Part shown: positions 1 to 64,000 of the stretch, piece by piece | Layout: each line of letters begins with the position of its first letter | Position numbering within the stretch: position 1 is the first letter of the stretch | From: Streptomyces sp. NBC_00513 | GTDB lineage: Bacteria > Actinomycetota > Actinomycetes > Streptomycetales > Streptomycetaceae | Length of the DNA: 64,000 nucleotides | NCBI RefSeq assembly: GCF_041431415.1 | Contig: NZ_CP107845.1 | Coordinates: 7,440,001-7,504,000, forward strand | Reading direction: 5' to 3' | Notes under the pieces: generated by a model | Database searches by the model: none | The model's input: the letters and a program-made list of their open reading frames with translations, nothing else | Told to the model about the DNA's origin: nothing | Made by a program: the position numbers and the translations under genes

Positions 1-254
1 AGCAGGTGCGCGATGGCGGGCTCGGCGACCGCGCCGAGGACCAGCGACGAGACCGTGATGCCGAGTTGGGCGGTGGCCATCATCGCCGAGAGGTGTTCGA
101 GTGCCCACAGGGTGCTCTTCGCCCGCCGGTCGCCCTTGAGCGCCGCCGGTTCGATCTGACTGCGGCGCACCGAGATCAGGGCGAACTCGGCCCCGACGAA
201 GAAGGCGTTGGTGACGAGGGTGAACGCGCCGATCAACAGCTGGATCGCGGTCAT
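1..254 (-). CDS. HlyC/CorC (CNNM-type) membrane protein, N-terminal part only
   Basis: The visible 84 codons encode the start of a DUF21 transmembrane domain: a first hydrophobic helix (TAIQLLIGAFTLVTNAFFVGAEFA), then the family's typical basic stretch and a second helix (QLGITVSSLVLGAVAEPAI). The gene runs off the left edge of the window, so the CBS pair and C-terminal domain are not seen. Its ATG overlaps the stop of the upstream gene by four bases (ATGA), so the two are translated from one message. Family members are inner-membrane proteins linked to Mg2+/Co2+ handling; the exact substrate is unknown. The two neighbours are clearly paralogues. Confidence 0.85.
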   Translation of the reverse strand, partial: MTAIQLLIGAFTLVTNAFFVGAEFALISVRRSQIEPAALKGDRRAKSTLWALEHLSAMMATAQLGITVSSLVLGAVAEPAIAHL

Positions 255-1582
255 CGGCTCTGCTCCCGGTCGACGACGGATTCGGCGGGCGCGACGATCG
301 AGACCCGGTCCGCCCGGTGGTGGTCTATGTCGAGGACGGACAGCTCCCAGCCGTCCAACCTCACGTTGTCCCCCTCGACGGGGATGCGCTCCAAGACGGA
401 GGCGATGAGGCCGGCGACCGTCTCGTAGGGGCCCTCCGGGACGTCGAAGCCGATCTCCTCCAGCTCGTCGACACGGATGCCGCCGTCGACCTCCCAGGTG
501 CGTCGGCCGTCCTCGTCCGGTCCCTCGATGAGGGCGGGGACCTCGACGGGGTCGTGCTCGTCGCGAACCTCCCCGACGACCTCCTCGACGATGTCCTCGA
601 CCGTCGCGACGCCCGCGGTGCCACCGTACTCGTCGATGATCACGGCCATGGTGCGGGCCTTGCGCAGCCGTCCCAGGAGCGTGTCGACCGGCAGGGAGTG
701 CGGCACGAGCAACGCGGAGGTCATCAGGTCGGTGACCTGGGTCCTGCCCCGCTCGTCCTCGTCCAACGCCAGTACGTCACGGATGTGGAGCGTGCCGATG
801 ACCTCGTCCAGCGTGTCGCGGTAGACGGGGAACCGGGAGATGCCGGTGGCCAGGGTGAGGTGCGCGGCGTCGGTGGCCGTCGCGCGCGCTTCCAGTGCCC
901 GGACGTCCACCCTCGGGGTCATCACGTTCTCCGCGGTCAACTCGGCCAGGTGCAGGGTCTTGACGAACAGCTCGGCCGAGTCGGCCTCGATGGCGCCCGC
1001 CCGGGCGGAGTGCTGGACCAGTGCGACCAGTTCCTCCGGGGTACGGGCGGAGGCCAGCTCCTCGGCGGGCTCCAGGCCGAAGCGCCGCACGAGCCGGTTC
1101 GCGGCGTTGTTCAGGTGCCGGATGAGCGGGGCGAACGCCGCGGTGAAGGCGCGCTGGGGTCCGGCGACGACCTTCGCGACGGCGAGCGGCCGGGCGATGG
1201 CCCAGTTCTTCGGTACGAGTTCGCCGACCACCATCAGCACCACCGTCGACAGGGCCACGCCCAGCAGGGTCGCGGTGGTCGACACGGCGCCGGCGGGCAG
1301 GCCGGCCGCTTCGAGCGGTCCCCGCAGCAGCGCGGACACGGCCGGCTCGGCCAGCATGCCGATGACCAGCGAGGTCACCGTGATGCCCAGCTGGGCGCCG
1401 GAGAGCTGGAAGGTGAGGCGCTTGGCGGCCTTCAACGCGCTTTCGGCGCCGCGCTCGCCCGCCGCGGCGGCGCGGTCGAGCTCACTGCGCTCGACGGTGG
1501 TCAAAGAGAACTCGGCGGCGACGAACACCGCGCACGCCAGCGTCAGCGCGAAAGCCAGGAGCAACAGCAGGACCTGGGTCAC
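251..1582 (-). CDS. HlyC/CorC family protein with DUF21, CBS pair and C-terminal CorC domain
   Basis: 443 aa, full length for this family. Residues 1-190 form the DUF21 membrane domain, including the motif VFVAAEFSLTTVERSEL near the start and QLGITVTSLVIGMLAEPAV. A pair of CBS domains follows at about 210-335 (VMTPRVDVRAL, ISRFPVYRDTLDEVIG, MAVIIDEYGGTAGVATVED), and the C-terminal CorC_HlyC domain covers about 350-430. It is first in an operon with the truncated paralogue at the window edge. Members bind adenosyl nucleotides through the CBS pair and are implicated in divalent-cation efflux; the old name hemolysin is misleading. Tandem pairs of these genes are common in actinobacteria. Confidence 0.93.
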   Translation of the reverse strand: MTQVLLLLLAFALTLACAVFVAAEFSLTTVERSELDRAAAAGERGAESALKAAKRLTFQLSGAQLGITVTSLVIGMLAEPAVSALLRGPLEAAGLPAGAVSTTATLLGVALSTVVLMVVGELVPKNWAIARPLAVAKVVAGPQRAFTAAFAPLIRHLNNAANRLVRRFGLEPAEELASARTPEELVALVQHSARAGAIEADSAELFVKTLHLAELTAENVMTPRVDVRALEARATATDAAHLTLATGISRFPVYRDTLDEVIGTLHIRDVLALDEDERGRTQVTDLMTSALLVPHSLPVDTLLGRLRKARTMAVIIDEYGGTAGVATVEDIVEEVVGEVRDEHDPVEVPALIEGPDEDGRRTWEVDGGIRVDELEEIGFDVPEGPYETVAGLIASVLERIPVEGDNVRLDGWELSVLDIDHHRADRVSIVAPAESVVDREQSR

Positions 1583-1911
1583 CGTGCCACCCCCGCTCCC
1601 GGGCTGAGAATCCGCGGGCAGGACGTGGCACGGCTCGGACTGGGAGGTTCACCCATCGCGGGTCTGCTGCTCCTTCTTCTTCATCGGGCTTCAGGCGGTC
1701 GTCATCGGGTTCATGCGGCGGGACCGCTCGCGGTCATCCGCGAGCGAGTCCATCCGGCGGGGCAATACCCCGCCACAATCGTAAAGGATCGGCAAAGGGG
1801 TCGCTTCGGGTGGTCGGCCCTGCCGGGGAACCCTCCGTATGGGGCCCCCGCGCGCTCCCGCGCCCTCATGTTTCTACGGCTTTGTTGAAAACGCGAGGGG
1901 TGATCGGCAGA
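1583..1911. other. gene-free stretch with a short hairpin
   Basis: No convincing gene. It holds the 5' region of the CorC-type gene. A small perfect hairpin is visible at 1756-1774 (GGCGGGG, loop CAATA, CCCCGCC). There is no T-tract, so a terminator role is only possible. Confidence 0.5.
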
Positions 1912-2277
1912 TCATGCCTCGACGTGCCCGGGAGAGGTGGGCTGCTCCTTGCGGTGCGAGGAGGTCACGCGGAACAGCCGCGGCTGGATGTCGGTCGCGA
2001 GAGCGGACGCCGCCTTCATGTGGGCGCGGGCCTCGGGGTCGGCCAACACCGCGTGATAGTGCTCCTCGGACTCCCACTGGGCGTAGTTGATCACGCGCTG
2101 CCCGTCCTGGCTGGCGTGGAAGGTGGCGCTGACGAAGCCCGGCTGGTGCTTCATCGTCTCCTCGGTGGCGCGCGCCAACAGGTCGGTCAGCTCCTGCTGG
2201 TGCTCGGGGGCGACCGTGAAGACGTTGATCAGCGTCGTCACGGGGCGGGTCGAGTCGATGTTCGCGGTAACGGTCAT
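1912..2277 (-). CDS. antibiotic biosynthesis monooxygenase (ABM) family protein
   Basis: 121 aa. The pattern of an INVFTVAPEHQQEL strand/helix, a central GFVSATFHASQDGQRVINYAQWES core and a late SEEHYHAVL helix is that of the small dimeric alpha+beta ABM fold. Members are cofactor-free oxygenases (ActVA-Orf6 type) or of unknown function; the substrate cannot be read from sequence. It lies 51 bp downstream of, and on the same strand as, a TetR gene, so cotranscription is likely. Confidence 0.85.
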   Translation of the reverse strand: MTVTANIDSTRPVTTLINVFTVAPEHQQELTDLLARATEETMKHQPGFVSATFHASQDGQRVINYAQWESEEHYHAVLADPEARAHMKAASALATDIQPRLFRVTSSHRKEQPTSPGHVEA

Positions 2278-2328
2278 GAGCCCTATCTTCCGTGCCGTCG
2301 GCCGTTGTTGCCTCCCACCGCGCCGGCG

Positions 2329-3036
2329 TCACCCGCCGCCCGCGGCCAGCCGCGCCGCCGCGCTCTCCAGCAGCATCTCCAGCGCCACCGGATACGCGCT
2401 GTCCGCCATCCGCGCCGCAAGCAGCCCCGCCGTGGCCGCGATGTGCGGGTAGCGCTCCGCGGGCAGGGCCGCGTACGTGGTCTCCCACATGGCCTCGTCC
2501 GCCGAGCGGTCCTCCTCGGCCAGCGCCAGGGCCCCGGCGTCCAGCGCGGAGAAGGCCAGGCTCTGGTCGATGAACGCGTGATAGATCCGCACGGCCGCCG
2601 GATCCTCGAAACCGGCCGTCCGCAGCACTCCCAGCACGGCCTCGTCCGCGGCGATCTCCCGGGGCCGCCCGCTCACCCGGCTCGCCGTCAGCACCGCCGC
2701 CTGCGGATGCGCCAGATACGCGCGGTGGATCCGCAGCCCCAGCTCGCGCAGGTCGGCCCGCCAGCCCCCACCCGCGGCCCAGCCGTCCAACGCCCGGCCG
2801 ATCAGCTCCTCGCCGATCGCCCGGGTCAGCTCGTCCATGCCCGTGAAGTACCGGTACAAGGTGCTGGGATCGGCGCCGAGCGCGGCCCCCAACCTGCGCG
2901 CGCTCAGCCCCGCGCCGCCGTGCTCGCGCAGCATCCGCAGCGCCGTCTCGACGATCAGCCGTTCCGACAGCACCGTTCCCGTGCGCGTGGGACGCCGTCG
3001 CCTCCGCGCCTCCTCGGGCACCACCCGCTTCGCCAT
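2329..3036 (-). CDS. TetR/AcrR family transcriptional regulator
   Basis: 235 aa. The N-terminal HTH is plain (LIVETALRMLREHGGAGLSARRLGAAL, then ADPSTLYRYFTGMDEL), followed by an all-helical ligand domain with a TetR_C-like GWAAGGGWRADLREL start. The ATG at 3036 gives a 24-residue basic N-terminal arm (MAKRVVPEEARRRRRPTRTG) ahead of the HTH. It is divergent from the saccharopine-dehydrogenase-like gene 150 bp away and upstream of the ABM gene, so both are candidate targets. Confidence 0.92.
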   Translation of the reverse strand: MAKRVVPEEARRRRRPTRTGTVLSERLIVETALRMLREHGGAGLSARRLGAALGADPSTLYRYFTGMDELTRAIGEELIGRALDGWAAGGGWRADLRELGLRIHRAYLAHPQAAVLTASRVSGRPREIAADEAVLGVLRTAGFEDPAAVRIYHAFIDQSLAFSALDAGALALAEEDRSADEAMWETTYAALPAERYPHIAATAGLLAARMADSAYPVALEMLLESAAARLAAGGG

Positions 3037-3088
3037 GATCGCCCCTCCACCCGCTTCTCCACCCGCTCGAACCCTTAAGCCAACACCA

Positions 3089-3118
3089 TTGACGTTAACT
3101 CGGCGGCGCGGGTTTGAT
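3089..3118 (+). promoter_or_regulatory. candidate sigma70-type promoter of the saccharopine-dehydrogenase-like gene
   Basis: TTGACG at 3089-3094 and TTTGAT at 3113-3118 are separated by 18 bp, giving a start about 60 bp before the ATG. The HpaI palindrome GTTAAC just after the -35 could be part of a TetR site. Inference only. Confidence 0.4.
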
Positions 3119-3186
3119 CCACCCGAGGGAAGGCCTTTCAGGCCCGCCCCGTTCAACCCGCTCCCACCCGCACGAAGGGTCTGACC

Positions 3187-4407
3187 ATGCGCGTCCTCCT
3201 GATGGGTGCCGGCGGCGTCGGCACCGCGATCTCCCGGATCGCCGCCCGCCGCACGTTCCTCACCCACGTCACCGTCGCCGACTACGACCTCTCCCGCGCA
3301 GAGGCGGCCGTCACCGCGCTCGGCCCGGCCGAGACCCGGTTCGACGCCGTCCGAGCCGATGCCTCCGACGAGGCCGCCGTGACCGCCCTGCTCTCCTCCG
3401 GCGGCTACGACGTCCTGCTCAACGCCACCGATCCGCGGTTCGTGATGCCCCTGTTCCGGGCGGCCCTCGGCGCCGGCACGCACTACCTGGACATGGCCAT
3501 GTCCCTGTCGTACCCGGACCCGGACCGTCCCTACGAGCGGTGCGGCGTACGGCTCGGTGACGCCCAGTTCGCGCTGGCCGACGCGTGGCGCGCGGCGGAC
3601 CGCCTCGCCCTGGTCGGCATGGGCGTCGAACCCGGCCTGTCGGACGTCTTCGCCCGCCACGCCGCGGACGAGCTCTTCGACGAGATCGAGGAACTCGGGG
3701 TCCGCGACGGCGCGAACCTCACCGTCGACGGATACGAGTTCGCCCCCTCCTTCAACATCTGGACCACCATCGAGGAATGCCTCAACCCGCCCGTGGTGTA
3801 CGAGGAGGGCCGCGGCTGGTTCACCACCGAGCCGTTCAGCGAGCCCGAGGTCTTCGACTTCCCCGAGGGCATCGGCCCCGTCGAGTGCGTCAACGTCGAG
3901 CACGAGGAGGTGCTGCTGATGCCCCGATGGCTCCAGGCCCGGCGGGTCACCTTCAAGTACGGCCTGGGCGAGGACTTCATCGGCAAGCTCAAGACCCTCC
4001 ACGCGCTCGGCCTGGACAGCACCGAACCGGTGACCGTGCCCGGCCCGGACGGCCCGGTCCGCGTCTCCCCCCGGGACGTCGTCGCCGCCTGCCTGCCCGA
4101 CCCGGCGACCCTCGGGGACCGCATGTCCGGCAAGACCTGCGCCGGCACCTGGGTGAAGGGCACCAAGGACGGCGTCCCGCGCGAGGTGTACCTGTACCAC
4201 GTCGTCGACAACGAGTGGTCCATGAGCGAGTACGGTTCCCAGGCCGTGGTCTGGCAGACCGCCGTCAACCCCGTCGTGGCCCTGGAGCTCCTGGCCACGG
4301 GCGCCTGGAAGGGCTCCGGCGTCCTGGGCCCCGAGGCCCTGCCCGCCCGTCCCTTCCTGGACCTGCTCACCGTCTATGGATCCCCGTGGGGCATGCGCGA
4401 GCGGTGA
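3187..4407 (+). CDS. saccharopine dehydrogenase family NAD(P)-dependent oxidoreductase
   Basis: 406 aa. It opens with a Rossmann NAD(P)-binding motif (MRVLLMGAGGVGTAISRIAA, residues 1-20), followed by the second strand ending in VADYDLSRAEAAV. The C-terminal half has the catalytic-domain features of the saccharopine dehydrogenase/carboxynorspermidine synthase group (GMGVEPGLSDVFARHAADEL; MSGKTCAGTWVKG). It probably reduces an imine between an amino acid or polyamine and a keto acid or semialdehyde, but the substrate is not evident. Transcription is divergent from the TetR gene, which probably controls it. Confidence 0.88.
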   Translation: MRVLLMGAGGVGTAISRIAARRTFLTHVTVADYDLSRAEAAVTALGPAETRFDAVRADASDEAAVTALLSSGGYDVLLNATDPRFVMPLFRAALGAGTHYLDMAMSLSYPDPDRPYERCGVRLGDAQFALADAWRAADRLALVGMGVEPGLSDVFARHAADELFDEIEELGVRDGANLTVDGYEFAPSFNIWTTIEECLNPPVVYEEGRGWFTTEPFSEPEVFDFPEGIGPVECVNVEHEEVLLMPRWLQARRVTFKYGLGEDFIGKLKTLHALGLDSTEPVTVPGPDGPVRVSPRDVVAACLPDPATLGDRMSGKTCAGTWVKGTKDGVPREVYLYHVVDNEWSMSEYGSQAVVWQTAVNPVVALELLATGAWKGSGVLGPEALPARPFLDLLTVYGSPWGMRER

Positions 4408-4534
4408 CGGGTCCGAGCGCCACCGCGCCGACCCTCCGCCAAGCACCACCCGCCACACCCCTCCGCATGGGGGCACCGGCCCAGGGCACAGGACGTCCAA
4501 AGCCGTTGTCCGACAAGAGGGTTGGGGGAGACGC

Positions 4535-5056
4535 GTGAGAGCGTTGAACAAGTGGTTGGCCACACACCTGTGGGCTCAGGCGTTGTTCATGGTCGCGATC
4601 GGTGCGGGGGTGATTCTGCTCCTCAGCCCCGGGCAGTCCCCGACGGAGGCCGTCGTGCGTGCCGCGGTGGGCGCCGTCGGGGCGCTGGGCGTCCTGTTCC
4701 TGGCCCGGCGCCGCGAGCGCCGGGCGGCGGGTGGCGTCTCCAACGAGGAGTACGCGTCACTGGACGACCGTCTGCGCCACGGCCAGGTCCCGGAATCGGC
4801 CGACGAACGGGCCACCATGGGGCGCCTGGTACAGGAGAGGCTGCGGGCGACTCGACACCGTCGTGCGGCGCTGGTGTTCCTGGCCCTGATGTTCACGGCC
4901 ATCGTGGTGCTGGTGGGATTCACGGCCGGTGGCCTCCAGACCGTGGTCTTCGCCCTCTTCGCGGCGGGCTTCCTGGGGTGGATGACATGGACCGCCGCTC
5001 GGCAGCACCGCGTTCTGCGGCGGATGGCGGCCACCCTCGGCGTCCGACCCCGATGA
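4535..5056 (+). CDS. small membrane protein, four predicted TM helices, unknown function
   Basis: 173 aa from the GTG at 4535, chosen because GGGGGAG lies at 4524-4530. Two hydrophobic helices near the N-terminus (ALFMVAIGAGVILLL; AVVRAAVGAVGALGVLFLA) are followed by a charged RRRERR loop, a soluble segment with conserved-looking SLDDRLRHGQVPESADERA, and two more helices (ALVFLALMFTAIVVLVGF; TVVFALFAAGFLGWMTW). I do not recognise a named family; the layout is common in actinomycete hypothetical proteins. It precedes the sigma-factor gene by 119 bp, but a functional link is not shown. Confidence 0.8.
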   Translation: MRALNKWLATHLWAQALFMVAIGAGVILLLSPGQSPTEAVVRAAVGAVGALGVLFLARRRERRAAGGVSNEEYASLDDRLRHGQVPESADERATMGRLVQERLRATRHRRAALVFLALMFTAIVVLVGFTAGGLQTVVFALFAAGFLGWMTWTAARQHRVLRRMAATLGVRPR

Positions 5057-5175
5057 CGGGGAGCCACGAGCCCGTCTTCCCCTCGAAGGAAAAAAGACGT
5101 GAGTGAGGGGTGTGAGAACGCGTCGCATGGGCAGACGGGCCCTGCAAGTCATCCGTCCAGGGGAGGAACGGTTCC

Positions 5176-6099
5176 ATGTCCCACGCCGCCGCAGTTGTCA
5201 GTCCTTCTCTCGATGTGCGGGTCGGGCCGTGTGTCGTGCCGCCTGTGGGGTCGGTGGTGGAGGGGTCGGGTTCGTCGGTGTTGCCGCGGATCGATGACGC
5301 GCGTGCGGTGGCGCCTTCGGACGCGCGGGAGTTGTCGCGTCTGTTCCTGGTGCGGTTGCGGTCGTTGGAGGAGGGGACGCGTGAGTACCAGTACGCGCGG
5401 AACACGCTGATCGAGATGAACATCTCGTTGGTGAACTTCGCGGCGCGGCGTTTTCGGGGGCGTGCGACCGGTGGTGGTGGGATCGAGTTGGACGACATCG
5501 TCCAGGTCGGGACGATCGGTCTGATCAAGGCGATCGACCGGTTCGATCCGGAGCGTGAGGTGGAGTTCTCGACGTTGGCGCTTCCGTTCATCACGGGGGA
5601 GATCAAGCGGTTCTTCCGTGACACGACGTGGGCGGTGCATGTTCCGCGCCGGTTGCAGGAGCTGCGGACGGAGCTGGCCAAGAGCCAGGAGGCGCTGACG
5701 GAGGTGTTCGGTCGGGCGCCGACGGTCAAGGAGCTGGCCGAGCATCTGGAGTTGTCGCAGGAGCAGGTCGTCGAGGGCATGGTCGCGGCGAACGGTTACA
5801 CGAGCGGGTCGATCGACGAGTCGACGTCCTCGGGGAGTCGGCCGTCCGCGCAGCCGCGTTCGCTGGCGGACACGGTCGGTGACGTGGATCCGGCGATGGA
5901 GTTGTTCGAGGACTTCCACACGCTGGCCCCGTTGCTGAAGGACCTGGCGCCCCGGGATCGGCAGATCCTGGCGATGCGGTTCGGGCAGGAGAAGACCCAG
6001 GCCGAGATCGGCGCCGAACTCGGCATCTCCCAGATGCAGGTCTCCCGCCTCCTGACCCGCACCCTCACCCGCCTGCGCACCGGAATGCTCGCCGGCTAG
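5176..6099 (+). CDS. RNA polymerase sigma factor, SigB/SigF/SigG family
   Basis: 307 aa. Region 2 is unmistakable (NTLIEMNISLVNFAARRF, ELDDIVQVGTIGLIKAIDRF, GEIKRFFRDTTWAVHVPRRL), with region 3 around 165-200 and region 4 at the C-terminus (RDRQILAMRFGQEKTQAEIG, then ISQMQVSRLLTRTLTRLR). This is the stress/development class normally controlled by an anti-sigma kinase and STAS antagonist. No such kinase is adjacent, but STAS/SpoIIE partners lie at 56-63 kb. GGGGAGG at 5160 supports the ATG. The first ~270 codons strongly favour G- or T-ending codons, while the last ~35 switch to C-ending codons. Confidence 0.95.
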   Translation: MSHAAAVVSPSLDVRVGPCVVPPVGSVVEGSGSSVLPRIDDARAVAPSDARELSRLFLVRLRSLEEGTREYQYARNTLIEMNISLVNFAARRFRGRATGGGGIELDDIVQVGTIGLIKAIDRFDPEREVEFSTLALPFITGEIKRFFRDTTWAVHVPRRLQELRTELAKSQEALTEVFGRAPTVKELAEHLELSQEQVVEGMVAANGYTSGSIDESTSSGSRPSAQPRSLADTVGDVDPAMELFEDFHTLAPLLKDLAPRDRQILAMRFGQEKTQAEIGAELGISQMQVSRLLTRTLTRLRTGMLAG

Positions 6100-6184
6100 A
6101 GAGCCCGCGACCCGCACCCATCCGATCGCGTTCGAGTTCCGAATCACCCCGTGAGGGGCTCTTGGAACCGGCCCCCACCTCCAC

Positions 6185-6216
6185 CGTCGGGGCGCGGCGC
6201 GACCCGCGCCCCGACG
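6185..6216. terminator. bidirectional terminator hairpin
   Basis: A perfect 13-bp GC-rich stem (6185-6197 with 6204-6216) encloses a 6-nt loop between the convergent sigma-factor and ThpR genes. There is no T-tract, as usual in Streptomyces. Confidence 0.7.
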
Positions 6217-6253
6217 GCACCCGCCTCGGCCGGCACTCCCGCCCGCGCACCGT

Positions 6254-6835
6254 TCAGTGCCCGTCGAAGCTCCACGCCTCGATGTCGCGGTAGTGGATCG
6301 CTCCCGGGCCGCGCCCGATGTTGCTGCCCACCAGGTGCAGGCGTTCCGTCTGCCAGGGACGGCCGGTGAACCCGGCGAGCTCGGCGGCCACCTTCACGAC
6401 GCTGGAGGGGTCGTCCCGGCGGGATCGGGCCAGCGTCAGATGAGGCCGCAGCGGCCGTTCCTCGAAGTCCACGCCGCACTCCCGGACCAGGGCGCGCACC
6501 TCTGTGGCGAGTCCGTGCAGCCCTTCCAGGTCCCCTTCGATCCCGCTCCACAGCACCCGCTCGTCGAAGTGCCCGCCCCCGCGCATGGCCAGACGCAGGG
6601 GGCGCCGCGCAGCGGCCAGCGCGGCGAGCGGCGGCCGCAGCAGCGGCACGGTCGAGACCGGTAGCTCACCGAGGAACGCCAAGGTGATGTGCCAGTCCTC
6701 GATGCGGTTCCACCGCATGCGGGGGTACGCCTCGTAGGCGGCCCGCAGTTCCCGCGCCAGCTCGTCCTTCGCCTCGTCGGGCGGGGCGAGCGCCACGAAC
6801 ACGCGGACGGTCGAGCCCTGATTCTGTTCCTTCAC
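6254..6835 (-). CDS. thpR: RNA 2',3'-cyclic phosphodiesterase (2H / 2'-5' RNA ligase family)
   Basis: 193 aa, typical length for ThpR. Both 2H catalytic motifs are present: HITLAF at about residue 51-56 and HLTLAR at about 128-133. The N-terminal strand RVFVALAPP and the signature MRWNRIEDWH match the family. The enzyme hydrolyses RNA 2',3'-cyclic phosphates in the cytoplasm. The start is taken at the GTG at 6835 because no ATG or better GTG precedes the first strand; the upstream SD is weak. It stands convergent to the sigma gene and 45 bp downstream of the Tat-lipoprotein hydrolase gene. Confidence 0.88.
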   Translation of the reverse strand: MKEQNQGSTVRVFVALAPPDEAKDELARELRAAYEAYPRMRWNRIEDWHITLAFLGELPVSTVPLLRPPLAALAAARRPLRLAMRGGGHFDERVLWSGIEGDLEGLHGLATEVRALVRECGVDFEERPLRPHLTLARSRRDDPSSVVKVAAELAGFTGRPWQTERLHLVGSNIGRGPGAIHYRDIEAWSFDGH

Positions 6836-6879
6836 GTAGGAATTGGTACCACCGGCCGCCGGGTCGGTCGGGGGCGGGG

Positions 6880-8286
6880 TCAGTTCCCCGACAGGGTGTC
6901 CTGGAGCCAGTCGAAGACGACCTCGCAGTGCAGCTGTGGGGCCATGGGGGAGCAGTGCAGCTGTGCGCCCTCCGCGGCGGTCAGCTTCAGGTAGTCCTTG
7001 GGCGAGGTGAGCTTGTCGTACATCTGGCGCGGTTGGCCGGGGTAGAACTGCTCGTCGTCGTAGTCCAGGACCAGGGTCGGTGCCTTGATCCGGCTGACGA
7101 CCGAGGTGATCGCCAGCGCCTGGATACGGGTCGCGGGGGTGTAGAAGTCGGTGAACAGCTTGCCCTGCCGGCCTTCGAGCATCGCCGGAATCGAGAAGGG
7201 CTCGAAGCGCTTCTTCATCACGGCGGCGGCGTCCGGGGGAAGTTCGGGAACGACCTTCTTGTTCCAGATGTCGTTCGTCTCCTCCCTGCCGGGCGTGAGG
7301 ATCTCCCGGATCTCGGGCGGGAAGCCCAGCCACGGTTCGACGCAGCCCGGCATGGCCACCAGCGCGGCGATCCGGTGCTCGAAGGCCGCCGCCCGCGGAG
7401 CGAGGTCCCCCGCCATGCTCAGACCGGTCAGAGCGATCTTCCCGGGGTCCACGTCGGGACGGGCGGACAGCCAGTCGACGAGCGGGGTGACGACCTTCTC
7501 CCAGGTGGGGGTGAACACCACCCGGTCGACGAAGAGCAGTTGCCCCTGTCCCGGCCCGTCGTAGACGAGCGCGTTCCAACCGCGTTCGAGCGCGGCCGGT
7601 ACGCCGTAGGTCCACATGTCGACGTTCTGCCCGTCGCTCCCGTTGGTCAGGATCACGGTGGGACGGGGAGCGTTCGACTCGTCGGGGCGGAAGAACCACA
7701 CCGGCAGCGGCGTCGTGCCGTACGGTACCGAGGCCTTGACCGGGGCGGGCTCGCACCGGTCGCAGAACGCGTCCCAGGCGCCGCGCCCCGACTTGTACAG
7801 CTGCTCCTCCGACCCCGGATCCTTCGAACCGAGGACGAAGAACAGCGCCTGCCCGTAGTACTGGGCGGCGCGCAAGGCCCGGAACCGCTTGGTCTGGTCG
7901 TCGGCCGGCGCGCCCGGCGGCGGTTTGAGGAGCTTGTCGCCGAGCTGGCGGAACGTTTCGACGTACGTCTGCGCGGAGAGGCCGGCCCCGTTGATCGCGT
8001 TCACGGCGGTGAGGACCTCGCCGACCTCACTGGCCCCGGCCCCGGCGGCACCCAGCGCGAGCAGACCGTTGAAGTTGTACGCCGGGTCCTTGAAGAGCGT
8101 CATCGCCCCGGGAGTGGGGTTCGCGGCCGGTCGCGGCGAGGGGGAGCCGCTGACCGTGGCCGCCGGAGCGCCGCGCTCGCCCCCGGGAGCGCAGCCGGCG
8201 GCGAGCGCCGCCCCCGCCCCCGCGCCGGCGACGAGGAGGGCGCGGCGAGTGGGACCGGACTCGTGGTGGCGTGGTGCGTGCGTCAT
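6880..8286 (-). CDS. Tat-exported lipoprotein, alpha/beta hydrolase
   Basis: 468 aa. The N-terminus has a twin-arginine motif (PTRRALL) and ends in a lipobox LAAG-C32, so the protein is probably Tat-translocated and lipid-anchored outside the membrane. The hydrolase core shows the oxyanion-side motif LVYDGPGQGQ, a nucleophile elbow GLSMAG and a late catalytic Asp region (TLVLDYDDEQF), as in the FrsA/dihydropseudooxynicotine-hydrolase-like group; the terminal His is probably in AEGAQLHC. A long alpha-helical N-terminal domain precedes it. The substrate is unknown. Confidence 0.85.
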   Translation of the reverse strand: MTHAPRHHESGPTRRALLVAGAGAGAALAAGCAPGGERGAPAATVSGSPSPRPAANPTPGAMTLFKDPAYNFNGLLALGAAGAGASEVGEVLTAVNAINGAGLSAQTYVETFRQLGDKLLKPPPGAPADDQTKRFRALRAAQYYGQALFFVLGSKDPGSEEQLYKSGRGAWDAFCDRCEPAPVKASVPYGTTPLPVWFFRPDESNAPRPTVILTNGSDGQNVDMWTYGVPAALERGWNALVYDGPGQGQLLFVDRVVFTPTWEKVVTPLVDWLSARPDVDPGKIALTGLSMAGDLAPRAAAFEHRIAALVAMPGCVEPWLGFPPEIREILTPGREETNDIWNKKVVPELPPDAAAVMKKRFEPFSIPAMLEGRQGKLFTDFYTPATRIQALAITSVVSRIKAPTLVLDYDDEQFYPGQPRQMYDKLTSPKDYLKLTAAEGAQLHCSPMAPQLHCEVVFDWLQDTLSGN

Positions 8287-8834
8287 ACCAGCGGAACGTA
8301 GCCCCGACGCGGCGGGACGACATCTCGTCCTGCCTCCGAACGGCCCATGCCTCGCCGACCACGGTGATCCCGCCCGGTAGCGAAGTGGCTGGTCACGGGC
8401 GTGTTCTCGCCCTCCGCTCGGATGTCCCCCGGAGGGATGGGGGTGCCGCGCCGGCGGCACGACCACCTGACCGCCTGCTGCTCGGCCCCCGCGCCCCGTC
8501 GAGGCGTCGCGGGGCGCGGCCGGGTGGTCGGATCGTACCGATCCGGCCAAGCTGAATGGCCGTCCGGTGAACCGCGTGCGGCCGGCAGCAGGTCAGAAGC
8601 CTCAAGACGGCACGTCCCGACCGAGGTAACCGCCTGTCGGCATGCCGCTACGGAGCGCGCACGTACCCCCTGAGCTGCCCGAACGACCATTCGGTCTCCG
8701 GTATGCGGACGGTGTGTCCGTAAAGCGGCCATCGATGTGCAACTCCCCTTGGGATCAGACAGGGTTGGCCTCACCGAATCGCGATAGCGCAAACAATTAT
8801 CGCGCTCAACCTTTGAATCGAAAGTGAGCTTGTC
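8287..8834. other. 548-bp divergent intergenic region
   Basis: I find no gene with family resemblance here. The right end carries the SSI control region (inverted repeat at 8780-8804). AT content rises in the last 120 bp, as expected for a promoter. Confidence 0.5.
8780..8804 (+). promoter_or_regulatory. candidate operator of the SSI gene
   Basis: A perfect inverted repeat CGCGATA-N11-TATCGCG lies 31 bp before the SSI start codon, in the most AT-rich part of the intergenic region. Its position suggests it overlaps the promoter; the binding protein is unknown. Confidence 0.45.
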
Positions 8835-9257
8835 GTGCGTCACCGCATCGCTGCTGTCTCTGCCGCTGCCCTCCTCAGCCTTGCCGGCGTCGCCGGCGTG
8901 GCACAGGCACAGCCCGCGAGCCTGTACGCCCCGTCCGCCCTGGTCTTCACCGTCGCCCAGGGGGACGACTCCGCGGCGACCGTCGTCCGGGCGTCCACCC
9001 TCAGCTGCGCGCCGAGCGCGCAGGGTACCCACCCCGACCCCAAGGCCGCCTGTACGGCCCTGAAGGCCACCGGCGGCTCCTTGGACCGCCTGCTGGCCGC
9101 CCCCGACCACGGCCGCGCGTGTCCGATGAACTACGACCCGGTCACCGTCACCGCGGACGGCGTGTGGCAGGGCAGCCGCGTCGCCTGGAAGCACACCTTC
9201 TCCAACGCCTGCGCCATGTCCGCGACCCTGAACGGGAACGCCGTCTTCGCGTTCTGA
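8835..9257 (+). CDS. Streptomyces subtilisin inhibitor (SSI) family secreted protease inhibitor
   Basis: 140 aa with a GTG start and a Sec signal peptide ending about VAQAQPA. The mature part starts with SLYAPSALVFTV and ends SATLNGNAVFAF, both hallmarks of SSI. All four cysteines that make the two SSI disulfides are present (LSCAP, AACTAL, RACPM, SNACAM). The reactive-site loop reads CPMNYDP, so P1 is Met as in classical SSI, predicting inhibition of subtilisin-like proteases; P1' is Asn instead of the Val of S. albogriseolus SSI. In Streptomyces these inhibitors hold secreted proteases in check during development. Confidence 0.96.
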   Translation: MRHRIAAVSAAALLSLAGVAGVAQAQPASLYAPSALVFTVAQGDDSAATVVRASTLSCAPSAQGTHPDPKAACTALKATGGSLDRLLAAPDHGRACPMNYDPVTVTADGVWQGSRVAWKHTFSNACAMSATLNGNAVFAF

Positions 9258-9273
9258 TCCGACCCCGGCGGGC

Positions 9274-9294
9274 GGGCCTCGGAACAGGAGGCCC
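9274..9294. terminator. hairpin between convergent genes
   Basis: GGGCCTC (9274-9280) pairs with GAGGCCC (9288-9294) around a 7-nt loop, 17 bp after the SSI stop. Confidence 0.5.
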
Positions 9295-9348
9295 CTCGCC
9301 GCACCCGGCCCGTGACGCCCGCCGGCTCCCCCGAGGACCCTTCGGACG

Positions 9349-9696
9349 TCAGATGTGGCCGAGCACGTTGACGACGCGGCCGTTGGGGTCGCGGACCATG
9401 AAGCGCCGCACTCCCCATTCCTCGTTCTGCAAGGGGTGGACGATCTCGGCGCCTTCCTCCAGCACGGCCGCGTAGACCGCGTCCACATCGTCCACCTCGA
9501 CGCTCAGGTCGGGATTGACCGGCGCGGTCTTGTCGGAGCTCATGAAGCTGATCTGCGCCGTCGGACTGGACGGTGAGGCGAGCGTCATGATCCAACCGTG
9601 GTTCATCACCTCCTCGAAGCCCAACAGGCCGTAGAACTCGCGACTTTCCCGCGCGGCCTCGGAAACGATGTTCGGCACGACGCGACGTACGGCCAT
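9349..9696 (-). CDS. VOC family (glyoxalase/bleomycin-resistance fold) protein
   Basis: 115 aa from the ATG at 9696, chosen because GGAG lies 7 nt upstream; a longer in-frame start would overlap the next gene. The layout of two babababb modules is visible: VPNIVSEAARESREFYGLLG, LSVEVDDVDAVYAAVLEEGA, and the final MVRDPNGRVVNVLGHI strand carrying the usual D-P-x-G turn. Metal ligands cannot be assigned with confidence. Function is unknown; VOC proteins include dioxygenases, isomerases and antibiotic-binding proteins. Confidence 0.85.
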   Translation of the reverse strand: MAVRRVVPNIVSEAARESREFYGLLGFEEVMNHGWIMTLASPSSPTAQISFMSSDKTAPVNPDLSVEVDDVDAVYAAVLEEGAEIVHPLQNEEWGVRRFMVRDPNGRVVNVLGHI

Positions 9697-9727
9697 CAAC
9701 TGCTCCACGGTGAGAGGGAAGGGGTGG

Positions 9728-9970
9728 TCAGAGATCCGGAACGACCTCGGGCGGCGAGGCATCCGACAGGGCGGCCGGTCGGCCGAGACGGGAGCCGAGG
9801 CGCGACCGCATCTCGGCTGCCGCGCCGCGGACGTCCGCGTCCTGCCGGTCGTCGTCGAGGAAGCCGAGGAGGACGATCAAGGCCCGGGCCTCGTCCTCGC
9901 TGATGAGCTTGAGTCGTTGCCCGGTGACGCCGTCGAGGAGGATGTCGAGTAGTTCGAGAGTGTCGTCCAT
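9728..9970 (-). CDS. short acidic hypothetical protein
   Basis: 80 aa, mostly helical and acidic (MDDTLELLDILLDGV; EDEARALIVLLGFLDDD). No family recognised. It lies 31 bp upstream of the VOC gene on the same strand. The coding pattern (G/C third positions) is normal, but the Shine-Dalgarno is poor, so the start is uncertain. Confidence 0.55.
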   Translation of the reverse strand: MDDTLELLDILLDGVTGQRLKLISEDEARALIVLLGFLDDDRQDADVRGAAAEMRSRLGSRLGRPAALSDASPPEVVPDL

Positions 9971-10036
9971 GCAGGAGACAACGGCGCCCGGACCCGCCGC
10001 GTCACCTCTGTCGCCGGACGGGGTGAGGCTCCCTCG

Positions 10037-10405
10037 TCAACCACGACTCGTGTCGATGACGCAGAAGCGGTTGCCGTCGGGGTCGGCGAGAACGACGAAG
10101 TCGGGGTCGGCGGGGTAGAGGTCCCAGTCGACGCGCTCGGCGCCCAGGGACACCAGCCGGTCCACCTCGGCGGCCTGATCGGCCGCGTCCGCGGCGTACA
10201 GGTCCAGGTGGGTCCTCGGATGTTCCCGCACCGGCGTCCGGCTCAGTCCGAGGGCCAGATGGACCCCGGCCCCGGTCGCCGGCGCCAGCACGGCCCAGTC
10301 CTCCTCCACCTCGTCGCGCGGCACGTAGGCCAGGGCCCGCGTCCAGAACGCGACCGCACGCCGTACGTCCGAAACACCCAACACGACCGATCCGATGTTC
10401 AACAT
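10037..10405 (-). CDS. VOC family protein (glyoxalase-like)
   Basis: 122 aa. It begins NIGSVVLGVSDVRRAVAFW, the standard first beta-alpha of a VOC module, and ends PDFVVLADPDGNRFCVIDT, the standard last strand. A DLYAADAADQAAEVDRLVSLGAE segment marks the second module. The substrate is unknown. It is separated from the rodlin gene upstream by a very strong terminator, so it is probably transcribed alone. Confidence 0.88.
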   Translation of the reverse strand: MLNIGSVVLGVSDVRRAVAFWTRALAYVPRDEVEEDWAVLAPATGAGVHLALGLSRTPVREHPRTHLDLYAADAADQAAEVDRLVSLGAERVDWDLYPADPDFVVLADPDGNRFCVIDTSRG

Positions 10406-10470
10406 CCGCCGATTATCGCGCTGTCGGCTCCCTGGCGCTCCAGGGATATCGCATCGGGGTGTCTCGCCGC

Positions 10471-10510
10471 GCGGCGAGCGTCACGCACGGGCGCGGCGAG
10501 CGTCACGCAC
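10471..10510. repeat. 22-bp tandem repeat beside a terminator
   Basis: GCGGCGAGCGTCACGCAC occurs at 10471-10488 and again at 10493-10510. The second copy runs into the base of the terminator stem. Noncoding. Confidence 0.7.
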
Positions 10511-10555
10511 GCAGAGGAGCCTCCCACCCCGAAGGGTGGGAGGCTCCTCTGCGTG
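10508..10555. terminator. very strong intrinsic terminator, 22-bp perfect stem
   Basis: Bases 10508-10529 pair without mismatch with 10534-10555 around a 4-nt CGAA loop. It lies about 150 bp after the rodlin stop (minus strand), consistent with insulating a highly expressed gene. Confidence 0.85.
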
Positions 10556-10705
10556 CCGGTGGGCACCCCGCCTGAACGGCCCCTCGCGCGGCGCGTGGTG
10601 CGCGCCGACGAACGAGGTGAAGTCACGGAGGGGGATGGGTAAGCCGGGGCCTCGTGGGCACTCGCGCAGGCGTCGGAGGCCCCGGCCGACGGGGGGAGCG
10701 GTGCG

Positions 10706-11122
10706 TCAGCTGCCGGCCGACAGGTTGCCGGACAGGACCGGGATGTTGTCCAGGATGTGCGAGAGCGGCTCGTCGCCCTTGGCCTGGGTGGAGTTCTCGG
10801 TGCACTGCTGGTTCTGCGGGTTGGACAGGACGTTGACGTCCTGGACACCGACGTTGGCGAGCAGGGCGATCAGCGACTGGGCGTTGACCTTGGCCGGCAG
10901 GCCGATGCAGGGCTTGTTCAGGGTGCCCTGGACGAGGCTGAGCTGCGGGCTCTGGTCGCCGGCGGTCTTCTGGTTGCCGTAGATCTGCGAGGCGCCGTTG
11001 CCGTTGACGGTGTTGACGCCGTTGTCGTTGCCGATGGCCATGGCCGGGGCGGCCACTGCGGCGCCCGCGCCGAGGATGGAGGCGGTGGCGGCGGCGGTGG
11101 CCATCATCTTCTTAATCATCAT
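10706..11122 (-). CDS. rodlin family secreted protein (RdlA/RdlB-like)
   Basis: 138 aa from the ATG at 11122, preceded by GAGAG. A Sec signal peptide (MMIKKMMATAAATASILGAG ... APAMA) is followed by mature IGNDNGVNTVNGNG. The body matches rodlins in order: GDQSPQLSLVQGTLNKPC, a hydrophobic centre, VQDVNVLSNPQNQQC, ENSTQAKGDEPLSHILDNIPVLS. Two cysteines are conserved. Rodlins organise chaplin fibrils into rodlets on aerial hyphae. Only one rodlin is present and no chaplin is in the window, unlike the paired rdlA/rdlB of S. coelicolor. Confidence 0.92.
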   Translation of the reverse strand: MMIKKMMATAAATASILGAGAAVAAPAMAIGNDNGVNTVNGNGASQIYGNQKTAGDQSPQLSLVQGTLNKPCIGLPAKVNAQSLIALLANVGVQDVNVLSNPQNQQCTENSTQAKGDEPLSHILDNIPVLSGNLSAGS

Positions 11123-11285
11123 TGATCTCTCTGGTGCACGAGTGGACGGTGACAAGTGCCTTGATCAACGCGTGGACCCCGCACAGGTTTCGCCGGTTCT
11201 CCCGGTTCACCCGTTCAGCCGCAGATCGGTTCCGTCGACACCATGGCCGACCACTCACCTGCCCGACCGGTGTGCCGAGTTCCCG

Positions 11286-11891
11286 TCACGGCCCTCGCCA
11301 GAGGTTGGCGAACGCCGAGTTCTCGATGGTCCGCCTCTGACGTACGGCTTCCAGTTCCATGACCGCGTCATTGACGACGGCCAGTACGGTCGTCACCGCG
11401 TCGTCGCCGAGGTTCGGCTCGTCGTCGGACTGCTCGCTCTCGATACCCACGGCCGAGGCGAGGGTGACGAGGACCGGTTCGGCGGCCTCCCAGCGGCTCA
11501 GGGACCGGCGCCTGGAAGGCGAATCGACCAGTTCCAGGCGATCGGCGCCGAAGGGCGACAAACCCCCTCGCCGGGGGACCAGTTGACCGTCCTTCTCCAA
11601 GGCCGCCTGATAACTCCCGGAGAGGTCACCGCCCCTGCGCCACAGCCACTCCTCGACCCGCTCGTAGGGCACCTGGCGGACGAGGGACTCCGCTGCCTCG
11701 CCGAGGAGGCGGTCATCCGGTGAAGGGTCCCGCTCCGGCACGATCCGGTCGCCGTCCAGGGTGACGGCCCCGGCGCCGATGAGGTCGATCAGCTCGGCTC
11801 CCGCGAGCGCGAGCGACAGGTCTCCCTGCCCCACGGGCCGGCTCACCTGCCGCTCCATGGCCAGGAAGAACAGGTCTTTCGCCGTTGTCAT
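11286..11891 (-). CDS. GPP34 (GOLPH3/Vps74-like) family protein
   Basis: 201 aa. The pattern TAKDLFFLAMERQVSRPVGQGDLSL, ALAGAELIDLIGAGAVTLDGDRIVP and RQVPYERVEEWLWRRGGDL is that of the actinobacterial GPP34 family, related to the eukaryotic phosphatidylinositol-4-phosphate-binding GOLPH3. The bacterial role is unknown; in Streptomyces such genes often sit near conservons or membrane-associated regulators. The ATG at 11891 is the only sensible start. No operon partner is evident. Confidence 0.85.
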   Translation of the reverse strand: MTTAKDLFFLAMERQVSRPVGQGDLSLALAGAELIDLIGAGAVTLDGDRIVPERDPSPDDRLLGEAAESLVRQVPYERVEEWLWRRGGDLSGSYQAALEKDGQLVPRRGGLSPFGADRLELVDSPSRRRSLSRWEAAEPVLVTLASAVGIESEQSDDEPNLGDDAVTTVLAVVNDAVMELEAVRQRRTIENSAFANLWRGP

Positions 11892-12147
11892 GAACGGCTC
11901 CCCTCGAAGTCTCGGCGGTGAGTCGCCACCACCCGGCCGGCCCGATGCGCGGAGGCTTGAACGAACTCCCGCGCGTGGAGTTCCAGTATGGCCCTCGCCG
12001 CGTCCCGCCGGGGTGGGGACGGTGCGGGACGCGACGGCGGGCCCGAGGCGGATCCGCCCCAGGACGACTCCCTCGCGCGCGAAGTCACTGACCAGGAGCA
12101 CGCGTTCGTGGGCTTCGGGGGCGCGAGCGCCGAAGAGCCGGGCGGGG

Positions 12148-13794
12148 TCAGTCACCCCGGAACGCCCCGCCGGCGGCCACGCCCGCGAGTGGCCGGGGTG
12201 AGGAGAAGGGCGGTGTGTCCGGGCGGCACGTCGTTCCGGGCGGCGGGAGGGTGCCGTCGACGAAGTACCGGCTCTCGTAGGAGTTGACGCAACTGCTGGA
12301 GTTGTTGAACAGCGCGGTGTGCCCGTACCCGTCGTGGGTCAGCAGGCGGGCATGGGCCAGCTCCTTGGCCATGGCCTGGGCGTCCGAGTACGGCGTGGAG
12401 GGGTCGTAGGTGGTGCCGACCACCAGCACGGGGTGCGCCGTGGGCCTGTCCCACGGGCCGCGGTAGCGGTTCGCGGAGCGGGCCGGCCAGGTGGCACACG
12501 GTTCCGCCGCCCAGGTCCAGTACCGTCCGGCGTCGCCCGCGCGGCCGGCGCTGCCCTCCTCAAGGGAGTGGTAGACGGCGGGGTCGCGCGGATTGGGGCT
12601 GTCGCCGCACCACACGGCGGCCGCCTGCTCGTCGCCCAGGTACGGATTCGGCTGCGCGACCGGGGGCGGGGGCGGGTACACGGGCTGCCCGGGCACGCGG
12701 CCCCGCCACAGCTCCTGGAGCCGACCGGCGAGATCCGTCCACCCCGGGTGGACGATGTAGAGGCCGTTCACCACGTCCGCGATCGTCCTGGAGTACGTCC
12801 ACTCGCCGACCGGACGCTCCCGGAGGCGCTTCGTGAGTCCGTCGAACTTCTCGCGGGTCGCTTTCGGGCTGCCGGCGGAGAAGGCGCAGCGGGCGGTCGT
12901 GGTGGAGCCGCAGAGAGCGAGGAAGCGGTCCAGTGTCGCCGCCGCGGTGCGGTCCGAGCCCATGCGCAGCAGCGTCGTGGAACGCGGTTCGCCCTGAGAG
13001 GCGTGGTTCGTCCAGGCCTGCGGGTCGATGTTGCTGTCGAGGACCATGGCGCGGACCTTGTCGGGGAACAGGTTGGCGTACGTGGCGCCCAGGAAGGTGC
13101 CGTACGAGACCCCGAGGAAGTTGATGTGCTGCTCGCCTGTCGCCCTGCGCAGAAGTTCGAGGTCCTGGGCGGTGTCCGCAGTCGACACGTGGCGCAGCAG
13201 TTCGGGATCGCGGCGGCGGCAGCGCTGCCCGAGATCCTCGTACGCGGCGATCCAGGACGCCCGCTCCTTGGCGCCCACCGGGAAGCCGACCGGTTTGCCC
13301 GAGGCCCAGGCGGCGGCCTTCTCGGGGCTCTCGAAGCAGTTCACCGCGGTGCTGTTGCCGATGCCGCGGGGATCCCAGCTGACGATGTCGAACCGCTCCC
13401 GCAGCTCCTTCGGGAAGGCCCCGTAATTGGCCGGCATCTGCACCGTCCCGGGCCCGCCGGGGCCGCCGGGGTTGAAGAAGAGGGTGCCGACGCGCCGCCC
13501 CGGGTCGCTCGCCTTGCGTCGGACCACCGCCAGGTCGATGCCGCGCCCGCGAGGTTCGCGGTGGTTCAGCGGCACCTTGAAACCGGCGCAATCGAAGGGG
13601 CTGCCGGGCACACAGGGGTGCCAGTCCAGTCGCCCCTGGCCGGCTGTCGACGCGGACGCGGTTACCGACGGCGACGGCATGCCGTCGGCGGGGGCGAGCG
13701 TGGGCCCGAGGAAGAGCGTGGAGCCGATGGCCGTCACGGCCAGCGTCGCCGCGTAGTGCCGGGAGCGGCCTCTCGTGGATCCGGGTACGGACAT
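12148..13794 (-). CDS. secreted alpha/beta hydrolase, tripeptidyl aminopeptidase-like (S33/TAP)
   Basis: 548 aa with a Sec-type signal (HYAATLAVTAIGSTLFLGPTLAPADG). Core motifs: GTLFFNPGGPGGPGTV (oxyanion hole), DIVSWDPRGIGNST, nucleophile elbow GVSYGT, late Asp in YDPSTPYSDA and His in GYGHTALF. The C-terminal TAP domain carries paired cysteines (SSCVNSYESRYFVDGTLPPPGTTC). This is the Streptomyces SlpD/SlpE/Tap group of extracellular aminopeptidases that remove N-terminal tripeptides. It may act on the same extracellular protein pool that SSI protects. Confidence 0.92.
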   Translation of the reverse strand: MSVPGSTRGRSRHYAATLAVTAIGSTLFLGPTLAPADGMPSPSVTASASTAGQGRLDWHPCVPGSPFDCAGFKVPLNHREPRGRGIDLAVVRRKASDPGRRVGTLFFNPGGPGGPGTVQMPANYGAFPKELRERFDIVSWDPRGIGNSTAVNCFESPEKAAAWASGKPVGFPVGAKERASWIAAYEDLGQRCRRRDPELLRHVSTADTAQDLELLRRATGEQHINFLGVSYGTFLGATYANLFPDKVRAMVLDSNIDPQAWTNHASQGEPRSTTLLRMGSDRTAAATLDRFLALCGSTTTARCAFSAGSPKATREKFDGLTKRLRERPVGEWTYSRTIADVVNGLYIVHPGWTDLAGRLQELWRGRVPGQPVYPPPPPVAQPNPYLGDEQAAAVWCGDSPNPRDPAVYHSLEEGSAGRAGDAGRYWTWAAEPCATWPARSANRYRGPWDRPTAHPVLVVGTTYDPSTPYSDAQAMAKELAHARLLTHDGYGHTALFNNSSSCVNSYESRYFVDGTLPPPGTTCRPDTPPFSSPRPLAGVAAGGAFRGD

Positions 13795-14050
13795 GCTCCG
13801 CCGTTCTCCTTCGCCGTCGGGCGCCCTTCGCGGTCGATGCCGTGCACACCGCGGTACGCGTTCCTGCGCACAACGACACTGTGATCCGGCGCCGCGCGCG
13901 AGCCGACCGCACCCGAACGAGGGGCCGGCCCGTAGCCTCGTCGGGCCCCGAGCGGGCCGATCGGGGCAGTGGGCGGGGCCCGGACGCCCCCCGATTGCGG
14001 CGCCCGCCGTGCGGCGGGACGCTGGAAGTGCCCGCTGTCAGGAGATCGCC

Positions 14051-15445
14051 ATGAACGGCACGACGCTGGAGGCGATGCGGACCGCGCTGCGCGGCCCGGT
14101 CATCGGCCCGCAAGACCCGGAGTACAACGAGACCCGCAAGCTCTACAACGCGATGATCGACCGACGGCCGGCCGCCTTCGTGCGGTGCGCGGACGCGGCG
14201 GACGTGAAGGCCGCGATCGGCCTGGTCCGCGACAGTGGCCTCGACATCGCCGTACGCGCAGGCGGCCACAGCGGTCCCGGCCTGTGCCTGCTCGACGGCG
14301 GGGTCACGCTCGACCTGTCGCCGATGCGCTGGGTCCGGGTGGACCCGGCGGCGAGGACCGCCATCGTGGGCGGGGGCACCCAACTCGGCGACCTCGACCA
14401 CGCCGCCCATGGCTTCGGCCTGGCCACGCCCGCCGGAATCATGTCGACGACGGGAGTCGGCGGTCTGACGCTGGGCGGCGGCCACGGCCACCTGACCCGC
14501 AGGTTCGGCCTGACCATCGACAACCTGCTCTCCGCCGACGTGGTGCTCGCCGACGGCACCTTCGTCACGGCGAGCGCCTCGGAGCACCCGGACCTCTTCT
14601 GGGCATTGAGGGGCGGCGGAGGGAACTTCGGCGTGGTGACCTCCTTCACCTTCCGACTGCACCCGGTCGACACGGTGGGCGTGTCCATCACGCTCTGGCC
14701 TGTCGACGCCACGCGCGAAGTGCTGCGCTGGTACCGCGAGTTCCTGCCGGCGGCGCCCGTGGAGCTGAACGGGTTCTTCGCCGCGCTGGCGGTGCCGCCG
14801 GGCCCGCCGTTCCCCGAGGAGATCCACGGGCACAAGATGTGCGCCGTCGTCTGGTGCTGGACCGGTGATCCCGAGGACCTCGGCGACGTCCTGGCCCGCG
14901 TGAGTGAACCGGGTCCGCCCGCCTTCCACTTCACGACCCCGATGCCGTACCCGGTCCTGCAGACCATGTTCGACCAACTGATCCCCAAGGGCCTGCAGTG
15001 GTACTGGCGCGGGCACTTCTTCGACCAGATCACCGACGGGTCGCTGGACGTCCACCTCAAGTACGCCGAGAACCTCCCGACCGGCCTGTCGACCATGCAC
15101 CTCTACCCGATCGACGGGGCCGCCGCACGGGTCGGCAAGGACGAGACGGCATGGGCCTACCGTGACGCGGTCTGGTCGGGCGTGATCGGCGGCATCGACC
15201 CGGACCCCGCGAACGCGGAGCTGATCAGGCAGTGGGCCGTGGACTACTGGGAGGAACTGCGCCCGCACTCGATGGGCGGCACGTACGTGAACTTCATCGG
15301 CGCGGGGGAGGACCAGGACCGGGTGCGCGCCACGTACCGCGACCACTACGACAAGCTGGCGGAGATCAAGAGGACGTACGACCCGGACAACTTCTTCCAC
15401 GCCAACCAGAACATCGCTCCCGCCGGCGCGAGCGGGGCCCCTTGA
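14051..15445 (+). CDS. FAD-binding oxidoreductase, berberine-bridge-enzyme (BBE) type
   Basis: 464 aa from the ATG at 14051 (AGGAGATCGCC upstream). The PCMH FAD domain is clear: IAVRAGGHSGPGLCLLDGG, with His in GGHSG as the expected covalent FAD ligand, then GVGGLTLGGGHGHL and DNLLSADVV. The second covalent (Cys) site of bicovalent flavoenzymes is absent. The C-terminus has the BBE tail YDPDNFFHANQNI. Such oxidases act on sugars, tetramic acids or secondary metabolites. No biosynthetic cluster is adjacent, so the substrate is unknown. Confidence 0.92.
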   Translation: MNGTTLEAMRTALRGPVIGPQDPEYNETRKLYNAMIDRRPAAFVRCADAADVKAAIGLVRDSGLDIAVRAGGHSGPGLCLLDGGVTLDLSPMRWVRVDPAARTAIVGGGTQLGDLDHAAHGFGLATPAGIMSTTGVGGLTLGGGHGHLTRRFGLTIDNLLSADVVLADGTFVTASASEHPDLFWALRGGGGNFGVVTSFTFRLHPVDTVGVSITLWPVDATREVLRWYREFLPAAPVELNGFFAALAVPPGPPFPEEIHGHKMCAVVWCWTGDPEDLGDVLARVSEPGPPAFHFTTPMPYPVLQTMFDQLIPKGLQWYWRGHFFDQITDGSLDVHLKYAENLPTGLSTMHLYPIDGAAARVGKDETAWAYRDAVWSGVIGGIDPDPANAELIRQWAVDYWEELRPHSMGGTYVNFIGAGEDQDRVRATYRDHYDKLAEIKRTYDPDNFFHANQNIAPAGASGAP

Positions 15446-15521
15446 CGGTGCGGGGTTCAGCCTTGGTCCTGCCCGTCGCTGACATCCGTTCGGGGTGGGG
15501 GCGGACGGCTACGGTTGGCGC

Positions 15522-16905
15522 ATGGATCAGGGGGCGGTTGGAGCGGGTAGGCCGGTTGCGCGGCAGGACCAGGTGTCGCCGGGGGTCTTGGTCGCTGCGG
15601 TACCACGGTTCAAGCTCGACGAAGCCGTTGAGGTGTGCGGGGTGGCTGAGCGCGGTGGTGGGAAGCTTCCTCCCCATGTCACCGCGTACTTGACGATGGC
15701 CCTCTGCCTGTTCGCCGAGGACGGGGCCGAGGAGGTCGCGCAGAAGGTCACCGGTTCGCTGTCGGAGCTCGGTGTCTGGGACGCGGCATGGGAGCCACCG
15801 ACGTCCTCGGGGATCACCCAGGCGCGCGAGCGGCTTGGTCGTGATGTGCTGCGTGAGACGTTCTACCGGGTCGCCGAGCCGGTGGCTGTCGGCGAGACGC
15901 GGGGCGCCTGGCTTCGGCAGTGGCGGCTGATGGGCATCGAAGGCTTCGACCTCGATGTGCCCGACTCACCGCAGAACGCCGCCGAGTTCGGCTATGCGGG
16001 CAACGACCGCTCTCGCTCGGCGTTCCCCAGGGCCCGGGTCGTGGCCGTGGTCGAGTGCGGGTCCCACGCGTTCATGGACGCCGAGGTCGGCCCATGGGCC
16101 CGCAGCGAGAAGAAGATGGCCGCATCCCTGCTGATCTCGATTTCCAGCGACTGGCTCCTGCTGGCCGATCGCGGGTTCTACAGCTTCGCCACGTTCAGTG
16201 CCGCCACGCGGACGGGGGCTGCGGTGTGCTGGCGGGCACCGACGCGGTTGTCGCTGCCGATCCTGGAAGTCCTGTCCGACGGCACGTACCTCTCGGCGCT
16301 GGTCGACCCCGCGATTCGCGGTCGGGAGCGTGAGGAACTGCTGGACGAGGCAAGGTCCGGGGCGAAGCCGGACCCCGCCGCGGCCCATGTGGTGCGGGTG
16401 GTGGAGTACGACGTACCCGACCGCGAGGGGCAGGAACTGATCTGCCTGATCACGAACATCACCGACCCCGATGCCTTGACGGCCGCCGAACTCGCGGGCG
16501 CCTACCAGCGAAGATGGGAGGAGGAGGACGAAAAGGGGCAGCTCAAGAGCGTCCTACCCGGGCCGGGGAAGGTATTGCGGTCCACGAGTCCGGATCTGGT
16601 CCACCAGGAGGTCTGGGCCCACCTTCTGGTCCACTACGCAATCAGCTCCCTGATCTGCCAGGCCGCGACGGGCGCCGACAGCGACCCGGACCGGATCAGC
16701 TTGCTCAGAGCCGTCAATATCGTCCGCCGCACCGCCACCGGGACGGCGGCCATTCCCTCCTGAGCGATGGGACACCGTGGCAGCCGAGATGCTCGCCACG
16801 CTCGCAGCGCGCCGAACCGCAAGACGCCGGCACCTGCCGTATTCGCTCGTTCCTTTGGAGCGCGGCAAGACATCGCCGGTATCCAAGGGCGGGCTCGCTG
16901 AAAGG
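15522..16905 (+). mobile_element. IS4-family insertion sequence remnant with frameshifted transposase
   Basis: An ATG at 15522 opens 413 aa with an IS4 N-terminal domain (VPRFKLDEAVEVCGVAERGG), DDE residues in LDVPDSPQN and LLADRGFYS, and the IS4 signature Y(2)R(3)E(6)K in YQRRWEEEDEKGQLK. The frame stops at 16763 after GTAAIPS. The family's C-terminal tail (FPPERWDTVAAEMLATLAAR, RTARRRHLPYS) continues in the next frame, so a one-base frameshift near 16755 split the gene. I could not identify convincing terminal inverted repeats or a target duplication, so the ends are approximate. Confidence 0.85.
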
Positions 16906-17008
16906 TGGGTGGGCTTCGGGAGCGCGATTGGCGATATGCGGAACGGCGGAATGCGGGACGCCCCGGAGGTGACGGCCGGCCGTCATGGATTCAGCCGCAA
17001 GGCCATGG

Positions 17009-17034
17009 CTTGTCAAGTAAGTCAAGGCTTACTT
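17009..17034 (+). promoter_or_regulatory. palindromes upstream of the HelR-like gene
   Basis: Two overlapping dyads lie 50-75 bp before the start: CTTG-T-CAAG at 17009-17017 and AAGTAAG-N6-CTTACTT at 17015-17034. helR genes in Streptomyces are known to be controlled by a rifamycin-associated element, an inverted repeat in the promoter. I cannot confirm identity to its consensus from memory. Confidence 0.5.
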
Positions 17035-17083
17035 TCAGGGAACTTTGATCATATGGTGTGGCTCGAATCGAAGGAGTCCCCTG

Positions 17084-19165
17084 TTGTCGAATACGAATGA
17101 TCCCGCTGTGCGTTCGGTTGAATCGGAGCGGGATTATGTGTCCTCCCTGTATGGGTTGCTCACCGAGCGGCTTTCCGAGGCGCGAGTGCACCGAGCGAGT
17201 GTGCTGAAGGCTCCGGCGGAAAGCGCCCGTGAGGTATATGAGAGGGAAATCGCCGCCGAGCGTCTGGCCAAGGAAATCGGCCGGCTGGAGGGCGCCGAAA
17301 AGGGGCTGGTATTCGGGCGCATCGACTCGACGGATGGCACGGCCCTGCGCATCGGGCGGATCGGACTGCATACGGAGGAGGATGACCTGCCTCTGCTCGT
17401 GGATTGGCGCGCGAACGCGGCGCGGCCCTTCTACGAGGCGACACCGGTCCACCCGATGGGCCTGCGGAGGCGCCGGCACCTGCGCCTAGAGGAGCGCACG
17501 GTCATCTCGGTGAGCGACGAATTGCTGGACGGGAGCGCCCCGACCGGCGAGGACGTCGTGGGGGACGGCCCGTTGACCGAGGCTCTGTCGGCACGGCGTA
17601 CGGGCAGGATGCACGCGGCCGTCGCGACACTGCAGGCCGAGCAGGACGAGATCGTTCGCTCCGCCCACCGCGGGGTGACCGTGGTGCAGGGCGGGCCCGG
17701 CTCCGGCAAGACGGTGGTCGCCCTGCACCGGGCGGCCTATGTCCTGTACGCGTTCCCGCGCGCCGCGCAGGAAGGTGTCCTGGTGGTGGGCCCGAACGCC
17801 CGGTTCATCGACTACATCTCCCAGGTCCTTCCCTCGCTCGGAGAGAACGACGTCATTCTGGCGACCTGCCGGGAACTGGCCGGAGTGTCCACGGACACGG
17901 TGGACCCGTTCGACACGGCGCGTCTCAAGGGCGGTTGCGACCTCGCGGACGCCTTGGCCGGTTTGTTGCGCGTCCACCAAGCCCCTGCCGGTGACTTCAC
18001 CGTGCGGGTCGGACAGGAGCCGGTTCGCCTGTCCGGCGAGGAAGTCGCCACGGCACGCGACGCCGCAGTGGCGGCCGCACCGGGGCACAACCCCGCGCGT
18101 CAGGTGTTCAGGGAGCTCTTGGTCGACGCCGTCACCGACGCGATGCGACGAGACGTGGGCGACGTCCTGGAGCAGATCGACGCCGATTCCGAAAGGATGA
18201 CGGGCATCAACCTGGACCGGTTCACGGGAGCGGCACAGCGCCGTGTCGAAGGTGCGGCCGACTCGGGTCCGGTCCACGAGCTGGACGTGGACGCCATCCG
18301 AGCCGATCTCCTCGACGACGCCGGCGTCGAGCGAGCGGTCGAGGCGTTGTGGCCGCGGCTGGTACCCGGTGACCTCGTCAAGGCGCTTCTGACGAACGCC
18401 GGCGTTCTCGCCGAGCGCCTGCCCGGCCTGACCGCGCAGGAACGGTCCCTTCTGCTGCGTGGTCCGCACGATCCGTGGACCGATGCCGATGTGCCGTTGC
18501 TGGACGAGGCGGCGAGCCTGGTCGACGGCCCCCCAGAGCGGACGTACGGGCACGTCGTCGTCGACGAGGCGCAGGAGCTGACCGCCATGCAGTGGCGGAT
18601 GATCGTCCGTCGCTGCCCGGCACGGGCGATGACGCTGGTGGGAGACTTCGCCCAGGCGGGCCCGGTCGCCACGGCACGCGACTGGAAGGAAGCGCTGAGC
18701 CCCCACGTCGGACCGCGGTTCAAACTGCACAACCTGACCGTCAGCTATCGCACCACGCAGGAGATCCTGGAGAGCGTCCGGGATCTGCTCACGCGGATCG
18801 CTCCGGACCAGAAGCCCACACGGTCGCTGCGAAGCGGTGAGAGCCCTCGCACCGTGACCACATCTCCGGACGGGTCGGTCACCGCCGTCCTCCAGGAACT
18901 CCGCGCCCAGAGCACCGCGCACCCGGGCGAGCTTCTGGGACTGATCTGCGCGGACACCAGGGTGGGCGAGTTGACGGCCCGGGGCATCGCTCACCACGCA
19001 CGCGTCGTGCCGGCGTCCGAAGCGCGCGGCCTGGAATTCGACGGGGTCGTCGTCATGAACCCCGAGGAAATCATCTCGGCCCGCCCCGGTGGGGAAAGGG
19101 ACTTGTACGTAGCCCTGACCCGGGCCACCAAGCGCCTCTGCACCATCACCGTCCAGCCCGCGTGA
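17084..19165 (+). CDS. helR: HelR-like superfamily 1 helicase (RNA polymerase recycling / rifamycin tolerance)
   Basis: 693 aa from the TTG at 17084, 7 nt after AAGGAG. An N-terminal coiled-coil arm (ESERDYVSSLYGLLTERLSE) reaches the RNAP secondary channel in HelD-type proteins. It is followed by VDWRANAARPFYEATP, Walker A GGPGSGKT at ~203, the HVVVDEAQELT motif at ~490, and C-terminal motifs ARGLEFDGVVVMNPEE and DLYVALTRATKRL. Length and motifs fit HelR, which displaces rifamycins from RNAP and recycles stalled enzyme. It lies directly downstream of the broken IS, with no rifamycin-modifying gene beside it. Confidence 0.87.
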   Translation: MSNTNDPAVRSVESERDYVSSLYGLLTERLSEARVHRASVLKAPAESAREVYEREIAAERLAKEIGRLEGAEKGLVFGRIDSTDGTALRIGRIGLHTEEDDLPLLVDWRANAARPFYEATPVHPMGLRRRRHLRLEERTVISVSDELLDGSAPTGEDVVGDGPLTEALSARRTGRMHAAVATLQAEQDEIVRSAHRGVTVVQGGPGSGKTVVALHRAAYVLYAFPRAAQEGVLVVGPNARFIDYISQVLPSLGENDVILATCRELAGVSTDTVDPFDTARLKGGCDLADALAGLLRVHQAPAGDFTVRVGQEPVRLSGEEVATARDAAVAAAPGHNPARQVFRELLVDAVTDAMRRDVGDVLEQIDADSERMTGINLDRFTGAAQRRVEGAADSGPVHELDVDAIRADLLDDAGVERAVEALWPRLVPGDLVKALLTNAGVLAERLPGLTAQERSLLLRGPHDPWTDADVPLLDEAASLVDGPPERTYGHVVVDEAQELTAMQWRMIVRRCPARAMTLVGDFAQAGPVATARDWKEALSPHVGPRFKLHNLTVSYRTTQEILESVRDLLTRIAPDQKPTRSLRSGESPRTVTTSPDGSVTAVLQELRAQSTAHPGELLGLICADTRVGELTARGIAHHARVVPASEARGLEFDGVVVMNPEEIISARPGGERDLYVALTRATKRLCTITVQPA

Positions 19166-19200
19166 CGGCTCGGCGCCCGCGTGACGGCTCGGCGCCCGCG
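19157..19200. repeat. 19-bp tandem repeat over the helR stop codon
   Basis: CCCGCGTGACGGCTCGGCG occurs at 19157-19175 and 19176-19194, then CCCGCG. The TGA stop of helR lies in the first copy and is repeated in the second. Confidence 0.8.
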
Positions 19201-19397
19201 TCGTCGCCGCGGGCGCCACCCGGCGCGGCACGGAGGCCGGCCCGCGCACACGGGGCTGCTCCCCGTCTCACCGCTCGTGGCCGCACCCGGCATCACGCGG
19301 CCCGGTCCAAGTCGACGACGTCCAGGGCCCCTTCGCGCAGCAGGGTCAAGTGGACGTCGGGCCTCGGCAGTGCGGCGCGTGGCAACGACTTCGGGAA

Positions 19398-20621
19398 TCA
19401 GACGATCGACCTGATGGTCTTGTCCGCGTACCGCAGCGTCTCGTCCATGGCCTTGCCCATCTCGCGCAGATCGTCGGGCCCTGCCGAGAGGAGAGCAGGG
19501 ACGTTGATCATGCTCGCGGCGAGGAAGCAGCCCGACACGGAGAGGAACGCCTTGTACTGTTCCCGCCCCTCGTGCCCGAGCGATTCCCAGTCCCGGGGCT
19601 CCGGCGGCAGACTCGCCCTCCACTTCTCAAGGGCGTGGGTGCCGTGGACTTCGACGTACTCCATGATGACCGTGGCGCGCGACAGTACGTCGACCATCGT
19701 GTCGAAGCCCTTCTGCGACTGGTCCAGAGCCGCCTCCGCGGCCTCGACCTGAGTTCGCAGACGTTCCTCCTCCTTCTTGTTCCGGCGCTGCCTCAGAACG
19801 TAGAAGCCGGCGGCCGCCAGCGCTGCCGCCGGGGCGGCGACCATGCCGGTGAGCAGGAGAATGCCACCCGCCATGCCCGCACCGCCCGCGGCCAGCGTGC
19901 CTCCTCCCAGGAGGGCCAGAGTCGCGTTGGTCGCGGCTACCCCGGCCAGCGCCGAGATGGCTGTCCCGGTGGAGGCGGTTCCGAACAACGCGGCGGCGGT
20001 GAACGCACCGTAGGCCGCGGCGCCGCCGACCGCCACCCCGGCGGCACCTCCGGCGGCGGCTCCGCGGATCGCGTTGGCGATCCCGGCGGACATGGCCTCG
20101 ATACGTATCGCCGTAGGGGTCTCGCCCGTGCTCTCGATCTCCTCCTCACCCGGCCCTTCCGGCTCGGGCGCCCCGCTGATGCTCTTGGCCAGTTCCACGA
20201 ACCTCATGAAGAACTCGTCGCGGACGACATCATGGACACGGTTGAAGCCTTCCCCGTGTTCTTGGGTGATCTTCGACCGCTGTGCCGCCTTCTCGTTGAT
20301 CTCGGCGTGGCGTCTCTTCGTCTCCGCGACTTGGTCGCGCAGCTTCACCGGCCGCCGGCCCCGCTGACGAGCGAGAGACCTGGTTCGGTCCTCCGCCTCC
20401 TGCCCGAGTTGCGTGGGTGTGAGGTGGAGCGCGAGGGCGATGCCGGCCAGACGGTGCTCCCCGGGGCTGACGAGCCCGCGCTCGATCCGGGAGATGGAGA
20501 CCGCGCCACCCTTCCCGTAGTCGGCCTGCTCGGCCAACTCTTCCTGGGTCATGGAGGGTTTCCGGGCCTGGCGGTGCTCGCGGATCACGAGGCCCATCGC
20601 CTCTGCGCTGAAATCATCCAT
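19398..20621 (-). CDS. HTH (XRE-like) protein fused to a glycine-rich membrane domain
   Basis: 407 aa. Residues 5-75 are a Cro/C1-type HTH (MTQEELAEQADYGKGGAVSI, SRIERGLVSPGEHRLAGIAL). About 85-150 is charged and helical. Residues 183-276 are a long Gly/Ala-rich hydrophobic region (GGAAGVAVGGAAAYGAFTAA; ATNATLALLGGGTLAAGGAG; GGILLLTGMVAAPAAALAA) resembling glycine-zipper membrane segments. A coiled-coil (KKEEERLRTQVEAAEAALDQ) and a C-terminal helical domain follow. The start codon overlaps the upstream gene by 8 bp. A DNA-binding domain on a membrane-active protein suggests a self-regulated toxin or stress sensor; this is inference. Confidence 0.8.
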   Translation of the reverse strand: MDDFSAEAMGLVIREHRQARKPSMTQEELAEQADYGKGGAVSISRIERGLVSPGEHRLAGIALALHLTPTQLGQEAEDRTRSLARQRGRRPVKLRDQVAETKRRHAEINEKAAQRSKITQEHGEGFNRVHDVVRDEFFMRFVELAKSISGAPEPEGPGEEEIESTGETPTAIRIEAMSAGIANAIRGAAAGGAAGVAVGGAAAYGAFTAAALFGTASTGTAISALAGVAATNATLALLGGGTLAAGGAGMAGGILLLTGMVAAPAAALAAAGFYVLRQRRNKKEEERLRTQVEAAEAALDQSQKGFDTMVDVLSRATVIMEYVEVHGTHALEKWRASLPPEPRDWESLGHEGREQYKAFLSVSGCFLAASMINVPALLSAGPDDLREMGKAMDETLRYADKTIRSIV

Positions 20622-20832
20622 CGGTTCCGGTCCTTTTGGCCGACGGGCTGTGGCGACGCCACGAGGACTGAGCCTCACGTGCCAGCGCAACACCGGAGCG
20701 GACGGCCTGGGTGCTGTCTTCCGCGAACTGCCTGGCCGCCTTGACGACGGCCGGGTCACGACGGACTTCGTCGGCGGTCTGGATGTTCTGGGCGGCGGTG
20801 AGGGTCAGTTGGGCGAGGTTGAGGCGGGGCAT
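20614..20832 (-). CDS. small helical protein, first gene of the HTH/glycine-zipper operon
   Basis: 72 aa (MPRLNLAQLTLTAAQNIQTA start; R-rich C-terminus). It is all-helical with no recognised family. It overlaps the next gene by 8 bp, so the two are translationally coupled, probably in a fixed ratio. By position it could be an antitoxin- or chaperone-like partner. AAGGG lies 10 nt upstream of the ATG. Confidence 0.65.
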   Translation of the reverse strand: MPRLNLAQLTLTAAQNIQTADEVRRDPAVVKAARQFAEDSTQAVRSGVALAREAQSSWRRHSPSAKRTGTDG

Positions 20833-20872
20833 GGCAGTGGACCCTTCGTCGCTGATGTTGCCTGCGTGTGCA

Positions 20873-20906
20873 ACTTAGCGTCACTTAGTGTGCGGTGTAC
20901 GCACTA
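20873..20906. promoter_or_regulatory. candidate operator between the HTH operon and the DUF6308-like gene
   Basis: Tandem ACTTAG(C/T)GT repeats (20873-20881 and 20883-20891, 10-bp period) run into a dyad TAGTG-N11-CACTA (20886-20906). The placement between divergent genes fits autoregulation by the HTH protein. Inference. Confidence 0.45.
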
Positions 20907-21497
20907 TGGCGACACTGGCTGACCGCGACGGCGCAACGCCCAGCGGGTGGGACCGAAGGCCGTGGGTCGTCGGGCCGCCCGCTACGCTCGAACGTCACTC
21001 CACCACCAGTCCGCGCACGGCAGACGCTGTCCGTTCAGGTACCACCCGCGGCAGGGCTCGCCTTGTTGGAGGGCCGCCTCGCCAGGGAGCCTTCCGCCCT
21101 TCTTCGCCAGATACCTGCCGATACGGACATGGCGAACGCGGAACCAGCTCTGCTGGGGCCCGGTTCTCCGGCCGACCGGGCCTGGCGCCTCCTGAAAGGT
21201 CAGAAGGGACTGGGGTGGGTCACGACCAACAAGCTCCTGGCTCGCAAGCGTCCGCGCCTTCTGCCGGTCTACGACCACGTGGTGCGCTGTGTGGTCGGGC
21301 GTCCGGGGTCCTTCTGGTTGTCGCTGCGGGAAGCGCCGGCCGCCGAAGGCAATGCTCTGCACGAGCAGCTGCTCTCGCTGCGGGATGGCGTCGGCGTGCC
21401 GGCGACGGTTTCGGCGCTGCGGACCTGTGACGTGGTTCTCTGGACGAGCCATGCGGCAGACCACAAGAGGAAGGGCTGCGGGGGCGTCCCAGGCTGA
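20895..21497 (+). CDS. DUF6308-like protein, N-terminus doubtful
   Basis: 200 aa. The C-terminal two thirds match my memory of DUF6308 actinobacterial proteins: TLSVQVPPAAGLALLEGRLA, GWVTTNKLLARKRPRLLPVY, DHVVRCVVGRPGSFWLSL, ending TVSALRTCDVVLWTSH. The first ~45 residues (RPAGGTEGRGSSGRPLRSNV) look like low-quality coding sequence, and the GTG at 20895 sits inside the operator-like repeat; an alternative frame opens at the ATG at 20906. Either the true start is further in or the 5' end has decayed. The role is unknown; such genes are often found with phage-defence or mobile islands. Confidence 0.6.
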   Translation: MYALWRHWLTATAQRPAGGTEGRGSSGRPLRSNVTPPPVRARQTLSVQVPPAAGLALLEGRLAREPSALLRQIPADTDMANAEPALLGPGSPADRAWRLLKGQKGLGWVTTNKLLARKRPRLLPVYDHVVRCVVGRPGSFWLSLREAPAAEGNALHEQLLSLRDGVGVPATVSALRTCDVVLWTSHAADHKRKGCGGVPG

Positions 21498-21648
21498 CCT
21501 TTCGTCTCCCCCTTCGCATGTGAACCGACTGCCCGGACGATCCACCAGCGCCGGCCTCTCGGCGTTGGCACCCTCGGCTGCGTGGTGGCGGCGATGTACT
21601 TGTCAACCGCAAGGGCCACGGTTGGTGGTCGCGGTGGGGAGGCCGCGG

Positions 21649-22437
21649 TCAGGCCTTCAGGGCCCGACCGGCGATGGTGAGGGTCAGCCGGCGGGGGGCC
21701 AGCCCGGAAGCCAGCGCGGAGAGGCGGTTGCCGAGGCCGGCGACCACGCTGGGCGGGGTCGTGCCGCGTTCAAGGGCTCGGCGGGCGGTGGAGACGACCT
21801 GCTCCGAGGTGGCGACCTTGCCCACGACCGCGTCCTGACTTCCGACGACGTCGAAGAACTCGGTACTGGTCGGTCCCGGCGAGACGGCGAGGACGCGCAG
21901 GGCGCTGCCGCGGGTCTCGTACGCTATGGCCTCGGTGAAGCTGAGTACGAAGGCCTTGCTCGCGCCGTAGACCGCCATCGCGGGCGTGGGTGGGTAGGCG
22001 GCGGTGCTCGCGATGGTGACCAGCGCGCCCCGGCCGTCGGCGACAAGGTCGGGCAGGAAGGCGCGGGTCAACCCGGCCACCGCCGCGATGTTGAGCTGGA
22101 TCATCCGGTCGACCTGCGCCGGGTCCTGCTCCAGGAAGGGGCCGTGGCTGCCGAATCCCGCGTTGTTGACGAGTGTCTGGATCCGGATGCCCCGTTCGTC
22201 GAGCTCGGCGCGGAGGGCGGCGCCGGCGCCGGGCAGGGACAGGTCCGCGGCGATCGGGGTGGCGTTGATGCCGTACCGCTTCTCCAGGTCGCCTCCCAGC
22301 TCCGTGAGTCGATCCAGGCGCCGGGCGACCAGCACCACGTCGGCGCCGCGCTCGGCCCACTGGCGGGCGAACTCGGCACCCAGTCCCGCACTCGCCCCGG
22401 TGATCAGGGCCACTGTGCCCCGGTACATCATCGTCAT
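21649..22437 (-). CDS. short-chain dehydrogenase/reductase (SDR)
   Basis: 262 aa, classical SDR. Nucleotide motif TGASAGLGAEF (residues 13-23), NNAG, catalytic Ser in TIASTAAYPPTPA and the Y-x3-K motif in YGASKAF; PGPTSTEFF follows. The R-R pair after the second strand (VLVARRLDRL) suggests NADPH. It resembles the DltE/YqjQ-like SDR group. Transcription is divergent from the TetR gene, whose putative operator lies between them. Confidence 0.92.
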   Translation of the reverse strand: MTMMYRGTVALITGASAGLGAEFARQWAERGADVVLVARRLDRLTELGGDLEKRYGINATPIAADLSLPGAGAALRAELDERGIRIQTLVNNAGFGSHGPFLEQDPAQVDRMIQLNIAAVAGLTRAFLPDLVADGRGALVTIASTAAYPPTPAMAVYGASKAFVLSFTEAIAYETRGSALRVLAVSPGPTSTEFFDVVGSQDAVVGKVATSEQVVSTARRALERGTTPPSVVAGLGNRLSALASGLAPRRLTLTIAGRALKA

Positions 22438-22468
22438 GTCGGCTGCTCCACTTCCATGGGTTGCGTCA

Positions 22469-22507
22469 TACTCAATGTAGGCACCGACATCATTGTAGTC
22501 AATGACA
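22469..22507. promoter_or_regulatory. candidate TetR operator in the SDR/TetR intergenic region
   Basis: CATTG-TAGT-CAATG (22491-22504) overlaps TAGTCAATGACA (22496-22507), which contains the palindrome GTCA-A-TGAC. A weaker copy TACTCAATGTAG is at 22469-22480. Almost the same 12-mer occurs before the other YHHG-type TetR at 31032. Confidence 0.55.
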
Positions 22508-22530
22508 ACATCGAGGTAGAGGAGACCGCC

Positions 22531-23127
22531 TTGGCCGACGGCCCGTACCACCACGGGAATCTCAGGGCCGCCCTGCTGGAGCGGGCGGAGACCATCCTCA
22601 CCACGTCGGGGGCCGAAGCCCTGACCCTGCGCGGCCTGGCCCGCGAGCTCGGGGTGAGCCATGCGGCACCCGCGCGCCACTTCCGGGACCGGCAGGCATT
22701 GTTGGACGCACTCGCCGTCAGCGGCTTCACCACCCTCAACGCCCGCCTGCGCGCGGCGGCCGGGGAAGGGGGTGGCCGGGTCGGGGCAAGACTGGCCGAG
22801 CTGGGGCGGACGTACGTGGACTTCGCGGTCGGGCACACGGCGCTGCTGGAGCTGATGTTCGCCGTCAAGCACGCCGACGATTCCAGCGACGAGCTGCGGG
22901 AGCTGGGGCACGAGAGCCTGCTCATCGTCGCGCGGCTCATGGCGGAGGGGCAGGAGGCGGGAGCGGTACGCGCGGGCGAGCCCGTTCAGCTCGCGCAGGT
23001 CGCCTTCTCCACCGTGCACGGCCTCGCGACGCTCGCGGTCGCCTCGCTCCTCGACGAGACCCCGCTCGCCGAGGCCACGGAACTGGCCCTGGAGATCCTC
23101 TTGGCCGGCCTGCGACCCGGCGGCTGA
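22531..23127 (+). CDS. TetR family regulator (YHHG subgroup)
   Basis: 198 aa from the TTG at 22531, preceded by GAGGAG. It begins LADGPYHHGNLRAALLERAE and carries LRGLARELGVSHAAPARHF as HTH, then the common C-terminal domain TYVDFAVGHTALLELMFAV. It closely parallels the TetR at 30432-31010 in both the HTH and the following region, so the two are paralogues. It is divergent from the SDR gene and most likely represses it and itself. Confidence 0.92.
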   Translation: MADGPYHHGNLRAALLERAETILTTSGAEALTLRGLARELGVSHAAPARHFRDRQALLDALAVSGFTTLNARLRAAAGEGGGRVGARLAELGRTYVDFAVGHTALLELMFAVKHADDSSDELRELGHESLLIVARLMAEGQEAGAVRAGEPVQLAQVAFSTVHGLATLAVASLLDETPLAEATELALEILLAGLRPGG

Positions 23128-23266
23128 CACGGGCCTCGCGGTCTCGGTGCCCGTCGGCTCCCGCTCCGGCGCGCGGGAGTGGGAGCCGACGGACGGTTCG
23201 ACCGGAACGGCCGCTCGACGCGCCCGCGTCAGAGGGGCCAGGGGGCCGGATCGACGAGCGCGATCG

Positions 23267-24979
23267 TCAGGGTATGTCCTCGATCCGCTGCCGGTTGAGG
23301 AGGTGGGCGGGCAGGAACGGTTGCTTCGGATCGACGGGGAAGCCGTGGTCGTGGGCGAGGCACGCCATCGCGAGCGGTCCGAGTGCCACTCGGGCGCGCG
23401 GCGCCGCGGAATCACCCCAGTGACCGCCGTGGTCCGCGAGGGCTTCGGCGAGCGCTTCCGCGAAAGCCTCGTGGTCGCCCGATATGAGGCGGTGGAAGAG
23501 TGCGGCCGGGTGGTAGTCGACACGGTTCACGAAGTCCGTCGGGGCCTGCGCCACGGCCTCGGGCACGGACGTCTTCATGACGGAGACCAGCTTCGGCACG
23601 GCATCGGCCGTCGGGCGGTCGGAGAAGTACGTCTGCAGGGTGTCGATCCAGTGCAGCACGTACTCGTCGACGGAGTCGTCCTCGCGGAGCCTCGCCAACG
23701 GCACTCGGCACAGGCGGTCGATCCGCTCCATCTGACGGCATGTCATCGCGAGGTAGACGGCGTCGAGCCAGGCGCGGGCGTCGGCGGGCGGCTCGGCGGC
23801 CATCGCGGGCAACCGTGTCACGAGGTCCTCGCCCAGGTGGCATTCCTGCGGGCCCGCGCCGGTGAACAGTGCGGAGCCGAGTTGCACGGCGGTGGCCCAG
23901 GCATCCCAGGTGTCGATGTTCGCGACGTCGGGGTCGTCGGCGCAGCGGGCATGGCCGAGGGCCAGGACGGCGGCGAAGGCCTCGGCCAGACCTGCCGGGT
24001 CCGCGGGCTCGCGCGCCAGGCGGGCCGTCGACTCGGCCGCGGTGCGGCCGAGAGCGGCGATCTCCGGAGCCTGCGCCGCGGCGGGCGTGGCGATCCGGCC
24101 CGCCCGGTCCAGCCGGACCAAACCCTTCATCAGGCCGAGCAGCCGCGGCGGCGGCCGCAGGGAGAAGGTGCGGGTGTCCTCATCGATGACGGTGAGCGAT
24201 GTCAGTGCGCCGTCGTGCCACCAGTAGACCCGGGGGGACAGCTGCCCCGGCCCCTCCTCGTGAGCGCTGAGGGCGTACGAGGCCAGGCCGTTGAGACCAT
24301 CGACCACGGAACCGTCGGCGATCGGGTGGTAGGCCAGCAGGTGCCGGTTCGGCACGATCACGAGGGCGCCGTCGCGCGGCAGCGGCTCGCCGGTCACCTG
24401 CCGGGCCACCTCGGAGAGGAACAGCGCCTTGCTCGCGACGAAAGGCGAGTCACCGTGAAGGGAGTGCACGCGCGCCCGCCCTGCGACGGACACTTCCTCA
24501 TGCGTGACGGGCACACTCAGCAGGTTGGTGTACGCGGCCTGCCCCAACTCCCGCAGTCCGGCCCGCTCCACGTCCGCGTCGGTGAGGATCCGCACGCTGG
24601 TGGGTCCGTCGAGGGCGTAGGCGAAGACGAGCCCGTCGGCGACCACGCGCGCGTAGCGCATGTCGTCGACGAGGTCCTGCGTCAGCGAGGCGAGGGGCAA
24701 CAGCCGGGCGTGCGTGCCGCGCAGGAGCTCCTCGGCGCTCTCGCCGCCCGTGCTCGCCTGCCGCAGGGCCGCGAAGTGGGCGGCCACCAGCTCGGGCCAG
24801 CGGCTCTCGGGAGCCTGGCGGCACGTGGACCCCAGGTTGAGGAGCGACTGGTGGTGGCCCTCCCGGAAGTGGGGAGCGGCCAGTTCCCTCAGGTACGCGG
24901 CCTGGGTGGCGGTCAGCATCGGCAGCTCGGAGTCGGCGCCGGGGCCGCCTGGGATCTCTGAAGTATTGTCTCGGTTCAT
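23267..24979 (-). CDS. DUF1444-like domain fused to an Imm49-type immunity domain
   Basis: 570 aa. The first ~300 residues resemble DUF1444-type proteins (LPLASLTQDLVDDMRYARVV; NLLSVPVTHEEVSV; GALVIVPNRHLLAYHPI; VYWWHDGALTSLTVIDEDTR). The last ~240 match the Imm49 immunity family, ending HWGDSAAPRARVALGPLAMA and FLPAHLLNRQRIEDIP. Imm49 proteins neutralise polymorphic toxins, but no toxin gene is adjacent. The fusion is unusual; it could be an orphan immunity protein or a repurposed scaffold. Start: ATG at 24979. Confidence 0.75.
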   Translation of the reverse strand: MNRDNTSEIPGGPGADSELPMLTATQAAYLRELAAPHFREGHHQSLLNLGSTCRQAPESRWPELVAAHFAALRQASTGGESAEELLRGTHARLLPLASLTQDLVDDMRYARVVADGLVFAYALDGPTSVRILTDADVERAGLRELGQAAYTNLLSVPVTHEEVSVAGRARVHSLHGDSPFVASKALFLSEVARQVTGEPLPRDGALVIVPNRHLLAYHPIADGSVVDGLNGLASYALSAHEEGPGQLSPRVYWWHDGALTSLTVIDEDTRTFSLRPPPRLLGLMKGLVRLDRAGRIATPAAAQAPEIAALGRTAAESTARLAREPADPAGLAEAFAAVLALGHARCADDPDVANIDTWDAWATAVQLGSALFTGAGPQECHLGEDLVTRLPAMAAEPPADARAWLDAVYLAMTCRQMERIDRLCRVPLARLREDDSVDEYVLHWIDTLQTYFSDRPTADAVPKLVSVMKTSVPEAVAQAPTDFVNRVDYHPAALFHRLISGDHEAFAEALAEALADHGGHWGDSAAPRARVALGPLAMACLAHDHGFPVDPKQPFLPAHLLNRQRIEDIP

Positions 24980-25191
24980 CCCCCCGACTCTACGACGAAC
25001 GCGAACGCCGAACCCGCGCCGGGCTGTCGGTCCGTTTCGAGGTCACGAGTCGCTCGGGGCCCAGGAGGCCAGGGCCATCGACACGCGAGCGTCGTCACGT
25101 CTCAGCCCCGGGCGTACGGCGCGGGCGGGGCGCCGTGTCGAGCAGGGCCCGGACGCGGCGTCCGTCGTCCGTGCCCGCCGGTCAACGCGGT

Positions 25192-25647
25192 TCAGGCGCG
25201 CCGCGAGCGCTCCGCCGCTTCCCTGCGCCGACGTTGCGGAAACGACGTCAGGGCGGTGTGCGCGAGGCAGCCGGCCGCCGCGCCGACCACGTACCAGAAC
25301 AAGTCCGGTGCATTGAAGGTGGAACCGAGAACGAGGCGGGCGATGGTGCTGCGCCCGGAGAGTTCCGCGGGGATCGCGCTCAGCTGGAGGAACTCGACCG
25401 CCCAACTGACGGTCAACGCAACTGCTGCGGCCCGCAAGGGCGTTGTCCTCGGCGCGACCACGACGAACAGGGCGAGGAGCAGCACGGTGTACAGCGCGTC
25501 TCCGCCGTACTTGGCCACGCTCCCCACTGTCACGATCCTGAGCCCCAGCCCGGCGCCGACGATGAGGACCGCGGCCCCGGTCGCCACGAGGCGGGTCCGC
25601 ACGGGGTCGGCGGCGTCGCGGCCACGGTTGCCGGGGAGGAGGTTCAC
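25192..25647 (-). CDS. DUF2809 family membrane protein
   Basis: 151 aa from the GTG at 25647, placed after the upstream terminator. Four to five TM helices are visible, with the family pattern VAKYGGDALYTVLLLALFVV, SWAVEFLQL and ARLVLGSTFNAPDLFWYVVG. Basic C-terminal tail. Function unknown. Earlier in-frame codons reach into the terminator hairpin and are unlikely to be translated. Confidence 0.82.
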   Translation of the reverse strand: MNLLPGNRGRDAADPVRTRLVATGAAVLIVGAGLGLRIVTVGSVAKYGGDALYTVLLLALFVVVAPRTTPLRAAAVALTVSWAVEFLQLSAIPAELSGRSTIARLVLGSTFNAPDLFWYVVGAAAGCLAHTALTSFPQRRRREAAERSRRA

Positions 25648-25743
25648 GAGAACATGGTGCCGGATGGCTGTCGCGGGATCGTCGAGCAGGTCGGGCCGCC
25701 GGTCGTTCCTATGATTCCCATGGTTCCTGTGTTCCTCAGGGCC

Positions 25744-25778
25744 CGATGCCCTCTGGCCGTGTGGGCCAGAGGGCATCG
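25744..25778. terminator. terminator of the darcynin gene
   Basis: A perfect 15-bp stem (25744-25758 with 25764-25778) and GTGTG loop, 29 bp after the darcynin stop on the minus strand. Confidence 0.85.
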
Positions 25779-25806
25779 CGGCGATCCCGCGGGAACGGGT
25801 GGTGTG

Positions 25807-26172
25807 TCAGGTGGAGATGGTGGCGACGGGTTCGAGGCCGTAGGTGCGGGCGTAGCCGTTCTCGGTGCCGACGAGGATGTCGACCACCTCGAAGTAGCGG
25901 TCCCAGAAAGGGGTTTCGCGCAGTGCGTCGATCAGGAGCTGGTAGGCGTGGTGGTCCTCGGCCTCCCACATCCAGACGTCGGTGACACGCGCGGAGTAGA
26001 ACTCGGTGTCGTAGAAGCGTGACCGCACGCCGGTGGTCTTGGCCTGGATCACGGGCAGGACCTGGGTGGTGAAGGCTTCGACGCGTTCCTGGACGGTCAG
26101 CGCGAGCCACTCGGGTGTGGTCTTGACGAGCATGAACGCCGTGACCGGTGGTTCGGTTGTTTCAGCGGGCAT
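25807..26172 (-). CDS. darcynin family protein
   Basis: 121 aa from the ATG at 26172 with GGAGG 8 nt upstream. The sequence matches the small darcynin family throughout ([72 protein letters not shown]). The biochemical role is not known. It is 76 bp downstream of the NmrA-like oxidoreductase on the same strand and probably cotranscribed, which would place it in a small redox operon under the LysR regulator. Confidence 0.88.
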
Positions 26173-26247
26173 GGGGATGCCTCCAAAGTGGTGTGTGGGC
26201 ATGGTGTGTTGGGCAGCCGGCTGTGTTCCGGCGAAGGGTGGTGGACT

Positions 26248-27141
26248 TCAGGAGAGGACGGCGGGCTTCAGGGTCTGGGCGCACCACTGCTCGAAGTCGG
26301 TGGGGGAGGAGGTGTCGGGGGTGCGGACGACGCCGGCGTCCAGGCCCTGGTCCTTGGCTCGCTTCATGTCGACGATGCCCTGGACGAAAGCCTCGTTGAG
26401 GCCGTAGCCGACGAGGTTGGTGTACAGCTCGTCGAGCGGCTGCCGTTCGTAGCGGACGGGGCGGCCGAGCTGTTCGGTCATGATGCGGGCCACGTCGTTG
26501 GGGGACAGGTCCCGCGGGCCGAGGACCGGGACGCTGTCGGTGCCCGTCCACGAGCGGTCCAGCAGCAGGTCGGCGGCGACGGCCGCGATGTCGGCGCAGG
26601 CGACGAAGGGAGCCTTGCGGTCGCCGTCGACGACGTCGACGAAGACGCCCTTGTCGCGGATCGAGTCGGACTCCTCAAGGAGGTTCTCGAAGAAGGACGG
26701 GTTGGCCAGGGACCGGTAGGCGACGCCGCTGTCGGCGATGAGGTCGTCCATGGCGAGGGAAGCGGTGACGAGGCCGGCCCGGTCGGCGAGCGGGGTGCCG
26801 CGGCCGAGTGCGGAGACACCGACGACGTGGCCGACGCCGTGGGCGGCGAGCGCCTTCGCGGCGGGCCCGCTGAATCGGCTGTAGGCGTCCTGCGGGGTCA
26901 GGGAGGCGTCCGGGGGGACGAGCCAGAAGACGGCGTCCGCACCCTCGAAGGCCCGGTCGACGACCTCGGCGTCCCCGTGCGAGCCGGTGATCACCTCGAC
27001 GCGTCCGTGAACCGCGTCGGGAAGCCGGGCGGGGTCACGCACGATCACGCGCAGTTCCTCGCCCGCGGCGGGGGCGGATTCCAGCAGCCGGGAGAGCAGG
27101 GAACGGCCGATGTTCCCGGTGGGAGCAGTGATGACGATCAT
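26248..27141 (-). CDS. NmrA-like NAD(P)-binding oxidoreductase/sensor
   Basis: 297 aa. It starts MIVITAPTGNIGRSLLSRLL, an atypical-SDR Rossmann motif, with ADAVFWLVPPDASLTPQD and VVGVSALGRGTP following; no Y-x3-K catalytic pair is evident. The NmrA/HSCARG/QOR2-like group either reduces quinones or senses NADPH/NADP+. Divergent from a LysR gene 107 bp away, which probably regulates it. Confidence 0.88.
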   Translation of the reverse strand: MIVITAPTGNIGRSLLSRLLESAPAAGEELRVIVRDPARLPDAVHGRVEVITGSHGDAEVVDRAFEGADAVFWLVPPDASLTPQDAYSRFSGPAAKALAAHGVGHVVGVSALGRGTPLADRAGLVTASLAMDDLIADSGVAYRSLANPSFFENLLEESDSIRDKGVFVDVVDGDRKAPFVACADIAAVAADLLLDRSWTGTDSVPVLGPRDLSPNDVARIMTEQLGRPVRYERQPLDELYTNLVGYGLNEAFVQGIVDMKRAKDQGLDAGVVRTPDTSSPTDFEQWCAQTLKPAVLS

Positions 27142-27247
27142 GAAAACCTCGTAGGTCGTGCCGGTCGGTACGCCTCTCATCCTGCGGAGGATTCCAGTGC
27201 TGCCACAATGGGAACATCGGCACGCAATCATTGACTGAAATGGAATA

Positions 27248-28198
27248 ATGCTGGTGAACAGCCCGGATCTCGCCCTCGACGCCAATCTCGCCATCGCATT
27301 GGACGCCCTGCTGGCCGAGAACAGCGTCACTCGGGCCGCCGCCCGCCTGCACACCTCGCCGGCCGCCATGAGCCGCACACTCGCCCGTCTGCGCCGCACC
27401 CTGCAGGATCCGCTGCTGGTCCGAGCCGGGCAGGCCATGGTCCCCACCCCGCGTGCCCTGGCCCTGCGCGAGGAGGCCGCGGCCGTGGTGCAGCGTCTCG
27501 GGGCCCTGCTCAGCCCCGATACCGGCATCGAACTCGCCGCCCTGCGCACCACCTTCACCCTCCAGGCCGCCGACCTGGTCGGCGCGGCACTGGTCCCCGG
27601 ACTGTTGCGGCTGGCCGAACAGGAGGCGCCGGGGGTCTCGTTCCGGCTCCGGGCCGAGGAGTTGGAGGCGGGCCCCGCGCTGCGTGACGGTCGGATCGAC
27701 CTGGAGGTCGGGTCCATCGACCATGTGGACCCCGAAACGAGGGTCGAGGAGTTGGTCACCCTCCGCATGGTGGCGGCCGTCAGGCCCGGTCATCCGCTGA
27801 CCGAAGGCCCCGTGACCCCGGCCCGGCTCGCCGCCGCCCAACACGTCGCGGTCAGTCGCCGCGGCCGATTCACCGGCCCCCTCGACGCCGCCCTGGCCGA
27901 GCGGAACCTTCGTAGGCGGGTCGGCGTCGTCCTCCCCAGTCACCTGGCCGCCATGACCCTCGCGGCTCGCAGCGACATCGTCTGCCTGGTACCTGCCGCG
28001 CTCCCCGGCGCGGCACCCTCACCCCTCACCGCCGACGCGGTAGCCCTCGGACTGCAACTCCTGGACATCCCCCTGGCCATGCCGCCCGTGAGCGTCGGCA
28101 TGGCCTGGCACCCCCGCCATGCGGCCGACAGGGCCCACCACTGGCTCCGCGGCGCCATCCGACGAACCCTCAGCACACCCGGGAGCCCCACCACGTGA
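27248..28198 (+). CDS. LysR family transcriptional regulator
   Basis: 316 aa. The N-terminal winged HTH is clear (DLALDANLAIALDALLAENS; VTRAAARLHTSPAAMSRTLA; RLRRTLQDPLLVRAG), followed by the periplasmic-binding-like effector domain. The pattern resembles the NodD/NahR branch. It is divergent from the NmrA-darcynin operon. The ATG is preceded by GGAATA, a weak SD. Confidence 0.93.
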   Translation: MLVNSPDLALDANLAIALDALLAENSVTRAAARLHTSPAAMSRTLARLRRTLQDPLLVRAGQAMVPTPRALALREEAAAVVQRLGALLSPDTGIELAALRTTFTLQAADLVGAALVPGLLRLAEQEAPGVSFRLRAEELEAGPALRDGRIDLEVGSIDHVDPETRVEELVTLRMVAAVRPGHPLTEGPVTPARLAAAQHVAVSRRGRFTGPLDAALAERNLRRRVGVVLPSHLAAMTLAARSDIVCLVPAALPGAAPSPLTADAVALGLQLLDIPLAMPPVSVGMAWHPRHAADRAHHWLRGAIRRTLSTPGSPTT

Positions 28199-28597
28199 TC
28201 TGACCGGGTACCGGGACGGCCGCGACCGCGGACGGCGACGGAATGCGAGCGGGGTGTCGACCGACAGGTCCCGCCGCGACACGCCCGTTGGACGGCCGGG
28301 ACTTCCTCGGGATCGATCCACCGGACACCAGGGCCGGTACCGCGCCCGGTGCGTCGGAAGGCGGTCGACCGGAGGCCCGACCTGCCCGTGCCGGGCGCGC
28401 AGGGCGTCCGTGCCGCAGTGAGCATGCCGGCCACGATCACCGGGAGGGATCCGGCAAGGAGGGCGCCGGGCCGCGACGGCGGGCGCGCGGCCGACGCCGT
28501 CGAGACCGGCCTCGACATCGGTATCGGCCGGCAGTAACCGCGGGCGCGCGGTCGACGCTTTCGGGTCCCTCGCCGGACCGGTCCGGGGTGCCGGCGC
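28199..28597. other. 399-bp stretch without a supported gene
   Basis: Open frames exist on both strands but none has family resemblance or an SD. The composition is rich in CG runs and may be decayed coding sequence. I see no RNA gene or repeat. Confidence 0.4.
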
Positions 28598-28795
28598 TCA
28601 GGAGCGCGGCGTGTGGGCAGGCTCTGGTTCCTGAGGCCGAGCAGGTCGGGCTTCCTCTGCCTCGGCCCTCTCGAGGGCGCTGATCGTTCGGCGGCGCCAA
28701 CGTGTGGCGGCCACCATCGCAACCACCCCGCCCAGCAGGCTGACCAGCGGAACACCCCAGACTGCGGCCGCGAACAAGACTCCGAGTGATTCCAT
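28598..28795 (-). CDS. small membrane protein, one or two TM helices
   Basis: 65 aa: MESLGVLFAAAVWGVPLVSL and LGGVVAMVAATRWRRR form two closely spaced hydrophobic stretches, followed by a charged EA-rich tail. GGGGG lies 5 nt before the ATG. No family recognised. Confidence 0.55.
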   Translation of the reverse strand: MESLGVLFAAAVWGVPLVSLLGGVVAMVAATRWRRRTISALERAEAEEARPARPQEPEPAHTPRS

Positions 28796-28942
28796 GACGC
28801 CCCCGTTTCGTGGTCAGCGTACGCGGCTCTGCCGGCCATCCGGCCCCCGGCACCGCAGCGGGCGGTCACTCGCGAGCCGTCTTCTCGGAACGCGGCCGGA
28901 TCGGTGGGACAGCGGCGCCGTGGGCCGGAGAGCCACCCGGCG

Positions 28943-29200
28943 TCACGGGGTCTCGTCCACCGGGCCGTGCTCTTGGTGTCGGCGGGCTTGTTCGATCAGC
29001 CGGCGCAGCAGGTCGCGCGCGGCGGTGAGTTCGCTCGGGGAGACGCCCTCGGCGATCACACCATGGGCCCGGTTCGCGCGAGAAGTGATCGCCTCCAGGG
29101 TTCGATGCCCGTTCCCGGTCAGCGCCAGGAGGGGGGAACCCTTGTGGTCGGGGTTGGCGTGGAAGGCCGCCAGGTCCTCGTGGACGAGGTCGTTGGCCAC
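28943..29200 (-). pseudogene. C-terminal remnant of a MarR family regulator
   Basis: 85 codons match only the second half of a MarR protein: the recognition-helix end (VANDLVHEDLAAFHANPDHK), the wing SPLLALTGNGHRTLEAI and the dimerisation helix. The N-terminal dimer and HTH helices are missing. The upstream sequence is occupied, head to head, by another gene fragment starting at 29203, so a rearrangement joined two broken genes here. Not expected to bind DNA. Confidence 0.75.
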
Positions 29201-29202
29201 GC

Positions 29203-29486
29203 GTGCCGTCGAACGCGATGCTCTACCTCACCGACGCCGGCCCCGTCGCCGTGCAAGGTGAGCCCTTGATCACGGGAATGGTCAATGCCGCCCCCTTCGA
29301 CCGCGAGGCACTCCTGACGGCCCTCCGGATCGACCAGGCGGGAGACGGCACCTTCCCGAGTTCGTCCAGGGATGCTGGAACGCCGGAGTGATCTGGTACG
29401 ACGTCGATCTGTACGCGCGTACCTGCGCCTGTCACGGCGCCGATGGTGACAGCTACGTCGAGGCCTACCCGGCCGTCGCGATCTGA
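29203..29486 (+). pseudogene. frameshifted fragment of an unrecognised gene
   Basis: Frame one reads MLYLTDAGPVAVQGEPLITG and continues to DGTFP at 29357. Then one missing base switches the coding sense to the frame that reads EFVQGCWNAGVIWYDVDLYA and ends EAYPAVAI at 29486. Both halves have ordinary codon use and join naturally as DGTFP-EFVQGC, so one base (a C in the CCC run) appears lost. The 5' end abuts the MarR remnant and is probably truncated too. Family unknown. Confidence 0.65.
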
Positions 29487-29557
29487 CGCGAGGTCCGACG
29501 CGAGGCCCCGATCCGCGTCGCGGGGGCGGTGCGGATCATCGGCCTGGGGGGCGGGGA

Positions 29558-29602
29558 ACGCGTCGGGCCCCCGTCCCTTCAAGGGACGGGGGCCCGACGC
29601 GT
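29558..29602. terminator. long perfect palindrome, terminator of the LTD gene
   Basis: The 45-bp segment is an inverted repeat centred at 29580: arms of 22 bp, about 19-20 of them usable as stem. It lies 58 bp after the stop of the minus-strand lamin-tail-domain gene. Confidence 0.85.
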
Positions 29603-29659
29603 CGACCCGCGTGGCTCGCGGACCGCGTGGCGACTTCGTGCGATGACTACGTGTGGTGA

Positions 29660-30160
29660 CTAGCGCCCGCCCTGGCGGCTGCCACGACCCTTGCCGGGGC
29701 CCCAGTTCTTGCTGTCCAGGATGCGGCCGTGCTCATTGCGCAGGGTGGCGGAGTCGCGCTGGTCCCAGACGTAGTTGGTCCGGTCCTGGTAGACGTCGCG
29801 GAGGGTGTTCCTGCCCTTGCCGGTGTGCACCTTGACGGTGGAGTGACCATCGAGGAGCAGGCCGCGGAAGCGGTAGCGGTTGCCCTGCTTGTCGGTCAGC
29901 GTGTAGCCACGCAGTTCGACGGCCCTCCTGCCGGTGTTCTTCACCTCGACCCACTCGCCGTTCAGGCTGCGGTTGCTGCGGTCGTTACGGCCGGGGCTGT
30001 CGTACTGCACCTTGCCGATGGTGATGGTGGAGTGCTTGCCGGTCGAGCCGTGGTCCCGGCCGTGGCCGTCGGCTGCGGCCGGCAGCGCGGCGGAGGCGAG
30101 AGCGGCGACGGAGGCCACGAGGGTGGCGACGACACGGCGGGTGTTGAGAGAAGCGGACAT
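29660..30160 (-). CDS. secreted lamin-tail-domain (LTD) protein
   Basis: 166 aa. A Sec signal peptide (MSASLNTRRVVATLVASVAA ... PAAADG) precedes a single LTD domain: ITIGKVQYDSPG, LNGEWVEVKNTGRRAVELRG, YTLTDKQGNRYRFRG, then TVKVHTGKGRNTLRDVYQ and WDQRDSATLRNEHGRIL. LTD is an Ig-like fold often found on secreted nucleases or as stand-alone actinomycete exoproteins. No catalytic domain is present. The very basic C-terminus (GKGRGSRQGGR) could bind polyanions. Confidence 0.88.
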   Translation of the reverse strand: MSASLNTRRVVATLVASVAALASAALPAAADGHGRDHGSTGKHSTITIGKVQYDSPGRNDRSNRSLNGEWVEVKNTGRRAVELRGYTLTDKQGNRYRFRGLLLDGHSTVKVHTGKGRNTLRDVYQDRTNYVWDQRDSATLRNEHGRILDSKNWGPGKGRGSRQGGR

Positions 30161-30431
30161 GAAGATGTCACCTCAAGGACGTGCGGGTCCCCGGCTTGCT
30201 GCCGGGAACCCATACTTTGGACCGCGCGCGGAGCGTTTTCTAGCAAATCGCCCCAAGATTGCCAAATGAAGACAAACCGGTCTGATTCTCTGACCAGTCG
30301 GTGATCTGATCGGTGGCAGGGGTGCGGCCTCGAACGTTCCGACGGGGCGCGGGGTCCGGGGTGTGTGGTCGCTCACGGCGCCGGTACGAACCGCCGTCCG
30401 CGGTCCTCGTACCAGTCAAGGGCAGGCCGAC

Positions 30432-31010
30432 TCAGTCAAGTTCCGTGGCGGGGTGGTTGGCGAAGAGCGTGCGGAAGGTCTCGGAGGGGTCGTCGTCCAG
30501 GGTCGGGAGGCTGCCGCTGAGCTGGAGGGCGGCGAAGCCGTGAGCGAGTGACCAGGCCGCCAGGCCGGCGCGCCCCGCGTCGGGGCGCTTCTCGGCGGGC
30601 AGTTCCTCGATCCCGGAGCGCAGCGCGCGGGAGGCGCGTTCCTTGGCGGCGGCCAGTTCCGGGTCCTCGCCGTGCAGCAGTTGCGGACGGAACATCACCT
30701 CGAAGTGGGCGGGGTGCCCGACGGCGAACTCGACGTACCTCGCCCCCATTTCGCGCAGCTTGCGCGCGGTGTCGGTCGGCACCGAGGTCAGGCTGTCGGC
30801 CAGTAGATCGAAACCCTCCGTGGCGATGGCGGTCAGCAGCCCGGCCTTGTCCCTGAAGTGGTGGGCGGGCGCGGCGTGGGAGACCTGGGCGCGACGGGCG
30901 AGGTCGCGAAGGCTGATCGCCGCGACGCCGTCGTCGCGAATGACCTGGAGCGCGGCGGAGATGACGGCCCGGCGCAGATCTCCGTGGTGGTAAGTGGGTG
31001 TCGCGGCCAT
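30432..31010 (-). CDS. TetR family regulator (YHHG subgroup)
   Basis: 192 aa. MAATPTYHHGDLRRAVISAA, then LRDLARRAQVSHAAPAHHF as HTH and RYVEFAVGHPAHFEVMFRP in the ligand domain. It is a paralogue of the TetR at 22531. Divergent from the SCO6745-type gene 106 bp away; two 15-bp direct repeats in between include the same palindrome seen at the paralogue. Confidence 0.93.
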   Translation of the reverse strand: MAATPTYHHGDLRRAVISAALQVIRDDGVAAISLRDLARRAQVSHAAPAHHFRDKAGLLTAIATEGFDLLADSLTSVPTDTARKLREMGARYVEFAVGHPAHFEVMFRPQLLHGEDPELAAAKERASRALRSGIEELPAEKRPDAGRAGLAAWSLAHGFAALQLSGSLPTLDDDPSETFRTLFANHPATELD

Positions 31011-31028
31011 GGGTGCAGGCTACCCCAG

Positions 31029-31077
31029 ATCTAGTCATTGACAGGATGGCTTGGGCGTCGCAATCTAGGCAGTGACA
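31029..31077. promoter_or_regulatory. paired TetR operators
   Basis: ATCTAGTCATTGACA (31029-31043) and ATCTAGGCAGTGACA (31063-31077) are direct repeats matching at 13 of 15 bases, 34 bp apart. The first contains GTCA-T-TGAC. Confidence 0.6.
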
Positions 31078-31116
31078 AGTTCTCGGGTGCGCGACAGTGA
31101 CGGCGAAGGAATCGAC

Positions 31117-31995
31117 ATGACACACAGCCTCGGCACGATCCGACAGATGTGGCAGTTGCTTGAACCGGTACATGCCATGCTCTACTACGCGCCGGAGGCG
31201 TTCGAGCAGGCGGCGGCGCTGGGCTACGCCACCGACGAGCGCTGGCCGGGCTACTTCGCCTATCGGGCCGCGCCGCTCGGTCCGGTGGGCCCGCGACTGG
31301 TGAGTGCCCTCTTCTACAGCTTCAGCCCGCGGATGGTGGATCGCCATACCGCGACGGCGTGGGCCACGGCCACGGCCGAGCAGGTCCTGGCAGCCCGCGG
31401 CGCCGCCGTGGACCGCGCACTGCGCAAGCTCCTCGGCGACCGGGTCGACTCGACGGACCTGCGCGAGACCGCGGAACTGGCCCGGCGCGCCGCCGAGTCG
31501 GCGAGCACCGCAGGTCGCCCCATGGCCGCCGCGAACGCCGCGCTGCCCTGGTCCGAGGATCCCCACATGGTGCTCTGGCAGGCCGCCACCATCCTGCGTG
31601 AGCACCGGGGCGACGGGCACATCGTGGCCCTCCAGGCGCATGGCATCGGCCCCACCGAGGCCCTGGTCTCACACGCCGCCGCCGGCGCCGCACCCGAGGA
31701 GGTGTTCAGCAGCAGGCAGTGGACCGACGAGGAATGGGGCATCGCCCGCGAACGACTCCTCAGCCGTGGCCTGTTGCAAGCGGACGGCGGAGCCACCGAA
31801 GAGGGCCTGCGGATCCGCACCTCGATCGAGAAACTCACCGACGAGCTCGCCGCGGCGCCCTGGACGGCGCTCACGGCCGACGAGGTGGCCCGGCTGGCCG
31901 AACTCCTCGTGCCGCCGGTGCTCGACATCGTCGGCGCCGGACTCCTGCCGATGCAGAGCACCCTCGGTATCGGAATGAAGTACGACCACGCCTGA
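31117..31995 (+). CDS. SCO6745 family protein (helix-turn-helix-like / SalK-type)
   Basis: 292 aa from the ATG at 31117 with GAAGGA upstream. The pattern IRQMWQLLEPVHAMLYYAPE, GYFAYRAAPLGPVGPRLVSA, FYSFSPRMVDRH and WTDEEWGIARERLLSRGLL is that of the actinomycete SCO6745 (SalK-like) family. Known members are regulators or unassigned; a catalytic role is not supported. Probably repressed by the divergent TetR. Confidence 0.88.
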   Translation: MTHSLGTIRQMWQLLEPVHAMLYYAPEAFEQAAALGYATDERWPGYFAYRAAPLGPVGPRLVSALFYSFSPRMVDRHTATAWATATAEQVLAARGAAVDRALRKLLGDRVDSTDLRETAELARRAAESASTAGRPMAAANAALPWSEDPHMVLWQAATILREHRGDGHIVALQAHGIGPTEALVSHAAAGAAPEEVFSSRQWTDEEWGIARERLLSRGLLQADGGATEEGLRIRTSIEKLTDELAAAPWTALTADEVARLAELLVPPVLDIVGAGLLPMQSTLGIGMKYDHA

Positions 31996-32078
31996 GCCGC
32001 CCACCCGTCCGGCGGGTTGCCCGGGGCGGTTCGCGCAGGGCTCTGGAGCCCACCTGCCCCACGCCCTTCCCACCCACC

Positions 32079-33137
32079 TCAGAGCATGATGAGCAGACGC
32101 GTCTTGGGCTTGAGCTTCCTGTTCACCGACCGACTCTGCACGTACACCTCCAACTTGGGATTGTGCCCCGCCTTCACGGAGACGGTCCCCTGGACGCCCG
32201 TGCCGAACAGGAGGCTGCGTGCCGCATCGCCCGTGTACGCGCGGTCGGTGTCCCTCTCGACCACGATGACCTCCTTGTCGGGTTGAACCTGCACCCGGGT
32301 GCCCAACTGGTAGTAGCAGGCGCCGCGTTCGTACGTCACGCCCGGATGCGAGTCGACGAAGGAACGAATCTCGACCTCCGTGTCGACCTTCAGCAGCCGG
32401 TACTTGTCGGCCGGCACCGGTTCGAGTTTCGCCCTCACGTCGTCGACCGATATGTCCTGGCCGACCGCGAACAGGTTCTTCGTACCCCGCACGCCCTTCT
32501 CGCGGCCACGGAGGAAGCTGGTGGCGGCAGCGCGCACGGTGCCGATCGCCTCCTCGACGCCCTCGTGGGAGTCCGCATCCCAGATGGCTATGTTCCCGGC
32601 AGGGAAGCCGTAGTTCTGAGCGGTTCGCTTGGCCAGGGAGTTCGGAACGAGGATCGCGGATGTCCAGTGGCCCGGAAGCGCGTCCATCCGCACCGCGATC
32701 TTGTCGAGCCAGGGGCCGAGGACGGCCATGTCGCCGTCGTGCCGTCGGTCGCCGCCGGAGGCGTTCTCCTCGCCGTCCGTCACCACGATCTGGAGGAAGC
32801 TGTGCTCGCCGTACTCCTCCCAGATGTGGCCCAGGTCGTCCAGTGACTTCAGGGAGGCTTCGATGAGGGCCGTGGCGCCATTCTTGACCTTGTACAGACC
32901 CCGCATGGAAGGCAGATGCTTCACATCCATGTCCCAGACCAGGTTCTCCACCTTGTGGTCGAAGGAGTAGAGACTGATGCGGGTCTCATGGCCGAGCTTG
33001 TCCGACTCGGCTTTCAAGCCCGCCACGAACTCGTCCACGACACGGATGAGTTGACCCTGATGCTGATGCATGGAACCCGAGCAGTCCACTACCAGCGCGA
33101 CGTGATTCACCTTGTGTTGGATCTTGTTGGCGGACAT
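32079..33137 (-). CDS. VWA domain protein with MIDAS motif
   Basis: 352 aa. VWA domain at 10-220: the MIDAS D-C-S-G-S at 18-22, a threonine in NGATALIEA and Asp in VVTDGEEN complete the metal site. A C-terminal beta-rich region (RVQVQPDKEVIVVERDTDRA; KLEVYVQSRSVNRKLKP) contains the VWA-TerY-like fibrinogen-binding-like fold. The start is fixed by AAGGAG 8 nt before the ATG at 33137. It acts as a protein-interaction module, cytoplasmic as no signal is seen. No MoxR or ter genes flank it. Confidence 0.88.
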   Translation of the reverse strand: MSANKIQHKVNHVALVVDCSGSMHQHQGQLIRVVDEFVAGLKAESDKLGHETRISLYSFDHKVENLVWDMDVKHLPSMRGLYKVKNGATALIEASLKSLDDLGHIWEEYGEHSFLQIVVTDGEENASGGDRRHDGDMAVLGPWLDKIAVRMDALPGHWTSAILVPNSLAKRTAQNYGFPAGNIAIWDADSHEGVEEAIGTVRAAATSFLRGREKGVRGTKNLFAVGQDISVDDVRAKLEPVPADKYRLLKVDTEVEIRSFVDSHPGVTYERGACYYQLGTRVQVQPDKEVIVVERDTDRAYTGDAARSLLFGTGVQGTVSVKAGHNPKLEVYVQSRSVNRKLKPKTRLLIML

Positions 33138-33342
33138 GATTCTGCTCCTTCGCCGAGGCTCCCCGAGTGATGTCTCCACACTATGGGGAGGCACTGACAG
33201 CGGAGCTTGACGAGCCGTCACCGCTGTCGCCCCGGCTCTGACCTGGGGCGGCAGCGGTGACGGCGTGGTCGTCGCACGGGTGACGCGACGGGCGCGCTGG
33301 GCGGCCGGGGAGCTCCGGCTGGGTGTGCGCCCGAGAGCGCTG

Positions 33343-34476
33343 TCAGACGCCGACCGCCTCCTCCATCTCCTCTTCTTCCTCCTTCGCCGCCCGCGCCGGG
33401 GTGGCCGTGGCGGTCTTGGCCTCGTTCTCCGCGTGGCGCCGTTCGGCCGCGGCGGCCACGAGAGTGAGGACCAGGCCGACGAGCAGCCAGGCGGCGAGGG
33501 TCAGGATGTCGCGCAGGAGGCCGTCATGGCCGAAGTAGAGGATGCCGCGCAGGCCGTCCACGTAGCCGGCGCCGTTCCAGAAGGAGTGCAGGGCGCCGAA
33601 GAAACCGTTCTGCAACTCGGGTCGGAACAGCCCGCCGGAGCTGGTGAAGTTGAGCATCACGAACAGGACCATCATGGCGAGGGTCGTCCACCGCTTCAGG
33701 AAGGTGTGCAGGCCTACGCCGATGAAGAGGATGCCCGCGGAGTAGAGCCAGCTCAGGCCCCACACTCCGGCCAGGCCGTGGTGCGCCAGGTGGAAGACGG
33801 GCCCGGCCAGCAGTGCGCCGATGGCGCTGACGACACCGGAGACGGCCACGACCAGCAGGGCGCGGCCGCGCATGCGCAACGCGGCTCCCGCGCCGCCCAG
33901 GACGGCCACCGAGGCGTACGAACCGATGCTGACCGCGACGAGCAGGAAGAACAGCCCCTGTCCGGTCGGATCGTCGTCGACGTTGCCGACGACATCGGTG
34001 ACCTTGAGTGGGGCGCCGTGGCTCGCGGCGATCGGCGTGAAGATCTTCTCGACCACGGTGGCGCCCGTGTCGGAGGCGGCCGTGGCCACGATCAGCTCGG
34101 GTGCCGACTCGCTCGGCACGTACGCGCCCGTGATGTGGCGGTCCTTGAGTTCGGCCACGGCGTCGGAGCGGTGGGCGAGCGTGCGGACGTCGAGCGCGTC
34201 GCCGGCCTTGTTCTTGACCGTCTGGGCGAGGGTCATCGCCTGCGGGCCCTCGCCGACGATCGCCACCGGCATGTGGTGCGGCTCCGGCTGGACGAAGGCG
34301 CCCATGTAGGCGAGGCCCATGCCGAGGCACATCAGCAACGGGGTCAGCAGGTGGGTGAGTACGTGACGCATCGCCGGGCCGCGCAGCCCGGCGACGGCAC
34401 CGTCGGCGGCGGTGCGCGGGGTCCCCGGTGCGGCGGGGCCCCGGGCGTGGTGGTGGGCGGGTGTGCGACCGGACAT
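33343..34476 (-). CDS. multipass membrane protein, ABC-2/YhgE-like
   Basis: 377 aa. One TM helix near the N-terminus (LTHLLTPLLMCLGMGLAYM), a ~120-residue extracytoplasmic domain (VAIVGEGPQAMTLAQTVKNK to LKVTDVVGNV), then five to six helices (FFLLVAVSIGSYASVAVLGG onwards) and an acidic tail EEEEEMEEAV. This matches YhgE/ABC-2-type permease-like proteins lacking their own ATPase. Divergent from a MarR gene with two palindromes between, so efflux or envelope stress is plausible. Confidence 0.85.
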   Translation of the reverse strand: MSGRTPAHHHARGPAAPGTPRTAADGAVAGLRGPAMRHVLTHLLTPLLMCLGMGLAYMGAFVQPEPHHMPVAIVGEGPQAMTLAQTVKNKAGDALDVRTLAHRSDAVAELKDRHITGAYVPSESAPELIVATAASDTGATVVEKIFTPIAASHGAPLKVTDVVGNVDDDPTGQGLFFLLVAVSIGSYASVAVLGGAGAALRMRGRALLVVAVSGVVSAIGALLAGPVFHLAHHGLAGVWGLSWLYSAGILFIGVGLHTFLKRWTTLAMMVLFVMLNFTSSGGLFRPELQNGFFGALHSFWNGAGYVDGLRGILYFGHDGLLRDILTLAAWLLVGLVLTLVAAAAERRHAENEAKTATATPARAAKEEEEEMEEAVGV

Positions 34477-34531
34477 GCGACAGGACCTCCGAAGTCGGCG
34501 CGGGCTGCGAGTGCAGTCAGTGTCGGCAGGT

Positions 34532-34572
34532 AGTTGGCATATACAACTTTCGTTCCGGTTGTACTATACAAC
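34532..34572. promoter_or_regulatory. twin MarR operators
   Basis: AGTTG-N7-CAACT (34532-34548) and GTTGTA-CTA-TACAAC (34558-34572) are perfect dyads of the same half-site (GTTG/CAAC) in an AT-rich gap between the divergent membrane-protein and MarR genes. Confidence 0.7.
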
Positions 34573-34593
34573 TAAACGGCGAGGGAGGTCACT

Positions 34594-35118
34594 GTGACGG
34601 CGGAGACAACCGGTACGACGAACGCGGCCGGTACGGCGGAGTCGGTCGGCGGGAGCCATGCGGAGGGCGAGCGCCGGGACGCGGCCATCGAGACGATTCA
34701 GCGCGAGATGACGTCCTTCGCCCGGCGCGCGCGGGCGGCGGCCGCGCGGATGCATCCGGAACTTTCCCTGGTGTCCTTCACGCTGCTCAGCCATCTGGAG
34801 GAGCGCCGGGGCTGCCGGGCCGCGGACCTCGCCGCCCACTACGCGCTGGACAAGTCGACGGTCAGCCGCCAGGTCGCGGCGCTGGAGCGAGCGGGGCTGG
34901 TCGAGCGCCGCGCCGACGCCGAGGACCACCGCGTACAGGTGCTGGAGCTCACCTCCGAGGGGGCCGCGGTCCTGGCCCAGGTGACACGCAACCGCCGCGA
35001 GATGTTCCGCGCGCGGCTCGTGGACTGGCCGCGCGAGGACCTGGACCGCTTCGCCGCGTACCTGCTGCGCTACAACGAGATCACCCCGGGCGGCGCCGGG
35101 GGAGGGTGCGTGGGGTGA
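34594..35118 (+). CDS. MarR family transcriptional regulator
   Basis: 174 aa. Winged HTH: LSLVSFTLLSHLEERRGC, AADLAAHYALDKSTVSRQVA as recognition region, then LERAGLVERRADAEDHRVQV wing. An unusually long Thr/Gly/Ala-rich N-terminal arm (about 25 residues) precedes the domain. GGAGG upstream of the GTG at 34594 supports the start. Probably represses the divergent membrane protein and itself through the twin palindromes. Confidence 0.92.
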   Translation: MTAETTGTTNAAGTAESVGGSHAEGERRDAAIETIQREMTSFARRARAAAARMHPELSLVSFTLLSHLEERRGCRAADLAAHYALDKSTVSRQVAALERAGLVERRADAEDHRVQVLELTSEGAAVLAQVTRNRREMFRARLVDWPREDLDRFAAYLLRYNEITPGGAGGGCVG

Positions 35119-35257
35119 AAGGGGGCGCCGCACCCGCGGCCGGGCGCCGCACACGCGCCCGGGTGGCGCCGTCAGGTCGGGCAGGAGCGAGGGGTGCACC
35201 CGGAACGCGTCGGTGCGGTGCCGGTGGCGAAGGTTCGAACGGGGCCGCTCCGGCAGG

Positions 35258-36220
35258 TCAGGCCGGCGCGCCCACGGGGGGCGTGGCCACGGCCGGCACG
35301 CGTCGCAGACGCAGGCAGTCGAGCAGGATGAAGGCGATGCACGCCACCGCGACGTACACGTTGATTCGGGAGGCGCTGACGCCCTCGGCGTAGAGGAACG
35401 TGGTGAAGGAGCCGGCGAACAGGCTCCCGACCGCCACATCGGCCAGGGACGCGCGGTGGGCCTTCAGGCTCGCCCCGCCCGCGACGACCGCCAGCACACA
35501 GATCAGGACGAACTTCTCGCCCAGCCCCTGCGGTGTGGCCGCCTGGACGCGCGCGGTGTAGAGCAACCCCGCCAGTACGGCCAGGAGGAAGGCGGGGACG
35601 TAGAGCACGAAGGCGATCCGGACCCAGCCGGCGGTCCCGGTGGCGAGTGCCGCCTGCTGTCGGGGCGCGCACCAGGCGACGCCGGCGAACAGCGCGGCGG
35701 CGACGAGGAACGCGACGGGCACATACGTGCCGGCCCCCAGCACGGTCACCAAACCCGCGTCGACATTGACGGTCTCCGGAGCCACCTCGGTCACCAACTG
35801 CTCCGCCCCCAACACCACCGCGACGGCGGCGACCATGGCATAGCCGATATCAGCTTTGATCGCCAGGAAGGCGCTGACCAGCGCGAAGGGGAGGGCGAGG
35901 AGAGCGGCGGCGAGGAGGCCGACGAGCGTTCCCGCTGTTCCGTGCGCGCTGTTGACACCGATGACGGCCGAACTCAGGCTCGCGACGCCGACGACGGAGA
36001 GCTCCATGCGTCCGGTGCGCACCAACATGTACTGGCTGAGGGCGATGACGCCCGGAACGGCGGCGCTCGCGAGCACGCCTCCCACGATGGCGGGCATCAG
36101 CTCGGGCAGTGGCGTCGCATGGCGTCCGAACGCGGCCAAGGGCAATGCGACCGCGGCGCCCGCGACGATCAGCAACCAGGCCGGTTGACCCCTGCGTACC
36201 AAGGTCGGAGCGGTGGCCAT
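35258..36220 (-). CDS. orphan RbsC-type (BPD_transp_2) ABC permease
   Basis: 320 aa with about nine TM helices. Pattern VIALSQYMLVRTGRMELSVV, GLLAAALLALPFALVSAFLA, KFVLICVLAVVAGGASLKAH and GSLFAGSFTTFLYAEGVS follow the ribose/branched-chain amino-acid permease family. No ATPase or solute-binding gene is adjacent, so it is an orphan subunit or a diverged stand-alone transporter. Confidence 0.75.
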   Translation of the reverse strand: MATAPTLVRRGQPAWLLIVAGAAVALPLAAFGRHATPLPELMPAIVGGVLASAAVPGVIALSQYMLVRTGRMELSVVGVASLSSAVIGVNSAHGTAGTLVGLLAAALLALPFALVSAFLAIKADIGYAMVAAVAVVLGAEQLVTEVAPETVNVDAGLVTVLGAGTYVPVAFLVAAALFAGVAWCAPRQQAALATGTAGWVRIAFVLYVPAFLLAVLAGLLYTARVQAATPQGLGEKFVLICVLAVVAGGASLKAHRASLADVAVGSLFAGSFTTFLYAEGVSASRINVYVAVACIAFILLDCLRLRRVPAVATPPVGAPA

Positions 36221-36530
36221 GTTCCCCCCTGTGTCGCACGGGCACCGGCTCAGCGTATGAGACGCCTTCCGGGTGTGTCCGGCGTACCGCGAACGTCACG
36301 AAGGACGCTGCCACCCCCCAGGGGGGCGCGGACGAGCTTTCCCGCATGATCACCGGCTGCGCCGATGGCTTCCGACGCGCGAACGCCCCCTCGACCCAGG
36401 ACGTCCCGAGCCGGCACGAGCACCGGGTGGACCGACCGGAGGCGGGAGGCCGGGCGGTCGGGGAGTCGGGAGAGCCGTTACGGCGGCGTCGGTCCGTGAC
36501 CGAGGGGAGCCGGCGGGGGAGAGTGGTGAT
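36221..36530. other. 310-bp intergenic stretch
   Basis: No supported gene. A perfect CCCCCC-A-GGGGGG palindrome lies at 36314-36326. Possible shared promoter region of the divergent permease and coiled-coil protein genes. Confidence 0.45.
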
Positions 36531-37508
36531 GTGGATGTCGACGCGCTGATGCGCGAGTTGTACGGATTGCGGCCTCAGGAGTTCACGGCGGCCCGGGACG
36601 CCCGTGCGGCAGAGGCGAGGGCGGCCGGTGAGCGGGCCGTGTCGAAGAGGATCGGGGTGCTGCGGAAGCCGACGTTGGCCGTCTGGTGCGCGAACCTCCT
36701 CGCGCGTGCGGATGAGGGCCAGGCTCGGCGGCTTCTCGAACTCGGGCGGGCGTTGCGTGAGGCGCATCGGACGTTGGCGGGTGAGGAACTGCGGGAGCTG
36801 TCACGCCGCCGGCACGTCGTGATCGCCGCGATGGCCCGCCAAGCCCGCGTCCTGGCCGGCGAGGCCGGGCAGTCGATCTCGGAGGGCGTCCGGCAGGAGG
36901 TCGAGCAGATCCTTCACGCCGTCCTCACCGACCAGGAAGCCGCCGAGGCCTGGGCGGGAGGCGTCCTGGTGAAAGCGCCCGATGCGGCCGTGGGCTTCGC
37001 CGGACTGGAACCCGCTCCCAGCCAGGCACCACGGCGGGCACCCCGGACCGAGCCGGCACCGTCTTCGTCGAGTGCCGCCAAGGGGCGGTCTTCCGGCGCT
37101 CGGGCCGGGTCGGACCAGGAGACCCGAAGGCGGGCTCGCGCTGCGGCAGATGCAGATGCAGATGCGGAGGCGGAGGCCAAGGCGAAAGCCAAGGCGAAGG
37201 CGAAGGCATTGGCAGAGCGCGCGGCGGGTGAGGCGGAGAAGGCCGAGGCCGCTCTCGCGCAGGCGCAGGACGAGTCGGCCGACCACCGGTCCCGACTCGC
37301 AGCCCTCGAAGAGCAGATCGCGTCCTTGAGAGAGGAACTCGCCCGCAGGGGCGAGGAGCGCGATCACCTCACGAAGTCCGTCGAGACGGTCACACGCCGC
37401 CAGGACCGGGCCGAACAGCAGGCGAAGAAGGCCCGCTCGGCGGTTCTGAAGGCGACCGAAGCGCTTGACGCGCTCCAGGACGGATCGAGTCGGCCGGGTC
37501 CCGGCTGA
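36531..37508 (+). CDS. coiled-coil protein with DADADAEAEAKAKA low-complexity segment
   Basis: 325 aa from the GTG at 36531 (GGGGGAGA upstream). The N-terminal ~140 residues are a conserved helical domain widespread in actinobacteria (LMRELYGLRPQEFTAARDAR; VLRKPTLAVWCANLLARADE). A Ser/Arg-rich linker follows, then a repetitive Asp/Glu/Ala to Lys/Ala run (about 205-225) that leads into a long coiled coil (AEKAEAALAQAQDESADHRS; RLAALEEQIASLREELARRG). Function unknown; the shape suggests a structural or scaffolding protein. Confidence 0.85.
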   Translation: MDVDALMRELYGLRPQEFTAARDARAAEARAAGERAVSKRIGVLRKPTLAVWCANLLARADEGQARRLLELGRALREAHRTLAGEELRELSRRRHVVIAAMARQARVLAGEAGQSISEGVRQEVEQILHAVLTDQEAAEAWAGGVLVKAPDAAVGFAGLEPAPSQAPRRAPRTEPAPSSSSAAKGRSSGARAGSDQETRRRARAAADADADAEAEAKAKAKAKAKALAERAAGEAEKAEAALAQAQDESADHRSRLAALEEQIASLREELARRGEERDHLTKSVETVTRRQDRAEQQAKKARSAVLKATEALDALQDGSSRPGPG

Positions 37509-37661
37509 TCGCCGGTTCGAGCAGGCCCACGAGTGCCCGAACCCGGCTCGGTACGATCTGCATTGCGATCAGGCAGTGGTGGGTTCACGCCGCCGCCCTT
37601 CGCCTCCGACGCCGGTGGGGCTGTCGGTGCGGTGCCGGATCGACAGCCCAGGAGACCTCTC

Positions 37662-38303
37662 TTGACCACCTTCCGACAGCACATGCGGGAGCGGATCGTG
37701 CAGGAGTTGGGTGAGATACCCGACGTCCTCAGGCCCGGGATCTATGCGCTGACCTTCCGTATCGACAGTGTCGACCAAGACCCGCGCCTCCCGTATCTGG
37801 CGTTCGGATACGTCACGGAGGACCACGTCGACCAGCAGCTGAGCCGGGCGGATCCGCCCGGGGAATGGGAGGCGCGCTGGAGCTACGCGTACTTTCCGCC
37901 CTCCGCCTTGGAGGGGGTCGGCGTCCTCGGCCATGACCGCGTCCATGACCCCCGGGGTTCGGAGTTGCACCACCAGGAGGCCGTGACCGAGGGGCTGTGG
38001 TGGGAGGGCGGACTCCCAGAGAACGAGAACGAGAACGAAGACAAGAACGAAGACAAGAACGTGGACGGGGACGGGGACGACGAGGAGGGGCGCGCGGAGC
38101 GGCTCGACGCCGAGTTCCGCGCCCTCTGCGTCGACCTGGCCAGGGAACTCCACGAGGGAGGGCACCTGGTGGGCACCCTGGGGCGCTCCGTGCCCGTGGT
38201 CCTCTATGACATGTTCGCCCCGGACGAGATGTTCGAACTGACCCGCGCCGCCAACCCGCCAGAGGTGGCGGCGGGTTTCCTCTCCGGGGAGCGGATGCTC
38301 TGA
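37662..38303 (+). CDS. DUF4303-like protein with an acidic Asn/Glu/Lys repeat insert
   Basis: 213 aa from the TTG at 37662 (AGGAG 7 nt upstream). The N-terminal half has YALTFRIDSVDQDPRLPYLA and EWEARWSYAYFPPSALEG; the C-terminal half contains LDAEFRALCVDLARELHEGG and PVVLYDMFAPDEMFELTRAA. The general layout recalls SUKH/DUF4303-type proteins, but I am not sure. Residues 120-145 are an ENENENEDKNEDKN-type acidic spacer encoded by an imperfect 6-bp repeat. It follows the coiled-coil gene by 153 bp. Confidence 0.65.
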   Translation: MTTFRQHMRERIVQELGEIPDVLRPGIYALTFRIDSVDQDPRLPYLAFGYVTEDHVDQQLSRADPPGEWEARWSYAYFPPSALEGVGVLGHDRVHDPRGSELHHQEAVTEGLWWEGGLPENENENEDKNEDKNVDGDGDDEEGRAERLDAEFRALCVDLARELHEGGHLVGTLGRSVPVVLYDMFAPDEMFELTRAANPPEVAAGFLSGERML

Positions 38304-38387
38304 ACTCGCGCGCAATGCGACCGTCACCGCAGAGCGGCTGCGTTGTGTGTGGGCATCAGCCGCATGAGGGGGAGGCCCGCGTCCGGG

Positions 38388-38979
38388 CTAACGGCGGACC
38401 GAGCGCCAAATGTGCTCGGGCAGCGCGTCGGCGGCCTCCTTCAGATCCAGATCCCCCACGGTGAGCCAGCGGCGGACGACACCGACGACCGGACCCATGA
38501 CGAGGGACTCGATCATGGGGGTGGAGAGTTCTGCGAGGTCGCCGGATTCCCGGTGCCCTTGGATCCAGAGGGCGATCGGTGTCAGCCGGGCCTCCTGGGA
38601 GTCGCGGATCTCCCCCGCGTGGGCCATGCCCTCGCGATCCGCGGTGACGGAGTGCATGAGGCGGGCCGCGTCCGGATGGGCTTGTACGAACTCCAGGTAG
38701 GCCAGGACAACGGCTTGAATGCCGGAACGCGCGTCGGTCGTCCGGGTCAACGCTGTCAGCAGGGTCCTCAGGAGTTGGCCCAGGGAGCGGTGTGCCAGGG
38801 CGGCGAGCACGCCGTCGAGACTGCCGAAATGGTGGTAGATGCTTCCCGAACTGACCCCGCTGGCCTTGGTGATGGCGCCGAGCGTGAGGCCCGCCTCCCC
38901 CCGACGAGGCGTAGATGCGAAGGGCCGCGTCCAGGACTTGTTCGACGGTGGCTTCGCCGCGCTGCTGCTTCGGGCTCAT
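38388..38979 (-). pseudogene. TetR family regulator broken by a +1 frameshift in a G6 run
   Basis: The start codon at 38979 opens MSPKQQRGEATVEQVLDAAL RIYASSG. The run of six Gs (C6 at 38897-38902 on the plus strand) then throws translation out of frame. Removing one G restores EAGLTLGAITKASGVSSGSI YHHFGSLDGV and joins the 140-codon downstream frame, which is a full TetR ligand domain ending PEHIWRSVRR. So an otherwise intact TetR gene carries a one-base insertion in a homopolymer. It may be a real mutation, a slip-strand switch or a sequencing error. Confidence 0.8.
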
Positions 38980-39159
38980 CGGGCAGGGGTCCTCGGGTCT
39001 CGTCGCCAGATCGCTGTGGCCTCGTCCCGTACAGCGTAGAACACCCTTTTGGGATGTCTTCCCGAAGCGTTTCCCGTTCGGGGAATGGCGAGCGGATGCC
39101 CGACGGTCGGGGCCCAAGGCGCCGACCATCGGGCATTCGTGACACCGGGCTTCGACGGA

Positions 39160-40044
39160 TCAGGCGTCCAGGGGGCGCCACGCCGGGCCGTTGCCACTCT
39201 GGCGGACGTGGCCGAACACCACGTCGGCAAAGTGGACGCCGAAGCCGATCGTGTCGGGCTCCGCCAACTCGGCGACGAGCCGGCGACGGTGGTCGGCGGT
39301 CAGGGCCGGATCGTGGTCGAACGCCGAGGACCACTCGGGGTGGTCGATCTGGATCGGCGAGTGCACGGCGTCACCGAAGGCGATCAGGCGTCGTCCGCCC
39401 CCGGTGATGACGTACTCGGCGTGCCCCACGGTGTGGCCCGGCGTGATCCGCACGTGTACCCCGGGGAAGATCTCCTGTCCGTCCGTGATCGTACGCACGC
39501 GCGGCGCGAGTGCCGCGACCTGTTCGGTCATGCCCTGGGCCTCCAGGAGGTCGCGACGGGCCCACTCCTGCTCGGAGATCAGGTATTCGGCGTGGGTGAA
39601 CACGGGCTGGTCGCTGCCGGGGGCGGGATGGCAGGCCCAGCCGGTGTGGTCGGAGTGGAGGTGGGTGAAGGCCACCGCTTCGATGTCCTCCGGTCGTCGA
39701 CCGAGCTCGGCGAGGCTGTGGGGGAGCGCGCCTCCGTGGATCGTGCCGAGGGGGCCGTCCGGGGCTTCGAGCGTCTGCGGTCCGAAGCCCGTGTCGATCA
39801 GGAGCGCTCGATCGCCGTGTTCCACCAACAGGCCGCCGACGCTCCCCACGAGGTGCCCCGTGGAGTCCAGGTACTCCGGGTGCGCGTCCCACACCTCGTC
39901 GGTGGTGGCCTGGAGCAGGGGACGCGGTCGGAGTCGCACATCGCCGTCCGGCACGTACGAGACCTTCGTGTCGCCCAGCCGTATCGAGCGGATTCCCGCC
40001 GCGCGGCGCAGTCGAATGCCGTCGTCAACCGTCAGTTCGGCCAT
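39160..40044 (-). CDS. MBL-fold metallohydrolase
   Basis: 294 aa. Zn-binding H-x-H-x-D-H is in FTHLHSDHTG at about residue 126-135; further ligands lie in ITPGHTVGHAEYV and FGDAVHSP. The N-terminal LLVEHGDRALLIDTGFGP is typical. The sequence sits near the AHL-lactonase/arylsulfatase-like branch of the superfamily, but the substrate cannot be given. Divergent from a MarR gene 127 bp away. Confidence 0.9.
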   Translation of the reverse strand: MAELTVDDGIRLRRAAGIRSIRLGDTKVSYVPDGDVRLRPRPLLQATTDEVWDAHPEYLDSTGHLVGSVGGLLVEHGDRALLIDTGFGPQTLEAPDGPLGTIHGGALPHSLAELGRRPEDIEAVAFTHLHSDHTGWACHPAPGSDQPVFTHAEYLISEQEWARRDLLEAQGMTEQVAALAPRVRTITDGQEIFPGVHVRITPGHTVGHAEYVITGGGRRLIAFGDAVHSPIQIDHPEWSSAFDHDPALTADHRRRLVAELAEPDTIGFGVHFADVVFGHVRQSGNGPAWRPLDA

Positions 40045-40110
40045 GGGTGTGCTCCTGTGATTGGGCGTCAGGTCGTCGCGGGCCTTGCGGCGACGACGCC
40101 ACCATAAGCA

Positions 40111-40132
40111 TCAAGCTCGAATCATTCAAGCT
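40111..40132. promoter_or_regulatory. direct repeats between the MBL and MarR genes
   Basis: TCAAGCT occurs at 40111-40117 and 40126-40132 (15-bp spacing), with an inverted AGCCTTGATG at 40143-40152. A likely MarR site. Confidence 0.5.
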
Positions 40133-40171
40133 GGAAATATGTAGCCTTGATGGACTTGCTAGAGTGGTGGC

Positions 40172-40600
40172 ATGACGACGCCCCCCGAGCAGCAGGCCAT
40201 CGCCGAGCGACAGCTGTGCGGTCTGGTGAACGGGCTGGCCCAGCGCATCGCGGAGCATGTGCGGGAACGCGCCGCGACCCTGGGTCTCACCGCGCCGCAG
40301 GCGACCGCACTGCGGGAGATGAGCGGGCCGATGACCATGCGGGACCTCGCCGAACGCATGAGCTGTGAGCCCTCCAACACCACCTTCGTCGTCGACAAGC
40401 TGGAGAAGCAGGGTCTGGTCGAGAGGCATCCGCACCCCACCGACCGCCGCGCCAAGCACCTCGTCCTCACCGCCGCGGGCGCCGCACTGCGGACGCGCCT
40501 CCTCGAACTCCTCGCCGTCGACTCACCGCTGTCCGGACTCGGCCCGCAGGAGCAGAGCGTCCTGCGCGGGCTGCTGGAGCAGGCCGTCACCTCTCCGTGA
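40172..40600 (+). CDS. MarR family transcriptional regulator
   Basis: 142 aa. LGLTAPQATALREMSGPMTM, RDLAERMSCEPSNTTFVVDK and LEKQGLVERHPHPTDRRAKH form the standard winged HTH. Divergent from the MBL hydrolase, the probable target. Confidence 0.93.
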   Translation: MTTPPEQQAIAERQLCGLVNGLAQRIAEHVRERAATLGLTAPQATALREMSGPMTMRDLAERMSCEPSNTTFVVDKLEKQGLVERHPHPTDRRAKHLVLTAAGAALRTRLLELLAVDSPLSGLGPQEQSVLRGLLEQAVTSP

Positions 40601-40709
40601 GTCCTCAGGTGGCGCCCCCCCTCACAGCGGGGGCGGCGCCGTCGCGAGCTTGGCCGCGTTCACACCGACACCCGCGCGGCAACCGCCCGAAGTCCCGGCG
40701 TGAGGCGCG

Positions 40710-40937
40710 TCAGTCCGGTGTGTCGTCGGACGGACCGGGTTGCCAGCGCAGCAGGTCGCCGGGCTGGCAGTCGAGTGCCTCGCACAGCGCGGCGAGCGTG
40801 GCGAAGCGCACGGCCTTGGCGCGGCCGTTCTTGAGCACGGCCAGGTTGGCCGGAGTGATCCCGACGCGCTCGGCGAGTTCACCCACCGACATCTTCCGCC
40901 GGGCAAGCATCACGTCGATGTCGACGGTGATCGGCAT
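40710..40937 (-). CDS. small XRE/Cro-type regulator (YozG-like)
   Basis: 75 aa, a bare HTH: MLARRKMSVGELAERVGITP, NLAVLKNGRAKAVRFATLAA, LCEALDCQPGDLLRW. The start overlaps the stop of the DUF2975 gene (TGATG), a fixed pairing known across Gram-positive bacteria. Confidence 0.92.
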   Translation of the reverse strand: MPITVDIDVMLARRKMSVGELAERVGITPANLAVLKNGRAKAVRFATLAALCEALDCQPGDLLRWQPGPSDDTPD

Positions 40938-41434
40938 CAGATGACCTCGTCCAACTCGGCTTGCAGGTGGGTGGCCTCGACGTCACGGGCGACGGCGCGC
41001 GCGAGCAGCATCCGCAGGACGAACACGATGAGCGCGACCCCCAGGACCCCCACGCCGGCTCCGCCGATCAGCAGGACCATGCCCGGCGGAACGGCCTCGC
41101 CCGGCGCCAGGAGCACCCCCAGGGCGAACACCAGCAGGGCGGCCGCGACGACCGCGCCGATCACCACGTCCACGTACCGGAACGCGGCGTGGGAGAAGAC
41201 CGTGCCGCGTTTCACCATCGTCACCAACCGCCACACGCACACCAGAGTCACCTGGACCGCCACGACGCCCAGGAACGTGAGCGCGAGGAGCGGGATGCGC
41301 AGGTACGCGTACCCAGGGTCGAGGTCCTCCAGGTCGATGGCGAACAGCGGCACCATCACCGCCTGTACGAATGCCGTGCCGACCGCCAGCATCACGAGTA
41401 CGGCCCGCAGTGCGAGCATCGCCAGTCTTCCCAT
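40937..41434 (-). CDS. DUF2975 family membrane protein
   Basis: 165 aa, four TM helices (LAMLALRAVLVMLAVGTAFV; LLALTFLGVVAVQVTLVCVW; VIGAVVAAALLVFALGVLLA; LLIGGAGVGVLGVALIVFVL) and the family motif RLVTMVKRGTVFSHAAFRYV. Function unknown; always with a YozG-type regulator, as here. Confidence 0.92.
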   Translation of the reverse strand: MGRLAMLALRAVLVMLAVGTAFVQAVMVPLFAIDLEDLDPGYAYLRIPLLALTFLGVVAVQVTLVCVWRLVTMVKRGTVFSHAAFRYVDVVIGAVVAAALLVFALGVLLAPGEAVPPGMVLLIGGAGVGVLGVALIVFVLRMLLARAVARDVEATHLQAELDEVI

Positions 41435-41652
41435 CGTCTCTCCCCAGATCGAGCAACGATGGAAATCTATCGAGAAACGATAGGTGCCGGCAAGGGGCCG
41501 CCCGGGCGGAGCCCGCGCTCCGAAGAAACTGCCCCGGGCGGCCCCGGGGCTCACGGTCGGGGGCCGAGTCGGGGGCCGCCCGCCCGGCGGTCCTTTTCCG
41601 GTGGCCCGTCGTCGAAGTGGCGCCGCGGGTCGGGCGCCACTTCGACTTCAGA

Positions 41653-42420
41653 TCACTGGAGCACCTTGGAGAGGAAGGCACGGGTGCGGGCGTGGCGGGG
41701 ATCGTCCAGCACGGCGGCGGGTGGACCCTGCTCGACCACGACTCCGCCGTCCATGAACACGACGGAGTCGGCGACCTCACGCGCGAAGCCGATCTCGTGG
41801 GTCACCACGATCATGGTGGTTCCGGCGCGGGCCAGATCCTTGATGACGTCCAGAACCTCACCGACGAGCTCCGGGTCGAGCGCCGAGGTCGGCTCGTCGA
41901 AGAGCAGCACCTTGGGTTCGAGGGCGAGCGCGCGGGCGATGGCCACCCGCTGTTGCTGCCCGCCGGACAACTGCCGGGGGTAGGCGTCGGCCCGGTCCGC
42001 GAGGCCGACCCGCTCCAGCAGTCTGCGAGCCGTCTCCTCCGCCTCCTTGCGCGGCCGGCGCAGCGCGGAGAGTGGTGCCTCGACGAGGTTGTCCAGCACG
42101 GTGAGGTGGGGGAAGAGGTTGAAGTTCTGGAAGACGAACCCGATGTGCGTGCGCTGCTTCAGAACCTCCTTCTCCTTCAACTCGTGCAGCCTGCCCCGGG
42201 AACTGCGGTAGCCGATCAGCTCGCCGTCCACGCTGATCCGGCCGCGGTCTACCTTCTCCAGGTGGTTGATCGTGCGCAGCAGCGTGGACTTCCCCGAGCC
42301 GGAGGGGCCGAGGATCACCGTGACCTCGCCGGCGCGGACCCTCAGGTCCACGCCACGCAGCACCTCCACCGCCCCGAAACTCTTGTGGACGCCCTGGACG
42401 TCGACCATGACCTCGCTCAA
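41653..42420 (-). CDS. polar amino-acid/cystine-type ABC transporter ATPase
   Basis: 255 aa from the TTG at 42420, directly after AAGGAGGAGCC. Walker [11 protein letters not shown]-loop [13 protein letters not shown], signature LSGGQQQR, Walker [15 protein letters not shown] and H-loop VVTHEIGFA are all present. Last gene of the LLM - small ORF - SBP - ATPase operon. The operon lacks a permease; the matching one is most likely the divergent gene at 45424. Confidence 0.95.
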
Positions 42421-42466
42421 GGCTCCTCCTTCTCGGTGCGCGGACCGACGGGACCGAGGACGGCGC

Positions 42467-43429
42467 TCACGTGTGTTCGGCCGGGTTGGTCTGCGACGTG
42501 GCGATCTTGGAGTCGGTGGTGCCCCACTTCTTCAGGATCCGCTCATACGTCCCGTTCTTGATCAGCTCGTTGACGGCGGCCTGGAAGGCGGGCGTCAACG
42601 GGGAGCCCTTCTTGAAGGCGAAGCCGACGTCGAGACGGTGGTACTCGCCGAGGAAGGTGGACTGCGCGGCGGGCTGCGCCGCCTGGTAGCGCAGTCCGTT
42701 GATCGTCGACATGACGGCGTCGATGCGACCCTGCTGAAGAGCGGTGGTGACGGCCCCGTTCTCGGAGAAGACCTTGACCTCGTAGGGCTTCTTGCCGGCC
42801 GCGGCGCACACGCCCTTCTGTGCGGTGAGGGTCTTCTCGAACGTCGTGCCCGCCCCGGTGCCGATGGTCAATCCGCACAACCGGGTGAGATCGTCGACCT
42901 TGCCGGTGAGCGTGGTGCTGCCCGTCTTGACCGCGAAGCCCTGGCCGTCGTTGATGTACGTCACGAAGTCGATGGTCTTCAGGCGTTCCGCGGTGACGCC
43001 GAAGTTGCCCGTGCCGAAGTCGTACTTGCCGCTGCCGAGGGCGGGGAGGATCGTCTCGAAGGAGGCGTCCTGCCGTTCCAGCTTCACGCCGAGGACCTTG
43101 GCCACCGCGTCGGCGATGTCGATGTCCTGGCCCGCGGGCGGCTTGTCCTGCCCGTTCGGGTAGTACGCCGAGGGCGGGGCGCCGACGGAGCTGCCGACCC
43201 GCAGCGTGCCCGCCGTACGGACGCCGGAAGGAAGCAGCGCGGCGATCGAGTCCACGGTGCGCACGCCGGCGACCGGGTCGTCTGCCGGCGCGGGGGAGGC
43301 CTGGGCGCCCGCCACCGCCGGCGCCCCGCCGTCGGATCCGCAGGCCGCCGTCAGCGTCAGCAGGGGCAGGAGGGCGAGGGCGGCGACGGTACGCAGGCGG
43401 GTGCGGGTGCCGTTCCCGGGGAGGTTCAC
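42467..43429 (-). CDS. ABC transporter substrate-binding lipoprotein (amino-acid/sulfur type)
   Basis: 320 aa from the GTG at 43429, which overlaps the stop of the 39-aa ORF (GTGA). Lipobox LTAA-C, then a family-3 solute-binding fold: [60 protein letters not shown], and C-terminal [20 protein letters not shown]. It binds a small ligand outside the membrane; cystine or an organosulfur compound is inferred from context. Confidence 0.92.
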
Positions 43430-43545
43430 AGCGGGGAGGCCTTTCCATGGCGGGGTGTGGTGAACGTGCGGGGTGCGCCGGGGCGGAGGACGGGTGCGCG
43501 GCGGTACCGGGTGAGCAGGCGGGGCGCGTGCGTCGCGGAGCTCAT
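43426..43545 (-). CDS. 39-aa ORF coupled on both sides (LLM and SBP genes)
   Basis: ATG at 43545 lies in the ATGA overlap with the LLM stop; its TGA lies in the GTGA overlap with the SBP start. It encodes a basic peptide (MSSATHAPRLLTRYRRAPVL then [19 protein letters not shown]). Exact coupling at both ends argues that it is translated. It may serve only to carry ribosomes to the SBP gene, which has a poor SD. Confidence 0.5.
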   Translation of the reverse strand: MSSATHAPRLLTRYRRAPVLRPGAPRTFTTPRHGKASPL

Positions 43546-44711
43546 CCGCGTACCGCCGTGAGCGTCTCGCGGGTGGGGCGTCCCGGGCTCGCGGCGTCCT
43601 GCCGGGCTCCACGCGCGGCGTCGCGCTTCGCGACCTCCTCGCGGACGAGCGGGATCACGTACCGGCCGAAGTCGACGGCGTCGCCCAGCAGGTCGTAGCC
43701 GCGCGCCGAGAGGATGTCGACGCCGAGGTCGTAGTAGTCCAGCAGGGCCTGCGCGACCGTCTCCGGGGTACCGACCAGGGCGTTGGAGTTGCCCGCGCCA
43801 CCGGTGGCGGCCGCGGTCGGGGTCCACAGCGCCCTGTCGTAGCGCTCGCCCGCCTCGGCGATGGCGATCAGGCGCTGCGATCCGGTGTTCTGGGGTGCCG
43901 CCGCCTGAAGGACTCCGTTGCGGTGGTGCCGTGCGAGGCCCGCCTCCCGGCGCTGCTTGATCGCTCCCACCGTGCGGTGGGCCTTCTCCCAGGCCAGCTC
44001 CTCGGTCGGGGCGATGATCGGACGGAACGCGACCTGGATGCGGGGCACGTCCGTGCGGCCCGCGGCCTCCGCCGCGGCCTTCACCGCGTCGATCTGCTGA
44101 GCGGTCTGCTCCAGCGGTTCGCCCCACAGGCAGTAGATGTCCGCCTCCGCTCCTCCCGCGGCGTACGCGGCGTCCGAGGAGCCCCCGAACGAGACGGCGG
44201 GGCGCGGCTGTTGAACGGGGAAGACATCGCTGACGAAGTCGTGGAAGCGGTAGTGGTCGCCCTCGTGGTCGAAGGGCTCGCGGGAGGTCCAGATCTTCTT
44301 GACGATCCGGATGTACTCAAGGGTGCGGGCGTAGCGCTCGTCCTTGGTGAGGGTGTCGCCCTCGCGGCCCTGTTCGTGGTCGTTGCCGCCGGTGATGAAG
44401 TGCACGGCGAGCCGGCCCTCGCTGATCTGGTCGAGGGTGGCGAAGGTCTTGGCGGCGAAGGTGGGGTACGAGACGTTGGGCCGGTGGGCGAGGAGGATCT
44501 GGAGGCGGTCCAGTCTGCTCGCGATGTAGGCGGCCGCCGGGGCCGGGTCCGGGGAACCGGAGCCGTAGGCGAAAAGGACCCGGTCCCAGCCGTGGTCCTC
44601 GTGCGCCCGGGCGAGCCGGAGCGTGTACTCCTTGTCGAAGGCCGCGCCGGAGCGCGCGGTGGTTTCGGAGCCGTCGTTGGTCGCGGCTATGCCGAGGAAT
44701 TCCACGGGCAT
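43542..44711 (-). CDS. LLM flavin-dependent monooxygenase, SsuD/alkanesulfonate type
   Basis: 389 aa. TIM-barrel pattern of SsuD-like enzymes: PVEFLGIAATNDGSETTARS, RILFAYGSGSPDPA-type strand (DRVLFAYGSGSPDPAPAAAY), LLAHRPNVSYPTFAAKTFAT, LDQISEGRLAVHFITGGNDH, VSFGGSSDAAYAAGGAEADI. It probably uses FMNH2 and O2 to release sulfite from a sulfonate. First structural gene after the Cys-Cys leader peptide, in an operon with an importer SBP and ATPase. No flavin reductase is nearby. Confidence 0.92.
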   Translation of the reverse strand: MPVEFLGIAATNDGSETTARSGAAFDKEYTLRLARAHEDHGWDRVLFAYGSGSPDPAPAAAYIASRLDRLQILLAHRPNVSYPTFAAKTFATLDQISEGRLAVHFITGGNDHEQGREGDTLTKDERYARTLEYIRIVKKIWTSREPFDHEGDHYRFHDFVSDVFPVQQPRPAVSFGGSSDAAYAAGGAEADIYCLWGEPLEQTAQQIDAVKAAAEAAGRTDVPRIQVAFRPIIAPTEELAWEKAHRTVGAIKQRREAGLARHHRNGVLQAAAPQNTGSQRLIAIAEAGERYDRALWTPTAAATGGAGNSNALVGTPETVAQALLDYYDLGVDILSARGYDLLGDAVDFGRYVIPLVREEVAKRDAARGARQDAASPGRPTRETLTAVRG

Positions 44712-45003
44712 GGGGTGGCCTCTCGGAAACGGTGATGAAAAGCGGGCACGCGGGCAGGACTGAACTGCCCTTCGTCGGGCGCGGGTTGTGGGCGCGTCGA
44801 AGAGACGCACGCGCGGGTGGTGCGGGGCGGTCCGGGGATGAGCGGGCGTGACGACGCGGGGCGTCGGGAGGATCGATCGGGGTCGCGCGGCAGCGCGCGT
44901 CCGGGCTCGCGGCAACAGCGCTCTCTCACGCGGGCCGCGGCACGCGCGCGCTGGTGAAGCGAAGGGGGAACTCGGCCCGCGACGGGGTCACCGAGGGAGG
45001 GAA

Positions 45004-45021
45004 GGGCCGGTCAGACGGCCC
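45004..45021 (-). terminator. candidate attenuator hairpin after the leader peptide
   Basis: GGGCCG and CGGCCC pair around a 6-nt loop, beginning 9 nt after the leader stop on the minus strand. Ribosome position at the Cys codons could influence its formation. Confidence 0.45.
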
Positions 45022-45030
45022 GCTGCCGCG

Positions 45031-45108
45031 TCAGGCGCAACACGCCGCGGACCACACCCGACCAAAGTCGATGTAGTCGCGCGAGAACAAGCGCTGATGG
45101 GCATTCAT
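45031..45108 (-). CDS. 25-aa cysteine-type leader peptide (attenuator sORF)
   Basis: 25 codons starting MNAHQRLFSRDYIDFGRVWS and ending A-A-C-C-A before TGA. Short peptides with an R-x-x-ID-x-x-R-V-x-S-A-x-C pattern precede sulfur-metabolism operons across actinobacteria, and polycysteine leaderless sORFs act as cysteine-responsive attenuators in mycobacteria. Here it is 320 nt before the SsuD-like gene. No SD precedes it; the promoter places the transcript start at or next to the ATG, so it is probably leaderless. Confidence 0.8.
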   Translation of the reverse strand: MNAHQRLFSRDYIDFGRVWSAACCA

Positions 45109-45144
45109 GCGTCTACTTGAGCAGTACATGATGCGCTTCGTCAA
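45109..45144 (-). promoter_or_regulatory. promoter giving a leaderless transcript
   Basis: On the minus strand TTGACG (45144-45139), an 18-bp spacer and TCAAGT (45120-45115) end six bases before the leader ATG. Confidence 0.55.
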
Positions 45145-45163
45145 GCAAAGGCCCGCATGCCGG

Positions 45164-45228
45164 ACGGCCTCGGCGTACGGCCTCGGCGTACGGCCTCGGC
45201 GTACGGCCTCGGCGTACGGCCTCGGCGT
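45164..45228. repeat. five tandem copies of a 13-bp unit
   Basis: ACGGCCTCGGCGT is repeated five times without mismatch between the two divergent sulfur promoters. The 13-bp period rules out coding use. Copy number may vary between strains. Confidence 0.95.
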
Positions 45229-45243
45229 GCGGAACGCTCATGG

Positions 45244-45272
45244 TTGACACCGGCGTGCCACGGGCGCATAAG
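45244..45272 (+). promoter_or_regulatory. promoter of the plus-strand transporter operon
   Basis: TTGACA (45244-45249), 17-bp spacer, CATAAG (45267-45272). The expected start coincides with a GTG at 45280 opening a 14-codon sORF of unknown meaning. Confidence 0.65.
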
Positions 45273-45423
45273 CTCGACGGTGGACCGGTTCCGCCGCGCG
45301 CGGCAGCCGATCCGGCCGCGTTGAGGGACGCGGCGAGCGTGACGACACGAGTGCCCGATCCCGGCTGCCCCGGCGCCGCCGGGTCGTCATCCGCGCCCGC
45401 CTCCCTCCTTGGAGAGCCTTCCC

Positions 45424-46467
45424 ATGGCCACCCCTTCCGACGTGTCCGACGCCTCCGACGTGTCCCATCCCGTTCCCGTTCCCGCTCTTGGTTCCGTTCC
45501 CCCGGTCGGGCCCGTGACCAAGCCCGCGGGGGCGGAACACGGCCCCGATGTCGAGGTGCCGCCCATCGTGCCCCGCCGGCACGTGGGTCGTTGGCTGTCC
45601 GCCGCCGCCGCTCTGCTGGTCTTCGTCATGGTGCTGATCTCCGTCGTCCGCAACGACGCCTTCCAATGGGACGTGGTGGGCCGGTACTTCACCACCACCG
45701 CCGTGCTCGACGGGCTGCTGCTGACCTTGTGGCTGACCGGCGCGGTGATGGTGCTCGGCTTCCTGCTCGGCACCCTGCTGGCGGTGATGAGGCTCTCCGG
45801 CAACCCGGTGCTGCGTACGCTGAGCTGGGGATACGTGTGGATCTTCCGGTCCACACCGCTGCTGGTCCAACTGCTGTTCTGGTTCAACATCGGCGCCCTG
45901 TACCCCACCCTCGGCCTCGGCATCCCCTTCGGGCCCGAACTCTTCTCCGTCAAGACGGTGAACCTGCTCGGCCCGACCCTCACCGCCGTCATCGGCCTCA
46001 CCCTGCACGAGAGCGCGTACGCCGCCGAGGTGGTGCGCGGCGGAATCCTCTCCGTGGATCCCGGACAGACCGAGGCCGCGCAGGCGCTCGGCCTGAGCAG
46101 GCGCCGGACCCTGCGCCGGATCGTCGTGCCGCAGGCGATGCGGTCGATCGTGCCGACCGCCGGGAACATGCTGATCGGCACGCTCAAGGGCACCAGCATC
46201 GTCAGCGTGCTGGCCGTCCACGACCTGCTGTACTCCGTGCAGTTGGTCTACAACCAGAACTACCAGGTCATCCCGCTGCTGATGGTGGCCACCCTCTGGT
46301 ACGTCGCCGTCACCACCGTCCTGAGCGCGGGCCAGTACCACGTCGAGCGGTACTACGCCCGCGGGACCGCCCGGGACCTCCCCCCCACGCCCCTGCGGCG
46401 GCTGCGCATCCGGCTGGCGGGCCTGCGCGCCCGGCTGCGGACGGTGACCGCCCCGAGCGGCCGGTGA
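45424..46467 (+). CDS. ABC transporter permease, polar amino-acid (HisM/cystine) type
   Basis: 347 aa from the ATG at 45424 with GGAGAG upstream. A ~55-residue Pro/Val-rich cytoplasmic arm precedes five to six TM helices. The EAA loop is VDPGQTEAAQALGLSRRRTL RRIVVPQAMR; WIFRSTPLLVQLLFWFNIGA and GTLKGTSIVSVLAVHDLLYS are family hallmarks. No ATPase follows at once; the minus-strand SBP/ATPase pair next door lacks a permease, so the two operons together would make one importer. Confidence 0.93.
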   Translation: MATPSDVSDASDVSHPVPVPALGSVPPVGPVTKPAGAEHGPDVEVPPIVPRRHVGRWLSAAAALLVFVMVLISVVRNDAFQWDVVGRYFTTTAVLDGLLLTLWLTGAVMVLGFLLGTLLAVMRLSGNPVLRTLSWGYVWIFRSTPLLVQLLFWFNIGALYPTLGLGIPFGPELFSVKTVNLLGPTLTAVIGLTLHESAYAAEVVRGGILSVDPGQTEAAQALGLSRRRTLRRIVVPQAMRSIVPTAGNMLIGTLKGTSIVSVLAVHDLLYSVQLVYNQNYQVIPLLMVATLWYVAVTTVLSAGQYHVERYYARGTARDLPPTPLRRLRIRLAGLRARLRTVTAPSGR

Positions 46468-46572
46468 CCTGAAATCGCGGCCGTCACGGCCCCGTTTCAT
46501 TTCACCGGAAGGCGTTGTGTGTACGGCGGATGAAATCGGTACGCGCTTCTCCGCTTCCCGATATGCAGACCG

Positions 46573-46602
46573 TTGACACCCCTTCTCGGGGCTGCCTAGC
46601 TT
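46573..46602 (+). promoter_or_regulatory. internal promoter before the second transporter
   Basis: TTGACA (46573-46578), 18-bp spacer, TAGCTT (46597-46602). The spacer contains an inverted CCCC-TTCT-CGGGG-type repeat. It would drive the 46693-49576 genes separately from the first permease. Confidence 0.55.
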
Positions 46603-46692
46603 ACGCCGCAGATAAACGATATCGGCGGCCTCTCCTGTCCGGCATGACGGCTGCTTTTCCCGATTCTTCTTGTCGCAGCCGCTGGAGTGTCC

Positions 46693-47655
46693 TTGACCGA
46701 ATCGCTGCTCCTCTCCGCGCCCGTCGCCCCCTCGGGGCCGCCCGGCCCGGCCGCCCGGGTCCTCCCGCTGCGCCGTCCCGGGCGGTGGGTCGCCGGCATC
46801 GTCGTACTGGTGCTGGTCTCGCAGGCGGCCCACGGGCTGACCACCAATCCCTTCTACCAGTGGGACCGTTTCGCGTACTGGTTCCTGCGCCCGGTCGTCC
46901 TGGAGGGGCTGCTCATCACCCTCCAGGTGGCCGCCTACAGCGCGGTCGCCGGCCTGGCGGGCGGTGTCCTGCTCGCCGTGGGCCGGCTCTCCGGCAGCCC
47001 GGTACTGCGGTCGGTGAGCTGGACGTACATCTGGCTCTTCCGTTCCGTGCCGCTGATCGTCGTCCTGCTCTTCCTCTACAACCTCGGCGCCCTCTACCCC
47101 ACCCTCAGCGTCGGCGTGCCCTTCGGCCCCGCGTTCTTCACCTTCGACGAGTCCCGGCTCGCCACCGACATCGTCGTCGCGGTCGTCGGCCTGAGCCTGT
47201 GCGAAGCGGCGTACGCGGCCGAGATCGTCCGGGCCGGCGTCCTCTCGGTCGACCAGGGCCAGCACGAGGCGGCCGCGGCCCTGGGCCTGCCCAGGCGCTA
47301 CCAGTTCGCCCGGATCGTCTTCCCGCAGGCGCTCCGGTCGATCGTCCCCTCGTACGTCAACCAGCTGATCGGCCTGCTCAAGGCCACCTCGCTCGTCTTC
47401 TACGTGTCCCTGCTCGACCTGTTCGGTTCCGTGCAGAGCCTGGCCAGCACCTATCCCGGCGACGTGGTGCCACTGCTGCTGGTGGCGACCGTCTGGTACG
47501 TGATCCTCACCAGCGTGGTCTCCGTCGTGCAGTTCTACGTCGAGCGGTACTACGCCCGCGGCGCGCTGCGCACCGTACCGCCCACCCCGCTCCAAAAGGC
47601 CCGGGCGGGCCTGCGCGACCTGCGCATCCGCCACCGGAAGGAGACGGCCCGATGA
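46693..47655 (+). CDS. ABC transporter permease, polar amino-acid (cystine) type
   Basis: 320 aa from the TTG at 46693, five bases after GGAG (a GTG at 46687 is the alternative). Same architecture as the 45424 permease, e.g. WLFRSVPLIVVLLFLYNLGA, EAA loop VDQGQHEAAAALGLPRRYQF, GLLKATSLVFYVSLLDLFGS. Stop overlaps the ATPase start (ATGA), so the set permease-ATPase-SBP forms a complete second importer. Confidence 0.93.
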   Translation: MTESLLLSAPVAPSGPPGPAARVLPLRRPGRWVAGIVVLVLVSQAAHGLTTNPFYQWDRFAYWFLRPVVLEGLLITLQVAAYSAVAGLAGGVLLAVGRLSGSPVLRSVSWTYIWLFRSVPLIVVLLFLYNLGALYPTLSVGVPFGPAFFTFDESRLATDIVVAVVGLSLCEAAYAAEIVRAGVLSVDQGQHEAAAALGLPRRYQFARIVFPQALRSIVPSYVNQLIGLLKATSLVFYVSLLDLFGSVQSLASTYPGDVVPLLLVATVWYVILTSVVSVVQFYVERYYARGALRTVPPTPLQKARAGLRDLRIRHRKETAR

Positions 47656-48473
47656 CCGCGACCGACCTGACCGCTACCGACCGGCCCGCGACCGACCTGG
47701 CGGCGACCGACCGGCCCGCCGCCATCGAGGTGCACGACGTCCACAAGTGGTACGGAGGCCATCGCGTCCTCGACGGGGTCAGCCTGACCGTCGCGCCGGG
47801 CACCGTGACGGTGATCCTGGGCCGCTCCGGCTCCGGCAAGTCCACTCTGTTGCGCGTCCTGAACCATCTGGAGAAGCCCGAGGCGGGCCATGTCAGCATC
47901 GGCGGCGAGCTGATCGGCGTCCAGCGCCACGGGGACCGGCTGAAGGAGCTGAGCGAGCGGGCCATCCTCGCCCAGCGCGGCCGGATCGGCTTCGTCTTCC
48001 AGAACTTCAACCTCTTCCCGCACCTGACGCTGCTGGACAACGTCGCCGCCGCGCCGGTGGCCACCGGCAGACTGGGCCGGCCGCAGGCGCAGGCCCTGGC
48101 GCGCGAGCTGTTGCAGCGCGTCGGCCTGGGGGACCGTACCGGCGCCTACCCGAGGCAACTGTCCGGCGGGCAGCAGCAGCGGGTCGCCATCGCCCGCGCC
48201 CTCGCGCTGCGGCCGGGCGTCATCCTCTTCGACGAACCCACCTCCGCGCTCGACCCCGAACTGGTCGGCGAGGTGCTGTCCGTCATCAAGGACCTGGCCA
48301 CCGGTGGCACCACCCTCGTGATCGTGACCCACGAGGTCGGCTTCGCCCGCGAGGTGGCAGACGAGGTCGTCTTCCTCCACGAGGGCCGCATCGTCGAACA
48401 GGGCCCGCCCGGACAGGTACTGGACCACCCGGCGCACCCGAGGACACGGGAGTTCCTGAGCAAGGTGCTCTGA
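47652..48473 (+). CDS. polar amino-acid/cystine-type ABC transporter ATPase
   Basis: 273 aa. The N-terminus carries a TATDLTATDRPATDLAATDR repeat (three near-identical 8-residue units) before the domain. Walker [43 protein letters not shown] and IVTHEVGFA follow. Close paralogue of the minus-strand ATPase at 41653. Confidence 0.95.
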   Translation: MTATDLTATDRPATDLAATDRPAAIEVHDVHKWYGGHRVLDGVSLTVAPGTVTVILGRSGSGKSTLLRVLNHLEKPEAGHVSIGGELIGVQRHGDRLKELSERAILAQRGRIGFVFQNFNLFPHLTLLDNVAAAPVATGRLGRPQAQALARELLQRVGLGDRTGAYPRQLSGGQQQRVAIARALALRPGVILFDEPTSALDPELVGEVLSVIKDLATGGTTLVIVTHEVGFAREVADEVVFLHEGRIVEQGPPGQVLDHPAHPRTREFLSKVL

Positions 48474-48553
48474 CCTCCCCCTTCTTCGCGGGGCGCCTGT
48501 GCCCCCTCCCATCTCCGCCCCCCACCTCACTCAACCCTCGACAAAGGAACGCC

Positions 48554-49576
48554 ATGCAGCGCCAGTCCACCCTGCGCACCAGACTCGTCCGCGGCCTCGG
48601 CGCGGCGACCGCCACCGTGGCCCTCGCCTCGGGACTCACCGCGTGCGGCGGTGACGCGAACGCCACCGACAGCGGTGCCGCGACGGGCAAGGTGACCATC
48701 GGCGCCGCCTCCAACGGGGCCGCCCGGCAGGCCGAACTCGCCGTGCCCGCCGTGGAATCCCTGCGCGCCCAACTGCCGAAGGCCGTACGCGAACGCGGTG
48801 AACTGGTCATCGGGGTCGGCGCACTGCCCGCCGGATATCCGCCCCTCGCCTACGTCGGCACCGACCAGAAGACCTTCACGGGCGCGGAGCCCGACCTCGG
48901 CCGGCTGGTCGCCGCGACCCTGGGGCTCAAGCCCGTGGTGAAGAACTCCACCTGGGAGAACCTCTTCGTCGGCATCGACAGCGGCAAGGTCGACGTGGCC
49001 TTCACCAACGTCACGGTCACCGAGGAACGCAAGAAGAAGTACGACTTCGCCTCCTACCGGCAGGACAACCTCGCCTTCGAGGCGCTGAAGGAGAACACCT
49101 GGAACTTCAACGGCGACTACCGCAACCTCGCGGGCAAGACGGTGGCCGTCAGCTCCGGCACCAACCAGGAGAAGATCCTCCTGGAATGGCAGAAGAAGCT
49201 CCGGTCCGAGGGCAAGGACATCGAGGTCAAGTACTTCCCGGACTCCAACAGCGTCAACCTGGCACTGAGCGGCAAGAAGATCGACCTCAACTTCGGGCCC
49301 AACCCCGCCATCGCCTACCACATCACCCAGGCCACGGGCGGCAACGCCCCGACGCGCAACGCCGGTTCGTTCTCCGGCGCCGGCGAGTCCCTCCAGGGGC
49401 TGATCGCCGCGACGTCGAAGAAGGACAGCGGCCTGGCCAAGCCCGTCGCCGAAGCGATCAACCACCTGATCAAGAACGGGCAGTACACACAGCTCCTCAC
49501 CGCGTGGAACCTTCCCAACGAGGCCGTGACCACCTCCGAGGTCAACCCGCCCGGCCTGCCCCTCACCAACTCCTGA
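48554..49576 (+). CDS. ABC transporter substrate-binding lipoprotein
   Basis: 340 aa. Lipobox GLTA-C at ~30, family-3 solute-binding fold (RGELVIGVGALPAGYPPLAY; FTGAEPDLGRLVAATLGLKP; VDVAFTNVTVTEERKKKYDF; KTVAVSSGTNQEKILLEWQK). AAAGGAA precedes the ATG. Together with the two genes before it this forms a complete importer; the ligand is inferred to be a sulfur-containing amino acid or related compound. Confidence 0.93.
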   Translation: MQRQSTLRTRLVRGLGAATATVALASGLTACGGDANATDSGAATGKVTIGAASNGAARQAELAVPAVESLRAQLPKAVRERGELVIGVGALPAGYPPLAYVGTDQKTFTGAEPDLGRLVAATLGLKPVVKNSTWENLFVGIDSGKVDVAFTNVTVTEERKKKYDFASYRQDNLAFEALKENTWNFNGDYRNLAGKTVAVSSGTNQEKILLEWQKKLRSEGKDIEVKYFPDSNSVNLALSGKKIDLNFGPNPAIAYHITQATGGNAPTRNAGSFSGAGESLQGLIAATSKKDSGLAKPVAEAINHLIKNGQYTQLLTAWNLPNEAVTTSEVNPPGLPLTNS

Positions 49577-49632
49577 CCCCCCGCGGGCCGACGCCGGCCC
49601 GGGCCGCCCCACGGAAGGAGGGCCTCATCCCC

Positions 49633-50367
49633 ATGAGCGCCGCCACCCCCACCTCGCTCACCCCGCACGTCCTCGACAACCCGGCCTGGGCCTCACTGTC
49701 CGGCCCGCACGCGGCCTTCGCCGAGCGGGCCGGCGGCCACGCCGCCCGCTACGCCCCGGACATCGCCCCGTTCGCCGCGATCGCCGATCCGGCCGACCCC
49801 CGCTCCTGGGACGGACTGCGCTCCCTGACCGCAGCCGACGGGAGCGTGACCCTGGCCGGGGTACTGACCCCGCCGGACGACTGGGAGGTGGTCGGCGAGA
49901 TCGAGGGGGTCCAACTGGTCGACACCTCGCTGCGCGCCGAACCCGCCCCCGAGGCGGTACGACTCGGCGCCGCCGACGTACCCGAGATCCTGGAGCTGAT
50001 CGAGCTGACGAAACCGGGGCCGTTCCTGCCCCGCACCGTCGAACTGGGCACCTACCTCGGCATCCGTGACCAAGGCCGACTGGTCGCCATGGCCGGCGAG
50101 CGGCTGCACCCGCCCGGCTGGACCGAGATCAGCGCGGTGTGCACCCGCCCCGGGCACCGCGGCAGGGGGCTGGCCACGCGCCTGGTGCGCGCCGTCGCCG
50201 CGGGCATCCGCGAGCGGGGAGAGGTGCCGTTCCTGCACACGGCCGCGAGCAATGCCGCGGCGATCCGGCTCTACGAGTCGATCGGTTTCACCGTGCGCCG
50301 CAGGCCCTTCTTCACGGCTCTCCGGGCACCGGCCGCACCGGACAACATTGCTGCCAAGTTCTCTTAA
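49633..50367 (+). CDS. GNAT family acetyltransferase (FR47-like C-terminus)
   Basis: 244 aa. The N-terminal 110 residues are a diverged partner domain; the C-terminal GNAT core has AVCTRPGHRGRGLATRLVRA (acetyl-CoA pyrophosphate loop) and NAAAIRLYESIGFTVRRRPF. In this locus it may detoxify an imported amino compound or a thiol by N-acetylation, as in mercapturate-type routes. That role is inference from position between the SBP and the LLM genes. Confidence 0.88.
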   Translation: MSAATPTSLTPHVLDNPAWASLSGPHAAFAERAGGHAARYAPDIAPFAAIADPADPRSWDGLRSLTAADGSVTLAGVLTPPDDWEVVGEIEGVQLVDTSLRAEPAPEAVRLGAADVPEILELIELTKPGPFLPRTVELGTYLGIRDQGRLVAMAGERLHPPGWTEISAVCTRPGHRGRGLATRLVRAVAAGIRERGEVPFLHTAASNAAAIRLYESIGFTVRRRPFFTALRAPAAPDNIAAKFS

Positions 50368-50373
50368 TATTGC

Positions 50374-50388
50374 GGTCATTGTATGACC
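50374..50388. promoter_or_regulatory. palindrome before the LLM operon
   Basis: GGTCAT-TGT-ATGACC, a perfect 15-bp dyad just after the GNAT stop in an AT-rich gap, 105 bp before the first LLM start. Possible operator. Confidence 0.45.
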
Positions 50389-50492
50389 CCTCCATCGGGC
50401 GTAGCGTTTTTCGAAGAAATGGCTGACGGGACGAATTCGCGACCCCGCACCGGCTCCTCTTCCGTACGCCGATCAGGAAGGCGCATTCCGAC

Positions 50493-51737
50493 GTGTCCGC
50501 ATCCCCGTCACCTTCTGACGCCCCGTCCCCTTCCGCCCCCACGACCTCCTCCGCACCGCTGCACCTGGCCGTCGCGCTCGACGGCGCCGGCCGGCATCCC
50601 GCCGCCTGGCGTGAACCCGGGGCGCGTCCCGAGGCCGTGTTCACCGCCCGCTACTGGGTCGACGCCGTGGCCGAGGCCGAGGCCGGACTGCTCGACTTCG
50701 TCACCCTCGACGACGGGCTCGCGCTCCAGTCCTCCTCGACCGACGGCCCCGACGGACGCACGGACCTCGTCCGGGGGCGGCTGGACGCCGTCCTGACCGC
50801 CGCCCGCATCGCACCACTGACCCGGCACATCGGCCTGATCCCGAGCGTGACCACCACCCACACCGAGCCCTTCCACATCTCCAAGGCCGTCGCCACCCTC
50901 GACCACGTCAGCCGCGGTCGGGCCGGCGTGCACGTCCAGGTCTCCGGACTGCCGCACGAGGAGCGGCACTTCGGCCGCAGGTCCGCCCCGCTCTCCGGCG
51001 CGGAACTGTACGAGGAGGCCGCGGACCACGTCGAGGTGATCCGGCGGCTGTGGGACAGCTGGGAGGACGACGCGGAGATCCGTGACGTGGCCACCGGCCG
51101 GTTCATCGACCGGGACAAGCTGCACTACATCGATTTCGAGGGCCGTCACTTCAGCGTCCGCGGACCCTCGATCACCCCGCGTCCCCCGCAAGGGAGGCCC
51201 GTGGTCAGCGCGGTCGGCGCCTCCGGCGACGGGGAGGCCTCGTACCGTCTCGTCGCGCTTTCCGCCGACATCGGCTACGTGAGCGCGCGCGACGCCGGAG
51301 AGGCGGCGTCCGCCGTCGCCGCGATCCGGCGGGCCCGGGAGGCGGCCGGCCTGGGGGAGGAGCCCCTGCACCTCTTCGGGGAGCTGACCGTCTTCCTCGA
51401 CGAGGACGGGCCTGCGGCGACCGCCCGCAAGGAACGCCTCGACGCGCTCGCGGGACACCCGTACGAGGGCGACTCCGAGGTGTTCACCGGCACCCCCGCC
51501 CAGCTCGCCGACCTGCTCGTGGAGCGGCGTTCGGCAGGGTTGTCGGGCTTCCGGCTGCGGCCCGGCGTGATCGCGCACGATCTGCCCGCCATCACCCGCG
51601 GGCTGGTCCCCGAACTCCAGCGGCGCGGACTCTTCCGTACGGCCTACGAGGCGGACACCCTGCGCGGACTGCTGGGACTGGACCCCCACCCGGCCAACCG
51701 TTACGCCACGCCGCCCTCCGCCGGCACCGCCGCCTGA
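50493..51737 (+). CDS. LLM flavin-dependent oxidoreductase, NtaA-related
   Basis: 414 aa with a GTG start. Luciferase-like barrel: LHLAVALDGAGRHPAAWREP, IGLIPSVTTTHTEPFHISKA, VATLDHVSRGRAGVHVQVSG, and GRHFSVRGPSITPRPPQGRP in the insertion typical of NtaA/SnaA relatives. An acidic/Ser-Pro-rich 20-residue arm precedes it. First of four LLM genes in a row. Confidence 0.9.
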   Translation: MSASPSPSDAPSPSAPTTSSAPLHLAVALDGAGRHPAAWREPGARPEAVFTARYWVDAVAEAEAGLLDFVTLDDGLALQSSSTDGPDGRTDLVRGRLDAVLTAARIAPLTRHIGLIPSVTTTHTEPFHISKAVATLDHVSRGRAGVHVQVSGLPHEERHFGRRSAPLSGAELYEEAADHVEVIRRLWDSWEDDAEIRDVATGRFIDRDKLHYIDFEGRHFSVRGPSITPRPPQGRPVVSAVGASGDGEASYRLVALSADIGYVSARDAGEAASAVAAIRRAREAAGLGEEPLHLFGELTVFLDEDGPAATARKERLDALAGHPYEGDSEVFTGTPAQLADLLVERRSAGLSGFRLRPGVIAHDLPAITRGLVPELQRRGLFRTAYEADTLRGLLGLDPHPANRYATPPSAGTAA

Positions 51738-51767
51738 CCCGCAAGACCCGGAAGGACGAACCGAACC

Positions 51768-53141
51768 ATGAGTACCAAGCCGCTCAAGCAGATCCACCTC
51801 GCGGCCCACTTCCCGGGCGTCAACAACACCACCGTGTGGGGCGACCCGGCGGCGGGCAGCCACATCGACTTCGACTCGTTCACGCATTTCGCGCGCACCG
51901 CCGAACGCGCCAAGTTCGACTTCCTCTTTCTCGCCGAGGGCCTGCGACTGCGCGAACAGGGCGGACGCATATACGACTTGGACGTCGTGGGCCGCCCCGA
52001 CACCTTCACCGTCCTCGCCGCCCTCGCGGCCGTCACCGAGCGGCTCGGCCTGACGGGCACCATCAACTCGACCTTCAACGAACCGTACGAGGTGGCCCGC
52101 CAGTTCGCCTCCCTCGACCACCTCTCCGAGGGGCGCGCCGCGTGGAACGTGGTCACCTCCTGGGACGCCTTCACCGGGGAGAACTTCCGGCGCGGCGGGT
52201 TCCTGCCCCGCGAGGAGCGCTACTCCCGCGCCCGCGAGTTCCTGTCCACCGCCAACGAACTGTTCGACTCGTGGAACGGCTCGGAGATCGCCGCCGACGC
52301 CACGACCGGCACCTTCCTGCGCGATGCCCGCGCCGGGGCCTTCGCCCATCAGGGGCAACACTTCGACATCGAGGGCCACTTCAACGTGCCCCGCAGCCCG
52401 CAGGGCCGGCCGGTGATCTTCCAGGCCGGTGACTCCGACGAGGGGCGCGAGTTCGCGGCCTCCGGCGCCGACGCGATCTTCGGCCGGCACGCGACCCTGG
52501 ACGAGGGCCGCGCGTTCTACTCCGACGTCAAGAGGCGACTCGCCGCATACGGCCGCACGCCCGATCAGCTGAAGATCCTGCCCGCCGCCACCTTCGTACT
52601 CGGCGACACCGACGCCGAGGCCCACGAGAACGCCCATGAGATCCGCCGCCTCCAGGTCAGCGGGCAGACCGCGATCAAGTACCTGGAGCACGTCTGGAAC
52701 CGGGACCTGTCCGCCTACGATCCGGACGGCCCCCTCCCCGACGTCGACCCGGAGGTCGGCGAGAACACCATCGCCCTCGGGCGCGCGAGCGTGCGGCAGT
52801 TCCGCGACCCCCTGGCCACGGCACGGGAGTGGCGCGAGCTGGCCGAGGCCAAGAACCTCTCCATCCGCGAACTCGTGATCGCGACCACGGCCCGCCAGAC
52901 CTTCATCGGCACCGCCGCCACGGTGGCCGAGTCCATCGACTCGCTGGTCCAACAGGACGCCGCCGACGGATTCATCCTCGTCCCGCACCTGACCCCCGGC
53001 GGCCTGGACGTCTTCGCCGACACCGTGGTCCCGCTGCTCCAGGAACGGGGCGTGTTCCGCGCCGAGTACGAGGGCACCACCCTGCGCGACCACCTGGGGA
53101 TCTCCGTACCCGGCGTGGACCGGGAGGTCGCGGCCTCGTGA
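51768..53141 (+). CDS. NtaA/DmoA/SnaA/DszA-family FMN-dependent monooxygenase
   Basis: 457 aa, full length. Signature QIHLAAHFPGVNNTTVWGDP, FDFLFLAEGLRLREQGGRIY, LDHLSEGRAAWNVVTSWDAF, GRPVIFQAGDSDEGREFAAS. This group includes nitrilotriacetate, dimethylsulfide and dibenzothiophene-sulfone monooxygenases; with the sulfur context a C-S-cleaving role is likely. Requires a separate FMN reductase, none of which is in the window. Its stop overlaps the next gene (GTGA). Confidence 0.93.
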   Translation: MSTKPLKQIHLAAHFPGVNNTTVWGDPAAGSHIDFDSFTHFARTAERAKFDFLFLAEGLRLREQGGRIYDLDVVGRPDTFTVLAALAAVTERLGLTGTINSTFNEPYEVARQFASLDHLSEGRAAWNVVTSWDAFTGENFRRGGFLPREERYSRAREFLSTANELFDSWNGSEIAADATTGTFLRDARAGAFAHQGQHFDIEGHFNVPRSPQGRPVIFQAGDSDEGREFAASGADAIFGRHATLDEGRAFYSDVKRRLAAYGRTPDQLKILPAATFVLGDTDAEAHENAHEIRRLQVSGQTAIKYLEHVWNRDLSAYDPDGPLPDVDPEVGENTIALGRASVRQFRDPLATAREWRELAEAKNLSIRELVIATTARQTFIGTAATVAESIDSLVQQDAADGFILVPHLTPGGLDVFADTVVPLLQERGVFRAEYEGTTLRDHLGISVPGVDREVAAS

Positions 53142-54193
53142 AGTTCCTGGCCATCACCCTGATCACGGACAGCGCCGACCCGGTGACGGGGGCACCGACC
53201 CCCACCCGTGAGCGCTTCCGTCAGGTCGTCTCCGCCGCGGTGCAGGCCGAGCAGCTCGGCTTCGACGGATTCGGGGTCGGCGAACGCCACGAGCGACCGT
53301 TCCTGTCGTCGTCCCCACCCGTGGTGCTCAGCCACATCGCGGCATTGACCCACGAGATCCGGTTGTACACGGCGGTGACCACGCTGAGCCTGCTCGACCC
53401 CGTGCGGGCGTACGAGGACTACGCGACGCTCGACCACCTCAGCGACGGACGCCTGGAGCTGATGATCGGCAAGGGGAACGGCACGGCGCAGCGCGAACTG
53501 TTCGACGTGAGCCCCGAGGACCAGTGGGAACGCAACTCCGAGGGATACGAGCTGTTCCGACGGTTCTGGCACGAGGACAAGGTGACCGCGCGACCGCGCT
53601 TCCGCCCCGCCCTGACCGGCGCCGAGGTGCTGCCCCGGCCCCACCAGCGCAACCTGCGCGTCTGGCACGGCAGTGCCACCAGCCGGGAGTCCGTGGAGCT
53701 CGCGGCACGCCACGGCGACCCGCTGTTCTCGGCGAACGTCACCCATCCCATCGGCCCGTACGCCGAGTTGATCCGCCACTACCGCGAACGCTGGGAACAC
53801 CACGGACACGACCCGGCGCACGCGGTCGTGGGCGCGGGCACGGCCGGCTTCCACACCGCGGCCACCTCACAGCGGGCGGTGGCCGCGTACCGGCCGTCGT
53901 TCGAGCGCTACCTCGCCGCCCACCGGGCGCAGGGCGTCGAGCCGGTCTTCGCGAGCCTGGAGGACTTCGTCGAGCGGAGTTCGGCCCTGATCGGCAGCCC
54001 GCAACAGGTGATCGAGAAGGTGCACCGCTACCACGAGGAGTTCGGCCACACGGTCCTGCACCTCCAGGCCGAACCCGGCGGGCTCACCGATACCGAGCAC
54101 CGGGCCTCCCTCGAACTGTTCCAGTCGCAGGTCGCGCCGGTGCTGCGCCGCTCGATCCCGGACCCCGTCTTCCCCTCCGCCCCCGACCTGTAA
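53138..54193 (+). CDS. LLM flavin-dependent monooxygenase (CE1758-like)
   Basis: 351 aa, GTG start inside the overlap with the preceding gene. MKFLAITLITDSADPVTGAP, GFDGFGVGERHERPFLSSSP, LDHLSDGRLELMIGKGNGTA and VWHGSATSRESVELAARHGD mark a luciferase-like monooxygenase of the CE1758 group. Substrate unknown; translational coupling implies joint work with the DmoA-type enzyme. Confidence 0.92.
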   Translation: MKFLAITLITDSADPVTGAPTPTRERFRQVVSAAVQAEQLGFDGFGVGERHERPFLSSSPPVVLSHIAALTHEIRLYTAVTTLSLLDPVRAYEDYATLDHLSDGRLELMIGKGNGTAQRELFDVSPEDQWERNSEGYELFRRFWHEDKVTARPRFRPALTGAEVLPRPHQRNLRVWHGSATSRESVELAARHGDPLFSANVTHPIGPYAELIRHYRERWEHHGHDPAHAVVGAGTAGFHTAATSQRAVAAYRPSFERYLAAHRAQGVEPVFASLEDFVERSSALIGSPQQVIEKVHRYHEEFGHTVLHLQAEPGGLTDTEHRASLELFQSQVAPVLRRSIPDPVFPSAPDL

Positions 54194-54204
54194 GGAGTAC
54201 GGCC

Positions 54205-55323
54205 ATGTCCGGCATCCCCCTCGGTGTCCTCGACCTCATACCGATCGCCTCCGGTTCCACCGCCGGCGAGGCCCTGCACCACACCATCGACCTGGCCCGG
54301 CAGACGGAGGCCTTCGGCTACGCCCGCTACTGGTTCGCCGAGCACCACCTCAACCCGGGCGTCGCCGGGACCTCCCCGGCGGTCGTGCTCGCGCTGACCG
54401 CCTCCGCGACCACCACGATCCGCATCGGCTCGGGCGCCGTCCAACTGGGCCACCGCACCGCCCTGTCCACGGTCGAGGAGTTCGGCCTGATCGACGCGCT
54501 GCACCCGGGCCGCCTCGACCTGGGGCTGGGCCGTTCGGCCGGACGCCCGCCGAAGCCCGCGCCGGACGCCGAGCCGCCCTTCGAGGGAAGGACCGCGGGC
54601 GGCCTGCTGATCCCGCCCCGCTTCTCCTTCGCCCACCTCCTCGGACACCCGCGCGTCGCCCTCCAGCAGCGACTGCTGAACCTTCCGGGAGCCACCCCGC
54701 AGGACTACGCCGAGCAGGTGTCCGACGTACTGGCCCTGCTCCGCGGCGAGTACCACTCCCCGGAGGGCGTGGAGGCGCACGCCGTACCGGGCGAGGGAGC
54801 CGACGTACAGGTGTGGGTCCTGGGCAGCAGCGGCGGGGTCAGCGCGGAGACCGCCGGCCGCAACGGCCTGCGCTTCGCGGCGAACTACCACGTCAGCCCC
54901 GCCTCGGTACTGGAGGCCGCGGAGGGCTACCGCGCCGCGTTCAAGCCCTCGGACGAACTGGACCGGCCGTACCTGACCGTGTCCGCCGACGTCGTGGTGG
55001 CCGAGGACGACGACACGGCCCGGGAACTGGCCACCGGGTACGCGCCCTGGGTGCGCAGCATCCGTACCGCCGAGGGCGCGATCCCCTTCCCGACGCCCGA
55101 CGAGGCACGCGCGCTGCCGTGGACGGACGCGGACCGGGAGCTGGTGGCGGACCGGGTGGACACTCAGTTCGTGGGCTCGGCGCGGACGGTCGCCGACCAC
55201 CTCGACCGGCTCCAGGAAGCCACCGGGGCCGACGAACTGCTGATCACCACGATCACGCACGACCACGCGGACCGCGTCCGCTCCTACCGCCTGCTCGCCG
55301 AGGAATGGGCACGCCGGGCCTGA
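54205..55323 (+). CDS. LLM flavin-dependent oxidoreductase (MsnO8-like)
   Basis: 372 aa; AAGGAG precedes the ATG at 54205, 12 bp after the previous stop. LGVLDLIPIASGSTAGEALH, ARYWFAEHHLNPGVAGTSPA, IRIGSGAVQLGHRTALSTVE and DALHPGRLDLGLGRSAGRPP match MsnO8-type LLM proteins. Last of the run of four. Confidence 0.92.
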   Translation: MSGIPLGVLDLIPIASGSTAGEALHHTIDLARQTEAFGYARYWFAEHHLNPGVAGTSPAVVLALTASATTTIRIGSGAVQLGHRTALSTVEEFGLIDALHPGRLDLGLGRSAGRPPKPAPDAEPPFEGRTAGGLLIPPRFSFAHLLGHPRVALQQRLLNLPGATPQDYAEQVSDVLALLRGEYHSPEGVEAHAVPGEGADVQVWVLGSSGGVSAETAGRNGLRFAANYHVSPASVLEAAEGYRAAFKPSDELDRPYLTVSADVVVAEDDDTARELATGYAPWVRSIRTAEGAIPFPTPDEARALPWTDADRELVADRVDTQFVGSARTVADHLDRLQEATGADELLITTITHDHADRVRSYRLLAEEWARRA

Positions 55324-55342
55324 CCCGGCCGCCCTCCGCCCG

Positions 55343-55366
55343 GCCCGGCTCGTGACGGAGCCGGGC
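55343..55366. terminator. terminator of the sulfur operon
   Basis: GCCCGGCTC (55343-55351) pairs with GAGCCGGGC (55358-55366) around a 6-nt loop, 20 bp after the last LLM stop. Confidence 0.75.
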
Positions 55367-55381
55367 AGGCGGGCGGGGTGG

Positions 55382-55855
55382 TCACCTGCCGTACAGGAAG
55401 GGGCGGGCGGGGACGAAGATCTCGTGACCGGTCGGGAAGCGGACACGTACCCCGGACTCCGTCCATGTGGTGGACTCGATCCCCTTCGCCCCCAGGGCGG
55501 CGTCGACGGCCACCCAGTGCCCGTAGGACGCGCTGGGATCCCTGCCGATCACCATCTTGTAGGAGTTTCGCCCGGACAGGGTGTGTTCGTGCACCAGAGC
55601 CAGGAAGTGCGCTGCCTCGTCGGGGTAGACCACTGCCGAGGGGGCGGCGCTGCGGTAGGTCACGTCTCTCTGCGGCCACCACAGAACCGTTGTCACCGTG
55701 ACGGTCAACAGGATCCCCGCCACGATGCCCAGCAGCACCCTCCCGATTCCGAACGTCCGGCGAGGCCGTGCGCTCCGGTCGGGCCGGTCAGAGGTGAACG
55801 TACTGATGATGCCCCCAGGATCGGCGTCGCTCCACGCCGGCCGGCGGGAGACCAC
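55382..55855 (-). CDS. membrane-anchored hypothetical protein
   Basis: 157 aa from a GTG whose position is uncertain. An N-terminal arginine-rich cytoplasmic part is followed by one TM helix (IGRVLLGIVAGILLTVTVTT) and an extracellular domain (VYPDEAAHFLALVHEHTLSG; SGVRVRFPTGHEIFVPARPF). I do not recognise a family. Confidence 0.65.
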   Translation of the reverse strand: MVSRRPAWSDADPGGIISTFTSDRPDRSARPRRTFGIGRVLLGIVAGILLTVTVTTVLWWPQRDVTYRSAAPSAVVYPDEAAHFLALVHEHTLSGRNSYKMVIGRDPSASYGHWVAVDAALGAKGIESTTWTESGVRVRFPTGHEIFVPARPFLYGR

Positions 55856-55982
55856 TCGACGAGAAGGACGCGTAACCGGGCCGGTCGGTTGTGGCGAGCC
55901 GGGATGAGGGAGCCAGGAGAGGGAGCGGAGTCGGAATCCGTTGACCGGTTCCCGCGCGTCGGCCGTCAGGGCCGGCGCGGTG

Positions 55983-56486
55983 TCACGGGGCCGCGTCGCG
56001 TGGCGGGTTCTTCTGCTGCGGGAAGCCGGCTGCTGCCGTGATGCCGAGGTTCAGGGCGGCGAGTCCGGTGGCCAGGGCGCGTCGGTTGTCCGAGGTCATC
56101 GATGCGAGGGCCTGGGACAGAGTCTGTTCCCGGCTTTCGCGTATCCGCGCCAGGTGTGCCTGCCCGGCGGGGGTCAGTCTGAGCGTGATCTCACGGCCGC
56201 TGTCCGGACAGGGGTGGCGCTCGATGAACGCGAGGGCCTCAAGGCGGTCGCACAACCGGGTCACGGAAGGGGCGGCCGCGCCGAGGAGCTCGGCCAGGGC
56301 GCGCATGCGGATGCCGGGCCGGCGGTCGACCAGATACATCAGGCGGAGCTGTGACGCGGAGGCCGGCGCGGCCGCGGTGCCCTGGCGGGCGTTCTCCCAT
56401 ATGACGTCGAGGAGTTCGACGATGTCGCCGACGGAACGCGCCTCGTCGTGGCCGATGCTGTGTGCGTCGGTGGCTGGTACTGGCAT
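55983..56486 (-). CDS. MarR family transcriptional regulator
   Basis: 167 aa from the ATG at 56486 (GGAGGGAA upstream). ASQLRLMYLVDRRPGIRMRA, LAELLGAAAPSVTRLCDRLE as HTH and FIERHPCPDSGREITLRLTP wing. 52 bp downstream of the STAS gene on the same strand, so probably last gene of the SpoIIE-B12-STAS operon; it may report or extend the output of that module. Confidence 0.92.
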   Translation of the reverse strand: MPVPATDAHSIGHDEARSVGDIVELLDVIWENARQGTAAAPASASQLRLMYLVDRRPGIRMRALAELLGAAAPSVTRLCDRLEALAFIERHPCPDSGREITLRLTPAGQAHLARIRESREQTLSQALASMTSDNRRALATGLAALNLGITAAAGFPQQKNPPRDAAP

Positions 56487-56538
56487 CTGTGTTCCCTCCA
56501 CACGACCGGATCGCTCGACGCGCCGGCGCGTTCCGGCG

Positions 56539-56964
56539 TCAGACGCCGGTGTCCGGGCTGCCGGAGCGGGCCGGTATGGACTTCTCCGAAGCGGCGGACG
56601 GTCTCTCCGCGGTGGAGGATCCGGACTTGCCCCCTGTGTCCGTGAGGTAGTCCAGCGTACCGGTGACGTGCAGGAGCCGGTCCAGTTTCGTCGGACGGTC
56701 GTCGAGGTGCAGGCGTACGCCCGCCGCGCCGGTGCGCCGCTTGATCATCAGCAGCACCGACAGGCCGGTCGAGTCGACGGCGGTCAGCTCCGCGCAGTGC
56801 AGGTGCACGTCCCGCGGGTCGCTCCGCTCGGTCAGCAGGCGGCTGACGGCGTCCAGGAGGAGATCCGCGCTGTCATGGTCCAGGTCGCCGCGCAGTTCGA
56901 TGCGCACGGCTTCCTCCGTGTCGATGCGTGTCAGGTGCAGTGGGCTGGTGGGCAGGCTGGTCAT
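56539..56964 (-). CDS. STAS-domain anti-sigma factor antagonist
   Basis: 141 aa. EEAVRIELRGDLDHDSADLL and the conserved phospho-Ser region TAVDSTGLSVLLMIKRR (Ser followed by TGL) are diagnostic. A Ser/Lys-rich tail of about 25 residues follows the domain. ATG overlaps the stop of the B12 gene (ATGA). Dephosphorylated antagonists bind anti-sigma kinases and free the sigma factor; the SpoIIE phosphatase two genes upstream is the likely partner. Confidence 0.92.
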   Translation of the reverse strand: MTSLPTSPLHLTRIDTEEAVRIELRGDLDHDSADLLLDAVSRLLTERSDPRDVHLHCAELTAVDSTGLSVLLMIKRRTGAAGVRLHLDDRPTKLDRLLHVTGTLDYLTDTGGKSGSSTAERPSAASEKSIPARSGSPDTGV

Positions 56965-58043
56965 TCGGCGGTCCCGGCGGCGGTGAGGGGGCTACTGGTC
57001 AAGCGGGCGGAGCCGGATCGCAGGATGCCGGCGGCGCGGGGGAAGTCCTTCAGTTCGCGGCCCAGGAGAGCCAGGGCCGGCAGGAGCGAGTCCGCAGGGA
57101 CACCGTGCGAGGTCAGGACGTCGGCGGTCCACCGGATGAATCCGGCGAACAGGTCCTCGTCGTCGGTGTAGAGGGCGACGGCGAGGAACTCCACGATGTG
57201 GGCCAGGTCCTCGGCCGTGCGCTCGCGTTGCGGTTCGCTGTAGCCGCGCATCGCCGGGTAGGCGTCCTCCAGCCCGGTGAAGACCACCCGTACGAGTTGC
57301 GGGCGGCTCCGGGCGACGAGGGTGTACTCCTGGTCGCTCAGGTGCGGGAGGTCGTCGATGGCCTGGTGGTCCGGCTGAGGGCGCGGCAGCGGGGCGCGGG
57401 CCAGGTCGTCGGCGGCGGTGCGGGCGTCGGGGGCCCAGGCGTCCGCACCCAGCAGCCGGGCGTAGCGGCCGTCGGGTCCGAAGGCGGCTCCGCCGACGAG
57501 CACGGGCGTGCCGGCGGCCTGGCAGGCGGTGATCGTCGCGTGCGCGGTGGGCAGGCGGGTGGCGATCGAACCGGAGAGGGCGACGGCGTCCGGGCCGGTG
57601 CGGTGCAGGTGCGCGACGAGGTGCGGCGTGGGGACCTGGGCACCGAGGTAGTCGACGTGCCAGCCGCGCAGCCGCAGCACCTCGGCGAGGAGGCGGGCCG
57701 GCAGGGCGTGCCATTCGCCGTCCACGCAGGCCACCGTGACCCGGCCCCGGGTGCGCGTCCGGTGCGCCGAAGGGTGCTGGGCGAGCGCGGCGACGGCCCG
57801 CTCGTTGATCGCGGTGGCGGCGTGCTCCTGGGCGACGGTGATGCGGTTGGCGGCCCACTCCTCGCCCACCCGCCCCTGGAGCGGGGCGATGACGTCGAGC
57901 AGGACGCTCTCGGCGTCCACACCCTCGTCCAGCGCCCGGAGAACGGCCGTGATCACAGCCGCCTCGTCGAGGCCGAGGATCCCTTCCCACAACTCCTTCG
58001 CCAACTGCCGCGGCGCGGTCGACTCGGTGCTCCGTCGGCTCAC
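56961..58043 (-). CDS. CarH/LitR-like cobalamin-binding sensor without DNA-binding domain
   Basis: 360 aa from the GTG at 58043. Residues 10-95 form the B12-binding helical cap with W63-x9-E73-H74 (EEWAANRITVAQEHAATAIN), the signature that shields the adenosyl group in CarH-type photoreceptors. The Rossmann B12 domain follows (VTVACVDGEWHALPARLLAE; DAVALSGSIATRLPTAHATI; TPVLVGGAAFG), with E110-x-H112 as candidate lower ligand. Residues 235-350 are a helical domain of unknown role. No MerR HTH. Four-base overlaps with both neighbours (SpoIIE and STAS genes) imply one signalling unit. Confidence 0.88.
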   Translation of the reverse strand: MSRRSTESTAPRQLAKELWEGILGLDEAAVITAVLRALDEGVDAESVLLDVIAPLQGRVGEEWAANRITVAQEHAATAINERAVAALAQHPSAHRTRTRGRVTVACVDGEWHALPARLLAEVLRLRGWHVDYLGAQVPTPHLVAHLHRTGPDAVALSGSIATRLPTAHATITACQAAGTPVLVGGAAFGPDGRYARLLGADAWAPDARTAADDLARAPLPRPQPDHQAIDDLPHLSDQEYTLVARSRPQLVRVVFTGLEDAYPAMRGYSEPQRERTAEDLAHIVEFLAVALYTDDEDLFAGFIRWTADVLTSHGVPADSLLPALALLGRELKDFPRAAGILRSGSARLTSSPLTAAGTAE

Positions 58044-59713
58044 GCGGTGAACCTTCCCCGGGTGTGGCCGTCGACGGCGCTCAGGTGGTTGGTGCGCGGC
58101 GCGGAGATCACCACGACGGCCATGTCGTCGTGCCGGCCCGTCCCCACCCACTGGGAGGCGAGCATCTGTACCCGCTCCACGACGGCTTCGGCGGGCATGC
58201 CCGCGCACTCCGAGAGCGCGCGGCGCAGCCGGGCCTCGCCGAACATCGTCCCGCCGAGCGGGCCGCCGCGCGCCTCGCTGATTCCGTCCGTGTAGAGGAC
58301 GCAGGTCTCGCCGGGTGCGAGCGTGACCTGCGCCGTCTTGGCGGTGATGGAAGGCAGCGCACCGACGAGGGTGCCCTGGGTGGGGGCCTCCTCGACCCGC
58401 CCGTCGGAGCGCAGGATCAGGGGCGCCGGATGTCCGGCACTGGTCAGTCGCAGCCGCACGGCGTTGCCCTCGCGTGCCGCGGAGGCCAGGACCATGGTCG
58501 CGAAGCGGGCGTCATGCGTGTTCAGGAGCGCGGTGTTCAGCAGGCTCAACATGCGCTGGTGGTCGTCCGCCAGGGGCAACAGGGCATGCAGGGTGTTGCG
58601 GATCTTGCCCGTCATCACCGCGGCTTCCAGGCCCTTGCCGCAGACGTCTCCGAGCACGACGAGCGAGGCGTCGCCGTCCACCGCCGGGGGGTGGACGTCG
58701 TAGAAGTCCCCGCCGATCCGCTCGTGGTCCAGGGAGGGGCGGTAGCCGCCCGCGTACTCGACGCCGGAGACCTGGTGCAGCGACGGGGGCAGCAGCTCCC
58801 GCATCAGCGTCTCGGTGATCGAAGCCTGCTCCGCGTACAGACGGGCGGCCGACATCGCGGCGCCCGCACGGGCGGCGAACAGGCGGGCGAAGACCTCCTC
58901 GCCCTCCGTGAACGCGTCGCCGTCGGCATGGCGAAGGAGGACCAGGGCGCCCGCGGGCACCCCGTGTCCCGGCAGGGGAGTGATGACGATCGACCCCACC
59001 GGTCCGAAACCGTCGGGAATGAGCCACGAGGGAGCGGCCTCGGGATCGATCCAGCGGGAGGGAACGGGCGGGAAGCCCTGGAGCGCCTCTCCCAGCCCCG
59101 GTACCTCCTCGGGGTCGGCGGCCACACCGAACATCGACGGTGTTCCCCCGCGGAGGCAGGCCACCACGGGCAGTTCACGGCCGCGCGTCGGCGCGATCAC
59201 CAACGCCGCGTCCGCGAGGTGTTCCGCCGCCATCTGCGCCGTGACGTCCATGCACCGGTCCAGATTGAGGGAGGAGAGAAGGAGGTTGGAGGCCTGGGTC
59301 AGGAACGCCGTGCGCTCCTGTTCCATCCGCAGGGCCGCACGAGCCAGGCGGTGGTCGGTGTCGTCGACCAGCCACCACACCACCGTGCCGTCCTCGCGCA
59401 CCGTCGGGTGCGCCTCGTAGGTACGGTCGCCGACCGGTCCCTGCGCCATCGGGTTCCGGACCATCGGGTTCCGGTCGGCGCCTGGGCGCTGCGCCGGAAC
59501 CGCGGCCAGGTACCGGGCGTGAGCCGACGACAGCCAGGCGGGCACCGTGTCGGAGAGCGCCGATCCCGAGTGGGCGCCCGGGAAGACCAGGCCTGCGGCT
59601 TCGTTGACGAACACCAGGTCCGCTTCGGCGTCCGCCACCAGCACCGGGTAGGGGGCCTCACTCCACGGGATGCCCACCGCGGTCGAACCGGCGGATGACT
59701 GGGTGGAATTCAC
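58040..59713 (-). CDS. SpoIIE-type PP2C serine phosphatase with PAS and GAF domains
   Basis: 557 aa from the GTG at 59713. PAS-like N-terminus (EAPYPVLVADAEADLVFVNE), GAF at about 140-290 (ASNLLLSSLNLDRCMDVTAQ), phosphatase domain at 320-540 with metal-binding GGDFYDV and VLGDVCGKG, then LYTDGISEARGG and GRHDDMAVVVI. Stop overlaps the B12 gene start (GTGA). It should dephosphorylate a STAS antagonist, most simply the one in its own operon. Confidence 0.93.
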   Translation of the reverse strand: MNSTQSSAGSTAVGIPWSEAPYPVLVADAEADLVFVNEAAGLVFPGAHSGSALSDTVPAWLSSAHARYLAAVPAQRPGADRNPMVRNPMAQGPVGDRTYEAHPTVREDGTVVWWLVDDTDHRLARAALRMEQERTAFLTQASNLLLSSLNLDRCMDVTAQMAAEHLADAALVIAPTRGRELPVVACLRGGTPSMFGVAADPEEVPGLGEALQGFPPVPSRWIDPEAAPSWLIPDGFGPVGSIVITPLPGHGVPAGALVLLRHADGDAFTEGEEVFARLFAARAGAAMSAARLYAEQASITETLMRELLPPSLHQVSGVEYAGGYRPSLDHERIGGDFYDVHPPAVDGDASLVVLGDVCGKGLEAAVMTGKIRNTLHALLPLADDHQRMLSLLNTALLNTHDARFATMVLASAAREGNAVRLRLTSAGHPAPLILRSDGRVEEAPTQGTLVGALPSITAKTAQVTLAPGETCVLYTDGISEARGGPLGGTMFGEARLRRALSECAGMPAEAVVERVQMLASQWVGTGRHDDMAVVVISAPRTNHLSAVDGHTRGRFTA

Positions 59714-60103
59714 CAAACGTAGAAGGCCCGCTGCGCGAACCCCTCACCTCATCGTCTCGAAGGAAACATTCTTGCCTTCCGGCAACCATCCTCCATTCGT
59801 TGCTCCCTTGGCAACCACGCCCCCCGCGCGGCGCCGTCCCCCACCGGACGCACACCGGACGAACACACCGTCTCCTCCGATGCCGAAGCCGGCGCCGTGA
59901 GAACCGTCACCCGTTCGCGACGGCATGGCCCGCGATCGGGCGGGCAGACGTGCGTCGGGTCGATGCGAGTCGCCGGATGTGAGACGTCAGCCGCGTGGAC
60001 GTCGACCGCCCGTCGGTGTCCACGCCCGGCAGGCCCCGGACCCCGACGGCACGGTGCCTATGACCAGCCGGTACCGGTCACGACGAGGCGGAGGTGGCCA
60101 CAG
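59714..60103. other. 390-bp divergent control region of the two SpoIIE operons
   Basis: No gene. A TTGCC-TTCC-GGCAA dyad is at 59772-59785, with a second GGCAACC motif at 59810. I could not fit a convincing sigma-B-type promoter (GTTT / GGGTA) on either strand. Confidence 0.5.
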
Positions 60104-60520
60104 GTGTTCTCGGTAAGCGTCCGGCGCACCGCGCGGGCATGCGTGTTCGCCCTCCACGGCGAGCTCGACTACGACAGCGCCGTTCAGCTCCAGGAAGCAG
60201 CCGACCTGGTCCTCACCGGCCCCGACCAGCCGGGCCTGGTCGTGGTCGACTGCACGGCCCTCGCCTTCTGCGACTCCTCCGGCATCGGCGGCCTGATCAG
60301 GATCTACCAGAAGCTGTCGGCGCACGGCGGTGTGCTGCGCCTCGCGGCGGCCCCCGGCTCGGTGGCGCGGGTCTTCGCGCTGACCGGCCTGGACCACGCG
60401 ATCGCCGTACACCCCACACCAGAGAGCGCCCTGTTGTCCGGCGCCGGTCCACGAGAAACCGGCAGCGAGGCCCCCGCGCCTCCAGCGCGTCGGGCAAGCG
60501 AGAGGTCGACAGGGCGATGA
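60104..60520 (+). CDS. STAS-domain anti-sigma factor antagonist
   Basis: 138 aa from the GTG at 60104 (GGAGG upstream). ACVFALHGELDYDSAVQLQE and VVVDCTALAFCDSSGIGGLI carry the STAS core, with Ser-Ser-Gly at the phosphorylation site. The stop overlaps the next gene by four bases (ATGA), making an antagonist-phosphatase pair mirror-image to the B12 operon. Confidence 0.92.
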   Translation: MFSVSVRRTARACVFALHGELDYDSAVQLQEAADLVLTGPDQPGLVVVDCTALAFCDSSGIGGLIRIYQKLSAHGGVLRLAAAPGSVARVFALTGLDHAIAVHPTPESALLSGAGPRETGSEAPAPPARRASERSTGR

Positions 60521-62793
60521 CCCGAGTTCCAGGACAGCAGCCCCCGGCGACCGCCGGGCCGGCAAACGACCCCGACAGCGGCTTCGAACGCGACGCCGAA
60601 GGTCGGATCGACGGGGTGGACGGCCGCTCGGAGCACGACCTGCGGGCACTCTTCGGCCAGTCCACTGCCGTCTTCGCATCCCTGGCCGGCCCGGCCCACA
60701 TGGTGGAGGACGCCAACGCGGCCTTCTTCAGCGCGATCGGCGCCGGAGAGCGCGTGCGCACGAGGATCCCGCTGAAAGAGGTGATGCCCCAACCGGAGGC
60801 ACAGGGCATCCTCAAACTCCTGGACCGGGTCTACCGGGCCGGCGAACGCCACACCGGGCCGGACACCCGGACCGTCCTGGACCACGGTCCCGCGGCGCGC
60901 GAGGCCTTCTTCGACTTCACGTACGAGCCACGCCTCGACGCCGCAGGCAACGTCATGGGCGTACTCGTCACCGGAGTGGAGACCACGCAGGTCAAGCAGG
61001 CCCAACGGCTCACCGCCGAACACCGCGCCCTGCTCGAACAGATCGCCCGCCAGGCGCCGTTGGAACAGGTACTGGACGGCATGGCCCGCACCATCGAGGA
61101 ACTGGCCCCCGAGGAAGTCCTCGTGTCCGTCCTCCTCGCCGACACCGAGGGCCGGCACCTGCACCACGGCGCCGCCCCCAGCCTCCCCGACTTCTACAAC
61201 CAGGCCATCGACGGCATCGCCGCGGGCGAGGGCGTCGGCTCCTGCGGCACCGCCGCCCACCGGCGGCAACCCGTCATCGTCAGCGACATCGCCACCGACC
61301 CCTTCTGGGACGACTTCCGCGACCTGGCCGGGAAGGCGGGCGTGGCAGCCTGCTGGTCCACCCCGATCCTGGCCAGGGACAGGTCACTGCTGGGCACCTT
61401 CGCCATGTACCACCGCGTTCCCCGCGCACCGCAGGAGTCCGACCTGGCCCTCGCCCGGATGTTCGCCGACACGGCGGCCCTCGCCATCGAGCGGCACCAG
61501 GCCGAACAGGCCCGGGCCCTCGCCGAGGCCAGGGAAGAAGCCGCACGCCGGGACCTCGCGTTCCTGCTGGCGGCCAGCACCTCCCTCACCTCCGACCTCG
61601 ACCACACCGAGACCCTGCGGCGCCTGACCACCGCGTGCGCCCCGGCCCTGGCGCCGCTGTGCACGGTCGACGTCATCGACGCCGGCCGCGTCAAGCGCGT
61701 CGCCACGACCGCACCCTCTCCTCTCCAAGAGCGGCTCCTCGCCTCCCACATCCCCGTCTACGACGCCGATGACGACGCCGTGTCCCGGGTCCTGGCCACC
61801 GGCCTGAGCGAGGTCGCCCGACGCACCCCCACCGGCCCGGGCCCGTGGAACGACCTCAACGTCACCGGCTACCTGTGCGTCCCGCTGCTCGACCGCGGCT
61901 CGGCCTTCGGCGTCATGACCCTGCTCACCACTGGCGAGGACGCCTTCGACGGACACACCGTCGCGCTGGCCGAGGAACTCGCCCGCCGCGCCGCCTCCGC
62001 GGCCCTCAACGCCCGCCAGTACACCCAGCGCGCCGCCCTCGCCCGCGACCTCCAGTCCGGTCTGCTGCTGCCCGAGGTCCCGAACGTGCCCGGCGCCGAC
62101 ATCGCCACCTACTACCACCCCGCGGGCGAAGGCCTCAACATCGGCGGCGACTTCTACGACGTGTTCCCCCTCGAAGAGGGCACTTGGGCGTTCATGCTCG
62201 GCGACGTCTGCGGACGCGGCGCCACCGCCGCCACCACGACCGCCCTCGTCCGCCACACCGCCCGCGCCGTCGCCCCGCTGCTCCCGGACCCCGAAGCCGT
62301 GGTCCGTGCGGTCAACAAGGCACTCCTCGATCGCCCCAGCAGCCACGGAACCGGCTTCGTCACGCTCGTCTACGGCCACCTGACACCCGTCGCCGGTGGC
62401 GGCCTCGACATCACACTCGTCCGGGCCGGCCACACCCACCCCCTCCTCATCGACGCCCGGCAGACCCCGCGCCCCGTCGCCGGGGAGGGCCTGCTGCTGG
62501 GAATCACCCGCACCCCGGACCTCACCGCCCGCCACATCCGCCTGCGGCCCACCCAGAGCCTGCTGCTCTACACCGACGGCATCACCGAAGCCCGCAACGA
62601 GCACGACGAGCAGTTCGGCGAGGAAGGCCTCGCCAACGCCCTGGCCACACCCCGGGCGGCCACCGCGGCGGACGTCATCGACACCCTGGTCCGCGCCGTC
62701 CGGGCCTTCAGCGGCGCCGGCGGCATCGATGACGACCAGGCGGCCCTCGTCCTGACCGCGACCGCGACCGCCGCCGCGACCTCCGGTACGTAA
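60517..62793 (+). CDS. PAS-GAF-GAF-SpoIIE phosphatase
   Basis: 758 aa. PAS at about 45-155 (LAGPAHMVEDANAAFFSAIG), GAF-1 at about 185-330 (EEVLVSVLLADTEGRHLHHG), GAF-2 at about 355-510, PP2C at about 525-755 with GGDFYDVFPLEEG, MLGDVCGRGATAATTT and LYTDGITEARNE. It is one of the common multi-sensor phosphatases of Streptomyces. Coupled to the STAS gene; may also act on the neighbouring B12-module antagonist. Confidence 0.94.
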   Translation: MTRVPGQQPPATAGPANDPDSGFERDAEGRIDGVDGRSEHDLRALFGQSTAVFASLAGPAHMVEDANAAFFSAIGAGERVRTRIPLKEVMPQPEAQGILKLLDRVYRAGERHTGPDTRTVLDHGPAAREAFFDFTYEPRLDAAGNVMGVLVTGVETTQVKQAQRLTAEHRALLEQIARQAPLEQVLDGMARTIEELAPEEVLVSVLLADTEGRHLHHGAAPSLPDFYNQAIDGIAAGEGVGSCGTAAHRRQPVIVSDIATDPFWDDFRDLAGKAGVAACWSTPILARDRSLLGTFAMYHRVPRAPQESDLALARMFADTAALAIERHQAEQARALAEAREEAARRDLAFLLAASTSLTSDLDHTETLRRLTTACAPALAPLCTVDVIDAGRVKRVATTAPSPLQERLLASHIPVYDADDDAVSRVLATGLSEVARRTPTGPGPWNDLNVTGYLCVPLLDRGSAFGVMTLLTTGEDAFDGHTVALAEELARRAASAALNARQYTQRAALARDLQSGLLLPEVPNVPGADIATYYHPAGEGLNIGGDFYDVFPLEEGTWAFMLGDVCGRGATAATTTALVRHTARAVAPLLPDPEAVVRAVNKALLDRPSSHGTGFVTLVYGHLTPVAGGGLDITLVRAGHTHPLLIDARQTPRPVAGEGLLLGITRTPDLTARHIRLRPTQSLLLYTDGITEARNEHDEQFGEEGLANALATPRAATAADVIDTLVRAVRAFSGAGGIDDDQAALVLTATATAAATSGT

Positions 62794-63031
62794 GCCGCGA
62801 GCTCGGTCGGAAGCGGATCCGGTCGGATCGGGACGAGTCGATTCGGATCGTGTCCGGTCGGGTCGGCGTGCGATCTACGCGGAGGGGAGGTGCGATGGAA
62901 GCGTGGAGTAGTCCCTCGTCGGGCCGGCGACGAACGGCCGGCCAGAGCGGAGTGTTCACCGTGACCACACCTGTAGCAGCCGCGACGCGACGCGCCGGGC
63001 CGGCCGGTGGGGCGCCGGGGGACGGACCGGC

Positions 63032-63439
63032 ATGAGCGGCGTTCTCGGCGCCGCATGCCTGGTTCTCGCCGTTGCCTTCGCCCCCGCGGCACAGGCCGGG
63101 TCCGGTCTCGCCGCCCCCGCCGAGCGCTGTACGCCGGGCTGGGTGTGCGGATGGACCGGTCCCGCCTACACCGGGGTGGTGAGCCTGGTGGCGCAGGACA
63201 TGCCGCGGTATCCGGAGACGACCGCGTACGTCGGGTTCAACGACGGATCGTCGGTGTGGAACGGCTCCGGTACCCGGCGGGCCGACGGCGTCCTCCGGGG
63301 TCGGTGCGTCACCGTCTACAACCAGGCCGATTACAAGGGACGGAGCCTGACCGTCGCCCCCGGCAAAGGCGTCGAGCGGCTTCCGGCGTCCTTCGGGCAC
63401 ATCCACTCCGGCCGGTTCCACGACTGCCGAGTCTCCTGA
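63032..63439 (+). CDS. secreted peptidase inhibitor family I36 protein
   Basis: 135 aa. Signal peptide MSGVLGAACLVLAVAFAPAA then QAG. The mature part has CTPGWVCGWTGPAYTGVV and CVTVYNQADYKGRSLTVAPG, the repeated Greek-key pattern of I36 (SMI) proteins, with four cysteines. Likely extracellular; inhibitor activity is a family property, not shown here. Confidence 0.88.
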   Translation: MSGVLGAACLVLAVAFAPAAQAGSGLAAPAERCTPGWVCGWTGPAYTGVVSLVAQDMPRYPETTAYVGFNDGSSVWNGSGTRRADGVLRGRCVTVYNQADYKGRSLTVAPGKGVERLPASFGHIHSGRFHDCRVS

Positions 63440-63441
63440 CC

Positions 63442-63511
63442 CGGCGCGGTGACCGCGCCGAACACGGGCGCGGACCACCGCTCCGGACTACCGCTCCGGA
63501 CTACCGCTCCG
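63442..63511. repeat. palindrome and 13-bp tandem repeats between convergent genes
   Basis: CGGCGCGGT-G-ACCGCGCCG (63442-63460) is a likely terminator for the I36 gene. CCGCTCCGGACTA then occurs at 63478-63490 and 63491-63503 plus a partial copy; the TAG stop of the minus-strand regulator lies in copy two. Confidence 0.75.
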
Positions 63512-64000
63512 CCGAGGACTCCCGTCGCCGTGTGGCCCCGAGGCTGCCGAGAAGAGAGAGGGCCTGGGCGCTGGGGCTTTCCGGTGCGGCGTGGTAGATG
63601 ACGACCTGCTGGCCGACGGCTCCTCGGACGTCGAAGGAGTGGTACGTGAGCGAGAGGGCGCCGACCTCGGGGTGGACGAGTTCCTTGGCTTCGTGCGACT
63701 TGCCGTAGACCGTGTGTGAGGACCACAGCGCGTCGAACTCCCCGCTCGCTCCGCAGAGGAAGCGCACCAGCTCAGGCAGGCGCGGGTAGTGCGGGTCGAC
63801 GCCGGTCGCCTGGCGCAGACCGGCCACGACCGCCTCGGCGGCCCGGTCCCAGTGCGCGAAGAAGATGCGAGCCGCCGGATCAAGGAAGATCATGCGGGCG
63901 AGGTTGTCCGCTTCCTCGAACGGTGAGAACAACGCGTCGGCCAGGGCGTTGACCGCCAGGAAGTCCGTGGCCGGGTTCAGGACGAACGCCGGAGTGTCGG
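63501..64000 (-). CDS. MmyB-type regulator, C-terminal ligand-binding part (gene cut by window edge)
   Basis: The 166 visible codons match the MmyB-like ligand domain that follows an XRE HTH: PAFVLNPATDFLAVNALADA, LFSPFEEADNLARMIFLDPA, VDPHYPRLPELVRFLCGASG and VHPEVGALSLTYHSFDV. The HTH lies beyond the right edge. Such regulators in Streptomyces usually control a divergent SDR or oxidoreductase. Confidence 0.9.
   Translation of the reverse strand, partial: DTPAFVLNPATDFLAVNALADALFSPFEEADNLARMIFLDPAARIFFAHWDRAAEAVVAGLRQATGVDPHYPRLPELVRFLCGASGEFDALWSSHTVYGKSHEAKELVHPEVGALSLTYHSFDVRGAVGQQVVIYHAAPESPSAQALSLLGSLGATRRRESSAER

Follow-up and report, generated by a model that had tools for sequence, protein, structure and literature searches.

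The window, a 64,000-nucleotide stretch of the Streptomyces sp. NBC_00513 genome (contig NZ_CP107845.1, positions 7,440,001 to 7,504,000), carries on its minus strand a three-gene operon in which the gene for a SpoIIE phosphatase is followed by that for a B12 protein and then by that for a STAS protein. The genes are joined by two 4-base stop/start overlaps, as a sequence-only reading of this DNA had claimed, and an in-frame GTG of the phosphatase gene, at 59713, coincides with the end given in that reading. The middle gene encodes, by sequence and conservation, a standalone photocobilin whose cofactor binding is predicted. The features discussed below are as follows; relatives are the best 80 of 357 taken from a genome scan with six peptide patterns.

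59782..59816, minus strand: direct repeat GGTTGC-N23-GGTTGC upstream of the operon, conserved in an alignment of 12 such regions
59735..59750, minus strand: conserved block GAGGTGAGGGGTTCGC just 5' of the SpoIIE start (upstream alignment; only exact match in the genome)
58040..59716, minus strand: SpoIIE/RsbU-type PP2C phosphatase, 558 aa, TTG start
58103..58672, minus strand: catalytic PP2C domain within SpoIIE, with its metal-site Asp residues conserved
58043..58087, minus strand: SpoIIE C-terminal tail HLSAVDGHTRGRFTA, predicted disordered (pLDDT <50)
58040..58043, minus strand: GTGA stop/start overlap, SpoIIE/photocobilin, kept in 79/80 best relatives
56961..58043, minus strand: photocobilin, 360 aa, GTG start, with B12-binding domains and a C-terminal photoglobin domain
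57783..58001, minus strand: B12-binding_2 four-helix domain with predicted adenosyl pocket W63 and E73-H74 (PF02607, 56.7 bits, residues 15-87)
57414..57746, minus strand: Rossmann B12-binding domain with H112 (predicted cobalt lower ligand) and H141 (PF02310, 67.8 bits, residues 100-210)
57321..57356, minus strand: linker motif DDLPHLSDQEYT, residues 230-241 (conservation among relatives)
56994..57362, minus strand: photoglobin (biliverdin-type) domain with D279 and W305, without Cys (SasPcob alignment, fold match)
56961..56964, minus strand: ATGA stop/start overlap, photocobilin/STAS, kept in 72/76 relatives with STAS
56539..56964, minus strand: STAS protein, likely of anti-sigma-factor-antagonist type, 141 aa, ATG start
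55983..56501, minus strand: MarR-family regulator (PF12802, 44.7 bits)

The phosphatase and the antagonist had been taken as the only partners of the B12 protein. Both do lie with it in a conserved operon, but the MarR-family gene, which starts 37 bases past the STAS stop, is linked as well: a relative occupies the equivalent place in 29/80 of the best relatives (30/80 counting a weaker long-frame match in L009), and it is probably a fourth operon gene in this clade. A divergent STAS-SpoIIE pair elsewhere in the window (60104-62793) was set aside as a part of the system, its close relatives standing beside the operon in only 2/80 (L008, L079).

Two predicted cofactor sites in the middle protein

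Both B12-binding domains exceed their Pfam cut-offs, and the same search of the photocobilin found no MerR, no other HTH, no STAS domain and no match past residue 210. The proposed absence of a MerR DNA-binding domain is thus borne out, as are the motifs W63-x9-E73H74 and E110-x-H112-xx-P115, the latter containing the suggested lower-ligand His; in SasPcob the His of the E-x-H motif ligates cobalt (PMC10979010). Residues ~228-350 make up a further domain of predicted photoglobin fold. The nearest solved structures by sequence are those of SasPcob from Saccharothrix syringae in the dark (8J2W) and light (8J2X) states (E 6e-83; 157/323 aligned residues identical, ~49%), the match spanning residues 17-346, and a fold model built from a 25-sequence alignment (pLDDT 88.4, pTM 0.84) likewise finds SasPcob as its best match (E 2.7e-25, TM 0.83). 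The two proteins share a two-part architecture, and all seven cofactor residues mapped between them are identical (W63=W61, E73=E71, H74=H72, H112=H108, H141=H137, D279=D270, W305=W296). As the translation has no Cys past residue 210, and hence none in the photoglobin domain, the predicted binding of biliverdin would be non-covalent.

This revises the description of the protein as a CarH-like B12 sensor without MerR. The AdoCbl site is indeed CarH-like, with W-x9-EH, the lower-ligand His and the B12 domain fold in common with CarH/LitR (5C8D, 3WHP), but a second, biliverdin-type domain had been missed, and the protein is not a stripped CarH: CarH has the MerR domain and no photoglobin, and the score with the CarH family model is 57.2 bits, where the cut-off is 400. 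Nor is the Pro in place of the CarH Gly, raised earlier as an oddity, peculiar to this protein; P115 is present as described, but Pro is also found in SasPcob and in 80/80 relatives. The photocobilin-diguanylate cyclase fusion AbDPcob/AbPcob (8J2Y) likewise combines B12 and photoglobin domains, but is 34% identical to the photocobilin here, is fused to its enzyme, and has His at the biliverdin Asp position.

No exception to the W-x9-EH of the adenosyl pocket, the biliverdin Asp or the coupling Trp occurs among the best 80 relatives. Because two of the six scan patterns contain H112 and W305, the constancy of these residues (and of E110) follows in part from the search itself; none of W63, E73, H74, H141 and D279 is covered by a pattern. 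Beyond the best 80, D279 is replaced by F in L242-L244 and by T in L184 and L187, and W305 by F in L237-L240 and L242-L244, in relatives that still have SpoIIE upstream. That biliverdin residues are altered and B12 residues unchanged in some SpoIIE-linked relatives fits a different role, in which the photocobilin would report AdoCbl level or redox state (and bilin), light being incidental, and the apo and AdoCbl forms would differ in assembly and so set SpoIIE activity. The same residues would hold AdoCbl in darkness, and in the published fusion diguanylate cyclase activity falls below that of the apo form as soon as AdoCbl is bound, with no further stimulus (PMC10979010). Retention of both sets of residues throughout the best 80, which fits selection for a two-pigment light reaction, speaks against this role, and we regard it as unlikely.

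The linker motif of the photocobilin is also conserved, L232, P233, H234, L235, D237 and E239 each being kept in 80/80 best relatives. SasPcob, which lies on another branch of the tree, retains 4/12 residues of DDLPHLSDQEYT, and some other members of its clade retain more (L176: 7/12), which rules out the motif as exclusive to the clade of the window; it is fullest there, and L227, a member of the window's clade, has lost most of it. SpoIIE also lies upstream in the relatives nearer to SasPcob (L176, L237, L238), with STAS as well in L176.

Conservation of the operon

Neighbouring genes were identified by stop-to-stop frames and home-made profiles. The gene order that the sequence-only reading had proposed as a unit recurs widely: of the 80 best relatives (out of 357), 80/80 have SpoIIE immediately upstream in the same orientation (split over frames in L035), and 76/80 have STAS downstream, the exceptions being L013, L055, L066 and L087, where it was not found. 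Retention of gene order and of the 4-base overlaps in this set argues that the operon is not a chance arrangement, and both are kept in Streptomyces, Amycolatopsis, Saccharothrix, Pseudonocardia, Kutzneria and mycobacteria. As a control on gene order within this genome, STAS occurs within 3 kb at only 5/45 SpoIIE places, with 24/37 STAS matches entered.

A sample of 121 genomes of the genus contained photocobilin-like genes in 47. SpoIIE lies directly upstream in 50/53 photocobilin loci fetched from these, broken frames accounting for two of the remaining three, and SpoIIE upstream together with STAS downstream was found in 38/53. The lack of STAS in 15/53 implies that it may not be the sole target. 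It also bears on the proposal, which we rate as improbable, that the photocobilin acts as a competing partner that itself binds STAS or a kinase, with SpoIIE only resetting the system. In favour of this, translation of STAS is coupled to that of the photocobilin, and photoglobins are close enough to the globin domain of the stressosome protein RsbR for that domain to be used as their outgroup (PMC10151467). Yet SpoIIE is the more constant neighbour, missing by a strict rule from 3/53 genus loci (the two broken frames included) as against 15/53 for STAS. RsbR also differs in that its globin is fused to a STAS domain, whereas the photocobilin here has no STAS match.

Outside the class, none of 14 photocobilin loci sampled had a SpoIIE neighbour. 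This could be read, along with the fact that protein interaction within the operon is so far only predicted, as favoring a photocobilin unconnected in regulation to the adjacent genes and only co-expressed with them through the operon. Against this stands the retention of order and overlap across the six groups named above, and we consider such a tie-free arrangement very improbable. Gene order as such does not prove contact between photocobilin and SpoIIE.

Phosphatase, antagonist and linked kinases

The phosphatase has a SpoIIE domain (PF07228, 145.5 bits, residues 349-538), and its nearest solved PP2C by sequence is Rv1364c. The metal-site residues D337 and D357 are kept in 80/80 best relatives, and D477 and D531 in 79/80. 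The N-terminus is modelled as PAS-like and GAF-like domains: the GAF match at residues 152-287 is under the Pfam cut-off (17.5 vs 22.4 bits), and the PAS assignment, for which Pfam gave no match, comes from the fold model. In the STAS protein (PF13466, 52.2 bits), S65 in DSTGL aligns with the DSSGL of SpoIIAA, and a phosphorylatable Ser is kept in 74/76 relatives; by fold and by this DSxGL Ser the protein is likely an RsbV/SpoIIAA-type antagonist, with phosphorylation of S65 predicted.

The SpoIIE tail HLSAVDGHTRGRFTA is a candidate docking peptide. A loose pattern, relaxed after inspection of the sequences, finds it in 74/79 of the best loci, and the first, stricter pattern in 28/80. Codons vary at its conserved positions, and the final codons of the tail overlap the probable ribosome site of the photocobilin gene. 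Among loci with SpoIIE, the tail is present in 106/115 with an adjacent STAS and in 3/22 without, leaving nine STAS loci that lack the tail and three tail loci that lack STAS. This count excludes 18/155 loci with no SpoIIE by the strict rule, including L084, whose SpoIIE another search finds. The loci are interrelated (155 loci, 151 distinct photocobilin sequences including references), with independent losses, to judge from tree order, numbering a handful, and the association of tail and STAS is a hint only, for which a Fisher value cannot be read as a probability.

The arrangement recalls the RsbU-RsbV-RsbW and SpoIIE-SpoIIAA-SpoIIAB partner switches in pairing a PP2C phosphatase with a STAS antagonist bearing a conserved Ser, and differs from them in its separate photocobilin input and in having, in this genome, no kinase within the operon. 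The 85 HATPase_c_2-type kinase matches in this genome all lie more than about 43 kb away. In 11/80 best relatives, several Amycolatopsis among the cases, a match to the HATPase_c_2 profile is contiguous upstream of the operon, and in 17 more one is near on other sides (28/80); in the genus sample one is near the operon in 19/53 loci. These calls were made by a home-made profile, with a Pfam check confined to L037, L044, L061, L068 and L077. Kinases near SpoIIE are common in this genome, occurring within 0.9 kb at 15/45 SpoIIE places and within 5 kb at 6 more (45/47 SpoIIE and 53/85 kinase matches entered), so that the operon-linked kinases are supportive, not decisive.

Neither conserved upstream motif led to a regulon in this genome. 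The GGTTGC repeat has 4 exact genome matches, and allowing up to one mismatch raises this to 55, compared with 41 when the pattern is reversed; the block GAGGTGAGGGGTTCGC has 14 matches with up to two mismatches against 9. A sigma-B-like promoter (G..T-N15-17-GGGTAY) was rejected, as it matched 1/81 regions upstream of the operon, with 2.4 expected from simple shuffling.

A possible light-driven partner switch

Sequence and conservation underlie the photocobilin identity, the residues for catalysis and phosphorylation, the operon as a conserved unit and the linked kinases of some relatives; the photochemistry of this photocobilin, its contact with SpoIIE, the direction of control, and the kinase and sigma factor are inferred. 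In the dark, the photocobilin would form a head-to-tail dimer, holding AdoCbl with H112 below the cobalt and the adenosyl group against W63 and E73-H74, while the C-terminal globin domain would bind biliverdin non-covalently (D279, W305). The Co-C bond would be broken by green light acting on AdoCbl, or by red light via biliverdin, and the dimer would come apart into monomers. By direct contact, light or AdoCbl state would then alter engagement of the co-translated SpoIIE and its activity toward STAS (S65), and the resulting phosphorylation state of STAS would decide its hold on an RsbW-type kinase and thereby the release of a sigma factor. We assign this explanation as a whole a probability of about 0.6. 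It retains from the sequence-only reading the AdoCbl/light partner switch, with its CarH-like AdoCbl site and its PP2C and STAS partners, and replaces the B12-only CarH-type sensor with a photocobilin.

That light activates the phosphatase is a guess at direction. In its light state holo SasPcob activates an unfused diguanylate cyclase in trans, and its effect is reversed without biliverdin, so the published direction is not simple (PMC10979010). A heme oxygenase in this genome implies that biliverdin can be made. Its co-occurrence is uninformative as a test of biliverdin use, since 113/121 genus-sample genomes are positive; in two genomes with a photocobilin (G044, G113) no heme oxygenase was found.

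The idea of these partners has a precedent, STAS and SpoIIE having been given as potential SasPcob partners by Zhang et al. 2024 (PMC10979010). Added here are the conservation of the SpoIIE and STAS neighbours, the anti-sigma-type kinases that in some relatives lie next to the operon or inside it, and the conserved sensor linker and SpoIIE tail. A more specific version, advanced tentatively and with less than even confidence, makes this photocobilin clade the sensing end of a self-contained partner switch driven by light, in which AdoCbl and biliverdin would gate the co-translated PP2C through contacts of the sensor linker with the SpoIIE tail, thereby resetting STAS, kinase and sigma factor. 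The conserved, translationally coupled operon fixes the likely partners, and with three small proteins the role of standalone photocobilins becomes testable. Should the proposed switch operate, the reach of B12/bilin light sensing would grow beyond DNA repressors and fused enzymes to include control of sigma factors in non-photosynthetic bacteria, red and green light would feed into such control across actinomycetes, and a natural red/green-controlled phosphatase would be at hand; light may switch genes in this way via protein partners instead of by direct DNA binding. A route from light to sigma factor by partner switching is known from the stressosome protein YtvA, a LOV-STAS sensor that uses flavin and blue light and is itself fused to STAS, whereas the photocobilin here would use B12 and bilin and has no STAS domain.

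Identity of the middle protein

The operon belongs to a Streptomyces chromosome, within the window at 7,440,001-7,504,000 on contig 1 of an 8.6 Mb assembly, and comprises three genes:

59716-58040, minus strand: SpoIIE-type phosphatase, 558 aa
58043-56961, minus strand: B12 protein (photocobilin), 360 aa
56964-56539, minus strand: STAS protein, 141 aa

The sequence-only reading had described these successive genes as joined by four-base stop/start overlaps, which are present at both the SpoIIE/B12 protein and the B12 protein/STAS junctions, and had pointed to two motifs in the middle product, W63-x9-E73H74 and E110-x-H112-xx-P115, both of which occur in it. The Pro ending the second motif had been regarded as an oddity with respect to CarH; the same residue is found in SasPcob, the photocobilin of Saccharothrix, and in all 80 of the best relatives, kept from the 357 found when each species was represented by one genome (the first named relative shows 96% identity).

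Pfam recognizes two B12 domains only, leaving residues 211-360 without a match. Among solved structures searched by sequence, the best match is SasPcob, in both light and dark states (residues 17-346, E 6e-83), followed by AbPcob, the photocobilin of a diguanylate cyclase fusion (E 2.8e-38); full-length CarH is a much weaker match (E 2.4e-9). SasPcob is identical at 157 of 323 aligned residues, and its published cofactor residues W61, E71, H72, H108, H137, D270 and W296 (PMC10979010) correspond to W63, E73, H74, H112, H141, D279 and W305 of the window protein, all identical, with one constant offset. An AlphaFold2 model built from a 25-sequence alignment (pLDDT 88.4, pTM 0.84) also has SasPcob as its top PDB fold match (E 2.7e-25, TM 0.83). 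The rank of SasPcob by sequence, the identity of the cofactor residues and the agreement in fold together argue that the B12 protein is almost certainly a photocobilin, and it is likely to be a light sensor. The globin part contains no Cys, in likeness to SasPcob, whose biliverdin is described as non-covalently bound. According to the published account, photocobilins bind both AdoCbl and biliverdin, AdoCbl being converted by green light, or by red light when biliverdin is bound, and the light state of SasPcob is a monomer (Zhang et al. 2024, PMC10979010).

Residues W63, E73, H74 and H112 are also kept beyond the best 80 relatives, in the aligned rows compared that cover them. At that distance, D279 is replaced by F in L242-L244 and by T in L184 and L187, and W305 by F in L237-L240 and L242-L244 (all loci of relatives); these loci still carry an upstream SpoIIE, so an intact biliverdin site of the SasPcob type is not needed for the pairing. 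The site is intact in the window's own clade. The heme oxygenase gene of this genome (L247, 4938-5642) lies among genes that by eye resemble those of heme uptake, and may therefore serve iron acquisition besides bilin supply.

Conservation of the gene set

The three-gene order, proposed earlier as a check, recurs widely. Of the best 80 of 357 relatives, all have SpoIIE immediately upstream in the same orientation and 76 have STAS downstream, with the four-base overlap kept at the first junction in 79/80 and at the second in 72/76. Hosts include Streptomyces, Streptantibioticus, Actinacidiphila, Amycolatopsis and Saccharothrix, as well as Kutzneria, Actinokineospora, Actinosynnema, Pseudonocardia and mycobacteria. 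Within the genus, 47 of 121 sampled genomes, this one included, have photocobilin matches better than 1e-50 (one, G062, matches in the B12 half only); of the 53 loci besides the window's own, a strict rule finds SpoIIE upstream in 50 and STAS downstream in 38. Two of the SpoIIE misses (L236 and L241) have SpoIIE with broken frames, and in the third (L235) no upstream SpoIIE was seen. In L241, where SpoIIE is spread over two frames with two kinase genes upstream, the B12 half of the photocobilin continues in frame into a trehalase/GH15-like protein (5959-8544); this is perhaps a decayed locus.

A sample of the phylum yielded matches at 1e-25 in 22 of 396 genomes. SpoIIE accompanies the photocobilin at 6/6 loci from class members outside the genus (STAS at 3/6), whereas none was found beside it at 14 loci outside the class, some on short contigs; pairing of SpoIIE with a photocobilin thus seems to be characteristic of actinomycetes. 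STAS usually completes the set, though not always. For a rough check on gene order, 45 SpoIIE sites of this genome were compared with 24 of its 37 STAS matches, and only 5 had a STAS within 3 kb.

A proposed light-responsive partner switch

We consider it somewhat probable (roughly six chances in ten) that light sets the pigment state of the photocobilin, that this state alters SpoIIE activity toward STAS through direct contact, and that STAS would relay the signal to an RsbW-type kinase and then a sigma factor. Gene order favours contact between photocobilin and SpoIIE as the best reading. The central partner idea is already published as a suggestion: drawing on STRING and on gene neighbourhood, the authors wrote that SasPcob "potentially interacts with STAS ...", with SpoIIE also among the proposed partners (PMC10979010). 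Systems of this kind are likewise known, and novelty is limited. The same account reports that a photocobilin alters an unfused diguanylate cyclase, the light state of holo SasPcob activating the cyclase and the effect being reversed without biliverdin. Photoglobins have been grouped with phycobiliproteins, with the RsbR globin domain as outgroup (Rockwell et al., PMC10151467), a placement linking this sensor domain with one already known from partner switching. Among the listed titles and abstract beginnings on photocobilins, on B12-binding/STAS/SpoIIE, and on light with partner switching, we found no test of this operon. The partner set is translationally coupled and kept in many hosts; with the kinases linked to it in relatives and the conserved motifs, it makes the question testable.

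Among the switch components, the metal-site Asp columns of SpoIIE are kept in 79-80 of the best 80 relatives and the STAS Ser in 74 of the 76 with STAS. The PP2C domain resembles those of Rv1364c, RssB and SpoIIE; the N-terminus is modelled as PAS-like and GAF-like domains, Pfam giving a sub-threshold GAF only. No kinase was found near the operon in this genome, the nearest HATPase_c_2 match lying ~43 kb off. In 11/80 relatives (nine of them Amycolatopsis) a kinase-profile match in the same orientation directly adjoins the operon on its upstream side, preceded by another STAS gene in at least eight, the fullest order being STAS-kinase-SpoIIE-photocobilin-STAS (e.g., L044); others lie divergently upstream (8/80) or downstream (9/80), and 19 of 53 genus-sample loci have one nearby. 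These linked kinases favour the partner-switch reading as support rather than proof, because kinases near SpoIIE are frequent elsewhere in this genome.

Two features may carry the protein contact. The linker DDLPHLxDQEYT, joining the B12 and globin domains, has six positions invariant in all of the best 80 of 357. In the set compared, most operon-type photocobilins, which have this linker in common, show 57-80% identity to the window protein, against 49.5% for SasPcob. SasPcob keeps 4 of the 12 linker residues and L176, a relative closer to SasPcob, keeps 7; the motif is thus fullest in the window's clade, not exclusive to it. The second candidate is a conserved C-terminal SpoIIE tail, HL(S/T)AVxGHxRGR(F/Y)TA, disordered in the model. 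Among codons -20 to -9, the third base of its conserved positions varies without a change of amino acid, which places selection at the protein level; a likely ribosome site also falls within the last codons. The tail is absent in many SpoIIE proteins without adjoining STAS, with exceptions and few independent events.

Adjoining genes and upstream DNA

Some relatives, among them L215 (2808-4061, 417 aa; GDSFDW in place of the usual GGDFYD) and L203 (2856-4121, 421 aa), have a second SpoIIE-domain protein immediately before that of the operon; its close relatives account for 17 frames in the 80 loci and 17 in the 75 others. A divergent pair at 60104-62793 of the window encodes a STAS protein and a PAS-GAF-GAF-SpoIIE protein, and here too the genes overlap by four bases if the SpoIIE start is 60517; close relatives of this pair adjoin the operon in only 2/80. 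Before the SpoIIE start, 59735-59816 contains the strongly conserved blocks GGTTGC-N23-GGTTGC and GAGGTGAGGGGTTCGC, and the window's upstream block also forms the inverted repeat TTGCC-N4-GGCAA.

A MarR-family gene (55983-56501, same strand) starts 37 bases past the STAS stop, and a relative of it occupies the equivalent position in 29-30 of the best 80 relatives and 8/53 of the genus sample; several other relatives have a MarR-type gene upstream and divergent. Its product is a possible regulator of the operon. Three adjacent genes at 51768-55323 resemble luciferase-like flavin monooxygenases, the first by PF00296 and the others by eye. Elsewhere in the genome (L007, 1351-2424), a MerR-like, LitR-like B12 protein lies beside an ECF-sigma-like gene, both judged by eye; the arrangement is comparable to LitR/LitS, and the protein may be a second B12 light sensor.
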